This document shows, piece after piece, positions 1 through 64,000 of a stretch of 64,000 nucleotides of DNA (position 1 is the stretch's first letter; each line of letters opens with the position of its first letter). This DNA is from Mactra quadrangularis (lineage: Eukaryota > Mollusca > Bivalvia > Venerida > Mactridae). The notes under the pieces are model-generated. The model had not been told where the DNA came from. It saw only the letters and a program-made list of their open reading frames with translations, and did not search any database. Position numbers and translations under genes: made by a program. The stretch is taken from NCBI GenBank assembly GCA_025267735.1, contig CM046303.1, positions 46,141,380-46,205,379 of the forward strand, given 5' to 3'.

Positions 1-556
1 CAAAATACATTATAAACAAACATGGTTTTTCAGGTTTTTGGGTGTCAGATGCTGAATATTATAAATGTGCTGCATTAATGATATTTTTTTCATTTGATCA
101 CAACCATACTTAAATATAACAAAAGTTTAATTCTACAAAAATAATCATCAAAATTCAAAAATTGTAGTAAATTTCTTTTGTATCCAATCTTTTGGAGAGT
201 ACTGTGGATAGCAGTTTACTGGCGAGTTTGTTTACCACTTCTTTGCATGCCTAACCGGACAAAGCAGATGCGCTTTCGTTGCTATGGTAGTATAACAATA
301 CAAGGAAGGCAATTTAATTCCACACTTAAAACATAAAAAATGGGGGGGGTAACCCCCTATATAACATGCAATAGGAACACGAAATGAAAGGGAAAACATT
401 AAGTCGGCACTAGTTAGTGTAGTAAACGATATGGGCGGCAACTTCATTTAAAGAGGAACCTCTAGCACGAGTACATTCGCTTGATAAGTTCGAGAAAGAA
501 CACTACACTACACTACAATTTCGCGGTTTTTACGTACCGGTAAACTGCAATTGTCC
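1..556. other. No recognised gene or repeat
   Basis: AT-rich sequence with a short G-run near 341-350. The only reading frames are short and unremarkable. I see no coding exon, SINE head or terminal inverted repeat here. Confidence 0.5.
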
Positions 557-1491
557 TACAGCAACAACAACAGCAGCAACAACAAAAACAACAGTAACAA
601 CAAACTCAGCAACAAAGTCAGCAGTAACAACAACAACATCTACAACAGTAACACGAACAACAAGAAAAGCAAGTGGCAGCAACAACAACAGTGACAGCAG
701 CAGCACCAACAACAATGACAGTAACAACAACAGCAGCAGCAAATCTACAGCAACTACAACATTGACAGCAGTAGTAACAACAACAACAGTTACAACAACA
801 GCAAGAAAAGCAACAGAGGCAGCACCAACAACAGTGACAGCAGCAGTAACATCAACGATAACAACAACGGCGACAACAGCAGCAACAACAACAGTAACAA
901 AAACAACAACAGCACAACAACGGCAACAATAAAATATCAACAGCAACGAAAACAACAGCAGCAACAAAACTAAAGCAGCAACAACAACAGCAACAAAACA
1001 GCAGCAACAAAAAGATAACAAAAAACAACAAAAACAACTATAAGTAAACAAAAACAACTATAAGTAAACAACAACAGCAACAAAACAACAGCAACATCAA
1101 GCCAACATCAGCAAAACAACAGCAGCAACAAAACAACAGCAGAGAAAGAACAGCAGCAGAAACAACAACAACAACAAATCAAAAACAGCAACAAATCAAA
1201 ATCAGCAACAAATCAACAAACAACAGCTACAAACAACAACAGCAACATAACAACAGCAACAACAGCAGCACAACAACAACAGCAAAAAAGCAGCAACAAA
1301 ATTAAACAGCAACAAAACAACTGCAACAATACAATAATGCAACAAAACAACAACAGCAACAAATCAACAGCAACAACAAACAACAACAGCAACAGACATC
1401 AACAGGAACAAAACAACAACAACAGCAGCAGCAAAACAACAGCAGCAAAACAAAAACAGCAACAAAACAACTACAGCATTTAAACAACAGT
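557..1491. repeat. CAA/CAG trinucleotide array
   Basis: About 0.93 kb made almost entirely of interspersed CAA and CAG triplets, with an internal direct duplication of AAACAACTATAAGTAAAC at about 1033 and 1052. The purine-rich plus strand and pyrimidine-rich minus strand create artificial open frames, giving poly-Leu/Val/Cys on the minus strand. It is read as an imperfect microsatellite, not a gene. A smaller block of the same kind lies at 2230-2320. Confidence 0.9.
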
Positions 1492-1612
1492 ATTATTTGG
1501 CAACATTTACCATGCACTGTATGCATAGTCGTGAATTTCCGTATGAAATCTCCGTAAATTCACGAATATGTTACTTTAACCTTTAGTAACAGGACACAAT
1601 AAAGGCATCTAA

Positions 1613-1677
1613 GGACTTGGTGTAGTGGTAAAACGTACCACCTCACAATCAAGAGGCTACAGGTTCGATCCCACCTA
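1613..1677 (+). repeat. tRNA-like SINE head (degenerate)
   Basis: An A-box-like segment (GGTGTAGTGGTAAAACG) is followed by a B-box-like segment (AGGTTCGATCCC). The acceptor stem does not pair, so this is a tRNA-derived SINE head and not a functional tRNA gene. The SINE body is not recognised. Confidence 0.5.
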
Positions 1678-2029
1678 AAATCTTATTTTTTGCAATTTAA
1701 ACATAATCGCCATGATCGGTATATGCTTTACAAATACTTGTTAACACAACGGCGCACGGATTCCATGATTTTTTTAAAAAACCTAAGCGAAAGTGTATTA
1801 CACACATAATGGGCGTTTTCATTTATGAAAGTCCATCAGTCTTTAACCATGTCACAAATTTATTATAAAAATATGAATAAAGAAAAATCTACATGTATGA
1901 TAAAAAAGGGACAACAAATGTCGTTAAATGATATATAATTAATATTCAGTCAATTAGTAAAAGTAAGTAAAAGTAATAAGTAAGTCATAGTATTGCTACT
2001 ATGTTACTAGTGTTTACAAAATTATCAAC

Positions 2030-2099
2030 CTGTGCGGGAATCGAACCCGGGGTATTTCGATTGACAAATCAGTACTTTACCTTTGCACCACAAACGGTT
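2030..2099 (-). repeat. tRNA-like SINE head (degenerate)
   Basis: On the minus strand a TGGTGCAAAGGT segment is followed by the B-box-like CGGGTTCGATTCCCG, which forms a good T-arm. The remaining stems are poor, so a SINE relic is more likely than a tRNA gene. Confidence 0.5.
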
Positions 2100-2229
2100 T
2101 GATATAATACAATCATTACTTTTTCATCCATAACTTATATTGTCACTCATTAAAGCAACGAAACTTGACGAATGTATACGAACTAAGCCGTAAATCGATG
2201 CGGAAACTAATGAAGTGCATGTTTAATGT

Positions 2230-2320
2230 TGTCAAATAATAGCAACAATAAAACCAACAAAACAACAGCAGAAACAACAACAGCTGCAGAAACAATAACA
2301 ACGACAGCACTAGCAACAGA
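2230..2320. repeat. Second CAA/CAG block
   Basis: A short continuation of the CAA/CAG triplet pattern seen at 557-1491, separated from it by unique sequence and two tRNA-like heads. Confidence 0.75.
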
Positions 2321-2390
2321 AATAAGTATAAACTCACCTCATTTGTCAACATCATACTAAAAACAATCACTAAATTGTCAAATTTCAACA

Positions 2391-2955
2391 TGCACACGTA
2401 ATTGGACAACAAACACCTCAAGGACAAAAGTCCGAGACGACTTGTTAACAATGAGCAGGCCGAATTTTAAAATCCACGCGTAATTGGACAACAAACATCT
2501 CAAGGACGCAAGTCCGAGACGACTTGTTTCATACATGTAGGAGCAGGTCGAATTTAAAATCCACGCGTAATTGGGCAAAAAACATCTCAAGGACGCAGGT
2601 CCGAGACGACTTGTTATTTACAGTGCCACCCAGAATTACCTTTACACTTGTAAATAGCTAGTTTTGATATTATTTCAGCAGTATTTACGTGTTATGTGTT
2701 ATAATAGATTTTTAAATTTGAAATGGTTGCAATGATATTTAATAAAGTCGTAATTGGTATTCATTGACATCTTTTTATAAAATTATAAATATGTTTTTAA
2801 ATTCTAAAATATAGGTAAAATTTAGTTCATTTTATACATTTACAAAACTGAAAAGGTAATTATGTATGGCAATTCATAAGCAAGTCAAGGTTAAAATCCA
2901 CGCGATATTGGACAACAAACATCTCAAGGACTATAAGTCCGAGACGACTTGTTAA
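2391..2955. repeat. Hairpin-bearing repeat unit, four copies
   Basis: A unit of about 60-90 bp recurs near 2391, 2474, 2561 and 2897. Each copy has a CACGCGTAATTGGACAAC-like start and a core of AAGTCCGAGACGACTTGTT, which contains a short inverted repeat (AAGTC/GACTT). The first three copies are nearly contiguous and the fourth is about 330 bp away. I do not recognise the family. Confidence 0.7.
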
Positions 2956-3922
2956 ATGTGGATAGGGCCAGGTCAAAACGTTTCCATGTAGCTCCATATT
3001 CTGTTAATTCATCCATTGTTTGTAGAAGGAACCATACTGTTAAATAGACCAGTTTGTCAAGCAGCATGTCTGATGAGGACAAAGAATTCTGAAATAGTAC
3101 AAATGTAAATGTATAAAAGTTAGCAGAAACAGCAGTTACATCAGTAACAGCAGAAAGATTAATCACCGTAAAGTTAGAAACAGCAGTAAGATCAAATAAA
3201 TTGAAAATGGTGTTATGTTTTGTTATGTGTTTTGAGCATCAAATGTAAGCTTGTTTCACACAGGTTTATTCATAACAAGCACAATAAACAGGGTTATTCC
3301 TATAACAAAACAAACATTAAATCTAAAGTTTTGAACGAAGACGATACATCGACCTATGTTTGTAAACAAATGTTCATAGAGAAAACACGAATTTTGTATA
3401 ACGATGCTATAACAATGCATATTTCTTATTAACTTTTTAGGTAGAATTCCTCTGTGTATTTTTTTAAATAACTTAAATTTCATTGATTGTTTTCCGGTAA
3501 AACCATTATTATTCTTTGTATTTAATATGGTAGATGATAAAATGAAATCAATTTTTTGTTATCAATCTTTTTTAAACCTATGCATTAGGCTTACTAAAAT
3601 GTCTCTGTGGATTATCAATATGTTACTCATAAAACGGTTGAAGTTTACCTTAGCTAGCGTAGTGGTCTGTTTCCACAATATAAATCGTTCTATTTCTCTG
3701 CATGCATAGCTGAGGCTTTGCTCTTTCAAACGACACCAACATCTGCAATCGCCAAACCAAATCATGGACCAATTTCGAAGACTACAATCAATAAATGATT
3801 TTGTTTAGTCGCCATAGTAGTCGAAAATTCTATATACAATAACTAAAGTAACGTACCATCATTAGTTTATAATAAATGTATATTAATTTTGCGAATAATT
3901 CATAATGAAGAAATTGGGCATA

Positions 3923-4153
3923 ACAGTGCCATCCATAAATACTTTTACACTTCTGTAAAATTTTGATTTTATTCTATTACCAATATTTAAGAAATTAAAA
4001 TCATTTTCCTAGAAATTTACATTGTATAACAATTACAGTCTTCTCCTCCAAATGTAACAATCTAATTATTACTAATCTTCTATTATACAGATTAATTGAA
4101 TTTATAAAGCCCAACTTTTTATCAAGAGTAAATATTATTTTGGATGGCACTGT
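3923..4153. mobile_element. MITE with CAGTGCCATCC termini
   Basis: CAGTGCCATCCATAAATA at the left is mirrored at the right by a copy ending GGATGGCACTG. TA dinucleotides stand at or next to both ends, as for Tc1/mariner-type insertions. A related left end (CAGTGCCACCCAGAATTA) occurs at about 2629. There is no coding capacity. Confidence 0.55.
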
Positions 4154-4572
4154 ACATACACCGGGTAACATGTTAAACCAAGGGAGATAACAAATATTAA
4201 CAATTACTAAACAAAGGGAAGTAATAACGTCGAACTCGGACGAATATCGGCCACGTTGAACATCTGTGTGGCTCGATTCTTTTTTCATGTCCCCTCGAGT
4301 TCGAGCCAGCGAACTATCACTGTATATTGTATAACTGATAGAAAATTATACCTGTTATCTACATGTAGCTGGATGATGTCTTAATGCAGACTGTTGAATC
4401 TTTATTATTTTGCTCAATGCTTCATTCATCAATTCCATATATCCATACTAACATTGTCCATAGACTGCAAAGAAAAAAGATACTGCACGTGAACAAGTCA
4501 AGTTGTATTAAGCTCGTGATTCAGGACGATTTTGGTAGTTTATTTCTTAAAAGCAAAACGTGTTGTTGTTGA

Positions 4573-4812
4573 CACTGGCACCAGCGTTCATATCTTATAA
4601 TCATAAAATAATGCATACGTCCCTACATATGATTCCCTGTGCATACATACATGAACACTACCTTATATAAATTATGAAAGTATAGTTATAACTCGTACAC
4701 GGTAATGTATACGGGGGCGATTAAACACTGAGGGGACTCTGGTGCCAGTGATGCGTACGTCCCTAATATATAGTTTCCTGTGCATACATACATGTACACT
4801 ACCTTGTTTATA
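4573..4812. repeat. Small palindrome with a direct duplication
   Basis: CACTGGCACCAG (4573-4584) and CTGGTGCCAGTG (4739-4750) form a perfect 12-bp inverted repeat. A roughly 58-bp segment starting GCATACGTCCCTA at 4613 recurs in direct orientation at 4753 (GCGTACGTCCCTA). Origin unknown. Confidence 0.6.
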
Positions 4813-5421
4813 ACATGTTTATATAACGTAAATAAGAGTTTATGTTTTACTCTTTTTTCGCGGTTTCCATTTGGGCGGTTTGGCCGTCCAGATATGTCAT
4901 TTGGTAGAAATACTAAATATAGTTTATTAGCTTATGAACGTTATTTAGATTTCATGTTATGGCATTAAAATAACTGCCATTTTCAATTAATTTAAAACTG
5001 TGTTATGTTTTACCTCATCCCATGCAAGTTCAACATAGTCTGTGTTCTTAAAGTACATTTAGGCAATACATAAAATGTTGTTTGATATGGCTATTTGGTA
5101 ATGCATTCATGTAAATAATTTTAGTTACTGATAGGTTATTGTGTGTGCCATGTTGTAACATTGTATGTCAAAATAAATCTATCTAACTACTTGTCTTGTT
5201 TTCTTTCGAGCTCAACAGCCTAAGAAATTACATGTAATAATCATAAACGAGTTTACCGTTTTAGAAAAGCTACCGAAATGTCTTAGAATCGGGAGCTAAT
5301 TACAATACATAAAAGGTACAAGTAGTTCCTGTGCATTGTATTTTGTTAAAACTACATCAATTGTGCAAACTAGAACTGAGAAGGTAATTCATTAATATAT
5401 CAAAGCAACAAGTAACAGTAA

Positions 5422-6597
5422 AAAGAGCAGTCCAAGGACAGCGCGCTCGACTATTCAGGTATTCTTAAAAACAACAGCAAAATTGGTTTGCAAACCTGTT
5501 AAGATGAGTGAGATTTCAAGTGTATATTTTCAGTATGCTAGGTTTACATCTGGCCACGATTACCACGATGTCCCCGATTCCAGAGCATCGTGGCGAACGT
5601 AACAGAGCGCGGAGTTGAATCGGGGTGATCGTGGGGGAGCGTAACGGAACGTGGTTGAATCGGGGACATCGTGGGCATCGGGACAGGTTTTAAATCAAAC
5701 TTAAATTTCACCACGATTGCCCCGATTCATTTTCTAGTCGTGACAGAGCGTGGCCTTCGTAACAAAACGTAACGGAACGTACCGAAACGTAACAGAACGT
5801 AACAGAACGTGGAGTACAATCGCAACAGATCGGGACCAGCGTGGAAACATTTTTTCATCCCACGACGCTGGGAAAGAATTATTTCTTGTTTAAATATCAA
5901 ATCGTGACGAAAACGTGGTCATTTGTCTCAAATCGTAGTACAAATCGCAAGAGATCGCAACAAAGCGGCTTTGTCGTGGGAGATCTGTGACGTGACGGAA
6001 CGTGGTGGAGCGTGGAAGCCAATCGTGTTGATCGCAACAAAGCTTAACAGAACGTGATGCAAATCGTGGGCTCGATCGTAGCAAAGCGCAGTAGAGCGCA
6101 ACAAAACGTGCTGATTTCGTAAGGAAGTGTAACAGAACGTGGAGTATACCATTTAGTCGTAGAGCTCCCCGATTTTTTAGCCTCTGGCTAATCGGGGTGA
6201 TCGTGGCCAGATGTAAAAAAAATGCTAGAATTAGGATGCAATACCTGAACCAGGAATTTTAAGTCTAAACAACAGCATTATCAAATGAAAGTCCACATAG
6301 CAATCATTGTATCTGTATTTGACATACAAATATATCTACAAAGACAAGCATTCAGTAAAAATAACACTTGACTTCATAAGTCCAAATTCATCCTAGAGTT
6401 ATGTAACTTGGTATCTGGCTCCAATAGTAACCCCGTAGACATGTGTGAAGTACCAAGTGAATCCCTTCAGTAGTTGCAAAGATATAAAAGATACAAAAAA
6501 GTTGCACCTAAAAACTTAACCAAGAAATGTTACGCCAACGCCGACGCCGACCTGATAAGGATAGCCCCACTATTCTCCGAATAGTCGAGCTAAAAAA
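5422..6597. repeat. Dispersed repeat R1, copy 1 (interrupted)
   Basis: It begins AAGAGCAGTCCAAGGACAGC, then GCGCTCGAC, and ends near AGTCGAGCTAAAAA after a GCCAACGCCGACGCC-rich stretch. The same ends occur at 14354-14835. Removing the nested 680-bp element and one 7-bp duplication leaves about 489 bp, close to the 482 bp of copy 2, although the middles have diverged. The family resembles common bivalve repeats, but that assignment is from memory. Confidence 0.55.
5542..6221. mobile_element. TIR element with TTTACATCTGGCCACGAT ends
   Basis: TTTACATCTGGCCACGAT at the left end is mirrored by ATCGTGGCCAGATGTAAA at the right. The 7-bp direct repeat ATGCTAG flanks it at 5535-5541 and 6222-6228. 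The interior carries many short degenerate GTAACAGAACGT-like tandem motifs and no long ORF, so it is non-autonomous. A 7- to 8-bp duplication fits hAT or P-like superfamilies, but I cannot assign it. Confidence 0.75.
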
Positions 6598-6979
6598 CAC
6601 AGGATTTCGGATATTCGTGAAGGCTATCAATAAATCATTTTATTACGTAAATAAATATTTCGAATCTACTTTCCATTGGAACTTATATACAAACTTGATG
6701 TTTCCATTTAATCTTTAAACAAATTCAAAGTATTTCTGTCTTCATTTCTTATTCGTTTCGATCCATAGACCACAGCAGTGACAACCTAAAATATATAACA
6801 AACGTGAACACTAACCAAACAGAAACTAAAATATATAACGTACGTGAACTCTAACAATACAGAAAATGTTGTGATAATGCTACAGTTGAAGCAAATTCCA
6901 AAGACTCATTAAAATGCCGTCACTAATTAGGCCAATTATAAAATAAGTAATTAAACTATTACTTTGGAAAGAAAGGCTT

Positions 6980-7231
6980 TGTTTGTTTCTGTTGGGTTTT
7001 AAGCCGTAGCAACACACTGTATAGGTCATATAACGGCAGTCAGTCAACCTACTCACTTTCGTCAGTGACTGACAACTGCCCTACATTATCAAAAATAATT
7101 GGTAAGAAGGAGAATGGCCGTAGAAAATATTTCATGACCTAGCTCCATGAAAGTATGCCCCGCCCGCGAATCGAACTCACGACCCCTCGATCACTAGACT
7201 TGCGTGCTACCAACTGAGCTAGCCGGGCAGC
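6980..7231 (-). mobile_element. SINE A (tRNA-derived), minus strand
   Basis: On the minus strand the tRNA-like head (GGCTAGCTCAGTTGGTAG with a GGTTCGATTC-like B box, here GAGTTCGATTC) lies at 7150-7231. The body contains GTCAGTCACTGACGAAAG, and the 3' end reads GGCTTAAAACCCAACAGAAA (near 6980). Other copies are at 19022, 41847 and 59043. Confidence 0.85.
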
Positions 7232-7318
7232 TTGTGAAAAGAAATGATTACCTAGCTAGAGTCATATTCTACTGAAGCCATATTCGATCTATAGCTAAGA
7301 CCTAATGGTTAAATAATA

Positions 7319-7557
7319 CTCTTGGGTCCAAATATTTTTTACACATGCATTTTTTTCTATTCTTTTCCGTTGACAAAATATTGCAGACACGTTTTGTTTG
7401 ATATTCTTATAGTATTTTTACAATACAAGAAAGAACATAATTGACGGTTCGTGACTAACTGTACATTTGTTGTGAAACTAATAAAGACAAAGTATATCAT
7501 AGAATATTCCAAATCATTAAAATTTAACATGTGTAAATAAACTTTTGGTCCCAAGTG
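7319..7557. mobile_element. TA-flanked MITE, GGGTCCAAA family
   Basis: The left end CTCTTGGGTCCAAATA is mirrored at the right by a copy ending GGTCCCAAGTG. TA stands at 7317-7318 and at 7558-7559. It has the same termini as the two elements flanking the kelch exon (36886 and 39488), although the interior differs. Tc1/mariner-type MITE by its termini; no transposase ORF. Confidence 0.7.
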
Positions 7558-7811
7558 TATTTAGGATACCCAGTCCTTATACAGTAAAAAGGGGGCATAC
7601 TTCTAAAGATCAATCAATAACATACACAGTGAGTAAAATTTCAGTCTTCACGCTAAACTTACATCAGCACTGGACATTCGGTCAAGCAAAGCGGATTATT
7701 TACTGGACCAAATGAGATTTTATTGGACAAAACAATTCTAAGTAATTTGTTAAAATATGCAGTCCAATTTAATAATATATGATCATTGATCTTACATGTA
7801 TTCGAAAATTA

Positions 7812-8343
7812 TGGTGGCTAATTTATGCTATGTCGTATTTTCGTTTTTTCGTGGCGAAGAAACGAAAACACGACAAATCCATTGTTTATCGTATCTTCGT
7901 CTGTTCGTTTCTTCACCACGAAGAAACGAAAACGCGACAAAATTAATGCAACAATACGACAGATAAAAAGTGTCGTGTTTTCGCCTTACATCTGTCGTAT
8001 CTTCGTCTTTTCGTTTCTTCGTGGTAAAGAAACGAAAAGACGAAGATGCGACAAAGTATGGATTTGTCGTGTTTTCGCCTTACATCTGTCGTATCTTCGT
8101 CTTTTCGTTTCCTCGCCACTATGAAACGAAAAGACGAAGATACGACAGATGTAAGGCGAAAACACGACACATTTTATTTGTCGTATTGTTGTTGTTTTTT
8201 GTCGTGTGTTCGTTTCTTCGTAGAGAAGAAACGAAAAGACAAAGATATGACAAACTATGGATTTGTCGTGTCTTTATCTTTTCGTGTGTTTGTTTCTTCG
8301 CGGCGAAGAAACGAAAATTCGACATGGCATAAATCAGCCACCA
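7812..8343. mobile_element. TIR element built of TTTCGT hairpins
   Basis: TGGTGGCTAATTTATGC at the left is mirrored by GCATAAATCAGCCACCA at the right, with TA at both borders (7810-7811, 8344-8345). The interior is a chain of near-palindromes alternating TCTTCGTCTTTTCGTTTC with GAAACGAAAAGACGAAGA and separated by TTACATCTGTCGTA spacers. Overlapping open frames on both strands come from these palindromes and are not genes. Confidence 0.75.
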
Positions 8344-8593
8344 TAGAAAATAAACAGTGCAGCAACAAACAATGATGTTTTATTGAAGGTATACAATTAT
8401 GTATTTTATATTTACAATTTAATTACCTCCTAAACCGGAGAGTAAAAAACATGTACAAAATAATCATCTGCATTATATAAATTGAAATAATGACATAATA
8501 TACTAGTACATATTTACACTATAAATAAGGTACAGTGAATGTATTTTCCCCGCCCGGAAATCGAAGTATGGGTTTTAGGTCCAGGGACATTAC

Positions 8594-8698
8594 CTGAAGA
8601 AGCATATTGTATGGTTTCCACAGAGAGATCTTGTAGAATGTTCCTGTCTGCTACAGTCTGGTTTATAGTTGTCTTGATCCATTAACGTCAGTCACAAT
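8594..8698 (-). CDS. Candidate coding exon (start-codon exon)
   Basis: On the minus strand an acceptor-like TATATCTCAG is followed by 105 nt ending at a donor-like CAG|GTAATGT. An ATG at 8682 opens a 29-codon frame beginning MDQDNYKPDC and running into the donor in phase 2, with an in-frame TGA just upstream of the ATG. All three frames are closed upstream, so it can only be a 5'UTR-plus-start exon. No partner exon is seen downstream on the minus strand. I do not recognise the peptide. The pattern could arise by chance in AT-rich DNA, so confidence is low. Confidence 0.2.
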
Positions 8699-8699
8699 C

Positions 8700-9680
8700 T
8701 GAGATATACAACAACACGAGAAGAGAAACCCGACAGAAATAGATTTGTAAGATATGACATGTTTAAACATTATTACAAACTATGAATTATATAACTAAGC
8801 TGAAAAAAGAAAGAAATTAGAATGGACATGGGACAAGGACAGACATGCATAAAGGACAGGGAGGGCCACGGACAGTGGTTTTACACCATGGAGTTTTGTG
8901 GTCGTTTAGGGCGGTCATTTCCGCTACCATTCCCACCTATACACCAGGGCTATAGGAAGTCTCTGATCACCATTATTCCAAGATAGCTGACTTGTATAAA
9001 AGTTAGTTTTACCTAGAAAAGACAAATATATACCAATACCCCAAAAAATATAAGCCCCTTCCTCCACCCTGACCTCCATCAAATAAATTCCTTCCTTTCA
9101 TAAATCTCAAACTTAAACCATATAATATGATATATCTAATATTTAAGTATAGATACATTGTCCCCTCCGCCAACTTAGTGAGAATTATGAGGACAATAAG
9201 AATACTACTAGCAACAATTTACAAGAAAATTGTTTTTTTTGTTCAGTTTGCCTCACTACGAGAACAGTGTGCTAGCTACAAAATACTGCATTATAATAAA
9301 CCTAATCCGAACTCAGATTTGTGGGATTTTCTGTTCGTTTGCAGGTGGACAAAATATTTTGTTACACATGATTTATGGAAAGCACAAATTACGATTTAAA
9401 TACTACATGTATTGTCTTAGTGCATATAATTTCATTGTAACTGTGAAAGTTTGTTTTGACCGTAGGAGAAAACCCTAATATTTGAATTCCGGTTAAGGTC
9501 TATTAAATGTATATAACATGAAAAACTATATTATTAAGTCGAGCGGTAAACTAGGTCAATTGCAAAATATTTTGTGCAGAGGATTCAAAGTTAACAATTT
9601 CATTTCACAAAGGCCAACATTGGAATTTCGGAAAAAGAAAGGTAAAAATTACTTTAAAGCACTATTCGATTACCTGTTAT
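8700..9680. other. No recognised gene or repeat
   Basis: AT-rich sequence with only short overlapping frames (90 residues or fewer) that lack family features. A partial SINE A-like fragment (CCCCGCCCGGAAATCGAA) lies just before it, near 8550. I see nothing else here. Confidence 0.45.
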
Positions 9681-9878
9681 GTTATGCTGGCTTAACTAAG
9701 TATTTTGCTCTATGTTTGTGATGTTAATAAATGCTATAAATTCACGTTTGAATTTTCTTGTTTATGAGTTAAGCTGGCATAACAATGCCATTTTCACGCA
9801 AATAATCCTAAAAGATGGTTACATTTTAGATGATTTTTACTTTTTAGTGCATTTGATATTTGTTATGCCGGCCTAACA
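9681..9878. repeat. TTATGCTGGC inverted-repeat cluster
   Basis: GTTATGCTGGCTTAAC (9681-9696) pairs with GTTAAGCTGGCATAAC (9768-9783). A third related palindrome, TGTTATGCCGGCCTAACA, lies at 9861-9878. It is possibly a degraded MITE. Confidence 0.5.
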
Positions 9879-10412
9879 AAAAAAGTACAAAAAACATCAA
9901 AATATTGAAAAATATGGGTAGAAAAACACAGTTTTTCGTACTTTAATTGGGAATCAGTGGAAATTCCCTTTTTAAGATGGACAGCGTTCTGCTATATAGG
10001 GTTGACTTGTACAAAAATCGACGATACATTAATTTTATAAGTGTTTGGCTACAATCTTAAAATCACGTTACTTTATACCCGGAAAATATCAAGTCCATTA
10101 TTTTAAGTAGGTCTACTTAAGTCTAAATTTCATTGTACTTGTATACGACCTTGTGCATGTATCACCGTTCGCCGGTCACTAGTTGAAAGTCAAACCATTC
10201 CAAAATAGTATGATTATTATCTATAGTGGGGGGGGGGGGAAATTAATAAGCTTGACCTCATGGGTCCATCTTTACAAGAAATCGCCAACATTTCTTATAA
10301 ATGTTAAGATGTTTATCTTTAAGGAAAGCTATTGTATTATCTTAAACACCAGCTATCAGGTCCGGATTCACATCATGAAAGCTTGCCTTGTAGCTAGATA
10401 GAAGATAGTTGT

Positions 10413-10557
10413 TCATTTCGGTACAACCTGTGATCGATTTTTATTTCACGAGTGGGCTAAGGATGCATTTTTTATGAGGGGCGTAGCCACGAGTGAAGAT
10501 ATGTTATCCTCAGCTTTCGAGTGAAATAAATGCATATATATTGCACCGAAATAAACA
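10413..10557. mobile_element. Small inverted-repeat element with GAGGGGCG loop
   Basis: CATTTCGGTACAA at the left and TTGCACCGAAATAAAC at the right are inverted. An inner pair, TTATTTCACGAG and TCGAGTGAAATAA, nests within. The apex carries GAGGGGCGTAGCCACGAG, which resembles the apex of the hairpin at 30676-30770. Confidence 0.5.
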
Positions 10558-10559
10558 TA

Positions 10560-12556
10560 TTTTCTGTTTAGTATAATTATGCTTTAAACTGGCGTTTTTA
10601 TTATCAAAGTCTGATATGCCTTCAAAACGGCACATCCATAGAGAAAATAAATTAATTTCATTGTTTCAAAACGTTGAAATATAGATTTTTATTCACCGAT
10701 GAATCCCGGTATTCGGCTGGAAAGCGTATAATAAAATGAATAATTCATGTCGATGGCATAGAGCTAAAACAAGCTTCGAAGCGCTAAACTTAAAAATAAG
10801 TTTATTTTTAGGTACGTGCTATGAATTCTTTCGTAATTCTCTGAGTGACAAAATGAGCATCATTAGGCTGAGTATGTTTGTCTGTTTATGTATTGTGTAA
10901 TATTTGTACCATGCCGCTACAATAAAATAATAAATCTATATACGTATAGGCTTGGCTAAGAAGAATTAACACATCTTCAAATAAAATCCATAATAGTAAT
11001 TCAAAGAGGTATAGTATGCACTAACTGGTGTAGGTAGGCCTGCGATTATATAATTATACATTGTATACATGTATATTGCTTTTGGAAATGATAATGTGGC
11101 CAAAGGACGAATAGCAGTTATTACATCGTGAGTGTACGAGCATATATACATTTATAAATGATATTACATGTACATTTACTTAAACTGTTCATGGCATAAC
11201 AGGGAAAGGGTAAATCGGTGAGAGGGAGCATCCATACTTATTAATGTTATTTACACTTCATGACCACATAAAGCCAAGACTTACGACTAAAGATTATTAC
11301 GATATGAATCATTGTTAATACAGTGGTAGATTAGAAGAGGGCTAACATTGTCAGAAATATTTTCACAGCGGGGACATAACTCAGTTTTACTAAACGACAT
11401 CAAGCGACACAATATATTGACAGCTGTATAACAACCACTTTTTTGGGCGGGATATGCATATAGAAACATCCATAAGTTACATGGTTTGTTCACATTTCTT
11501 GTAATTATATCAAGAATTTGTACCATATTTGTGTTCTTGATATAATTCTCTATGATACTTTATATATATGTAAGAAAAGTAAATAAAGACAAAAGTAATT
11601 TAATATGTAGTCAAACTACTATTTTTATATTAATAATAATTCTAGATTTCAGAAGGGCAGGGGGGAAGAAAAAAGGAACATGTCCCATCAGAGGTCTGAT
11701 GTTCAAAAATAACTATTTCTGCATAAGGAAGAGCAGAAAGGGCTGAGACAAGAGAAAGGGAACAGGATGCATCGCCCATCAATTTGCCTTAAGAATAATA
11801 TTTAAGTAAGTCAAGAACAGAAGTTTACCAAATAATTTTTTCTGGACAGCATTACAATAAGGACTTACGATTCTTGTCGAGAAGTCAATGGTTCCTCGAC
11901 ATAATGAGGTATTGATGTGTTTTCAAGAATGGGCAAAACCTGCTTTAACCGAGATTTGAACTTAGGGCTCCAGTATTCTTTCAATAACCAACAAAATTAT
12001 ACTGTAGTTGCAGTTCTTTCAGAGCAATATTGATATACATGTATATATATATTATATATATTCAAAACTATAATTAATTAAAATCAAAATCAATTAAGGT
12101 TGTAATTAAAACTTCGACAGATCAAAAATCGGTCAGAAAACATTGGAACATTCTGAAATCTAATGGTATCCATTAATTGTTCAGATAAAAAACATTGGAA
12201 TTCCAAACATTTTTCAGTGCATACACTATTGTTAAAGCTTTAAGAAATATTTCGTAGTAAACATATATCAACAATAAATTAAGTTTATCTTTTACAATAT
12301 ACTAAAGCACGTCAAAACTATTGATTGTGTGTACAATTTAGTTATCTCTTTCAAAATAAAACAAATTTTGTCAAATGATGGCTACATCTACCAAACAACC
12401 TCAAATGCATTATATAATAATAAGATTATACCAGCAAAAATAGTCACGTTTCCTTAAATCATGATCCAAGTAGCATATTACTTTGTACCAAGTAAAAAAT
12501 CATAACAAAATGATGATGTTAATTAACAAATCCGAATGAACAGTTTTAGTTCACAG
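10560..12556. other. Mostly unrecognised AT-rich DNA
   Basis: No exon, SINE head or long terminal repeat is seen. The only structure noted is a hairpin at about 11502-11547, where AATTATATCAAGAA pairs with TTCTTGATATAATT. Short TA-rich runs occur near 12040-12070. Confidence 0.4.
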
Positions 12557-12820
12557 AATAACGCCGTGTCAACACAATTATGATTATTTCACGGCGGCCA
12601 GCGCCTCAAAATTAATTTTCCAGGACCCTTGCCTACAACTAGTACTCACCTACCCTTCCACAAGGCTGGCAACATCTCCATAGTATCTAATCAATGGAGG
12701 ATAATTGACATTTTATCAAATTTTCATGGAAGGGTATAACCTACCCGGTTGGGATTCGAAACTGTACCGTACCAGATTCGAAATCCCGGTGCGCTTACAA
12801 CTGCGCTACATACCCGGGTT
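12557..12820 (-). mobile_element. SINE B (tRNA-derived), minus strand
   Basis: On the minus strand a degenerate tRNA head (GGTATGTAGCGCAGTTG) is followed by CCATGAAAATTTGATAAAAT. The conserved body GGAAGGGTAGGTGAGTAC comes next, and the 3' end reads GTGTTGACACGGCGTTA. The B box is damaged, so this is an old copy. Confidence 0.8.
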
Positions 12821-13033
12821 CAGAAAGCGTAAATAAAATATTATCAATCAATGATTTATACCAAATACCGTCACTTTCCATATAAACAACAACATAACTC
12901 ACTGTACGTGCATTGTTACAACAACAATTATATGAGAAAAAATGGTGGTTTTCAATATTAGATGAAATTTCAATTAAAACATGTAATTAGCATCCTAGCT
13001 AGACTTAGTACCATGATTGCCACGTCCATAATT

Positions 13034-13170
13034 TTCGTGCATCATAAATAGCACGTTTTGTTGATTAGAATTTATTATTCGTGCATCATAAATAGCACGT
13101 TTTGTTGCTTAGAATTTATTATTCGTGCATCATAAATAGCACGTTTTGTTGCTCAAATTAAACGTTTTAG
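13034..13170. repeat. Three-copy 45-bp tandem repeat
   Basis: TTCGTGCATCATAAATAGCA recurs at about 13034, 13078 and 13123, each followed by CGTTTTGTTG. The copies are almost identical. The array directly precedes the larger satellite at 13181. Confidence 0.85.
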
Positions 13171-13180
13171 TTGTAAAAAA

Positions 13181-13861
13181 ATAATTCTGATCTAGCTATC
13201 CTCCCATAAATGGGCCCTTCACTAGATTGCTCAGAATTATGGGCTCAGCCTCTACACATAAATCCGATCTAGCTATCCTCCCATAAAATGGGCCCTTCAC
13301 TAGATTGCTCAGAAGTATGTGTTTATCTGTCAAAAATAATTCTGATCTAGCTATCCTCCCATAAATGGGTCCTTCACTAGATTGCTCAGAATTATGGGCT
13401 CAGCCTCAACACATAAATCCGATCTAGTTATCCTCCCAAAAAAGGGCCCTTCACTAGATTGCTCAGATGTATGTGTTATCTGTCAAAAATAATTCTGATC
13501 TAGCTATCCTCCCATAAATGGGTCCTTCACTAGATTGCTCAGAATTATGGGCTAAGCCTCTACACATAAATCCGATCTAGCTATCCTCCCATAAAATGGG
13601 CCCTTCACTAGATTGCTCAGAAGTATGTGTTTATCTGCCAAAAATAATTCTGATCTAGCTATCCTCCCATAAATGGGTCCTTCACTAGATTGCTCAGAAT
13701 TATGGGCTCAGCCTCTACACATAAATCCGATCTAGCTATCCTCCCATAAAATGGGCCCTTCACTAGATTGCTCAGAATTATGTGTTTTTGTAAAAAATAA
13801 TTCCGATCCAGCTATCCCCCCATAAAATGGGTCCTTTACTGGATTGCTCAGAATTATTGAC
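13181..13861. repeat. 154-bp satellite with hairpin half-units
   Basis: ATAATTCTGATCTAGCTATC recurs at 13181, 13336, 13489 and 13644, with a diverged copy at 13797, giving periods of 153-155 bp. Each unit holds two related half-units of about 77 bp. Within the first half-unit ATAATTCTGA pairs with TCAGAATTAT and CTAG with CTAG, giving a hairpin around CTCCCATAAATGGGCCC. The array may be an amplified MITE. Confidence 0.9.
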
Positions 13862-14353
13862 ATGTATCATTATTGGTTATTAAATAAATAATTACGTCTC
13901 CTTATTCACTCACTAACAGGTACAATTACAATATATATTCTTAGTACATCATTATCAAGCATCATCAGTACTAATTACATGCGTTAAAAAAATGAAAAAA
14001 AAACTACTTTTGATAAAAACAAAAAATTCTCTATGTCCTAAAAGCCAAATGTTAAGAATATTGACAACGCACAATGACCATGTTGTTAGATATATAGAAG
14101 GGTAGGTATAAGTATAAAGCATTGAGGTACAGATATGTTCAAAAATTGTTCTACCTATTATATTCATTTTATACAGATATCCCTTATTGGCATTGTTTCA
14201 GTTGGTACAAAGTTACAGCTTTAATGGCTACATTTTAGTCCTATGGATGTTCTAAGAGTTAAATTTCCATCAAATTAAAAAAAACGATCTTGTAAACTTT
14301 AGATCCCAACGATAGAACAACAATACGTAAATTTATTTTGATTTTCTATGAAC
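13862..14353. other. No recognised gene or repeat
   Basis: AT-rich flank of the satellite. I see no coding exon or transposon end here. Confidence 0.4.
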
Positions 14354-14835
14354 AAGAGCAGTCCAAAGACAGCGCGCTCGACTTTTCCTGTGTTTTGTTC
14401 ATGGCAAGGCTCATGTTTAAGTATAAAGGGACATAACTCCAAAAATAAATAATCTACAGTTACGTCCCTTTACAGTGTTGTAGTTATAGTACCGATTATT
14501 AAGGATACAAACTTTAAGTCAAATATCTTGATTAGTATTGAAGATATTCTACATAGGAAAATCTTTAACCTCATATTTTGCAATTTTTAAGAATGAAAGG
14601 GCAATAACTCAAAAAAAATTTATCCAGAGTTATCCCCTTTCTCAGTATGAGTATAGTCCTACTAAATAAGTATACCAACGTTCAATAAAATAACTTGAAT
14701 AGTGTTGAAGATAAAAGACTTTCAAAAAACTTTAACCTGAAAGCCAACGACAACGACAACGCCAATGCCGACGCCAACGCCGACGCAAAAGTGATAGCAA
14801 TAGCTCTCATTTTCTTCGAAAAGTCGAGCTAAAAA
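14354..14835. repeat. Dispersed repeat R1, copy 2
   Basis: It starts AAGAGCAGTCCAAAGACAGC, then GCGCTCGAC, and ends AAAAGTCGAGCTAAAAA after GACAACGCCAATGCCGACGC. It carries repeated AAAGGGACATAACTC- and AAAGGGCAATAACTC-like blocks and lacks the 680-bp element that interrupts copy 1 (5422-6597). Confidence 0.6.
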
Positions 14836-15730
14836 GTAGTTATACATTTCAGGGGAAACCTAGTACAGATAAACAAAGTCTTGAAGAGTATACGTCTATC
14901 ACTCATAGGTTTAAGTCACAAAAAATAAAAATAGAACATAGTTACTCCTCTGTGATGTAACCAAATGACTGAGACAGATTGAAAATTTGTAAACAAAATA
15001 CACGTTTATAGTAAACTTATATTTATAAATGTCAGATCAACAATGTGTTTAAATTGTTCCAATGTTTCCTTCACATATTGATCAATTTGAAGACTTCAAG
15101 TCATATTAAAACAATTTCAGCACATATCATTATTTAACAGGGGAGGGTTGCAGGGTAAGGGTTTGTTGTAGTTTTAGAAAGGTTATAATCTGTCTACGTT
15201 GATCATGCAACAGCTACACCATGACCAAGGCTAAAATTGTCCATGATATATGGAAATAAACTCACATCATTATATTATCAAAGGCTGATAAACAAATAAT
15301 GACATTACAGTTTAACACCCTTTGGGAGGGACTAAAGTGTGAAGCTGCTCAGATGCTGTTGCTGTGCAGAGGTTAAATACAATTTAAATTGCACCTAATG
15401 GAAATATCAAAAGCTGTTGCTGAGCAGAGGGTTTGCTCTGTAGATGGCAGTTCTGCAGAGGTTATATTGTACTTACATGATATCACAATAATAAAGAACC
15501 AGTTAACAGTTCATAATGCACGTCAGTAACCTTAATAAATAGTGACACAAAGTTACCAACATGAGAATGAGGACTAAAAGACATGCAATATTGTCTATCC
15601 GTTATTCTATAGATAAAGACAAACCAACGTAAGAATTATCCTCATTCAATAAGGCACGAGTGATATGCCATGTTATGAGTGCACCTTTTTGATTGATTAC
15701 AGATGCCAACATGAGAATAAGCATCAAGAG

Positions 15731-16188
15731 TAGGGCTGCTGTGAGTATCCGAGTACTCGGATATTCGCGATCTCGACTAGAAAATCGAGTACGAATATTC
15801 GTCACGTCCGAAATTGTCGGATCGCGATCTATTTTTGGAAAAAAATGAAAACATTTTCAGCTTAATTACCACTGGAAACGAGCCGCACTTCTAAAGAAAA
15901 CTTTAATTTATGTAGGGTTCGTAGTATCTTGAGTCAAAATTCCGATTGAAACACATTTAAACAAAAATGTTATCACTGAAAATTCCCATAAAAGACCTGG
16001 TTATAGAAATGTTTAGAGTACATGGTTTTCCATATAGTAAAAGCATATGTAATTCTAATTTTATTTGTGTTATATGAATTCCTGTATGCTTCTCCATAAA
16101 CAAGTGATTCGTGGTTCGATTCGTGAATCGCTACACATGAATCGTTGTTTGGATCGGATCGCCACTAGCTCGACGATCCACATCCCTA
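15731..16188. mobile_element. hAT-type MITE (TAGGGCTG ends), copy 1
   Basis: It begins TAGGGCTGCTGTGAG and ends CATCCCTA. The flanking 8-bp duplication is ATCAAGAG (15723-15730) and ATCAAAAG (16189-16196), with one mismatch. The interior shares GAGTATCCGAGTACTCGGAT and GATCGGATCGCCAC with the copy at 35231, which lies in the opposite orientation. An 8-bp duplication and TAGGG ends fit the hAT superfamily. No transposase. Confidence 0.85.
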
Positions 16189-16395
16189 ATCAAAAGCCAT
16201 ATTGTGTGTATGTTAGTCTAAATGAAGAGATGGACTAACATGAAGATGAACTAAATACACTTTTGGCTGCATGTTATTATAACTGAAAGCAGAGACCTGA
16301 TGACATGAGTAGAGAATAAGGAGCAAAAGACAAGCAATATTGTAAGTAAGTTATTCTTAATGAATCTTAATTAACAATAACTACATGAGAATGAA

Positions 16396-16688
16396 TATTT
16401 ATTTATTGGAGTTAACGCCTTGTCAACACAATTTCAGGTCATTTCACGGCGTCCAGCGCACCTAACCTAGCTTTCCTGGACCATTGTCTATAACCAGTAC
16501 TCACCTACCCTTCCACAAGGCCGGAAACTTCTCCATATTATCTAATCAATGGAGGAAAATCGACATTATTGTCAAATTTTCATGAAAAGGTATAACCTCC
16601 CCGGGTGGGATTCGAACCCGCACCCCCTCGGGCACGAGTATCCAAATCCCGGCGCGCTACCAACTGCGCTATCGACCCGGGTTACATG
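16396..16688 (-). mobile_element. SINE B, minus strand, with 12-bp TSD
   Basis: Near full-length copy. The tRNA head on the minus strand is CCCGGGTCGATAGCGCAGTT with a GCGGGTTCGAATCCC B box. The duplication CATGAGAATGAA flanks it at 16384-16395 and 16689-16700. The SINE sits inside the 67-bp satellite. Confidence 0.9.
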
Positions 16689-17420
16689 CATGAGAATGAA
16701 GAACGACATGATATATTTGTGTAATTTGTTCGTAATGAATATACAGAACTTCGTGAGAATGAGGATTGAACGACGTAAAATATTTTGTGTATATAATCTC
16801 AATTGAAGATAGAAACCTGCATAAGAATAAGGACCATACGACATGCAATATTTTGTGTAAGTTATCATTATTGAAGACAGTAATTTACATATAAATATGG
16901 TCCAAAGGATATGCGATATTTTGTGTAATTTATCATTATTGAAGACAGTAATTCACATATAAGTATGGTCCAAATGATATGCAATATTTTGTGTAAGTTA
17001 TCATTATTGAAGACATTAATTCACATATAAATATGCTCTAAAGGATATGCGATATTTTGTGTAAGTTATCATTATTGAAGACAGTAATTCACATATAAAT
17101 ATGGTCCAAAGGATATGCGATATTTTGTGTAAGTTATCACAATTGAAGACAGTAATTCACATATAAATATGATCCAAAGGATATGCGATATTTGGGTAAG
17201 TTATCACAATTGAAGACAGAAACCTACATAAGAATAGGATCGAATGACTAGCAATATTGTGAGTAAGTTATTCGTAATGAATACATAGAGCTACATGTGA
17301 ATGAGACACGAATGGCTCGCAATATTTTGTGTAAAATATCTCAAATGAAATAAGAAGCCTTCACAAGGGGAAGGACCTAACGACATAGGATATTGTGTGT
17401 CTGTCGCAATATACATGTAA

Positions 17421-18149
17421 ATGGACTGAAGAGTCATAATCCTGCTACACAACTCATCATGGAATCTTTGTGCATCTTCTTTCAAAATCACAGTCTAAAA
17501 GCTAAAATTCTGTTTTACTCTTTTAAAGATTGTTTGGTTCAAACAGTAAACGATTTCAAATGATTAAATAAAAATGATAATTTTGTATTAATAATCCAAC
17601 CATTCCTCAATATTAAACCTCAATGACCCTCCCATTACCCTAACCCTGCCCACTAGCTATCCCACAATTTACCAAAACATTTTACTCTAGATAAAACTTA
17701 TACGAAAGTTCACAAGCCGGCAAGAATACAAATAATAGTGACCAAAGCATTCCGAGCCATGATGCTGGGAGGTATGAAGCCAATGACTTTTAAAACCCCA
17801 ACAGACCGAACCCTCCTTATGGTGGGGATGGGACAGTTAGGATGGGATATGCATGCGGAACCTGACTTATCGGTGCATATCTCAGGTCAGAGGGACAACC
17901 CGAGGAAAAATAAAACACATGACATACAATAAAATGAGCAACAACACAATGTAACAATTAAATGACTAGACCTGTCATTTGTTAATAAACATAGTATGTA
18001 CATGCCATACAAGTTCATCAATTGGATAATGAATATGTCAATAATTTAACACAAATAGATATTGCGGGCTAAGCGCAAAACAGTCGTAACTCAATTGCAG
18101 AAAAGAATGAGTTAGTACTATTTTGCGCTAAACCAGCGATATACAGATC
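17421..18149. other. No recognised gene or repeat
   Basis: Contains only a 64-codon frame at 17738-17932, which has no recognisable motif. It also holds a hairpin-like pair around 18067-18133 (GCTAAGCGCAAAA and TTTTGCGCTAAACC), possibly a small MITE. Confidence 0.35.
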
Positions 18150-18357
18150 TGATTCAGCTTGTTTTGAAACAAGTTCAAACAACTTAGAATAATTACATTC
18201 GAGTCCGCTTCCTGGTCCCCCAGTACTGAGCTAGTGGGATTAAGTTTCTTACTCAAGAAAACAACATGGTAGGTTTTGGATGGGATTCGCACCAACGAGG
18301 AGATGGCTAGCCGATGTATACATGATGTACATGTCCAACGTAGTAACCACTCGGCCA
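18150..18357 (-). mobile_element. SINE C (tRNA-Leu-like head), minus strand
   Basis: On the minus strand the head reads GCATGGCCGAGTGGTTACTA and the B-box region GGTGCGAATCCCATCC. The body holds AAACCTACCATGTTGTTTTC and GGGGGACCAGGAAGCGGACT. Copies of the same head and body occur at 50478-50663 and 57990-58183. Confidence 0.8.
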
Positions 18358-19021
18358 TGCTCGCTCATTTATTGAACATACAGATACGAACGCATGCACG
18401 CATGCACGCACGCTCTCGTGGAACCTAACACCACACATACCAGGAAAAAGTGGCGTATTAACAGTATCAATAACCAAAATGATGTGCTATGTACAGTTAA
18501 CAAATATCTAAGTTTATAAACAAATGACATTTTTAGAAAACACACAATAAATAAACAAAGCTTACCAAATCTTCATTGTTACTGTCATAATGTCTTCCAG
18601 CAAGTTGAATCATATCAAGGCATACATTGCTTACTTTTCAAATCTTACAGAAACATTACATACCAGGGTTAACTTAAAACAGCATCGTCTAAACTTCCAT
18701 CAGCTGAAAAAGAATCAGAAAAAATCAAAAAACGAAGTTTAAAAGTTTTTCGTAAATCAGCCTTAATTATCAAGTAGAGAATAAAAACATGATTATCCTA
18801 TCGTTAGATTAAAACAGACTTTATAATGTAATGTTTGCCAAATTAAAACATGTTTTCAGTCATATTGACAGCGGACAGTCGTCCTACTCGGAGTCACAGG
18901 ATAACCCTAGATCTGTATATCCAAACTTCTAACCTGTACTTAGCACACACCCATGCCAGTTGTTGATAACTGTCTTCAAGTGCTGAATTATCGGTTAAAT
19001 CAATAAGCTTGTTAACAAACT

Positions 19022-19480
19022 GTTTATTTTTGTTGGGTTTAAAGCCGCAGCAACACATTGTACATGCCATATGACGGCGGTCAGTCAACCTACTCACTGT
19101 TTAAACTTTATGGAAAGGCTAAATCTCTGGATTTAGCTGTTATTGTTCGTTTTTTCTAAACTGTCAAAACATGAATAATTTCACGGTGATTTCGTGCTCT
19201 TTATTTTACACCCATGGTATTGTGATAGTGTGTAATCAATCACCGTGAAATTATTCAAACTTTGACAGTTTAGAAAAAATGGACAATAACCAACTACTAA
19301 GCACACACTTTCGTCAGTGACTGACGACTGCCCTACATAATTAAGAATCATTGGTAGGAGGGAGAATGGCTGTAGAGATAATTTCACAAAGCTCCACCCA
19401 AGTATGCCCCACCCGGGAATCAAACCCACGACCCCTCGATCAGTAGACTTGCGTGCTACCAACTGAGCTAGCCGGGCGGC
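19022..19480 (-). mobile_element. SINE A, minus strand, interrupted
   Basis: The minus-strand head is GCCGCCCGGCTAGCTCAG, with a B box altered to GGGTTTGATTCCCGGG, and the 3' end is GGCTTTAAACCCAACAAAAA. A 144-bp MITE (19143-19286) splits the body. Removing it with one TA restores the order seen in the intact copy at 59043. Confidence 0.85.
19143..19286. mobile_element. Nested TA-flanked MITE (TTGTYC ends)
   Basis: It begins TTGTTCGTTTTTTCTAAACT and ends AGTTTAGAAAAAATGGACAA. A second inner arm pair is AATAATTTCACGGTGAT and ATCACCGTGAAATTATT. TA lies at 19141-19142 and 19287-19288. Tc1/mariner-type MITE inserted in SINE A; non-coding. Confidence 0.9.
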
Positions 19481-19574
19481 TTTGCTTACAAACTAAAGAC
19501 AGGTATTGTTTCCTACACTTAATAAGGAAACTTATAAAATGTATTAAATAGCCGCTGAAGGTGTGTACCTACAT

Positions 19575-19650
19575 GTACCAGGCCCAGGAATCGAATAAGG
19601 AGTTACCTGATTCGATTTCCTGTGCTTGCCTATTGCACCACGACCGAAGC
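19575..19650 (-). repeat. tRNA-like SINE head (degenerate)
   Basis: The minus strand shows TCGTGGTGCAATAGGCAAGC followed by a T-arm-like TTATTCGATTCCTGGGCC. The body is not recognised. Confidence 0.45.
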
Positions 19651-21456
19651 TGATAAAGACAAATATGTTAAGAAATACATATAGCACAGACATAAAACAA
19701 TGTTGAAGTATTGTGTTTGATACTATCGCTAAAACAATAATGAAATAATTTGACAAAAATATTGTAATATACTCTAATAAAGAATAACATTGAGTTTTTA
19801 CTGTGTAATTATCAACCCAATATTACAACGTTGGTATACGTGCGTTGGGATTGAGATTGTCCCAGGTTTGAATCAACTTATTTTCCTAGAGAACAAATAA
19901 AAGTATTCTACGAGTGCTACACTCTACCACGGTGTAGATTGTTACTTTGAAGCTCGTTCATACATGATGGGATATTCGATCCTTAAAGCCCCATTACTAA
20001 ATTGAACGCTGATACTTGTCAAGTATCATGTTTTTGCTTAAAACGTATGCAAACATTAAATCAATATATAAAACGCATCCCAGGCACAAAAATCTCAAGT
20101 ATTTTCTCCAGAATTTATACTATTTTTTAACTGACTTACGAATTTTTTTCGTAAGATTTTTGTGTGAAAATGACCACTAATCGTTTCTTTGAACATAAAC
20201 ATAGATTGCATAACTTCGTAAGCAATTAATAAATTTTACAATATCAAATTACAAAACTTATAAAAATGTGCAGTAAGGTATGAGAATAAAAACGAAATAT
20301 AAATTACCTTGAGCAGTATAATAAAAAAATAGTAATATACAAATATCCCTTGTTACACACTCATTTTTTACAAATTTCAAATTCAAAATGACGGGTTTTG
20401 TTATGGTCGTTTTTGATTGGATGTCAGGTTGGTGTTAATTTGAGTAATAATAGCCAGAGGTTAAAGTTTAAAGGTGACATATATAGAAAGGTCAAAGTTC
20501 ATAATCTAGGATGTACAGCTGTATATTGACTAGACTACTGATCGTCGGGTGAATGCAATACTTCTCTCACTTTAATTTTCTAATTGATTCAGGAGGCTTA
20601 AAATCTTTATTATCTATTCTTTTTATATCTTAAACTTGAAGCAAAATGCTAATAATACCATATCGTATTCAAACCTAGTCGCGTTTTTACTTTTAAATTT
20701 AGACCGTGGAATTTAAAAAAATGTAAAAATCCCTAATTACGGGCATTGATGCATTCATCCAAAGATATTATAATTTTAAGAAGAAAACTTCCCGAAGTGT
20801 TCAATGTAACCCGAAAAAAATTAATTGGCCGTGCAAGAATCGAACCCATGACATTTCGAGTTGAAAGCCGACACACTATCACGTCGCCGTAAAATAGCTT
20901 GAAGGCACAAGTGTCATATTATACCTCAGCTCTAATGAGTAGCATTGTAACATTGACGAGTACATTTTGGAAATTTCAGGGGGGGGTCCGGGCCCCTGAC
21001 CCCCCCATCGGCTAGATTTGCCTATGGACATAGTAATCCGCACTTGTAAATCCAATTAAAATAACGCAAAAACAGCCATGAAAGTGTAGTAAGTACTCAC
21101 TCTTCACTCATTGTCACCCAGAATTTCATAGCTCAATTTCTAACATGTCCACTATAGTCCAATTATTTCGACCTGTCCATATGAATACATGACACATTGA
21201 CTAGTTGTACAAATGTACGACGTATATTAAAATTCACAGAACGGGATGCTTACTCGTACATATAATTCTAACATGACTGGGAAATCCCTATGTCGTATTA
21301 TTCCTTATCACTTTGCAATGAATTCAACAAATTGTTTAGGTAGATTAATTAAGACTAAACACTAACAAAGAAATATTAGAAATAGTCTAAACTCACTGAA
21401 TTCCCCTTATAAAAACACAGGCGTGGTTATAAAATAATCCGTAGCATTGGAATCAC
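19651..21456. other. Unrecognised DNA with one tRNA-like relic
   Basis: At 20828-20890 (minus strand) GGCGACGTGATAGTGTGTC followed by ATGGGTTCGATTCTTG looks like another SINE head. A C/G-run (GGGGGGGTCCGGGCCCC, about 20980-21005) resembles the end of a CAGGGGC-type hAT MITE. Otherwise I see nothing up to the foldback element. Confidence 0.4.
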
Positions 21457-21474
21457 ATGTATGTGAAGACAGCA

Positions 21475-21740
21475 GTAACAGCAGTACAGCAGTACAGCAG
21501 TACAGCCCTACTGCCAGAATTTTCGGCAGTACAGCAGTACAGCCCTACTGCCAGCAGTACAGCCCTACTGCCAGACTTTTCGGCAGTACAGCAGTACAGC
21601 CTTACTGCTAGAATTTTTCGGCAGTACAGCAGTAAAGCCTTACTGCTTGAGTTTTCGGCAGTACAGCATTACTGTTAGAATTTTCGGCAGTAAAACCTTA
21701 CTGTTAGAATTTTCGGCAGTAGGGCAGTACTGTTGCAGAC
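21475..21740. repeat. ACTGC minisatellite, left arm
   Basis: Iterations of GCAGTACAGCAGTACAGC, CCTACTGCCAGAATTTTCG and variants, with the repeat cores ACTGC and CAGTA. The right-arm counterpart at 29040-29435 is longer. Such iterated termini in an inverted repeat are typical of foldback-type elements. Confidence 0.85.
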
Positions 21741-21915
21741 TGCTGTATCATTCTAGCAAATTATTCTTTATTTTGCCTCTCAGAATTCTCAGATCATAAA
21801 AGTTATATGTTTGAATTCTCTATAAGGTCCAAAATTAAAAAAAAGAACATATAGAGCCAATCTAGGATGTGGGATATGTTAAAATCAATACTATGAAATA
21901 TGAAAATAAAAAAAG

Positions 21916-22124
21916 TTTGTTTGTTTTAATTGGGTTTAACGTCGCATTCAACACACATTTAGGTTATACAATGTATATGCGACATCCAGCTCTTCCTACT
22001 ATAATACCCTACCACGAGACTGACAACTCATGTATAGGGTATGACATCGTACCGCGACCGGACTCGAACCCGTGATCTCCGGATTCGAAGTCAGACATGC
22101 TAACCAATACGCCACTGCTGCAGC
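21916..22124 (-). mobile_element. SINE D in the left arm
   Basis: The minus-strand tRNA head reads GCAGCAGTGGCGTATTGGTT with a B box CACGGGTTCGAGTCCGG. The 3' end is GCGACGTTAAACCCAATTAA. An inverted copy occupies the matching place in the right arm (28661-28862). Confidence 0.85.
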
Positions 22125-22199
22125 TAAATAAAGAAGTACATGTAGAATGAAGGAACACATTTAGTGATCCGAAGACTTGGATAATTATATACATGTTTT

Positions 22200-25120
22200 T
22201 TCTTGTTAGGTTTATATCCATGTTTTATTTACAAAAAATGTTCTACACGATCACAAGTTACTGCTGGTTCTTGTGACACTATGACCATATGAAATATGCC
22301 ATTTACTTCCCATTTTCGGAAAGCTGAATGAACAAGCTTTCTTTTGGTATATAATACTGCTACAAGTTTGTGTAAGTATTTAACTCTGGATGAGTTATAT
22401 AACGAACAGTTTTTCATTTTTTTTAATTCTCTACACAAAGAACTGATTCAAACGTACCGAACGACCTATCTCTGATGTCAATATTTGCAACGTATTTGTA
22501 ATAATATCAACGGCATAACATGGATATGCAATGCATAAAAAACCATGAAGAATGAAAACATACGGCTACATTGAGTGATCGAAGTGCTTCAAGAAATATA
22601 TTCAATATTCTTGTTTGGTATGTACATTTTTGACAAAAAAATGTTTTACGCTACCGCAAGTTACTGCTGGTTCTTGCGACAATATGACCAAAACATATGC
22701 CATAAAATACCCATTTTCTGAAAGCTTAATGAACAAGCTTTTATTTGGTATAAAATACTGCTACAAGTTCGTGTTAGTAATTTTCTCTGGATGAGTTATA
22801 TAACGAACAGTTTTTCAATCTTTATTTGATTTCTCTACACAGAGAACTGTTTCAAATGTACAGAAGGACCTATCTCTGATGGTAATATTTGCAAAGTATT
22901 TGTAACAATATCAACGGCATAAAGAGTATATGCAGTGTATGAAAATAACCAAAAAAAGATGAAAAATACGGCTACATTAAGTGTTCGAAGTGCTTCAAGA
23001 AATATATTCAATATTCTTGTTTGGTAGGTACTTTTTTACAAAAAATGTCCTACGCTACCGCAAGTTACTGCTGGTTCTTGCGACAATATGACCGAAACAT
23101 ATGCCATAAATTACACATATTCGTAAAGTAAAATTAACATGCTTTCATTTGGTATATAATACTGCTACAAGTTCGTGTTAGTATTTAACTATGGATGAGT
23201 TATATAACGAACAGTTTTTCAATTTTTATTTGAATTCTCTACACAGAGAACTGATTTATACGTTCAGAAGAACCTATCTCTGATCGCAATATTTGCAACG
23301 TAGTTGTAACAATATCAACGGCAATAACATGTTTATGCAATGTATAAAAATTACCATGAAGTATGAAAAATACGGCTTCATTGAGTGATCGAAGTGCTTT
23401 AAGAAATATATTCAATATTCTTGTTTGGTATGTACTTTTTTACAAAAAATGCCCTACGCTACCGCAAGTTACTGCTGATTCTTGCGACAATATGATCAAA
23501 ACATACGCCATAAAATACCCATTTTCTGAAAGCTGAATGAACAAGCTTTCATTTGGTATATAATACTGCTACTAGTTCTTCTTGTTTTTTCTGACTCTAT
23601 ATTAGTTTTATAAACAACATTTTTTTTCATTTGAATTTCTACACGAAGGTCCATATTGTACATACATATAGGGCCTATTTTTGATGCCAATGTTTTCCAA
23701 CAATGTTTAAAAAAGCTATGACGTAACATTTATCTAAATAAGAATGAAGAATGAAAGAACTCAGCTACAAACAACATTGTAAGTACTTGACTGTTTAAAT
23801 ATATATATACATATTATACATTCGTTTTGGGATGCTAAAATTTAAGTGATTTTTTAAAAAACGTCCCTTGCAATCAGAGGTTACTGCTGATACTTGTGAC
23901 GTTATGAATGAAAAGTATGCTTTGTAGTGCCCATTTTTGTAAAGATGAATAAACAAGCTTTCATTAGGTATATAATTCTGCTACAGGCTCATTTAAGTAT
24001 TTTACGCTGGATGAGTTTTATTACGAACAGTTTTTCAATTTTCGTTTGAACTCTCAACACAGAGTACTTAGTTAAACGTACAGATAGCGCCTGTTTATGA
24101 TGTCAATATTTGCATCGAATATGTTTAAAAAATCTAGGGTTTTACATGTATGTATTAAAAAGGCGTAAAAGACTACGGCTAAAGATAATAATCTATAATA
24201 AAACTTTTAAAAAATCTTGTAGATTTAGTATCCCTGTGTTTTTCCAAAAAGTTTTACAAGTTACTGCTAGTTCTTGTGACGCTAAAACTATGCTTTTTAT
24301 CACCCGTTTTCGTGAAGCTGAATGAGCAAGTTTTCATTTGGTATATAATACTTCTACCAGATCGTGGCAAAATTTCACACTGAACGAGTTTTATTAGGAA
24401 TATGCTCTTCAATTTTTATCCGAACCCTACTCGGCGTTGGATTAAATGTACAGATAGGACTTATCTTAAATTTCAAATTTGCTGCAAATATGGATATAGA
24501 ACAATGGTAATTCATATTAAACATTGACAATTACATTAACATTCATTGCTTTAATACTGGCAGAAATAAGAGCTCTGAGGGTTGGTTATGTTCACGTACT
24601 TCGTTCAAACTTTAACTTCGCTATTGTAAGTTACTGCTGTTTTTTGTGATCCAATGACTGGATAAACATACTATTCAATACACATATTCACAAAGCTAAA
24701 GGATCAAGCTTTAATTTGGTATATAGTACTGCTTTATGTTGTCGATAGTTTTCAATATCGGATATATTTAATTTAATACATATCTTTCAAGTTTAGAATG
24801 TTTACTCGGGATTCAAATTAAATGTGCAGATTTAAAGACTTCTCTCAATATTTGTTACAGATCTGCATAAAAATCAATGATAATTTATATCAAAATAAAG
24901 AGAAAACATGGACGATTACATCAGCACGAATTGTTTTATTAGTGGTCGAAAAAAAGAGCGTAAGCGTTGGTAAAGTTTACGTACTTCGTGCAAATTTTAA
25001 TACCATTTTACATGTATATTGTAAGTTACTGCTGTTTTTGGTGTTGTTGTGACTGGTAAATATACCATTTAATATACATTTTCAAAAAGTCGAATGGACA
25101 AGCTTTAATTTTATACATGA
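22200..25120. repeat. ~400-bp tandem units, left arm
   Basis: The marker GTTACTGCTGGTTCTTG or a variant starts at 22257, 22660, 23064, 23468, 23880, 24260, 24630 and 25025, giving spacings of 403, 404, 404, 412, 380, 370 and 395 bp. Other shared blocks are GAACAAGCTTTCATTTGGTA, GATGAGTTATATAACGAACA and TTCAAGAAATATATTCAATA. Outer units are alike and units toward the centre are diverged. Confidence 0.9.
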
Positions 25121-28100
25121 TACATTGTTATGTTGGTTTTTATAAACTGTGTAAGTTTATCTTATGACATTTCTTTCAGCGTGGTAATTAATCTTGATAT
25201 TTTCTCCGCATTTAAGACCAACTTCCGGGTAAAGATAGATAGCGGAAACAACTTGATTTTTCATTTTTACATATTCGTTACCACCTGTTACATAAATACG
25301 ATATGGTTTTTATTCAAACAAACTTGATATTTATGAAAGCATATTATAAAATACGTTAAATGAGCTAGTTTTGTTACAAAAGTCCTTCACATAATAATTT
25401 GTTGTCTGCGTAAAAAAAATGTTTTCGCGAAAACAATTTGGTTCCGCTGTCTTTCTATACCCGGAAGTTGATCTAAAATACAAGTTAATTTTATAACATG
25501 AACCATGATTATTCTGTTTTTATTTGCATTATTTTCTTACACTTTACTTATCAAATATAACATGACTTATCATACGTGCAAGATAAGATTTACGAAAGGG
25601 AATGATTTTGTTCAAAATCAAACGTTTAACATCTAACAGATATTCGGTACGCAAGTTTAATCTGCGGCTAAATATTTCATTCGGCGGAGAAAATATCAAG
25701 AATGATAACCACGATGAAATTATTGAAAAATTTGTCATAAGAAAAACTTATTCAGTGTATAAAATCTAACATGACAGTTGAGATGAATAATATACCATAC
25801 TAAAGCTTGTTCATTCGGCTTTTTGATAATGTATGTTAAATAGTATATTTATTGTCCATAATAACACTAAAACAGCAGTAACTCGCAATATAAAGCGATG
25901 TTAAATTTTGTACGAAATACGTGAACATAATCAACGCTTAAGCTCTTACTTCTACCAGTATTATGTAATTCATGTTGATATAATCGTGCATGTTTTATCT
26001 TTAGTTCGATATAAATAATTCTTGTCTTTTGATGCAGATCTGTAACAAATGTTGACATTGAAGATGGGCCTTATATACGCACATTTATTTCCAACTCCAG
26101 ATGAATAATTCGAATGGAAATCGAAAAATGTCATTAATAAAACATATCCGAAGTGGAAAACTATCTTGAACATAAAGCAGTATTATATACCAAATGAAAG
26201 CTTGTTCATTCAGCTTTGTGAATATGTATATTAAATGGAACACAGACCCGGTCTTCGGATAAAAAATAACAGCAGTAACTTACTATAGCAAAGTAAAATT
26301 TTGAGCGAAGTGAAATTTTTAGCGAAGTATATGAACATAACCAATTCATTAGAGCACTTATTTCAACCATTATAGAAAAAAACTTTCTTATGATTATGAA
26401 ATCGTATTTTTTCCCGTTATTTTGATATAAATTTTCATTGGTTTTTATCCATATTTGCAACAAATATTGACATAGAAAAAAAGTCCTACCTACACATTAA
26501 TCCAAACCAAAGTAGAGAATTCTAATGAAAATTGAACAAATGTTCGCAATAAAACTAGTTCAGTGTGAAAACTCACTCGAACTGGTTGTAGTATTATATA
26601 CCAATTGAAAGCTTGTTCATTCAGCTTTACGACAATAGGTATTAAATGGCATAGTTTTCGTTTTTAGCGTCACAAGAACCAGCAGTAACTTGTAATCACG
26701 TTGAATAATTTTCTGAAAAAAAAACACCTTGGATTCGCGTAGAAATTCGAATGAACAAAAATGTTGTTTATAAAACTAATATGGTGTAAAAAACAAACGA
26801 GAAGTAGTAGTAGTGTTTTATACCAAATGAAAGCTTGTTCATTTAGCTTTTAAAATAGGGGGAATTTTATGGCATATGTATTGGTCATATTGTCGAAAGA
26901 GCCAGCAGTAACTTGCGGTATCGTAGGACATTGTTTTGGTAAAAAGTACAAACCAAACAAGAATATTGAATATATTTCTTGAAGCACTTCGATCAATAAA
27001 TGTAGCCGTATTTTTCATTCTTTATGGTCATTTTCATAAATTGCATATGCATGTTATGCCGTTGATATTGTTACAAATACGTTACAAATATTGCCATCAG
27101 AGATAGGTCGTTCTGTACGTTTGAATCAGTTCTCTGTGTAGAGAATTCAAATAAAAATTGAAAATTGTTCGTTATATAACTCGTCCAGAGTTAAATACTT
27201 ACACGAACTTGTAGCAGTATTATATATCAAATGAAAGCTTGTTCATTCAGCTTTCAGAAAATGTGTAATTTATGGCATATGTTGTGGTCATAATGTCGCA
27301 AGAACCAGCAGTAACTTGCGGTAGCGCAGGACATTTTTTTTGTAAAAAAGTACCTACCAAACTAGAATATTGAATATATTTCTTGAAGCACTTCGATCGC
27401 TCAATGTAGCCGTATTTTTCATTATTAATGGTTATTTTATACACTGCATATGCATGTAATGCCGTTGATATTGTTACAAATACGTTACAAATATTGCCAT
27501 CAGAGATAGGTCCTTCTGTACGTTTAAATTAGTTCTCTGTGTAGAGAAATGAAATAAAAATTGAAAATTGTTCGTTATATAACTCGTCCAGAGTTAAATA
27601 CTTACACTAACTTGTAGCAGTATTATATACCAAATGAAAGCTCGTTCATTCAGCTTTCAGAAAATGTGTATTTTATGGCATATGTTGTGGTCATAATGTC
27701 GCAAGAACCAGCAGTAACTTGCGGTAGTGCAAGACATTTTGTTTTAAAAAAAGGTACCAACCAAACAAAAATATTTAGTACATTTCTTGAAGCACTTCGA
27801 TCACTTAATAAAGCCGTAATTTTTATTCTTTATGGTTAGTTTTAAACATTGCATAAACATGTTATTGCCGTTGATATTGTTACATCTACGTTGCAAATAT
27901 TGCCATCAGAAATAGGTCCTTCTGTACGATTGAATCAGTTTTCTGTGTAGAGAATTCAAATAGAAATTAAAAAACTGTTCGTTATATAACTCGTCCAGAG
28001 TTAAATACTTACACGAACTTGTAGCAGTATTATATACCAAATGAAAGCTTGTTCATTCAGCTTTCAGAAAACGTGTATTTTATGGCATATGTTTTGGTCA

Positions 28101-28660
28101 TAATGTCGCAAGAACCAGCAGTAACTTGCGGTAGTGCAGGACATTTTTTTTTGTAAAAAAGGTACCTACCAAACAAAACATATTTAGTATATTTCTTGAA
28201 GTACTTCGATCACTAAATAAAGCCGTATTTTTTATTCTTTATGGTTATTTGTAAACATTGCATAAACATGCTTTTGCCGTTGATATTGTTACAACTACGT
28301 TGCAAATATTGCCATCAGAGATAGGTCCTTTTGTACGTTTGAAGCAGTTCTCTGTGTAGAGAATTAAAAAAAATTGAAAAACTGTTCGTTATATAACTCA
28401 TCCAGAGTTAAATACTTACTCGAACTTGTAGCAGTATTATATACCAAAAGAAAGCTTGTTCATTTAGCTTTCCGAAAATGGGAAGTAAATGGAATATTTC
28501 ATGGTCATAGTGTCACAAGAACCAGCAGTAACTTGTGATCGTGTAGAACATTTTTTTTGTAAATAAAACATAGATATAAACCTAACTAGAAAACATGTAT
28601 ATAATTATCCAAGTCCTCGGATCACTCAATGTGTTCCTTCATTCTACTTCTTTATTTAGC

Positions 28661-28862
28661 TGCAGCAGTGGCGTAGCATGTCTGACTTCGAATCCGGAGA
28701 TCACGGGTTCGAGTCCGGTCGCGGTACGATGTCATACCCTATACATGAGTTGTCAGTCTCGTGGTAGGGTATTATAGTAGGAAGAGCTGGATGTCGTATA
28801 TACATTGTATAACCTAAATGTGAGTTGAATGCGACGTTAAACCCAATTAAAACAAACAAACT
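28661..28862 (+). mobile_element. SINE D in the right arm
   Basis: The tRNA-like head GCAGCAGTGGCGTAGCATG is followed by a B box ACGGGTTCGAGTCCGG. The body reads CATGAGTTGTCAGTCTCG and the 3' end GCGACGTTAAACCCAATTAA. It is the mirror copy of 21916-22124. Confidence 0.85.
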
Positions 28863-29039
28863 TTTTTTTATTTTCATATTTCATAGTATTGATTTTAACA
28901 TATCCCACATCCTAGATTGGCTCTATATGTTCTTTTTTTTAATTTTGGACCTTATAGAGAATTCAAACATATAACTTTTATGATCTGAGAATTCTGAGAG
29001 GCAAAATAAAAAATGATTTGCTAGAATGATACAGCAGTC

Positions 29040-29435
29040 TGCAACAGTACTGCCCTACTGCCGAAAATTCTAACAGTAAGGTTTTACTGCCGAAAATTCT
29101 AACAGTAATGCTGTACTGCCGAAAACTCAAGCAGTAAGGCTTTACTGCTGTACTGCCGAAAAATTCTAGCAGTAAGGCTGTACTGCCGAAAAGTCTGGCA
29201 GTATGGCTGTACTGCTGTACTGCCTAAAATTCTGACAGTAAGGCTCTACTGCTGTACTGCCAAAAATTCTGGCAGTAGGGCTGTACTGCTGTACTGCCGA
29301 AAATTCTGGCAGTAGGGCTGTACTGCTGTACTGCCGAAAATTCTGGCAGTAGGGCTGTACTGCTGGCAGTAGGGCTGTACTGCTGTACTGCCGAAAATTC
29401 TGGCAGTAGGGCTGTACTGCTGTACTGCTGTTACT
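29040..29435. repeat. ACTGC minisatellite, right arm
   Basis: Iterated TACTGCCGAAAATTCTGGC and GGGCTGTACTGCTGTACTGC. It is longer than the left-arm array by several units, showing independent length change since the arms became identical. Confidence 0.85.
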
Positions 29436-29738
29436 GCTGTCTTCACATACATTGGAATCACGTGTTTTGAAATCATTATAACCAATTAAACTCTGGGTTG
29501 TGTAATTTCAACACAGTGACTATTTAACGTGTAAGTTTGTGGATACTCATGCCTTTTTCCCAACAACACGGCATGGTTACCTTTCCTTGGCTTGAGGACC
29601 ATGTGCATGCCATTTGCTTTAGCAGTTATAACTTACGAGGATATGGAAGCTGGGGAGCATGTTATTTTACAAAATACAAGGCAAATTTACAGAGGGAAAC
29701 ATAATAATTGTATAAATTTCAGGATATATATCACATAT

Positions 29739-29812
29739 GCAGGGGCAGCTCCAGGATTTTTTCCTGGGGGTCCGAACTTTTTCTAGGGAGGTCCAAACTT
29801 TCGAACCAAAAC
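29739..29812 (+). mobile_element. Fragment of CAGGGGC-type hAT MITE
   Basis: GCAGGGGCAGCTCCAGGATT is followed by a GGGGGTCCGAAC block, matching one end of the elements at 34509 and 55886. The other end is missing. Confidence 0.6.
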
Positions 29813-29986
29813 CACATTTTTGCACCGATAAATAAGCATGATAATCATGCAAGCAGACGACAGTATGTTCATAATTATACACATTTCCATTTTCGATCGG
29901 ACATACTGTTGAAAAATAAAGATTTCCTACTTGTAATATGGTAATCGGGTACATGTACTTAGAAGTATAATACATTATTAATAGAC

Positions 29987-30275
29987 AACCCGGGTCGGTA
30001 GCGCAGTTGGTAGCGCGCCTGGATTTCGAATCTAGTCCAGAAGTGGGTATGGGTTTGAATCCCATCCGGGGAGGTTGTAACTTTCCATGAAAATTTGACA
30101 ATAATGTCACTTTCTTCAATTAATAAGGTATATGGAGAATTGTCCGGCCTTAGGAAAGGGTAGGTCAGTTCTGGTGATAGACAATGGTCCCAGAAAGCTA
30201 GGTTATGTGCGCTGGACGCCGTAAAATAATCTAATAAATTGTGTTGACACGGTGTTAAACCCAGTGTACAAAAAC
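29987..30275 (+). mobile_element. SINE B, plus strand
   Basis: The tRNA head is CCCGGGTCGGTAGCGCAGTT with a B box GGGTTTGAATCCCATCC. The body reads GGCCTTAGGAAAGGGTAGGT and the 3' part GTGTTGACACGGTGTTAAAC. It is nearly full length. The exact target duplication is not clear. Confidence 0.88.
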
Positions 30276-30675
30276 AATAAAATAATAGGCAAGATTTCGA
30301 CAGTGATTGACCTTTAAAACTGTACAAACTAGATATTTGCCCAACAGAATTTAGTTAAAACCATATTAAAATAGATCCATTGAGCGTTGGGTAGGTACAG
30401 TCCCTTTGGATTATAACATTTCATCTTGATCGTGTTATCCGTGAACTAAGAAAGAAATATATTTTAAATATATGTTATAAATGAGCAAATTAATCAAATT
30501 CAACAAATTAATGACTACAGACAATGCCATAGTCCTACAAAACTCAGTATATTTGTGAATAAAATCATGTAACATTTCGACAGACATTAAAACACAAACA
30601 GTACACATTCAGACACCCTCAACTTTACACGCCTCGTGGTCGACTTACAATGTCAAACAAACCTGACTATGTATT

Positions 30676-30770
30676 AGTTAGATTATGTTTTCATTTTACT
30701 AAAAGGTTTAGTGCGAGGGGCGGAGCCCCGAGCACTGAACCTTATAGTAAAATGAAAACATAATCTAACT
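30676..30770. repeat. Near-perfect 95-bp hairpin
   Basis: AGTTAGATTATGTTTTCATT at the left is matched by AATGAAAACATAATCTAACT at the right. The arms continue through TTTAGTGC/GCACTGAA to an apex of GAGGGGCGGAGCCCCGAG. The transcript would fold into one long stem. Confidence 0.9.
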
Positions 30771-30773
30771 GGC

Positions 30774-30888
30774 TTAGCACAGCATTTTCCCCAAGTTCAA
30801 CACGCTTCTATACTATACAATATAGTACATGTCTACTATCAACAATCCTCGACAGCTGATTGGACGAGGGGAAAATGCTATGTGCTAA
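30774..30888. repeat. Second inverted repeat, TTAGCACAGCATTTTCCCC
   Basis: TTAGCACAGCATTTTCCCC pairs with GGGGAAAATGCTATGTGCTAA across a loop of about 75 nt. It directly follows the preceding hairpin, so both may be parts of one MITE. Confidence 0.75.
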
Positions 30889-31314
30889 AACCCATTTTAT
30901 TGAAATCATTTTATGACTATTTCATATTTGTGTCATATAATATGTACGTGTACATTTCTTATGAATAAAATGAATAAATCATTAATTAAAATATGTTTTA
31001 TAAGTAATAAAGCTTACCACACTATTCCGATAAAATCCACAGCTACAACTATAATGGAGGCCACTTTACTAATAGGCATGAAAAACCCGTGATCCACGCT
31101 CGGAAGACGGATATTTGGTTTAAACAATATTTTATTTGATAACCAGCAAGTACATATTCAATAGTATGGACATAAAAATTGATAGGATTAAAGAGATAGC
31201 ATTGCTAATTTTTAAACGTCTCTCCTCAAACAATTTTTTGACAAACAGAAACTCATTGTTTTAAAATCGCTTATGCGATCTTAACGCCATAAATTTCCCT
31301 TTAAAATACATATA

Positions 31315-31489
31315 CAGTCAGATCTCGATACAACGACATCGTTCGTTTCCGAAAAATGTGTCGTTACAACGCATATGTCAGTGTAATGAATTCTTCCGAC
31401 TATGTACATGTTGGTATTGGTTCCCATAAAATATGTCAGTATAACGAGAATGTCGTTGTAATGGATGTCGTTGTATCGAGATCTGACTG
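31315..31489. mobile_element. TA-flanked MITE, CAGTCAGATCTCG ends
   Basis: CAGTCAGATCTCGATACAAC is mirrored by GTTGTATCGAGATCTGACTG, with TA at 31313-31314 and 31490-31491. Interior subterminal CGTTACAACG and TAACGAGAATGTCGTTG motifs repeat the theme. The termini resemble pogo/Tigger-type MITEs. There is no ORF. Confidence 0.88.
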
Positions 31490-31639
31490 TATTTGTACCA
31501 GTTGTAACTGGTAATAATTTATGGATAATGAATGATAGAAAATAAAACACAAAAAGCTGAAAACAAAAAAAAAAAACAAAAAAAAAAACAAAAAAAACAG
31601 CCTGGCATAAGCATAGAAGGAGATGTTGCTGTTGATTTA

Positions 31640-32330
31640 TGGTCTGTTAACGCACATGATAAATAATGGTAGGCAATTATACTGTGGGTTCATTGATTTT
31701 AGCAAGGCTTTCGACTACATTGAAAGAAATAGTCTATGGTACGAGCTTATAAAACTAGGTATACGTGATAAGACATGTATATAAATATTAAATCAAAATT
31801 TCGTTTTAAAAACATGTTAATCAATAAATTTACTTGTTCATTAGGAGTTAGACAAGTAGCGTGTTCAGTTACCGCGAACGTTACAGAACGTTACATAACG
31901 ATACATTCGGAACTCCTCGACCATTCGCTGCGAATATTCTAATACACAAATATGCGATCGTCAAGGCAATGAGTGATGTTTCAAAATTAACGGACTAAAA
32001 ACGAAACATCACTTAATGCCTACACGATCATATATTTGTTTACTTCAACACCGGTAGTTTCAAAATAGCGTCTAAATATGTCCGAGATTATTCGCAGCGA
32101 ATGGCCGAGGAGTTCCGAATGTATCGTTATGTAACGTTCTGTAACGTTCGCGATAACTGAACACGCTAAAGGGGAGAGTCTTTCTCCATTTCTTTTTTGT
32201 ATGTTTTTAAACGATCTAGAAGAGCAATTAATAGCTAACGAGATTGAAGGTATCGATATTTTAATGACCAAGATATTTATCCTGCTCTACCTAAGGTATT
32301 ACAGTTTTCGGCTCAACTGTTCACCTGACT
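31640..32330 (+). pseudogene. Dead LINE reverse transcriptase, interrupted
   Basis: Two in-frame RT blocks are visible. The first (about 31645-31790) reads QLYCGFIDFSKAFDYIERN and continues LWYELIKLGIRDK, the motif-A region of non-LTR reverse transcriptases. The second (about 32167-32300) reads KGESLSPFLFCMFLNDLEE and continues to LMTKIFILLY, the following palm region. A 308-bp TIR element (31859-32166) lies between them, right after GVRQ. The catalytic YADD is destroyed: after LLY a frameshift gives LRYY, although TVF-like coding follows in another frame. Only a fragment remains, without endonuclease or 3' end. The clade could be CR1/L2- or jockey-like and is not resolved. Confidence 0.82.
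31859..32166. mobile_element. TIR element, GCGTGTTCAGTTA ends
   Basis: Inverted arms of about 75 bp begin GCGTGTTCAGTTACCGCGAA and end TTCGCGATAACTGAACACGC. They share ACGTTACAGAACGTTAC and TACATTCGGAACTCCTCG. TA stands at 31857-31858 and 32167-32168. It is inserted within the LINE RT. A relative lies at 51606-51818. Confidence 0.88.
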
Positions 32331-32334
32331 GGCG

Positions 32335-32630
32335 TTCAAAGGCTCTGTCTGAGTGCTATTCGATCCAAACTGGGCGCAAAACTGAGCGCCACTCGACCCA
32401 AACTGGGTCCAAAACTGAGCGCCACTCGACCCAAACTGGGCCCAAAACTGAGCACCACTCGACCCAAATTGTGCCCAAAACGAAACGTCACTCGACCAAA
32501 ACTGTGCCCAAAACTGAGGGTCGCTCGACCAAAAATGTGCCCAATACTGAGGGTCGCTCGACCAAAAATGTGCCCAATACTGAGGGTCGCTCGACCAAAA
32601 ATGTGCCCAATACTGAGTTCCACCTGTTTC
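32335..32630. repeat. 33-bp minisatellite, open on both strands
   Basis: About eight copies of a 33-bp unit (CCACTCGACCCAAACTGGGC, then CCAAAACTGAGCG). Because 33 is a multiple of three, the plus strand reads RHSTQTGPKTE-like 11-mers and the minus strand FGPSLGRVALS-like 11-mers. It is fused downstream of the LINE remnant. The frames are a consequence of the period, not evidence for a gene. Confidence 0.85.
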
Positions 32631-33617
32631 CTAGCTTGCCATTTTAATACTTTATTATTATAATTCCATTTGTTACGGCTCAGCCTTTATTGGTATACGA
32701 CAAATCAGACGCACCAACCAGCTTGTATGATATATATTAAACATAATTTATAACTTTATTAGGCTGCATGACAATGAAATTCATTAAATTCGAGAAATCA
32801 GTGAAAGGTAACTGTGAAAATTCCAAGACATCAAATTAGATAATATCAGTGATACGTGCAACAAAAATTACCTACCCCTTATCACTATCGTTATCGGGTC
32901 AGGCAAATCTTATCAATAGCCACCCCTCAGTTGTAATTTATTAGTCAGGTATTCAGAATTTTCGTAAACGTTATCTTAATCTTGCAAGATCATTTGCTGA
33001 CGATAGAAACTTTAGTAGAAGTTCGGTACAATCTATAGGTCATTCGATTTCGATTTTTCTGATTGCACGTAGCGAACGATTAACAAAAAAAACATGTCAT
33101 GAAGGGAACACAATTCGGACGTGGATAAGTCTCGTTAGAATTTCGGATACTTTATTTAGCATAACTATAACCGAACAACTAAAAAAATGTGTCCACTGTA
33201 ATTCTTGTACAGTGATCCTTTGATATAAACCTGTGTGGTGAGAAATGTTCATTTGAAAAGATTTCCAAATACCCAATTCATTACATCGGGTGCGGCCATA
33301 ATCACGTATTGTCTGACGTACTTTTACCTGTCAAAGTACGACTGGGAACCAGACAATGTATACGTCTCTTCCGGCCACTTTAGCCAACTCGTACTCATCT
33401 TACAGAGTGAAAAATAAGGAGGGGCAGTAACAAGATGTGATCAATTATGCTCATTACATTTACAATCTAAACAATAGGCATTCTTCAATGATAAAGGAAA
33501 TTTTATAAAATATGTTGATTTATCTTTAAAACACTTCATACAAACCATTGTATCCTTGACAACTGGGATTGTTTTCTTGGTACATGTACATGTTTTTACA
33601 TACATGTAGTAGGTATA

Positions 33618-33874
33618 ACGCCATGTCAGCACATTATAGGTTATATTACGGAGTCTTTCACAACTAACCTAGCTTTCCTAGACCCTTGTTTATAACCAAT
33701 ACTCGTCAACCCTTCCATTATGCTAGAAACTTCTCCATTTACCTTACTAATGATGGAAAATAAACATTGTAACATATTCTTGGAATCCCGCGGTATAACC
33801 TCTCAGAGTGGGATTTGAACCCGTACCCCTTAGGGTCACTTAATTCGAAATCCCACAGCGCTACCAACCCAGGT
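33618..33874 (-). mobile_element. SINE B, minus strand, with 8-bp TSD
   Basis: Diverged copy with body GAAACTTCTCCATTTACC and B box ACGGGTTCAAATCCCACTC (minus strand). The duplication TAGGTATA stands at 33610-33617 and 33875-33882. Confidence 0.8.
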
Positions 33875-34508
33875 TAGGTATACATGTATACTTTTAAAAG
33901 ACTATTGTTTTATTATTGCTTTGTTGTTTTCATAGCTCATAAAAAGAACACTGCATATTTTTCTACTTATACATAGGCTGCCTATTTGCCTGCGTGTTCC
34001 AAATTGCCTTGAACAGGTTATAACAGACATTCTTGGCAGTCCAATCATTCTGTAGTCCATATTTTAATTGGGAACACTCGCATTCTGATTAGGTTTGTGA
34101 AACGTGGAGCCGGTTATTAAAACAATTCACAACAAGAATAAAGTTTGTGAGATTTATTATTTTTTTCCATAACAAAACATATGTTTAACATATTGATATA
34201 TTATTTTTACAAAATGTGAACAATGAAAAAAAGTTTTAATTAATATAAAACTTAAGAGTAACAAATAACTTTAAAGTGGACATTCAGTAACAAAAAGACA
34301 GCTTAAGCTTAAATGATAGTGAATCAAAAAGAAACACAAGTCCTTATTAAGGAAAGTACCAACATGTATAGACCTCCTACCCAAATACAATGAACTATTA
34401 TACATGTGCATGTAAATACAAACAAGCACTTACATAATACGCAATGAAGTAAGAGCATTATGAGTAAAGGTTAAGATAAGTCATAGTTATGACATTTCAA
34501 TGACATCA

Positions 34509-34800
34509 CATGGGCGGATCCAGCGTGGGTCAGGGGGGTCCGGAGCCCCCTAGAATTTGGAAAATGTACCTGTCCATTAGTGTATTTCTTGCCTGTAAGT
34601 CATTTTTAAGTAGCATGAAGCAATTTTTCTCGGTGCTTAACAAAGATTTAATGGTTTTGTATTTTATATTGTCAATATGTTGCATTTTTTCTGCAAAATG
34701 TGTATAACGTGGTTGTGGTTCGAGGTTCGGACCCCCCCCCCCCAAGAAAAGTACCGCCCCCCCCCCCCACCCCTAGAAAAAAATCCTGGATCCGCCCCTG
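34509..34800. mobile_element. hAT-type MITE, CAGGGGCGGATCC family
   Basis: The left end is CATGGGCGGATCCAG and the right end CTGGATCCGCCCCTG, with G- and C-runs just inside each end. The core ATTTGGAAAATGTACCTGTC is shared with copies at 36150, 55886 and 57151. The target duplication is not convincing here. Confidence 0.75.
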
Positions 34801-35230
34801 CATCATCGGTAGTTAATAAATAAATTCATAGCTCTGTAATAAAAATCTAATACAGTTAATTTAACGATTCAAAACTTAATATGACCATAATTGTACAAAA
34901 TGTATTATCCCTTTTTCATCTAAATTTCATACCCTATGTATTATATAAAGCCTAGGAAATCAAGATAAAACGAATATGAAATGAACACTTTCATTAATAT
35001 TCATAAGCAACTATTGCATCTTCAGTAATAAATAACACCTCTATAAGGTCACATGCATGTTTTTTTATCTTTTACATTTGAATCTGTCAACAAATACCCA
35101 TCATTTAAACTTAAATTGTTTGTTTTTTTCACTGAATCACCCTTTAAATAAAGCACATTAGAAAGCAACATGTATATCTGAATATTTCAAGCATTTTTTG
35201 TGAAATTGATTACATAAAGTACATTTATAT
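34801..35230. other. No recognised gene or repeat
   Basis: AT-rich spacer between two hAT-type MITEs. I see no coding exon or transposon end here. Confidence 0.4.
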
Positions 35231-35674
35231 TAGGGCTGCGGATCGTTGAGCATGTGGCGATCCGATCCGAACCACGATTCACGTAGAACGATCCACGAAT
35301 CGAACCCCGAATCACCGGTTAATAAAAAAACCATACAGGAATGCATATATACAACACATATACATATATGTATGAATATACATATAGATATATCAAAAAT
35401 AAGTGAAGAATTGCAGAATCTTTTATTGCATTTTCAACATAACCGTCTGCAGCGTCATGTAAGAGGTTCAAGGAGGGTTTTCGCGAGTGCTGAAAATGCG
35501 CGGTGCGCAATCTTTTCATATGAAGCGCAGCTCATTTTTTATGGCTGATTTTTTTCTCCAGTTTTTGTAACAATAGATCGCGATCCGACGATTTCGGAAG
35601 TGCCGAATATTCGTACTCGGTTTTCTAGTTGGGAGCGCGAATATCCGAGTACTCGGATACTCGCAACAGCCCTA
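35231..35674. mobile_element. hAT-type MITE (TAGGGCTG ends), copy 2
   Basis: The ends are TAGGGCTGCGGATCG and CGCAACAGCCCTA. A perfect 8-bp duplication, ATTTATAT, stands at 35223-35230 and 35675-35682. It lies in the opposite orientation to copy 1 at 15731. The 100-codon frame inside has no recognisable domain. Confidence 0.9.
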
Positions 35675-35777
35675 ATTTATATGTAACAAAATATTTTGTT
35701 GCAAGTGGTTCGGATATAAAAGCTTATTCTATGCTGCATAACACTTGTTTTCAGCAAATGACTCTTTGTCAAGACAA

Positions 35778-36043
35778 TTTTTTTTTGTAAAAAGATTTAA
35801 CCCCGAGTAAACACAATTTAGGTCATTTACGGCGTCCAGCGCACCTAACCTAGCTTTCCTGGACCATTGTCTATAACCAGTACTCACCTACCCTTCCACA
35901 AGGCCGGAAACTTCTCCATATTATTTAATCAATGGAGGAAAATCGACATTATTATCAATTTTTCATGGAAGGGTATAACTTCCCCGGGTGGGATTCGAAC
36001 CCGCACCCCCTCGGGCACGAGATTCAAAATCCCGGCGCGCTAC
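35778..36043 (-). mobile_element. SINE B, 5'-truncated, 12-bp TSD
   Basis: A perfect duplication, TTGTCAAGACAA, stands at 35766-35777 and 36044-36055. The tRNA head is cut within its A box region (GTAGCGCGCCGGGATTTTG at the break), so this copy integrated already 5'-truncated. Confidence 0.9.
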
Positions 36044-36149
36044 TTGTCAAGACAAGATAATAAATAAACATTAAATGTGCTGTGAGCTCAATTGTTATCC
36101 TCTTTCATTCCTTAGAAAGAAAGACATCACATGGAAATACTGAAACAAT

Positions 36150-36453
36150 CCCCCCTAGAATTTGGAAAATGTACCTGTCCATTAGTGTATTTCTTGCCTG
36201 TAAGTCATTTTTAACTAGCATGAAGCAATTTTTTTCGGTGCTTAACATAGATTTAATGGTTATGTAGTTTTTATTATTAATATGTTGCATTTTTCTGCAA
36301 AATGTACATACTGTGATTGTGGTTCGAGGTTCGGACCCCCTAGAAAAGTTCGGACCCCCCCTAGAAAAGTTCGCCCCCCCCCTAAAAAGTTCGGACCTCC
36401 ATAGAAAAGTTCGAACCCCCCACCCCTAGAAAAAAATCCTGGATCTGCCCCTG
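36150..36453. mobile_element. hAT-type MITE, CAGGGGC family, left end lost
   Basis: Starts abruptly at CCCCCTAGAATTTGG and ends CTGGATCTGCCCCTG. The block AAAAGTTCGGACCCCCCCTAG is iterated four to five times, a minor internal expansion. Core sequence as in 34509-34800. Confidence 0.75.
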
Positions 36454-36885
36454 TAAAACATGCTTTATGTTTGTAAGGATACTGTAAGGTACGACAATGT
36501 CGTATTTTTTACAAAAAGAAATAAAAAATGTCAAATCTGAAAGTAAGTGCATTAAGAAGAGCCCCAGAGGCAAATACTATAACTACTAATTACAAGAAAT
36601 ATCTTTAAAAAGATACCCGGTGCTATGCAGGATTTTGTTTGAAGTATTAAATAGTTGTCAAACAGGTTGTATTGTTTAAAATATAGGTCAAAATTTGGCT
36701 TAGAAAGCTTCGCCTAAAAACAACATTGCAAAACAGAACAATGGTTAATCTATTGGGACAAGGGTAGAGATCCCTTCGGTGATTTAAAAATACATTTTAC
36801 AAAATCAAAATGTAACACACAATCTGTATACCAACAAAAAACATTTAAGTGGAAGCATTTAAATGCCACTCCCTGAATTAGAATA

Positions 36886-37146
36886 CACTGGGTCCAAAAG
36901 TTTCTTTACACATGTTCATTTTTGGTATATTACAATATATTTAGGTATAGTTCACATGTTATTGTTAGTTCACAACTAATGTAAATTTCAACATGAACAC
37001 TCAATTATCTTCTTTTATCCTCACTTTTTGTCAAAATGTAGTTTTTAATGAAAAATTACTTTAATTCATAATTATTAAATCCATACCAAAGTTTTCAGTA
37101 AAATATCGAAAAATTACATGTGTAAAGAAACTTTTGGACCCCAGTG
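36886..37146. mobile_element. TA-flanked MITE, GGGTCCAAAAG family, copy L
   Basis: CACTGGGTCCAAAAGTTTCT is mirrored by AGAAACTTTTGGACCCCAGTG, with TA at 36884-36885 and 37147-37148. The interior is the reverse complement of the copy at 39488-39757. It lies about 150 bp beyond the kelch stop codon, so it may fall within that gene's 3'UTR. Confidence 0.9.
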
Positions 37147-37295
37147 TATTTATGATTTTCTGGAATGTTTTCTTTATATCATATTGATCCCTTTCTAAGA
37201 TATGGAAAAAAATTACAGCTGACTTTTAGATTTTAATGTTCCATAATATTTGCTTTCAAAGATACAGACACTTTGTAAACAAAAAGCATACTTCA

Positions 37296-39139
37296 TCATC
37301 CATTGGCATTTGCAACCCCGGATGTAGAGCTTGCACCATCATCCGATTCACTTTTCTCTTCAATCAGAAACTTTTTGTTTATTGCAATTTTAACACAACT
37401 GTCAATGAGTCTAGGGTTTGGAAGTGGCACCCGAGCTTTTTCAGCTTCACCGCTTTCAGTCTTAAATATAATCATTTCACATGTAAGTGAAGTGTCCTCA
37501 TTTTCTCCACCAACAATGTAGATGTTGCCTCTATACTGTACAGCTCCATAGTGAATTCTACGAAAAGCCTTCACTGTCCCCACTAGAGAGCATGCATGGG
37601 ATCCATTCCCATAAGGATTGTATTCTACAATTTTACCACTGAAGAAAATTATGAAAACTCTTTGTCCAGATGTAACAGCTTTGGTTAACTTTGAAATAAT
37701 GGAAAGACTTGTTATTTTCGTACATTCATTTGTCTTTGTATCAAAACATTGAACCACGCCAGTATCAGTTTTATCATTTTTCTCACCTCCAAAAAGAAGA
37801 ACTTTTTCACCAGTGACAGCTGACGAGAATGAACTGACAGGTATTGGTAACTGAGCAACATCTTCCCAGTTATCCTCACACATGTCATATTTCTCAATAC
37901 TTGAAAGCATCCTGTTACCTTCAGGTAGACGATGGTCATAACCACCTATAACAAACAAGCTGTTTGTAAGAGCAACCATAACATGTCGTCTGCGACCTTG
38001 GCATAAGGGCTTTCCAATTTTCCATTTGTTCTTGTCTGCTCGATATTTAAGAAATGTTTGGGTGCGACTGCCTCCACCGGTGAGATATATATCATTACCA
38101 TAAGTGCAAGTAGCAAATTCGATACCTGGATCAAATGGCAATGATTCAAGCTTGTACCATTTCTCCTGCGCAAAACTGTATGAAAGAACGTCATTACAAC
38201 GTTTATAAGGTGGATGCATTGATACACATCCACCCATTACAACAAGAACGTCTTCAAATTGACTACATTGTCTAAAGTGAGTCACAGATGAGTTAGCTTC
38301 TTGTCGTCTTGCAGGAAGTAGCTTGTACTGTATTGCTGTATCTATGTTCTGCTGAGCAAGACGATCATCAAGTACCGGAGAGCATGGACTACTTTTTAGT
38401 GTAGCAAGCCTTTCAGCAGAGATGTGTCCAAGTCTTATATGAGCCAATATTTGTCCAAGCTTTTGTTTACGTATATCAGGGTCTCCGCGACGAGCCCATG
38501 CTAACACAGCATCAAGGACAGCTTCTTCTGCTGGCACATCCAGGTCGTCATCTTTAATGATTTGTATAAGTTCATATGCATCAAGTCTCATGAAAGCATC
38601 AAGTGGGGACAGTTCAACAAAGTTTTTTAAGATTTTCTCAATTGCTTTAACTCGTACTTTTTCCCAGCTATGAATCAGAGCTAGTCTCCAAATGTCTATA
38701 CAGTTTTCCATGTCAATAAACGGTTCTAAAACTACTTCACACTTTTCACATAATGATTTGATTTGTAGTAAGGACGAAGCTTTTAATAATTTAATGACAT
38801 TTTCTTGAGTAACTACTTCTTTTCCTGTGTAAATATATTCCATAACTAATTCAAAAGTCACAGCTTCCATTTCTTTAAAATGAATTTCCCCACTAACACT
38901 TTCACGCATACCTGATGAAAACATGGCATCAAAGTATGGAGACGTGGCAAAAAGGACAGCTTTGTGACAATTGAACACTCGGTTCTCTACAGTTATTTTG
39001 ATATCTGAATGTGCACCGGTGATCCATAGTTTCTCTAGACCTTGTGATAAATGATTCAGACGTGGTGTGATTGTTGATGACGCCGTTGATGACGTAATAC
39101 TCTGGGCATCGTCCACGTCTTCCTCTTCTTCTTCAGAAT
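37296..39139 (-). CDS. BTB-BACK-Kelch protein, exon 2 with stop
   Basis: Kelch-like adaptor. Family members recruit substrates to Cullin-3 ubiquitin ligases or bind actin; which applies here is unknown. After an acidic, Ser/Thr-rich N-terminus, a BTB domain (residues about 48-155) shows the hallmark HKAVLFATSPYFDAMFSSGM. A BACK domain (about 160-265) follows. Then come kelch blades (about 305-610) with GG doublets in VVMGG, LTGGG, VIGGY, LFGGE and IVGGE; the blade near FIIFFSGK lacks the doublet. The open frame extends upstream of 39139, but that part is intron: TGTATTTACAG|ATTCTG is an acceptor whose phase joins exon 1 at 52373. The product is 628 residues, a usual length. The stop is TGA at 37296-37298. 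I cannot name the vertebrate orthologue. Confidence 0.96.
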
Positions 39140-39487
39140 CTGTAAATACACAAAAGAGCATTTGATACACAAAAGAGCTTTAAATACACAAAAAGAACAT
39201 TAAATATACAGCAGAGTATTAAAGCTATGAGCACAGAACCTATACGATAATCTACAATTAACATTTTAATCCGTCGTTCTCGAGTAATGAAAACCAAATC
39301 TTGTTGCGCAAAACACTAGACAACTAATGACTCAAACCAAAGTTGCTAAATGCTTAAGCTGACGATAGGTATGTCAGAGAACACTACTCATGCACACAAG
39401 TAAATGCCTAACGATAATATACAAGTTCAGTTTTCTTCTGATTGCAGCTCCAGTATCAAAGAATATTCGTGAGAAATGAACAACATA

Positions 39488-39757
39488 CACTGGGGTCCAA
39501 AAGTTTCTATACACATGTAATTTTTTCGATATTTTACTGAAAACTTGAACTTTTGTATGGATTTAATAATTATGAGTTAAAGTAATTTTTCATTAAAAAA
39601 CTACATTTTGACAAAAATTGAGGATAAAAGAAGATAATTGAGTGTTCATGTTGAAATTTACATTAGTTGTGAACTAACAATAACATGTGACCTATACCTA
39701 AATATATTGTAATATATCAAAAATGAACATGTGTAAAGAAACATTTGGACCCCAGTG
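39488..39757. mobile_element. TA-flanked MITE, GGGTCCAAAAG family, copy R
   Basis: CACTGGGGTCCAAAAGTTTC is mirrored by a copy ending GGACCCCAGTG, with TA at 39486-39487 and 39758-39759. It is inverted relative to 36886-37146 and nearly the same length (270 versus 261 bp). Confidence 0.9.
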
Positions 39758-40082
39758 TAGTACATTGTAATAAAGATGTTTGGTTGTTAAAAATGTAGTG
39801 TTTTCTAGTCCTTCGTAAATCTTTTGAAATTGTTGTCACAGTAACAACTGCAGCTTTGATATGAAATAACATTAAAATCCAATAAACAAAGTTCATGCAT
39901 TGAACTTTTTGTGCCTACAGACTTCTAATTTCCAGCGTTTATCTTAAGAGCACTTGAAAGTATAATGAGACTTTTATGTTATTTGAACATTTATAACTGC
40001 CTAGTTCAGCTGTTCGAAATCTCCCATTATAATTGAAACTAATATTTGAAGGGTAAAGCAGGATTCGTCTAAGCACTTGTAA

Positions 40083-40376
40083 GTTTTTTAATTTTTTTAA
40101 ATTTTTATCTATTGGAGTTAACGCCGTGTCAACACAATTTTAGGTCATTTTACGGCGACCAGCGCACCTAACCTAGCTTTCCTGGACCATTGTCTATAAC
40201 CAGAACTCAGCTACCCTTCCACAAGGCCGGAAACTTCTCCATATTATTTAATCAATGGAGGAAAATCGACATTTTTGTCAAATTTTTATGGAAGGGTATA
40301 ACCTCCCCGGGTGGGATTCGAATCCGCAACTCCTCGGGCACGAGAATCCAAATCCCGGCGCGCTACCAACTGCGCT
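40083..40376 (-). mobile_element. SINE B, 5'-truncated, 8-bp TSD
   Basis: The duplication ACTTGTAA stands at 40075-40082 and 40377-40384. On the minus strand the element begins at GTAGCGCAGTTGGTAGC, missing the first bases of the tRNA-like head. The B box is GCGGATTCGAATCCCACCC. Confidence 0.88.
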
Positions 40377-40554
40377 ACTTGTAAATAAAAAAGTATTAAG
40401 ACTAGTTCCGCATTGGTCCATTGAACTGTTTCAGTGAGTTTTAAACGTTTTATTCTTTTTAATATTCAGTAAAATATTAATGACTGGTGTTTTAATATGG
40501 GCTATTTTTATACATTTCTTCTTTACATTGTGCAATATTTGTCAAAATTATAGT

Positions 40555-40876
40555 GGTAAAAGGTGCCATCTTACACAGTTGGCACCTTTTACCTCCACAG
40601 TTTAGAATATTTTAGGTCTCAAGTGTACTTGGCACCTTTTACCGCTGGATAATTTGTACTTATATCCTTTTACGTTTTTTTTAATTTGAAAAATAAAACT
40701 CATTAGATGTTCAAATGCACTGGCATTCATAGAACATATGAATGAATGGTATCTACCTATCTACCGATAGGAAACAAAAAATAATAAATTTTATAGCAGA
40801 TTGAAAAAGTATTTTAAAAAATCACGTTTTTCTCAATTTTACAAAATGTGTAAAATGGAAGTTGGCACCTTTTACC
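40555..40876. mobile_element. MITE with GGTAAAAGGTGCCA ends
   Basis: GGTAAAAGGTGCCA at the left and TGGCACCTTTTACC at the right. Extra TTGGCACCTTTTACC copies lie at about 40590 and 40630, so the terminal motif is iterated internally. No ORF. Confidence 0.65.
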
Positions 40877-41449
40877 TTTTAACCCTCGATATGAACATCA
40901 ATAAAAATTATCAAAAGTTTCAGAAAAAAAACAATAGTTTGTTGTGATTTACTTTGTACTAAAATATTTCGAATGATTTCAGGGAAATTTTTGTTCCGGA
41001 TTTTTTAATCTTAGGTATTGACATTTGTAAATGTTACACACATGTATACAGTCAAACACAAAAATACATAGAATTATAGATCCAATACGACCTGGTTTGA
41101 ATAGTGAAGAAAAATCCATCTTTGAGTTTGAAACAATTTCAAAATCCATTAGTCAACATTTATTTAGTATCCAATACACATCAATTTCAATCACGTCAAT
41201 TTTAGATAACTTTTGACACAAATATAAGTACGGGAAACATGATTTTACGTTTCTGCCGGAAAAATGCACTTGGGTTGAGATGAGGATCCAATGAATTGAG
41301 TAAGATGTGAAAACAAGTCCTAAGTAGCTGCCGAAAAAAATGTAAATACTACAAAATTAACAAAGAAATAATTGTATCAACAACAAGCAAGATTTCTTCA
41401 ACAACTTGATTCATTTAGGATACACGACCCTCGACATTGATAACACTTG

Positions 41450-41585
41450 TATTGTTAAATAAAAACATTACTAACATACACAATTTTCAGCTAAATTAAT
41501 AAATTGTAAAAGCTAGTAAGAGTTAATTAAGAAACAGCTTTTGTTTAATAGCTGTTAGATGTTTTAGTGTGTTTACGTTATTTTC
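41450..41585. repeat. Inverted dispersed repeat R2, left copy
   Basis: Its reverse complement recurs at about 44970-45105 (TCTAACAGCTATTARACAAA, GTTTCTTAATTAAC, TAGCTTTTACAATT, TTAGCTGAA, ATTGTGTA). The pair brackets 3.4 kb and could be remnants of the ends of one larger element. No target duplication is seen. Confidence 0.55.
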
Positions 41586-41846
41586 AACATTATTTACAGG
41601 ACCAGTGTTAGTGTCATGGTCATTTCGCCAGATCAATCTAACCATTTTTCCCAATAACATGAACTACATAATGCTCCATTGTATTTCCGCTTTTAACCAA
41701 AAGGTTTTCAATTACAGATCAAGTTCAGGCAAAACGTTCATTCGCATGCAGTGATGTCACAATTAAATATATTTACAAGGATCAACACCAACTGTGACGT
41801 AACCTCTGAATATCCATATATTATACAATATTCAAAATGACCGCAA

Positions 41847-42150
41847 CCGCCCGGCAAGCTCAGTTGGTAGCATGCAAATCAACTGATTGAGGGGTCGTGG
41901 GTACAATTCCCAGGCGGGGCAAACGTTCACGGAGTTTGGTCATGAAGTCATTTTACTGGCTTTCTTCCTCATACCACTGATTGAAAACCATGTAGGGCAG
42001 TTGTCAGTCACAGATGGAAGTATGCGCCATGCAACTGGTTAACAGCTAAATGAAGAGATTTAGCCCTTGCAGGAATGGTAAGTTGACTGACCGCCATGAT
42101 ATGACCTATATAATTTGTTGCAACGGCGTTAAACTCAACCAAAACTATTC
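41847..42150 (+). mobile_element. SINE A, plus strand
   Basis: Head CCGCCCGGCAAGCTCAGTTG and a B box reduced to GGGTACAATTCCC. Body TAGGGCAGTTGTCAGTCAC and 3' end CGGCGTTAAACTCAACCAAA. It lies in the kelch intron. Confidence 0.85.
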
Positions 42151-43059
42151 TAATGTCACAGCCTAGTGAAATTCGCTGATGGGATAACTGATATTTACGC
42201 TGACACGTGATTCACTTATAGACCATCAGATAGAATAGCGGTAGTGTACATACAAACTCTGATTATGATAAGAGTGCAGTTTTTATTGACAAGTCTATAA
42301 CAATTAACAAACTTATCTAACTCAAAACCAGGCAATTTCTTTTTTTGCGGAGATGCGGAGAGAAGACAATAGATTGACATGTAATGACAGGGATTGACAC
42401 AAAACTTGTTGAGTTACAAATAAAACCTTCTTGGACAGATATAAGATATTGAAATAGCACAAGATAAAGTTTAGATAGAGAGAATGGTTAGAAATAAAAA
42501 CTTGTTCTCACTTGATTCTGAAGGTGGGTTATCATCCTGTCTTCGTTTGAAAAAACTAGATATATTCAATAAAACTTTTCTCAGTTTCATAGTTATAAGT
42601 GTCCTTTTTAAGAGTGAATTGTTTATGGTAAGATAAACGTATACCAAGGAAGAGAATGCTTAAGTTTTCACTAAAAGATCGTGGACTAGACATATAAGGG
42701 GTGATTGTATAATGTCATACTTAATGCAGGAAGTTCCGGGAATGTTCTTATCAAATAACAATGAAATGTACATGAACGGAATATAAATTGATAACACATT
42801 TTTTTTATAGTAACTCATATAAAATATGAAACTCTCAATAAACTTGAACAAATACTTCACATGACCTCAAAAGTTCAAAACCTCAATGAAAGTATTATGT
42901 TACGCTTATCAGCGCTTTATAAATTCAATACAAAATCTTGTGCACTTGTATCGACATATACAATCGTTAAGAGCCCTGCATGTTTTAAAGCTAAGATGAG
43001 TTTTATTGCACTTATTGAATAACATGCATTTACCACTTTAAATTAGAGATTTAAAGATT
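42151..43059. other. No recognised gene or repeat
   Basis: AT-rich intronic sequence. I see no exon-like open frame or transposon end here. Confidence 0.4.
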
Positions 43060-43068
43060 GAATATATT

Positions 43069-43173
43069 CAATCTCCGTAAACAGATATCCTGTAGAGCGT
43101 TGTCGTACAGGATATCTACTTTCTCCGTGGAAGGTCACGTCGAGAAATTTTAGATCGGGTTTTAATCAGATTG
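43069..43173 (-). mobile_element. CAATCT MITE, deletion derivative
   Basis: It keeps both ends of the family (CAATCTCCGTAAACAGATAT and its partner ATCGGGTTTTAATCAGATTG) but has lost about 300 bp of interior. The 9-bp flanks are GAATATATT (43060-43068) and GAATGTATT (43174-43182). It is inverted relative to the other three copies. Confidence 0.88.
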
Positions 43174-43425
43174 GAATGTATTTTAACATAAGATCACGGT
43201 GAGTTTTGTTTTAACAAGGAAGTTATGTAAAAATGCAGTATGGTACAGGTATTCTATAGAATGAAACAACTCCAGGTAAACATAAACAAGAGGGACATCA
43301 TGGCCCTTTATCACTCACATGAGTACTATTGATAAATACATGAACATAAATAGGAGTAAAATTAAAACAAACTTCGAAGCCATTTTTTTCAGAATATTTA
43401 GATAAAAAAGTAGCCGCTAGAGAGT

Positions 43426-43824
43426 CAATCTGATTAAAACCCGATCTAAAATTTTCCGCTCGCATACTCCCTAATTTAGATCCGGCCTTTTTCAAACGAA
43501 GGTCACGTTCAGGCGTCCTTTTCACATCATGATATTCATGACGAAATTGTTATGATGCGTAACTTGTTTACATCGTCTACGTCATGCAATTTGAAATGAA
43601 CCGCCCAATCGCAGACTGTGAATAATACCGCTGTTTAATTAGCATGCAAAACTTGGTCTAAAAATAGGAATTACTAAATCAAAATGGGATTAATAGTGCT
43701 TTCGTCTAGATGAAAGCTACCCATTGATTGGTCGACACAAAGTTCATCTCGACGTACACCCTCCACGGAGAAAGTAGAGATCCTATACGACAATGCTCTA
43801 CAGGATATCTGTTTACGGAGACTG
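43426..43824 (+). mobile_element. CAATCT MITE, full-length copy 1
   Basis: It starts CAATCTGATTAAAACCCGAT and ends GTTTACGGAGACTG. The 9-bp flanks are CTAGAGAGT (43417-43425) and CTAGAGGGT (43825-43833). The body includes AACTTGTTTACATCGTCTAC and AATTTGAAATGAACCGCCCA. There is no ORF. Confidence 0.9.
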
Positions 43825-43983
43825 CTAGAGGGTTAATATCTTGAAGTTTAGCTCTTGAGACCTGGTTTTTCATTTAAATTTACGCATGTTCCAACTCATT
43901 CGAGTAATTACCTAGCCATGCATCCAGACCAAGTTTGATGACAATTGAGTAAAAATGTGACAACTATAGTGTTCCGCCCTTAA

Positions 43984-44348
43984 CAAATCACGGATTTTCA
44001 CGGAAATCACGAAGTCACACCGTGTTCTGTTATGTTTAAAGATTTCCGTGATTTGTCAAATTGTTCATTAAAATCCGTAATTTGTTATGTCTAAAAATAG
44101 ATTTCCGTAAAAATCGTCCGTGATTTGTCATTTTTAGTAGAATATCCGTAATTTGTTATGTCTAAAATAGATTTCCGTAAAAATCGTCCGTGATTTGTTA
44201 GTATTTAGTAGAATATCCCTAATTTGTTATGTCTAAAAATAGATATCCGTAAAAATCGTCCGTGATTTGTTATATTCTCCGTATATAAATCGGAGTTTAG
44301 TTATTTTTAGTAACAATATCCGTGATTTCCGTGAAAATCCGTGATTTG
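43984..44348. mobile_element. TTAA-flanked TIR element
   Basis: CAAATCACGGATTTTCACGG is mirrored by CCGTGAAAATCCGTGATTTG. The perfect inverted repeat continues for about 28 bp and is flanked by TTAA at 43980-43983 and 44349-44352. The interior repeats a unit of about 68 bp (CCGTGATTTGT, CCGTAATTTGTTATGTCTAA) roughly three times. TTAA duplication fits piggyBac or Kolobok superfamilies. Confidence 0.92.
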
Positions 44349-44969
44349 TTAACCTCCAAAGTGTTCACAAGGTTTTTCCATATTTAGGCCGTGATCTATT
44401 TCTTGACCCCATGTTCGAACTCATTAGGCAATTATCTAGACAAGCATTCTCACACGGTTTGATGATAATTGATGCAAAATGTGACCACTTGAGAGTTCAC
44501 AATCAAGAGTGGACGGAAGCCGGACATCCTAAAAGCTCATCCTGAGCTAGCTCAGATGAACTATAAATGGCAGTTCTATAAGATGGGCCAAACTCCACGC
44601 AGCGGTTATTTCCCTTTATTAAATCAATAACCACTGCCACCACAAGTAAATTCGTCCCTCAGAGAGCCGAAAAACTTTTTTCATCTTCTCTGTTACATTT
44701 CAATATTTTCTACAAATTGAGTCTTCTTGTAGTAAGTTATGATGTTCAAAGTACATATGAATAAAAATAGTTTTAATTAATAATTTGTAAACATAACAAA
44801 GCGTGACGTAAGCACGGTGAGGAGTTTGAAAATGGGCATGCATTAATTAATGCATGTATTGTGCAACAGGTATACTGACTGTAACCTAATACATGAAGCT
44901 AAAACTGGAGTAAAAAAATACAAAAAAAACTTAACATCATGTGTTTACTTTGTAACTAAAATTAATGTT

Positions 44970-45105
44970 AAAAACAAAGTAAACACAGAAACAAATCTAA
45001 CAGCTATTAGACAAAAGTTGTTTCTTAATTAACCCAAAGTAGCTTTTACAATTGATCAAATTAGCTGAACATTGTGTACGTATGTAATGTTTTTTTTTAT
45101 AATGA
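44970..45105. repeat. Inverted dispersed repeat R2, right copy
   Basis: Counterpart of 41450-41585. Just before it, GTGTTTACTTTGT and ACAAAGTAAACAC (44941-44988) make a separate small hairpin. Confidence 0.55.
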
Positions 45106-45910
45106 AATTATGCAAGACTGATAAGTATATTCAATAGATTTACTAAATTCCTTGTGACCTACATTTTCAATTAATTTAAATGATATTTCGATTGGTTCAA
45201 AATACTGACTATTAGGACAATTTACCATTGGAACAATCTACCATCACATGTTCCTATCTTATCCGTGGATATGTTCAGTGCTGCTGGCAGTAGATTTGAA
45301 CATGTTTCACCCTAAATCTACTGTCACTGCTTTTATCTTTTAACCAAACCTTTTTTATCATTCTTTTATCTTTTCTTTTACTTTTATTTCTTCTCTGTTA
45401 TTAATATACTTTGGCGGTTTGACGCGCACCTGTCTACGTCCCCGTGAGGGGTTATGACAGTATTGGAAGATAGATAGATAGATAAAACAAATTGACTTTA
45501 ACTCCAATATAAATAAAGTATAGATCTAAGTCTCAAGCAATATTTTATTCGCTTTGACTGGCTCAGATTAACCTTCCAAAATTGACAATTATCGTTAACA
45601 CGTACTTGCCTACCCTTCCACGAAGAGTAGACTATCTCTACACTAGAAGAAAATTGGACATCGTATTGCCGAATTTCATCGCAGGGACAGAACTGTCGCA
45701 AGGAACCAATCACATATCACCAGATACCAAGTCGAGAGAGCATATCATTTGACCACAGTCACTACCCGTACTCACGGTGACAATACAACGTGATTATGAC
45801 GTCACGAATGCTACAGTTCCAAGAGGAAAATAGTAACTCTCGACTCAGAGTTTGAAAGAGCTGTAAATATTTTAATTCTAATCAGAATTACATGACACCT
45901 ACATGTACTC
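45106..45910. other. Spacer with a possible LINE/SINE tail
   Basis: A short (GATA)n-like run (GGAAGATAGATAGATAGATA, about 45466-45485) follows GACGCGCACCTGTCTACGTC. That arrangement is typical of a retroposon 3' end, but the rest of the element is not recognised. No exon is seen. Confidence 0.35.
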
Positions 45911-45928
45911 GAGGCTAAGCAGAAAAGT

Positions 45929-46131
45929 ATGGAACGCCTAAACTACCTTACAGGTTTATTTGTGTTCATTGTCCTCAAATGGTAAAATAACAACATATTA
46001 TGTTGTTTTGCACAAAATAGACGTCGTTATGGACAAAAAGCAGGTATTTAAGTACATTTACAAAGTTGTTATGGTCGAATTTGAGGACAAAGAACAAAAA
46101 ATATACCTATATGGCAGTTTAGGCGTTCCAT
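45929..46131. mobile_element. Nested MITE, ATGGAACGCCTAAACT ends, 8-bp TSD
   Basis: ATGGAACGCCTAAACT pairs with AGTTTAGGCGTTCCAT. The perfect duplication AGAAAAGT stands at 45921-45928 and 46132-46139. The uninterrupted opposite arm of its host confirms the pre-insertion sequence. The 8-bp duplication suggests hAT-like mobilisation. Confidence 0.92.
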
Positions 46132-46263
46132 AGAAAAGTGCATACTATTTGTTGCGAATCACATCTCCAACGTCAGTTTCATACTTCTTACAAACACACT
46201 GGAAAACCTAATGAATTTCCACGGTGTTAGCAAAAAGCATAAAACTGGTGTCGAAGATGTGAT

Positions 46264-46669
46264 CAATCTGATTAAAACCCGATCTAAAAGTTTCCGCTCG
46301 CTTACCTCGCTAATTTAGATCTGACCTTTTTCAAACGAGGGTCACGTTCAGGTGACCTTTTCTCATCTTAATATTAATGACGAAATTGTTATGATACGTA
46401 ACTTGTTTACGTCGTCTACGTCACGCAATTTGAAATGAGCCGTCCAATCGCAGATTGTGAATAATACCGCTGTTAATTAGTTAGCAAACCTTGGTCTAAA
46501 AATAGAAATTACGACATCAAAATGTTATTAATAGTGTTTCGTCTAGATGAAAGCTACGCATTGATTAGTCGACATTAAGGTTATCTCGACGTGAGTCACG
46601 TGACCTTCCACGGAGACAGTAGAGATCCTGTACGACAATACTCTACAAGATATCTGTTTACGGAGATTG
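46264..46669 (+). mobile_element. CAATCT MITE, full-length copy 2 (nested)
   Basis: Starts CAATCTGATTAAAACCCGAT and ends TTTACGGAGATTG. The 9-bp flanks are AGATGTGAT (46255-46263) and AGACGTGAT (46670-46678). It lies inside the outer TIR element. Confidence 0.92.
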
Positions 46670-46994
46670 AGACGTGATGCGTGGCAAATAATATTCACTT
46701 TTCTGCTCAGCCTCGCGTAGGTATCGTTAAATTAATTTATTATTAAATATAATATTAATATTATATTAAATCTTTGAATCTTTGAATCCAGGATGATTTT
46801 CCACTGTTTTCTGTTTCAAACCGTAGCATTTTGATGTCATGAAATAGGTACGTGATATTGTCACCGTAATACAGTTAGTAGTCAAGTAACCCCTTACAGT
46901 GGCGGTTACGTTACGTATTTGTTCAACAAAGGGAAATAATCACTGCGAGGGTTGTTAAGACAAGGGAAACGGCCACTACTCACTGATACTAATT

Positions 46995-47828
46995 AAGGGC
47001 ATGTTCCGCAAGGCGATCACTAGCTAGCGCTTTTTGAAAGCGATTTTTGTAGCATGAGAGGTCTACGGGACGGTTTGCTTCAAGCTACATAGCAAATCCA
47101 AGATGGCGACAATCTCAAACAAAAAGTTCAGAATTGTAACAAATGAAAAATATTCAAATCAATTATCACCATGATTATTCTATTTAACAAAATATATGCA
47201 TTAAATGTTATATATATCAGAATTCTTGAAAAAGAAACACGTTCCCAAAAGGGGCAGCCATTTTGAAAAAGGCAGAAACGTTTCGAATGATACGGCTAGC
47301 AAGAAAAAAACTTGCTACGTATCGCTAACTAGCGATTCAACTTGCTAGATCGTAGCAGACCGTTCCGTAGAAAATCGCTAGCTATGGATCAATCTGATTA
47401 AAACCCGATCTACAATTTTACCGCTCGCATACTCGCTAATGTAGATCTGGCCTTTTCCAAACGAAGGTCACGTTCAGGTGACCTTTTCTCATCATAATAT
47501 TCATGACGAAATTGTTATGATACGTAACTTGTTTACATCGTCTACGTCACGAAATTTGAAATGAGCCGCCCAATCGCAGCCTGTGAATATTACCGCGGTT
47601 AAATTAGCAAGCAAAACTTGGTCTAAAAATAGAAATTACGAAATCAAAATGTGATTAATAGCGTTTTCGTCTAGATGAAAGCTACGCATTGATTGGTCGA
47701 CACAAAGTTCATCTCGACGTGACCTCAAAGGGAAAAAGTACAGATCCAGTACGACCGTGGTCTACTGGATATGTGTTTACGCAGATTGGCTAGGGATACA
47801 AAGCGCTCGCCTTATGGAACGTGCCCTA
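46995..47828. mobile_element. Outer TIR element, AAGGGCATGTTCC ends
   Basis: AAGGGCATGTTCCGCAAGGC is mirrored by GCCTTATGGAACGTGCCCT. The interior is rich in CTAGCGATTTT-type motifs. It hosts CAATCT MITE copy 3. The border duplication is uncertain (TTA or TTAA). Confidence 0.7.
47390..47788 (+). mobile_element. CAATCT MITE, full-length copy 3 (nested)
   Basis: Starts CAATCTGATTAAAACCCGAT and ends TTTACGCAGATTG. The 9-bp flanks are GCTATGGAT (47381-47389) and GCTAGGGAT (47789-47797). At 399 bp it has the same length as copy 1. Confidence 0.92.
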
Positions 47829-49778
47829 AGCCTAATAGCAAACGTTATTGTGGGTATTGAATTTGACGCGTCGTAGAAACTACATATAATCATACTGACA
47901 TGATTTAAGTCTCAAAGTGTGCCAATGCCCTTTGGTTATGGAATACACGAGGTTTTTGAAGAAATATGGTTTACATTTTATGCAAAACAATTCACTTTAA
48001 TCAGATCTAAATTATACATGCAGCCTTAGGTTTATATCATACTTTCACTTCAACACGTTAACGATGATAAAGTTAAGTTTTAATCTAGTTTTATTTTCAT
48101 TAGTTTAAGCCCTACGGTCTTTAACTCATTATTGTTTACTATGAGGTTATGTTAAGGTAATTTGATACTATATAATTGTTGACCTCTGGTACAGATCTTA
48201 TACGGTTCTTGGTAAATTTTATTTAACTGTCAGTAGCGCATTAACCCCGGCGATTTAAATACTCACAACACTATTTCGTACTCAATAAATCTTAATGATA
48301 TTTTTATTTATATACGAGGAATATCAAACAAATATCGAGTATTTAAAACAGCGGGGTAAATATATGCGCCACTGATAGTTAAATAAGAATTTACAGTATT
48401 GTTTTCTAAATAAATTCTCAACTTAAACTCAATATCGACCCCAGAAGTAAAATATTAATATTGGCATGAAATATATAAAGTTATGCAAATAAAAAAAATC
48501 CCATTGGGGATTTTAACTCGTGACTACATGCAACAAATCCAAGCACAAATTAGTCCCAAACTTTATCATTAATACATATCGTAACTTCACTATCAGTTAC
48601 CGACTCGTTTCACCAATCATTCTAACCGCTGAGACCATGACTTTCCAGCGTTAAAATATAACAAGTCTTTCTTTTTAGTTAATTGTTTTTGCAAGTTTCG
48701 TGTCAATGATTACATGCCACACTTCATTAAAAGATCACACTCTTCCATTTTTGGTGAAAATTTAAGCCTTAACTATCGATACTTTTCTCCCTATTTGAGT
48801 TTAGATTACCCTGTTTATTTACAGTTTCAGCTTTGGTGTTTAGATTTTATAGTGCGTACAAAAAACAACGTGTTTAGGTAAACATTAAAAATGAGACAAT
48901 CCATTTCAGGTGTAGGCAGTATTGAAAATAAAATGTGTGTTATTTATTTTAAGAAAATTAGCATAATGGATGCCACAATTTCTTGGTAAATTATGCTTGT
49001 TATGGGAAAAATCTTTTCCATTACACCAACAACTAAGACAATCGTAATACATATCATGTTTATGTTATTGTCATCCTGAGCGTCCCTCGTCGTGGATTAG
49101 TTTATTGTGTTGTTATTACACATTTTTGTATTCATAAATCATTTTAATTTTAAAATAAACTACATACAATGTTATCAATTTTAAACTATTTCTTAAATTA
49201 CAAAATATTTTGTTTGAAGTTACTAAAAACTTCCTTGTACACAGAGCCTTTCGTGTGACTTTTTGTCATCGGAGTAGGTCAAAATATATAAAAAAAACCC
49301 GCATAAACACATAGACAATTACATGCTTAATTACAAGCAGTTTTCATGTTATTAATTTTTGCGCTCTATGATGCTTTGCATCAATATTTTCTTGTAGAAC
49401 ATGGGACATGTAAAAATAAATATATCTTCGTAGATGATCGCCGAGGTTGTTCCGAATGATTAGCTTTATTATTCATTCAATAAAGGGAAATAACCGCTGC
49501 GGGAAGGTTAGACGTAACTAAAAATTGTGAGAAGTCTGCATTTGCTCATAAAAGGATTGCGGTTAACATGCTATTAAAACCTGACACGATAAGAGATGGA
49601 AGTTAGACCTTAACATTGTTAACATCAAGTTAAAATATTTATTATCTTAACTTGTCAAATTTTAATGAATAATTATGTTAAAACAACCACGATATTGTTA
49701 TAACGCCCAACTTACAACAAGTTTAGACCGACATATCTTATACTCTTGTTTGAGTGAGGTTATTATTGTTTTAGATTT
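47829..49778. other. No recognised gene or repeat
   Basis: AT-rich intronic DNA. TTAAATACTCACAAC/GTGAGT-like inverted segments near 48240-48370 (TAACTGTCAGTAGCGCATTA versus CGCCACTGATAGTTAA) suggest one degraded MITE of about 150 bp. No upstream exon for the candidate at 49922 could be recognised. Confidence 0.35.
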
Positions 49779-49921
49779 ATGGTAAAACTACAGGAAAACA
49801 GAGAAGAAACAATACCTAAATATTGTTCATGGTTAAAACGAGTTATGATTCGGATCGACAACAAGTCCTTGTACAGAACGTCGAACCCAAGCTATGTATG
49901 GAAAACATATATATATTTCAG

Positions 49922-50026
49922 GTTAGCGGAACAAGAGGACTGAGTATAGAAGAAAATGAGCAGTTGTCGACGGACATTCTGGATGATGTGGCTACATACT
50001 TCGAGGAGCCTGTTACAGGACAGTAA
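49922..50026 (+). CDS. Candidate terminal exon, opposite strand
   Basis: An acceptor-like TATATATATTTCAG is followed by an open frame in phase 0, beginning VSGTRGLSIEENEQLSTD and ending with TAA at 50024-50026. The sequence is acidic and its codons are more GC-rich than the flanks. The other two frames stop quickly. A polyadenylation signal AATAAA at 50437-50442 is well placed for a 3'UTR of about 420 nt. No upstream exon is recognised and I cannot assign a family. An overlapping 54-codon ATG frame (49779-49943) is also open, so the reading frame is not certain. The exon would sit inside the kelch intron on the other strand. Confidence 0.35.
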   Translation, partial: VSGTRGLSIEENEQLSTDILDDVATYFEEPVTGQ

Positions 50027-50436
50027 CTCTTTGTAATTTATACTTATTTAGTTTACTTTTATAATGAAACACGTTCTTATAACTTGTAAGAACAACTGAC
50101 AAAAACCTATGACCTTGAATTAGTTTTTTGTTATAATATTTGTATATTCCTAAATTCCATCTTAGGAAGATTGTTTTAGCATTAACTCTTAAGAAATATA
50201 CACGCTATACACTCTGTATATATGCTTTAACATATTTTGTAATTTTTTCTAATCAACGAAAATTGTAGTAAAAAACTTGTTCACACTTTATGTGTCAATC
50301 TTCACTCCAAGATGAGAATGAAATCTTACATTAGTTATATTATTAAGTTAACGCAAATTCAGTATTTATAACATATTGTATTGTATTACTAATATTGTTA
50401 CATGTCATGTAATAATTTGTATGTTTACTTGCTGTA

Positions 50437-50442
50437 AATAAA
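50437..50442 (+). promoter_or_regulatory. Polyadenylation signal AATAAA
   Basis: AATAAA followed within about 15 nt by an A-rich tract, 411 nt after the candidate stop codon at 50026. Supports a plus-strand transcript end here. Confidence 0.4.
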
Positions 50443-50477
50443 GAAAATTACAAAAAAAGTTCTTACAACTTAAATCA

Positions 50478-50663
50478 ATAACTGTCGAGTTCACTTCCTG
50501 GTTCCCCAGTACTGAGTTACATGTATGTGTAGTAGAATAAAGTTTCTAGCTCAAGAAAACAACAGAGAGGTTTTAGATCTGGTTCGAACTAATTCAAAAC
50601 TGACTAATAAAATAATTACCAGTCCAACGTCGTGAACACTCGGCCATGTCCGGCTACTACTAG
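50478..50663 (-). mobile_element. SINE C, minus strand
   Basis: The minus-strand head is GACATGGCCGAGTGTTCAC. The body holds TGTTGTTTTCTTGAGCTAG, GTACTGGGGAACCAGGAAGT and GAACTCGAC, colinear with 18150-18357. An internal rearrangement near the B box marks it as old. Confidence 0.75.
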
Positions 50664-51605
50664 GGGTATCGATCCATCAATAGGAATATCTCGCCTATTG
50701 CTAGTATGAAGGGTCAAAATTGCTTAATGATTGAGGTTTCTGTGTCACTGTGCGGTGCCCCGATAGTTATCAGTTTTGAAAACCTTTTTTTAACTTTTAT
50801 GGTAACTTTAGGTACGTATGACGAGAAGATTTTTTTTCTCAATTGACTCGATGTTTAACTTTAAAGCACAGTAAGACTGTTTCAAATATTTAAATTCAAT
50901 ACATATAAAAGTTTCAGATTTATGATAAAAACTAACAATACGACTCATTACTACAAAAACCGGTTCAAGGAAAAACGAACAGGTTAAAAACCGTTAGAAT
51001 TCGTATTGCAATATTAACCGGTATATCGGTAAACCGTTACACCCTTAGTAACTTAGTCAGCAATCGATGTACATAAATAAATGGGTTATCGTACAGACTG
51101 GGCAATTATCCGTTTATAAAGATATAAAGAAGATATCTTTTATATTTCAATGTACATTGTATACTTAGATGATACCGGGTGTTATCAATAACTGATCAAA
51201 TACATTCATACATGTAATGATGTACATCGTATTTTATCAATACTAAACACCGTGTAGGATAACTTGAGACAAATTTAAACGATATTCAATACAAACAATG
51301 TCTTATGTCATCCTAAACAAGCTATGTAGCTAAAAACCTTCAGTAGGTTGACTTTGTATATGATATCTTAAGTGTAGATAAATAAATATTATCCACATAT
51401 AACATACACACTCACCAACAGAATTCATGTAGTTACGGTATCCATGTATAAGTATGTTTATTCATATTAACTTTATTATGGTATATTTATTAATCATATC
51501 CCTGTATAGTAACTTTCTAACTGATATAACGTTCAATCATTTAGTATTATTTATGGATCAATAAAAATTTACTGCCTCTATAAAGGAGTAGATGAGATCG
51601 AACAG
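50664..51605. other. No recognised gene or repeat
   Basis: AT-rich intronic stretch. I see no coding exon or transposon end here. Confidence 0.4.
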
Positions 51606-51818
51606 GCTCGTGTTCAGTAACGAATGTTAGCGAACGTTACAGGTAAGGGACAACTCAACCTGAAGACAACTCAACCTGTGGATAACTCAACCCAAAGTTG
51701 GAACGACTCAACCCGTTAGTAGGGGATTGAGTTGTCTCGGATTGAGTTGTCTTTGGATTGAGTTGTTCCGACCCGAACGTTACGGAACGTTTTGGAACGT
51801 TCGTAGTAATTGAACAGG
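51606..51818. mobile_element. TIR element, TGTTCAGTAAC family, copy 2
   Basis: The left TGTTCAGTAACGAATGTTAG and right ACGTTCGTAGTAATTGAACA arms match the family of 31859-32166, with iterated GAACGTTACGGAACGTTTTG. A second inverted repeat (51647-51769; GGGACAACTCAACC against GGATTGAGTTGTTCC) sits inside and is probably a nested insertion. Confidence 0.7.
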
Positions 51819-51886
51819 CAGGTATAATGTTGGAGTGACAGGTCTAAACTGTACAGTAAGTGAAATAAAGACAGTTCCTCTGTGAT

Positions 51887-51954
51887 CATTCTCGTACCCA
51901 GAGGTTATCAAGATTCTCGATCTAAAATCTTGATAACCTCTGGGTACGAGAACG
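51887..51954. mobile_element. CATTCTCG hairpin element H1
   Basis: CATTCTCGTACCCAGAGGTT pairs with AACCTCTGGGTACGAGAACG. The 9-bp flanks are CTCTGTGAT and CTCGGTGGT (two mismatches). At 68 bp it is essentially all stem. Confidence 0.8.
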
Positions 51955-52372
51955 CTCGGTGGTACAAGACTCGACCGAAAACGCCCCATTGTCTCAATTG
52001 GGAAACGGTATGCATTGTAGAGTGAAAGGGGCCAGTGTGTGAGTTAGTCAATGAGTAATAATTAAGATGTATGTGTCCTATAATCAGCCCAGTTAATACT
52101 GTACAGTAAAATTAAATGTTAATAGCCCTGTCCTCTTGATAGATATATCTGTGGAGTAATTGTCTAAATACAACTTAGTTTATATGTAGATAGCCTAGTA
52201 TTGAGCGGACTCGTCGAAATGTTTACCATGTTAAAGTCATACAAGTAAAAGTGTATTTATATAAACAATATACATTTAAATTAGTAACGAAATGACTAAT
52301 GTCATATATTGACAATAATATAACATAGTTCGATCAGATTAAATATAATCTATATAGAATTAGAGTACTAAC

Positions 52373-52415
52373 CAGAGGCGATCGACTGATCACTCGAAGC
52401 TTCCTCTTCCGCCAT
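52373..52415 (-). CDS. BTB-BACK-Kelch gene, exon 1 (start codon)
   Basis: On the minus strand, GACAAA|ATGGCGG gives a good start context. The 43-nt coding part encodes MAEEEASSDQSIAS plus one base and ends at a consensus donor, CTG|GTTAGT. Its phase fits exon 2 exactly: the leftover G plus AT makes Asp, continuing DSEEEEEDVDD. The acidic/Ser-rich style runs on across the junction. No other start in the upstream part of exon 2 is convincing, since the only upstream residues there lie in the intron. The assignment rests on phase, composition and strand, not on transcript data. Confidence 0.78.
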
Positions 52416-52571
52416 TTTGTCGTCTGCTTGCCTACAGAGTTAACTTAACAAAATATCCAACAAAAACATTTTTCTTCCATGCATGAACACAAACCTTATA
52501 TGCAAGTAGACTTAACGTCCGTGTTCCAATACATACATACACAAACCACTGTGTTCATTGATTGTAGGGGT

Positions 52572-52577
52572 CACGTG
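52572..52577 (-). promoter_or_regulatory. CACGTG E-box upstream of kelch exon 1
   Basis: A palindromic CACGTG lies about 157 bp upstream of the start codon at 52415, in GGTCACGTGGTATATGAC. Such boxes bind bHLH-ZIP factors of the USF/MYC type. Chance occurrence is possible. Confidence 0.3.
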
Positions 52578-53698
52578 GTATATGACGAGTGTGCTATAAA
52601 TATTCCTATCGCTTTAAGGCATGTTAAACGTATCAGTGAAAATATCTAATATATTAAAGATTGGCTACTTCAGATATGATAATTTATCATAGATAAAATC
52701 ACATAATTATGTACATCTCTTTCACGCAATAACATTATTGTACATTGAACTAAGTATTGCAGTCAGGGACTGAGGGAGTGAGTCAATGGAGCCAGAGAGG
52801 GGGTGCGTTGTAGTGTAGTCCGAACTACCATGAAATGATCGAAATACTCTGAAAATACTGAAATTTCGAACCCCCGTCTGTTGAGGGTCTGTTCGTCTCC
52901 TAGAGGAATCTGATCCGCCCCTGTTAATAATGCAATGTAATGTGATACCTTTGCAGAATATATTTGAATTATATCATTCACAAACTCAATTTTCCTCAAA
53001 TAAACTTACGTAATATGAATGTTCAAGAGGTAATTTATGGGAAAGTCATCAAAAAGAAGCAGGGTGGATCTAGATCTTCTCGAGGGATTGAAAAAAAGAT
53101 TGATCTCATTTAAAGTTAGACAGCCGTAATGATTCAGTGCGTTAAAATATCTTAATTTATAGCATCATAAATATTAACTAAAACGTAGTCAAACATTTTT
53201 AATATAATAATAACATTTATACTACCATGATTCATGCACACTGCTATAACTAAAGTTTGTCATTGTTATTTAGTCATTTCATAACAAATTATCTCATTCA
53301 AAAGATGAAATGGAGAATTTATACAGTTAAAGGGAGGTAACTCAATTATATTCAAGAGAAAAGTTTAATAGTACAAAATTAACGGTCGATATTATTAGTA
53401 GTCACACAAATAGACAATGGTGAAAGTTAAAAAATCTAAAAATACTGAAAACCTACTTTTAAAAATACTGAAAAAAAACATTTCACATTACTAACATTGA
53501 GTAATTCATTCTCAAAATACTGAAATCTGTATTAATACTGAAAACGTTCAACAATGAATAGATAATTCATTGACAGACAGGCAATGTGGTGAAGTCATTT
53601 ATTTCAGGTTGGTGACTTACCTAGCAAAAGCATTTCTTGACCGTTCCTCGTCAGTGCCGCGGTAGTAACAACTGCATTCGAAATACCATGACGATCAT
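52578..53698. other. Upstream flank with a GATCCGCCCCTG relic
   Basis: CTGATCCGCCCCTG near 52908-52921 looks like one end of the CAGGGGC hAT MITE family. No other feature is recognised. Confidence 0.4.
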
Positions 53699-53706
53699 CT
53701 ACGAAG

Positions 53707-53787
53707 CATTCTCATTCCCAGAGGCCATTAAGATTCTCGATACTAGTATTAGATCAAGAATCTTGATGACCTCGAGGTATGAGAATG
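53707..53787. mobile_element. CATTCTCG hairpin element H2
   Basis: CATTCTCATTCCCAGAGG pairs with CTCGAGGTATGAGAATG, and AAGATTCTCGAT with ATCAAGAATCTT. The flanks are CTACGAAG and TTACGAAG (8 bp, one mismatch). Length 81 bp. Confidence 0.8.
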
Positions 53788-54840
53788 TTACGAAGGTACC
53801 CGTATATATTTAACGAAAATCGATGAGGAAATCCGAATGTCACTAATGCTCATTTTACGTAATCTTCCACATAGAGCTGACCTCTCTGTAATTGGCTCTA
53901 TATAGTCAAATATATCAACGATGTATGATCATGGAAGTCTTTGTTATCAGGGATTCTATATAACAGGGATTAGTAACAAAGTGCTTTTTTGAATTTTCTA
54001 TAACTGGCTGAAGCAGGCTGTACAAACTATTCCAGAGTTTAAAAACTTAATTTATGTTTTTGTACATGTCTTCCATGCAACTTGTGAATGTTTCTGAAGT
54101 TATTGACAAAAAAGTGTTGCAATTATGACCGAAAATATGACTTTAGGTGATGTAAAATGAGGCTTAAAATGGCAGATCGGCGGGAAATGCATTATTTTGT
54201 GAAACAGTCTGTGAGCGTAATTTACCTCAAAATCATCTAGAAACACATTTTTCCTAACATTTATGTCAATTTGAATGGTACTGGTACACAATTTCATCTG
54301 AATATCTTTATTTAAACGTGTTATAGGCTACTTGTTTTCTGTATCGGCCGAAATAATAGCGACGACAATGAAATTTGATGAAAATTTATCGTTACATATC
54401 TCTGTTATATAAAATCCCTGTTGTTATTAAACTGCGTTTTGAGATAAAGGTGAAAAGATCTACCTAATATCACGAATCTTCTCAAAATAAGATTAAACTA
54501 AACATGAATATTTTGTTACTTAACAAAATCAATGTTTTTCATCCATCAATCTGCTATCTGGTATTAAATAAGCTTACAGTATAAAATGCACTGATTGCTT
54601 GTTACATGTTGTATAGTGCAATTTGAAAACAAACTTAATTTCCTCAGCTTTTTTGTAATTCCAGAGCTAGATGTAATATCATTACGTCAGTATGTACGGC
54701 GTATTTTAATGCCAGTTATTTCTTGTTTAAAGTGTTGATTTTTCTTGAAATATTCCGTCTTTGTATTACTCAGAGTGAATCCTATTTATCTAATGGTTTA
54801 TGTTCAACTCACCATGGTTACTTGTTCTAGGAATGACATC
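53788..54840. other. No recognised gene or repeat
   Basis: AT-rich sequence. The 65-codon minus-strand frame at 54100-54297 shows no family features. Confidence 0.4.
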
Positions 54841-54930
54841 ATGTTGGTGACACTTCTACTACTTCTGCAGCTGTCGTCTTCGACCGGTCATGGAGACCAG
54901 TCCGTGACTGAACACAACCCTAAACAATAA
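54841..54930 (+). CDS. Candidate small secreted peptide ORF
   Basis: ATG at 54841 opens a 29-codon frame ending TAA. It starts MLVTLLLLLQLSSSTGHG, a signal-peptide-like hydrophobic stretch with small residues after it, then a short polar tail. The codons are more GC-rich than their surroundings. An acceptor-like TTGTTCTAG lies just upstream and a weak donor GTGACT near the end, so it could instead be the first coding exon of a longer secreted protein. I do not recognise it. Confidence 0.22.
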   Translation: MLVTLLLLLQLSSSTGHGDQSVTEHNPKQ

Positions 54931-54948
54931 ATCTGTCACGATATACCG

Positions 54949-55005
54949 CATTCTCGTTCCCAGAGTATAGTAGGATTCTCCTACTAGACTCTGGGTACGA
55001 GAATG
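54949..55005. mobile_element. CATTCTCG hairpin element H3
   Basis: CATTCTCGTTCCCAGAGT pairs with ACTCTGGGTACGAGAATG. It is flanked by a perfect 9-bp duplication, GATATACCG (54940-54948 and 55006-55014). At 57 bp it is the cleanest copy of the family. Confidence 0.9.
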
Positions 55006-55014
55006 GATATACCG

Positions 55015-55885
55015 GTATACCGGTATATTGCAATATGCAGCTGCGACAATACGTACCGCGGTACGAATTTAACGTACCGGTATTTAGCGATATTTTTTTT
55101 CACTGAAAAATTCTTCGTTTCCCCAAATGAAAGTAACGAAATGTCAGTTTTCCATGGTTCACTCGATTAAAACTTAAGATAAAAAAATTTAACCAATCTG
55201 AGCGCGTTCGTAGTGTTCCAATAACTCTAAAAAATCTAAGTTTTCTCCAGTTTGCTACAGGCACTTTTCCTACAAAATCCTGTAAAATTCTTTAACACTG
55301 AACAATTGAATAAATTTTTATGACAAAAGTACTATTCAGTCGTGTCTTTGGCTTGCAAAGCAATATATCGTGGTACGTATCGCGATACGGTTCTAGCGCA
55401 TCGCAATATACTGCGATATACGCTTCTGGCGAATCGTGACAGGCCTACTAAACAAAACAGACATTCACCTTCTTGATAACTTGTTTATCAACGTTTGAAT
55501 TATTTGAAGGTAAAGGGCGTTTTCTTTACGACATAAAACCAGTGGTAACTCAATCAAAATAAATTAAATTCCATCTCTATCTAACTATACAGTAGGCTTA
55601 TTACTTTTAAGATAAAAGCTGGCACTATGTCTATTTGCCAGAGACTGTGATACACATATTTTCCCAAATTCTGTTTTAACCAATTTCCTGTTTATCAAAA
55701 AATCTGGAAAACTGCACATGTGTTCTACGCTCCTATCCGCTCATTACTTGCAATTGGCATTGATTAGCTACTTTTTATTTTTTAACATGTTTTATAATAT
55801 GTATATGTTGAAAATAATTGTACTATTGGTAATTGATATTTTAGTTACTTGCTTTACTCATAGTCTTTTATAACTCTATAAGGAG
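55015..55885. other. Possible degraded TIR element
   Basis: GATATACCGGTATACCGGTATATTG near the left and CAATATATCGTGGTACGTATCGCGATACGG near 55365-55395 are loosely inverted TA/CG-rich palindromes, like a damaged MITE. No exon is seen. Confidence 0.3.
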
Positions 55886-56185
55886 CATGGGCGGATCAAG
55901 CGGGGGGGGGGGGGGAGGGGGGTCAGGGAGGTCCGGACCCCCCTTAGAATTTGGAAAATGTACATGTCCATTAGCGTATTTCTTGCTTGTCAGTAATTTT
56001 TAAGTAGTATGAAGCAATTTTTCACGGTGCTTAACATAGATTTAATGGTTAAGTAGCTTTTATTGCATATGTTGCATTTTTTCTGCAAAATGTGTATAAT
56101 GTGGTTGTTGTTTGAGGTTCGGACCCCCCCCCCCAGAAAAGTTGGTATCCCCCCCCCCTAGAAAAAAATCCTGGATCCGCCCCTG
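55886..56185. mobile_element. hAT-type MITE, CAGGGGC family
   Basis: Left CATGGGCGGATCAAG, a long G-run, the core ATTTGGAAAATGTACATGTC, C-runs, and right CTGGATCCGCCCCTG. It is close in length and order to 34509-34800. Confidence 0.8.
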
Positions 56186-56657
56186 AGGTATGTACATGTA
56201 CATGTTTTATATTGTATAATATGTTTGTTTTTCTATTCATGTTGTTCATAGATTAGACGTAAATAATTAATTATAAGTGTAAAACTTGATTTGGCTAGAA
56301 ATTCACGGAAAGTTTTAACTTAATAGGTTGACACAATTTTGTAATCCACCGTAAACAACAAAACATTTCGTATCTACGTGTTGTTTTTTTACAAGGAATT
56401 AGCATTAACTACGATGGCTTGCAACGTTTTTTTTCCATTAACATTAAACCCCGTAACTAAAACTGCCACGGTGTCGTGATAGTAACACTACATGTATCCA
56501 AAGACAAAACGAGTGTCCTGAATAGAGTTCACCCCATACATTACATACATAATTATTTTATTCTACATTATTCTACATACAGTATGGAATGTCAACACTT
56601 AAAGCTGCACGTTTACAAATTTCAACATAAATAACAATTTTTCTAATAGAGAATAAC
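56186..56657. other. No recognised gene or repeat
   Basis: Spacer between a hAT MITE and hairpin H4. I see no coding exon or transposon end here. Confidence 0.4.
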
Positions 56658-56736
56658 CATTCTCGTTCCCAGAGTCTAGAAGGATTCTCAATACTAGCTA
56701 GTATTGAGAATCCTACTAGACTCTGGGAACGAGAAA
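56658..56736. mobile_element. CATTCTCG hairpin element H4
   Basis: ATTCTCGTTCCCAGAGTCTA pairs with TAGACTCTGGGAACGAGAA, and GGATTCTCAATACTAG with CTAGTATTGAGAATCC. The 9-bp direct repeat GAGAATAAC stands at 56649-56657 and 56737-56745. The right terminal bases are worn. Confidence 0.85.
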
Positions 56737-57150
56737 GAGAATAACCTGAAGCAGCTAGTAAAAGTGTCCTGTTCATACTTTTTTGTGCGAAGTCAGATAT
56801 TTTAACTGAAAAAGATAGTAATTTTATATATGCAAAAAACGCACCCCGGTATATAGTTGAATTAATTTTTTGTGACAGTAAATTTTATATTTCCCATTGT
56901 CTTTAAAATTTTAAGCAGTTATTTTCATTACACGATTACAATCATTAACAAGTTCATGTAATTAAAAATTATCAAGAAAAAAATAACCATATCTATGGAC
57001 GAGTAGCTTTAAGAGTTATATTAAAATTACATAATTATATCATAAACCTGTATTATCTAATTTATTTTAAATGGTGTATGATATATACGGCTTTTTTTTA
57101 GCTAACTTTGAAACAAGTCCACATGTCCTAACAACTTACATTGATCTTAC

Positions 57151-57483
57151 GCGGATCCAGCGGAAGGGGGGGGGGGTAAGGGCGTCCGGAACCCTAGAAT
57201 TTGGAAAATGTTCTTGTCCATTAGTGTATTTCTTGACTGTAAGACATTTTTAAGTATCATGAAGCATTTTTTCTCGGTGATTAATATAGATTTAATGGTT
57301 GTGTAGTTTTTATTATTAATATATTACATTTTTCCTGCAAAATGTGTATTATGTGGTTGAGGTTCGAAAGTTCGGACCCCCCCCTAGAAAAGTTCGGAAC
57401 CCCTCCCCCCCCAAGAAAAGTTCGGACCCCCCTAGAAAAGTTCGGACCCCACCCCCTAGAAAAAAATTCTGGAACCGTCCCTG
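57151..57483. mobile_element. hAT-type MITE, CAGGGGC family, worn ends
   Basis: GCGGATCCAGCGGAAGGGG at the left and AAATTCTGGAACCGTCCCTG at the right, with three to four iterations of AAAAGTTCGGACCCCCC. It has the same core as 34509. Confidence 0.75.
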
Positions 57484-57890
57484 ATTGATAACTAAGTAAT
57501 GGTGGTTTTAGATAGACGTAAATGAAACGACGAGATCTCAGGCAGTCAGAAAGCGCTGCCCAAATATAACAGGTGCGATGCATTCACAATGGATTTCGTG
57601 AAGGAAAACAACCGTGCCTAAGTCAGTTTTTGTAGTAATATTGAGGACTTGACTAATTGCAATTTTCATGATAGAGGTTTTATTATATAAAACAAAAGGT
57701 GTACGTATAGGCTGCGTCTCTTGCTAAGGCCATCATTGAACATAAATTCATTTTTATTTAATTGAAAATATCAGCCCTAACAAAGAGTAGATGACTTTGA
57801 ATGGCATCTAAATAGTGGTGTTTGGTTTGATATTTTATGCCAGCATACAGGTGAAGTAAAATAGATGTGACTGAATGGTAACTTAAAACC
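57484..57890. other. No recognised gene or repeat
   Basis: AT-rich sequence between a hAT MITE and a tRNA-like relic. I see no coding exon or transposon end here. Confidence 0.4.
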
Positions 57891-57892
57891 TA

Positions 57893-57962
57893 CGCGCACT
57901 GAACTCGTGACCTCCGTATTAAAAATCCTGTGCTCTACTCCTGATCCACTCGGCCTCCGTGG
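57893..57962 (-). repeat. tRNA-Leu-like SINE head
   Basis: On the minus strand CCACGGAGGCCGAGTGGATC is followed by GAGGTCACGAGTTCAGTGC. It has no canonical acceptor stem. It lies just before a plus-strand SINE C. Confidence 0.5.
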
Positions 57963-57989
57963 TTAATATGAATTCATTGATATCAACAA

Positions 57990-58183
57990 AGAAGAGGGCA
58001 TGGCTTATCGGTTACGACGTTGGACTGGTAATCATCGGATAGCCAGCTCCGCGTTGGTTCGAATCCCACCCAAAACCTACCCCGTTGTTTCCTTTAGCAA
58101 GAAACTTTATCGTACTAGCTCAGTAATCGGGGACCAGGAAGCGGACTCGAAAGTGTTTAAGATAAGTTGTAAGATATTGTTTC
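57990..58183 (+). mobile_element. SINE C, plus strand
   Basis: Head GGCATGGCTTATCGGTTACG, B box TTGGTTCGAATCCCACCC, and body CTACCCCGTTGTTTCCTTTA and GGGGACCAGGAAGCGGACTC. It has the clearest tRNA-like start of the three copies. Confidence 0.82.
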
Positions 58184-58286
58184 ACAATCGAGCTTAAATA
58201 AATTAGTATAAAAAATTAATACCAACATGTACATGATAAGTGAAAGCCTGTACCAACGTGTCATAAAGAGAGACTATTTCGATACT

Positions 58287-58512
58287 TAAGGCCTCAACAA
58301 GTTGATTATATGTTCTATGGATTCGCTCGCACCTTAATTTTGACGGTTTTTACAAAAAATATTTTTATTTCCTCGCTCGCTCATAAAAATTTGGTCAAAC
58401 CGCTATATAAAGCAACTGAATTAAGATTTTACTTATTTTTTTTCTTCGCTCGCTCGCCCCATTTTTTTTCCAGAAAAATCCGTAGAACACATGATTAACT
58501 TGTAGTGGCCTA
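58287..58512. mobile_element. TIR element, TTAAGGCCTCAACAAGTTGAT ends
   Basis: Left TAAGGCCTCAACAAGTTGAT and right TTAACTTGTAGTGGCCTAA are inverted over about 40 bp, continuing through TATGTTCTATGGATT and AATCCGTAGAACACA. The interior carries CGCTCGCTC repeats. No ORF. The border duplication is uncertain. Confidence 0.8.
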
Positions 58513-59042
58513 AAATGCAATCAACGTTTCTTCAGGGAGACTGTCTTGATACTTTAAAATATGATGATAAATGTATTGTATATACTTCATACAAACACTA
58601 TCTGTACATGAACATCAAGATGAAAGAGGCATGACATATCTCCTGTGACAACAAAGCCTATATTAACAGTATATATTTATAATCTGGCATAATTTAACTT
58701 GTCGACAATGACTTTTAGTTTGAAGTTGTAATGTACATGTAGACCATGTACATTTGCATACAATTTCACTAAGGCAAACAAACATTTTGTTATCAGAATG
58801 ATATTTTGAAATCCAAAAGTTCATCATATAACACGATGCTTTCTTTTTTACTGTAAACAAAGAACTAATTCGTCTACCGTTGTATAATGGACCGTATACC
58901 ACGTTAAGTCTATAACATACCGATGGACCGTCGCCAAATTAATCAAACTACATGTGTACATACAAAAGGCTACATATACTGGTTTTGCTGTGCCACTCGT
59001 GAAATCTATCTTAATAATCCGTTTACTAGTGAAAAAATAAAG
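58513..59042. other. No recognised gene or repeat
   Basis: Contains only two short overlapping minus-strand frames (79 and 73 codons) without family features. Confidence 0.4.
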
Positions 59043-59408
59043 CCGCCAGGCTAGCTCAGTTGGTAGCACGCAAGTCTACTGATCGAGGGGTCGTGGGTTC
59101 GATTCCCGGGCGGGGCATACTTTCGTATGAAATTATTTCTACGGCCATTCTCCCTCCTACCAAAGATTCTTAATTATGTAGGGCAGTTGTCAGTCACTGT
59201 ATGAAATTATTTCTACGGCCATTCTCCCTCCTACCAATGATTCTTAATTATGTAGGGTAGTTGTCAGTCACTGACGAAAGCATGCAGTAGTTAGTTAACA
59301 GCTAAGTCCAGAGATTTAGCCTTTCCAGGAGCAGTGAGTAGGTTGACTGACCGCCGTTATATGACCTATACGTGTTGCTACGGCGTTAAACCCAACAAAA
59401 ACAAAAAC
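59043..59408 (+). mobile_element. SINE A, plus strand, internal duplication
   Basis: Best-preserved copy: head CCGCCAGGCTAGCTCAGTTG, B box GTGGGTTCGATTCCCGGG, 3' end CGGCGTTAAACCCAACAAAA. A 74-bp part of the body (from about 59125) is tandemly duplicated from 59199, each copy starting GTATGAAATTATTTCTACGG and ending CAGTCACT. Confidence 0.92.
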
Positions 59409-60327
59409 CAGAGGAATCAATTTTGATGGAGATGAATAAATGATAAATGATCAAATTTCACTGAATTAATTTGAGTGTTCAGGCAGAGAAAATTAATAGT
59501 TATTTTGTGCGCAGTTTGATATTTTTTAATAATGTGTCTACAGGTGAAAACAAGAATTTGTTTACCTTATCAATTGTTTTTACATCGCGTGACAGTAGAC
59601 CCTGACATTCACTGCATGCAACCGCTTCTTTTAAACTTGATATGTTCAATATGCCTTGTTGTTTTAAAGAGAAAGAATAAATATAAAGGTTGTGGTAACT
59701 CTAGCAGGTGTTTCCAAGCTCGAGAACACCTGTTCCTATTAATTGGCAAGTAGTGCGCTGAACTTATACATTTATGATACATACATACGTAAATAATTAT
59801 TTTGAAATTTGAAGCTTTTACGTTGCTTTTCAGCAATTTCTCTTATGTCATTTGCGACGGCCAGTTGGTCTTATCAACATTTTTCCTTCTCTCAGTTCTC
59901 GTTGACCAAATCTCATGAAACCTATACATTTCTTCTATATTTGGAGTATGATCAACATTATTTTTGTATGACATGTAGCCCCTAGGATTGGGCCCAGGAT
60001 CGCCATACACTAAACAAATGGTTCTAAACATTAAACCACGACCTAGACTATGATTACTTACTTTACAATAGCACCATTATGATAGCACAATGAAGAAACA
60101 ACATCACAAGTATCAGTGTATATAACATTATTATAATATTCAATTATTGTAATTAACAATCCGAACTTATAAAAACAAATAAAACCATAGTCATGTAAAA
60201 TACATAAACATTATTATCTAGGAGTCATGCCATTTTCATGACTTCATGCTTGTGAAAAGCTGAAACCGGTTGAAATTGCGTTTCTTCAGAATGTGCCGTT
60301 GTTTTGCTTGCATGCATGTGTATAATT
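59409..60327. other. No recognised gene or repeat
   Basis: Open frames of 75 residues or fewer lack family features. A short inverted pair near 59706-59732 (CAGGTGTT...AACACCTG) is noted and nothing more. Confidence 0.4.
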
Positions 60328-60763
60328 AGGCCATGCCGTATCGGAATTTTGTTAAGCGTCCGCGTACGCGTAGGTTTTAGAGTCCTGAATCAAAATAAAA
60401 AACAAAATTGATGGTAAAATTTTCTTAAATAATTCCGATGTTCCGGAATTCGATACGACAATTTAATTCAGGGAAAATTGTGTTTGGCAAAGACGTTATT
60501 CATTATAAGCAATTTATCATAACCCCGTCAATAATACAACATATTTTACGTGAAAAAAAACACTAGTCATTTTATATTTAATTTAGACCATTGTTTCATA
60601 TTATGAGGAAGTTATTCCATTGAAAAATATATATACAATGCATCGTTTTTTGACGTAAAAATATTTGTGTTTTCGTTTTCGGTTTGTGTGTTTTTGTAAA
60701 TAGGTACCTAGGTTTGTCAAATTTAAGTTGACGCTTAACAGAATTCCAATTTGGCATGGCCTT
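60328..60763. mobile_element. TIR element, AGGCCATGCC ends
   Basis: Left TAGGCCATGCCGTATCGGAA and right TTCCAATTTGGCATGGCCTTA are inverted over about 33 bp, through TTTTGTTAAGCG and CGCTTAACAGAAT. It lies just downstream of the GPCR stop and has no ORF. Confidence 0.8.
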
Positions 60764-60864
60764 ATTTATATGCGCGTTTGTCAAATAATGTAGGTAAATC
60801 ATTCCTTACCAATTTAAATACAGTGACAACTATACTTGTACAAGTAGGGTGTATATTTAAACAT

Positions 60865-61794
60865 TTATAGTACAGTATGAGGTAATTTGTACTCTTTTTG
60901 AAGACAAGAACATGTTACAATACTTTTAAACGCTGCTCTAAACTTTCTACATCTAAATCCATACACAATCCAGTTCACACAAGAATTTACAAAACCAAAA
61001 CTAACTGTCATGTCCTTTACCATGTATAATGTCAAAGACTCTCCAGGAATAAATGTAGTAATTCCAAATGGTGCCCAGAATACTATAAATAATCCAGTTA
61101 TTATCAACATAATACGTGTATGTCTGATTTCTTTCCTTAATTTATGCTTGGTCAGAGGTGATGACGGCATAGTGTTCAATTTATTTACAGCAATTCTTAC
61201 AATTATTATAAATAAAATGGTGTTTACACATAAAGCTATGATAAAAACTGATAATACTATCCGTTTGTACATTGGTAACAGTAAATGACTAGAGGTGCAG
61301 TAGAAAGGCTCCGGTACGTCCGCATGAAGTCCGAACAGAGGTAGGCACCCGATAACTATTCCAGTAATCCACGTGGCTATTATAATTAAATAAATCCTTT
61401 TTACTGAAAAACGGGAATAATGGCGAAATGGTCCAACAAGAGCACTGAATCTTTCTAATGATAAGATGAATAAATTAATCACTGATAATCCTACAAATGT
61501 GTACAATAAACAGTAATACCATAGACATAGCTCAACCGAAGATGACGCCGCATCCGACACAGTCAAGTACAAATCTAGCGGCAATACAACCAGCCCTATG
61601 AACAAATCCGAGACCGCTAAGTTTCCAATTAGAATATAAGCACGTACTCGAAGTAGTTTTGGAAATCTCACTAAAGAAATTATTATCAACAAATTTCCAA
61701 AGAATGTAGGCAAACTGAAAATCACGTTTATTCCAATAAAATACCACTCAGAATTTAAACGTATGGTATGCACTGTGCTATTCGACGTCTCCAT
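60865..61794 (-). CDS. Rhodopsin-family (class A) GPCR, intronless
   Basis: Seven-transmembrane receptor of the plasma membrane that would signal through G proteins; ligand unknown. The 309-residue product starts at ATG 61794 in a good context (AACCATGG). The open frame runs 14 codons further upstream, but without an ATG. Landmarks: glycosylation site NST at residue 5; GN at 33-34 in TM1; LAVSD with Asp63 in TM2; Cys90 at the top of TM3, with Cys166 as likely disulfide partner; ERF at 114-116 replacing DRY; Trp142 in TM4; FWAPF at 239-243 replacing CWxP in TM6; NWIVY at 274-278 replacing NPxxY. C-terminal Cys295 and Cys297 could be palmitoylated. Overall style recalls adenosine- or amine-receptor relatives, but I cannot place it. 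A 36-bp minisatellite lies about 0.5 kb upstream. Confidence 0.94.
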   Translation of the reverse strand: METSNSTVHTIRLNSEWYFIGINVIFSLPTFFGNLLIIISLVRFPKLLRVRAYILIGNLAVSDLFIGLVVLPLDLYLTVSDAASSSVELCLWYYCLLYTFVGLSVINLFILSLERFSALVGPFRHYSRFSVKRIYLIIIATWITGIVIGCLPLFGLHADVPEPFYCTSSHLLLPMYKRIVLSVFIIALCVNTILFIIIVRIAVNKLNTMPSSPLTKHKLRKEIRHTRIMLIITGLFIVFWAPFGITTFIPGESLTLYMVKDMTVSFGFVNSCVNWIVYGFRCRKFRAAFKSIVTCSCLQKEYKLPHTVL

Positions 61795-62320
61795 GGTTAC
61801 TGAGAATTTTAAGATTTCATCTTCAAAATAATTCAATCGCTGAACAATTTCATCATAGAAAACACTTCAGATAAATAATTATACACAATCATACTTATAT
61901 AACCTTTTTTATAATATATTCCGTCCTATTTTACGGTGTAATTATTTTCTGATTTTTTTACGCAATGTCCACAATATTTATTGTTTACATTCACGTACCG
62001 GTAAGTTCAAGGAGGCGTTTACGTCATGAATGTAAAGTAGCATAATTTAAGATATTTACGCATAAATTTTACAACGGTTAAAATTTCCTAGGGAAATCCG
62101 CACTCTTCAAACTGCATTAGAGCCAAGATGATACTAAAACAAGATACTCGTTAATAACTATTCAAGTAGGTAAGTTCATAATGTAAATACATGTACAATG
62201 TATTAATATTCATAATTTGTAATTGTATAAACTATGAACGGTGACTAGTGTGTCAACTAGTACAAATTTACTACATAAGTTATATGGGCAGACTCAGTAA
62301 TTTTCCAGGGAGTAAGAGGA
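61795..62320. other. GPCR 5' flank
   Basis: AT-rich region upstream of the receptor start. No clear TATA box or initiator can be chosen with confidence. Confidence 0.4.
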
Positions 62321-62728
62321 AGGGCAGACCTAGCATTTGTTTACGAGGAACATGGAAGGACAGACCTAGCATTTGTTTACGAGGTACATGGAAGGACAGA
62401 CCTAGCATTTGTTTACGAGGTACATGGAAGGGTAGACCTAGCATTTGTTTACGAGGTACATGGAAGGGCAGACTTAGCATGTGTTTTCGATGTACATGGA
62501 AGGGCAGACCTAGCATTTGTTTACGAGGTACATGGAAGGGCAGACCTAGCATTTGTTTACGAGGTACATGGAAGGGCAGACCTAGCATTTGTTTACGAGG
62601 TACATGGAAGGGCAGACCTAGCATTTGTTTTTGAGGTACATGGAAGGGCAGACCTAGCATTTGTTTACGAGGTACATGGAAGGGCAGACCTAGCATTTGT
62701 TTACGAGGTACATGGAAGGGCAGACCTA
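62321..62728. repeat. 36-bp minisatellite, open on both strands
   Basis: About eleven copies of a 36-bp unit (GGCAGACCTAGCATTTGTTT, then ACGAGGTACATGGAAG), almost identical. The plus strand reads RPSICLRGTWKG 12-mers and the minus strand LGLPFHVPRKQM 12-mers. The plus frame is broken by a TGA in one unit (near 62632). The frames follow from a period divisible by three. Confidence 0.95.
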
Positions 62729-64000
62729 AAGGGATCGGGGGAAGTTTATCCACTATATAATACATTAAAGAATGATGTGAAACCAATTTGCTTTTATGCA
62801 AACACAAACATACATATAAAAGCAAAAATCGTTTCCTTAATTCCAAAAGGTGCCTACCAGCGACACCAATGATGGGCAGCCATATCAGGGGTCATTGGTA
62901 CTTCGGATTCCTAAGTTGTCTTGTTCATAAATATGAAATGTCCGATTCAATGATATTCACTGAACGTATAATCATAGTCAGATATACATAGCATAATAAA
63001 TGTATTAACAAAGCCTTGTTGCTTACGACTATTTTGCATAACCGTTGCATCCTTTGCCTCGTATATTTAGTAAAAAAAAACCCAAGATTTTGGAGAACCC
63101 CCCCCCCCCCACGAATCATTCCGAGATTATTCATTCAATGAAAGGTCGAGGTGTACCGAATGAAAAGGTATCCTTACCCTATATAAAGTAAACTAGATCC
63201 GCCCATGTTGTTTGAACCTGTCAGGATAATAATACATGTCATAAAGGGATGTCAGAGTAATTTATTGTCTTATGTTTTAATAAAATGTATGTACAAATGT
63301 ATATACATTATATACTCATCTCTAAATTAAAAAATTTGGTCATCAGCAACATGTGTGCTTTTAAACCTTATCATAATATTGTTGATTTTCAGTCAAATTT
63401 TATTACTTTTCAGTTTGCACCATGTTGATACCTTGCTTTACAAACAACTAACGGGCCACCATGGACTAGATCCTACTGTTTCTTGGTGTTCACTAAATAA
63501 ATGTTGCTTAAAATTTTGACCATCTATGCACAATTTGTCCAATGAAAAGATATCGTAAGCAATTTTAAAGGAAGATAGGCGCCAATATTCCCCAGTGTTG
63601 CAATGGTAACAAGGGTTAAATTGAACACACTTCTGTCAAAAACTTGCAGAGTAAACAATCTTGCCAGTAACTCTTCTGGCACACATGTAGAGATGAAATG
63701 CAATCTGGCTCTATACAGTAAACTGTATCTGGACTTAAATCTCCCTTGAATTTACAATGGACTACTCCAAGTCTAAGACAGGACATATAATAAGGGGAGT
63801 GCAGTTTAAAGTCTGTTGACATATGTATACATGTTCAGCCGACTTTACGATTTTGTACTATAACCCCTGATCACTGAAATCACCTTCAAGCAGGTGATCC
63901 CTCACAGTACCATTTTACACCTTGGTGGAGTGGAACAACTGTAGGTCTTTCTCAAGGAAATAGCATTGTTCCCAGTGGGGTTCAATCCAAAGACCTCTCG
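62729..64000. other. Mostly unrecognised; possible SINE at right edge
   Basis: A C-run (about 63098-63110) with ACTAGATCCGCCCATG near 63193-63208 suggests a broken CAGGGGC hAT MITE. At the edge, on the minus strand, TGGATTGAACCCCACTGGG resembles a tRNA-like B box, so a SINE may run off the window. A 68-codon Cys-containing minus frame at 63616-63822 could be an exon or a repeat relic and is not supported either way. Confidence 0.35.

Follow-up and report, generated by a model that had tools for sequence, protein, structure and literature searches.

The window considered here, a stretch of 64,000 nucleotides from contig CM046303.1 of the bivalve Mactra quadrangularis, contains a foldback element of 7,996 bp (21457..29452) amongst genes and repeats of other kinds. 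A long kelch/BTB frame on the minus strand (37296-39179) specifies a kelch-like protein that is 97% identical to a protein of Mactra antiquata, and a frame with a rhodopsin-like seven-transmembrane domain is found at 60865-61866. Tandem repeats are present at 13177-13857 (a 155-bp repeat array of 4.4 copies) and at 62318-62728, where there are eleven 36-bp repeats with two frames open, one of them with HGRADLAFVYEV-like repeats. Just outside the element, at 29996-30068, lies a tRNA-like sequence that reaches 36.9 bits with the Rfam tRNA model and receives no call from ARAGORN. When the element was compared with the remainder of the window by blastn, no match was found at E 1e-3.

The element is bordered by TGGAATCAC, an exact direct repeat with two occurrences in the whole window, at 21448-21456 and 29453-29461 (left and right target-site duplications, plus strand), and inside this duplication its termini are perfectly inverted over the first 42 bp, as the original prediction had it. 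Each arm, read from the outside inwards, consists of a tip with GCAGTA/TACTGC short repeats, a single-copy stretch with a SINE-like insert, and eight units of ~400 bp. On the left, tandem repeats and motif counts place the tip and a GCAGTA-rich short-repeat domain at 21457..21745 (plus strand, right boundary approximate), with the ten-bp core CAGCAGTAAC at 21470..21479 (plus). The insert follows at 21910..22125 (minus strand, recognised by its match to the insert of the right arm), and then the array at 22228..25209 (plus), each of whose units contains GTTACTGCTG, the core reversed relative to the left tip, in one unit with one mismatch. The right arm mirrors this arrangement, with eight units at 25700..28563 (minus; tandem repeats, unit comparison and motif counts), one of them shortened, the insert at 28658..28866 (plus; match between arms), and the short-repeat domain and tip at 29030..29452 (minus, left boundary approximate), the terminal core lying at 29430..29439 (minus). 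We take the inserts to be SINE-like from their tRNA-like appearance; Rfam gave no match at the left one (21910..22125).

Pairing between the arms spans about 3.75 kb per arm, and identity falls inwards from about 98.5% in the outer part to 88.5% in the middle and 73% in the inner part. Inwards of about 25210-25256 and its paired segment at about 25633-25690 it is only ~50-60%, and for this reason the hardly pairing centre (25210..25690, from the arm alignment and change points) is about 0.4-0.5 kb in size. A central loop had indeed been foreseen, although at ~190 nt it was made too small; likewise the arms are collinear overall, as was claimed, except at R5 of the right arm, a unit shortened to 223 nt. 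Identity is 83-93% among units L1-L3 and R1-R4 and 68-74% between these and L4, while the inner units match their opposite numbers best (L6-R6 75%, L7-R7 72%, L8-R8 76%). Long inverted arms built of tandem repeats are the structure by which foldback-type transposons are defined, and a long terminal inverted repeat (TIR), often with subterminal tandem repeats, is, as here, also a feature of the Mutator-like (MULE) type (PMC5225508). The observation of a foldback element with a target duplication is confirmed.

The element is far from solitary. Its 28-bp terminus, with up to 2 mismatches allowed, has 586 matches in the 979,026,929-bp assembly (285 forward, 301 reverse), and the same pattern read backwards, used as a control, has none. 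Among the matches listed (100 of the 586 termini, all exact, on C1-C12), 80 could be paired by eye into 40 convergent pairs within 20 kb, of which 32 span 7.3-10.6 kb, 7 span 11.3-18.3 kb and one spans 394 bp. Were almost every terminus paired, there would be up to about 290 copies, an estimated and very rough 2.6 Mb. An intact 8-kb copy had been thought notable in itself, a view that 586 matching termini do not support. A search of viral contigs with a 23-bp terminus gave no match. At C17:30876189-30878233 the family's short repeats follow one another for about 2 kb and may form a small satellite that has developed out of the terminal domain.

For closer comparison we took the best 20 of 40 scored hits besides the window's own copy, a sample that leans to close relatives because the best-scoring hits were chosen. 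Both ends were present in 16 of these loci, giving 17 full copies with that of the window; left out were L010, whose right end is truncated, L013 and L016, whose partner end lies beyond the stretch examined, and L028, in which one end was seen. The full copies are 5,861-10,241 bp long with 6-12 units per arm. The SINE-like insert occupies both arms in 16 of the 17 (L009 is without the right one); the left match is just a 57-bp piece in L019 and is partial in some other copies. Perfect target duplications flank 16 of the 17 copies; in 10 they measure 9 bp and in the other 6 they measure 8 bp. The remaining copy, L021, has a 9-bp duplication with one mismatch. The other copies stop at exactly the same tips, so that two of the checks proposed originally, on further duplications and on the ends, came out in favour of the prediction. 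The family inserts at fixed tips with an 8-9-bp stagger, and the full copies carry target duplications at independent insertions, as expected of foldback transposons. Chance is excluded, since elsewhere in the genome the same ends recur and are again flanked by matching target duplications. Long-read foldback artefacts have been described (PMC12870357), and inverted arms could in principle arise in this way from reads or assembly; however, the arms differ from each other by 1.5 to 27%, and copies inserted elsewhere, with different flanks, share these tips and are bordered by matching duplications. The chance that the arms are such an artefact is vanishingly small, and on the arm divergence and the duplications at other sites we regard it as ruled out. 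The family was not met in our literature searches, which took in oyster satellite papers as far as their text was accessible and had Repbase outside their range. It is a new family of a known, foldback kind, and the window's copy is one of many.

Conservation within the arms is concentrated in a short motif. The core, CAGCAGTAAC, forms positions 14-23 of the terminus and recurs in all 16 units of the window's copy, reversed relative to the near tip, 15 times exactly and once with one mismatch. It sits in the best-conserved 12-mer of the unit, and none of 10,000 column shuffles gave 12 consecutive columns in which 15 or more of the 16 units agree. The strand bias of CAGCAGTA follows the same plan, with forward and reverse counts of 8/0 in the outer left domain, 0/7 in the left units, 8/0 in the right units and 0/10 in the outer right domain. 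Since the core had served to delimit the units, a second search was made with the core masked; across the 17 copies it gave 320 hits, 297 of them covering the core, which was exact in 265. A further 19 core-covering units read GTTACT-GCT, probably as a result of gap placement. Over 294 gap-free rows the core block was exact in a fraction of 0.90, the next separate block in 0.69 and the median block in 0.30. The rows of this 17-copy set are not independent, because the copies are related, and core conservation is more fairly judged from the 16 units of a single copy.

These cores are candidate extra or relic transposase-binding sites, by analogy with Galileo of Drosophila, in which extra transposase-binding sites have been demonstrated within the arm tandem repeats (PMC3688188). 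It is also possible, though we consider it distinctly the less probable course, that neither the units nor their core take part in transposition and that the core has been kept, for example, by recent homogenisation of the units or by chance descent from the terminus. Several results agree with such a neutral origin. The 394-bp relative, which has its own 9-bp duplication (CGATTGCCA) and consists of the short-repeat domain only, has moved without units, and arm units are therefore dispensable for movement. Outside the core the terminus and the unit are weakly alike, with a score that 38 of 1000 shuffles reached, and other blocks of the unit are conserved too, the next of them at the 0.69 given above. 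When the terminus was shuffled, 125 of 20,000 trials still gave a 10-mer in common with the conserved block, as frequently as this because the terminus is CAG-rich. On the other hand, inner units L6-L8 and R6-R8 are mostly only 55-76% alike and yet share an invariant 10-column run, again seen in none of 10,000 column shuffles, and the core block stands far above the median block in exactness.

Where the units came from is indicated by a related subfamily, L056-L060, which shares the family tips (tip ...AACGGCAG; one end was examined per member). The outer domain of L060 scores 80 against the unit, the maximum in 500 shuffles being 33, and this clear relationship points to that domain as the likely origin of the units. 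As a source of the units the element's own outer domain was tried and rejected, its scores being reached by 87/1000 and 31/1000 shuffles on the two strands. L060 also contains, inside the related element, a frame of 170 aa (L060:110-619), for which no Pfam or NCBIfam match and no homologue in a protein search was found. Residues 64-169 of this frame are open, in whole or in part, at C19:1803876-1804193, C9:42260911-42261225 and C2:10754565-10754750, while residues 1-58 correspond to repeat sequence found genome-wide. The partial relatives point to a coding copy and may be taken as a lead; ATGTATGTGAAGACAGC is the end sequence by which such a copy would be tied to the family. Many inverted pairs about 4 kb apart match residues 1-58, which suggests a further foldback subfamily.

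The copies are young and their layout is old. The central 900 bp differs among the 17 copies by a mean of 0.98% (range 0.22-2.34%), so little that the family must have spread recently. The inner arms of the window's copy, by comparison, are about 27% apart, and the internal layout thus long predates the copies now present. Inter-arm divergence in the window's copy rises stepwise, from 1.45% up to position 22437 to 11.5% up to 23578 and 27% up to 25209. A two-step fit (BIC 2764.5) is better than the best smooth curve tried (2804.2), and three- and four-step fits are better still (2757.4 and 2745.7). Identity declines inwards in other copies also, with inner alignments that are poor where the arms are unequal (L009, L017, L024). 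In the 720-bp outer domain, compared in 16 copies (L009 was omitted, having no anchor on the right), the two arms differ by 2.5% within copies, and between copies left-left comparisons give 1.4%, right-right 1.6% and left-right 2.6%. The closeness of left to left and right to right implies that an ancestor of these copies already had matched outer arms, and that left and right have evolved separately since then. Matching of the arms within each copy, as a rule, is rejected by this comparison; a single copy, L011, shows it. All 17 diagnostic columns of the right outer arm of L011, 7 of which belong to one indel, show the left state, and beyond about 2.6 kb the right arm of this copy is right-type with the inner arm unchanged. 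This mixed arm indicates that the outer part of one arm can overwrite the other.

As originally stated, the element has no transposase frame, the longest stop-to-stop frame overlapping it being 113 aa, and what had been predicted as a foldback-type element with true target duplications and without a transposase gene is borne out in a mollusc host. There are 83 stop-to-stop frames of at least 40 aa overlapping the element, and the 10 that were scanned gave weak matches only, all below the Pfam cut-offs. In the 20 sampled loci no stop-to-stop frame exceeds 160 aa. Four larger copies (13.8-18.3 kb) whose inner stretches were inspected contain unrelated insertions or longer unit arrays and no frame above 114 aa, and a transposase inside these four is rejected. 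MULE domains occur at 43 places in the assembly. Checked by eye against the termini listed (100 of 586), none of the 43 lies between paired ends, and the nearest, at C7:45342681, is 5.9 kb outside an end pair. The flanks of 12 of these places (1.5 kb on both sides at six, 2.8 kb on one side at six others) contain no terminus and no GCAGTA enrichment, a range within which a longer element could be missed. Among the places examined no copy with these ends was found to encode a MULE transposase, and of the FB/MULE-like label given at first the foldback part holds, while the MULE assignment is likely but unproven.

The duplications fit a MULE, for which 8-11 bp, typically 9 bp, are reported (PMC6446971), a range that takes in all 17 full copies, and most foldbacks seem to be Mutator elements (PMC4079207). 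A transposase of another superfamily, of the P, hAT or Merlin type, might move the family instead, in which case the MULE label would be wrong. We think this improbable. Merlin elements make 8-9-bp duplications, and the 8-bp duplications in 6 of the 17 copies, like the search of 43 MULE places and 12 flanks without a transposase bearing these ends, would fit a superfamily other than MULE. However, 9-bp duplications are not typical of P and hAT transposases, and 10 of the 17 copies have perfect ones. The foldback form also arises in the P superfamily, as Galileo shows (PMC3573991, PMC3688188), but mixed 8- and 9-bp duplications are the product of the active MULE Muta1 (PMC5225508).

The closest known systems are compared here by their published descriptions. 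Tetris, a foldback of Drosophila virilis, is similarly non-autonomous, with long inverted arms made of an outer domain and a ~220-bp repeat array; its outer domain and repeat share a 37-bp stretch at about 80%, a likeness by description, it makes duplications of 8-10 bp, and Mutator has been proposed for it (PMC4079207). Its arms are shorter, at up to 1,735 bp (PMC4079207) compared with about 3.75 kb in our family. Tm1, a Mutator/Foldback element of root-knot nematodes, has the same composite arms, tandem motifs and MITE-like members, and mostly 9-bp (8-10 bp) duplications; unlike the present family it includes one group that encodes a MULE-like transposase, no such copy having been found here, and its inverted repeat is flanked on the outside by asymmetric end motifs of 7 bp (PMC3169594). 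Muta1 of Aedes aegypti resembles our family in its 8- or 9-bp duplications, its terminus with subterminal tandem repeats and its hundreds of non-autonomous derivatives, and was labelled a type 2 Foldback TE by its authors, but it has a 145-bp TIR and a coding copy, and the accessible text mentions no arrays of ~400-bp units (PMC5225508). The arms of Galileo are also long and internally repetitive (PMC3688188, PMC3573991); it differs in belonging to the P superfamily, with 7-bp duplications where ours are 8 or 9 bp, and in arms of up to about 1.26 kb (PMC3573991, PMC3688188). Rehavkus, including Rehavkus-1_TC, likewise compared by description, makes 9-bp duplications as here, but is reported from arthropods and annelids only and encodes a transposase with a PHD finger (PMC6446971, PMC10218199). 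The arms of the present family are longer than those of these foldbacks, and the family has a well-defined core motif and arm strata that can be measured.

On balance we consider it probable that this is a recently amplified, non-autonomous foldback-type family moved in trans by a MULE. A Mutator-like transposase made elsewhere in the genome, which has 43 places with a MULE domain, would recognise the terminal CAGCAGTAAC/GCAGTA repeats, pair the ends, cut at the ATGTATGTG tips and insert the element with the 8-9-bp stagger. The ~400-bp units, with the core in opposite orientation, may serve as extra binding sites or be relics of them, as the Galileo analogy suggests, unnecessary for mobility in either case. 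The outer arms would at times be re-matched by copying of one onto the other, thereby producing the steps in divergence. A bolder version, which we put forward tentatively and regard as doubtful, is that the arms are selected arrays of transposase-binding sites, whose units descend from the subterminal domain and whose arrays grow by duplication and are re-matched from the tip inwards. If this were true, the one site in each unit would be oriented like that of the opposite end, the left arm thereby offering many right-end-like sites, and the element would be a transposon with readable strata.

A 2013 paper described the binding-site role of the tandem repeats in Foldback and Phantom as untested at that time (PMC3688188). 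The present family is a sharp candidate for such a role of arm repeats, with a core that is exact in 265 of 297 units whose remaining sequence decays. The many palindromes of 6-10 kb, nearly identical to one another and all from the genome of one animal, also provide a natural set in which the persistence of palindromes and exchange between their arms may be studied.
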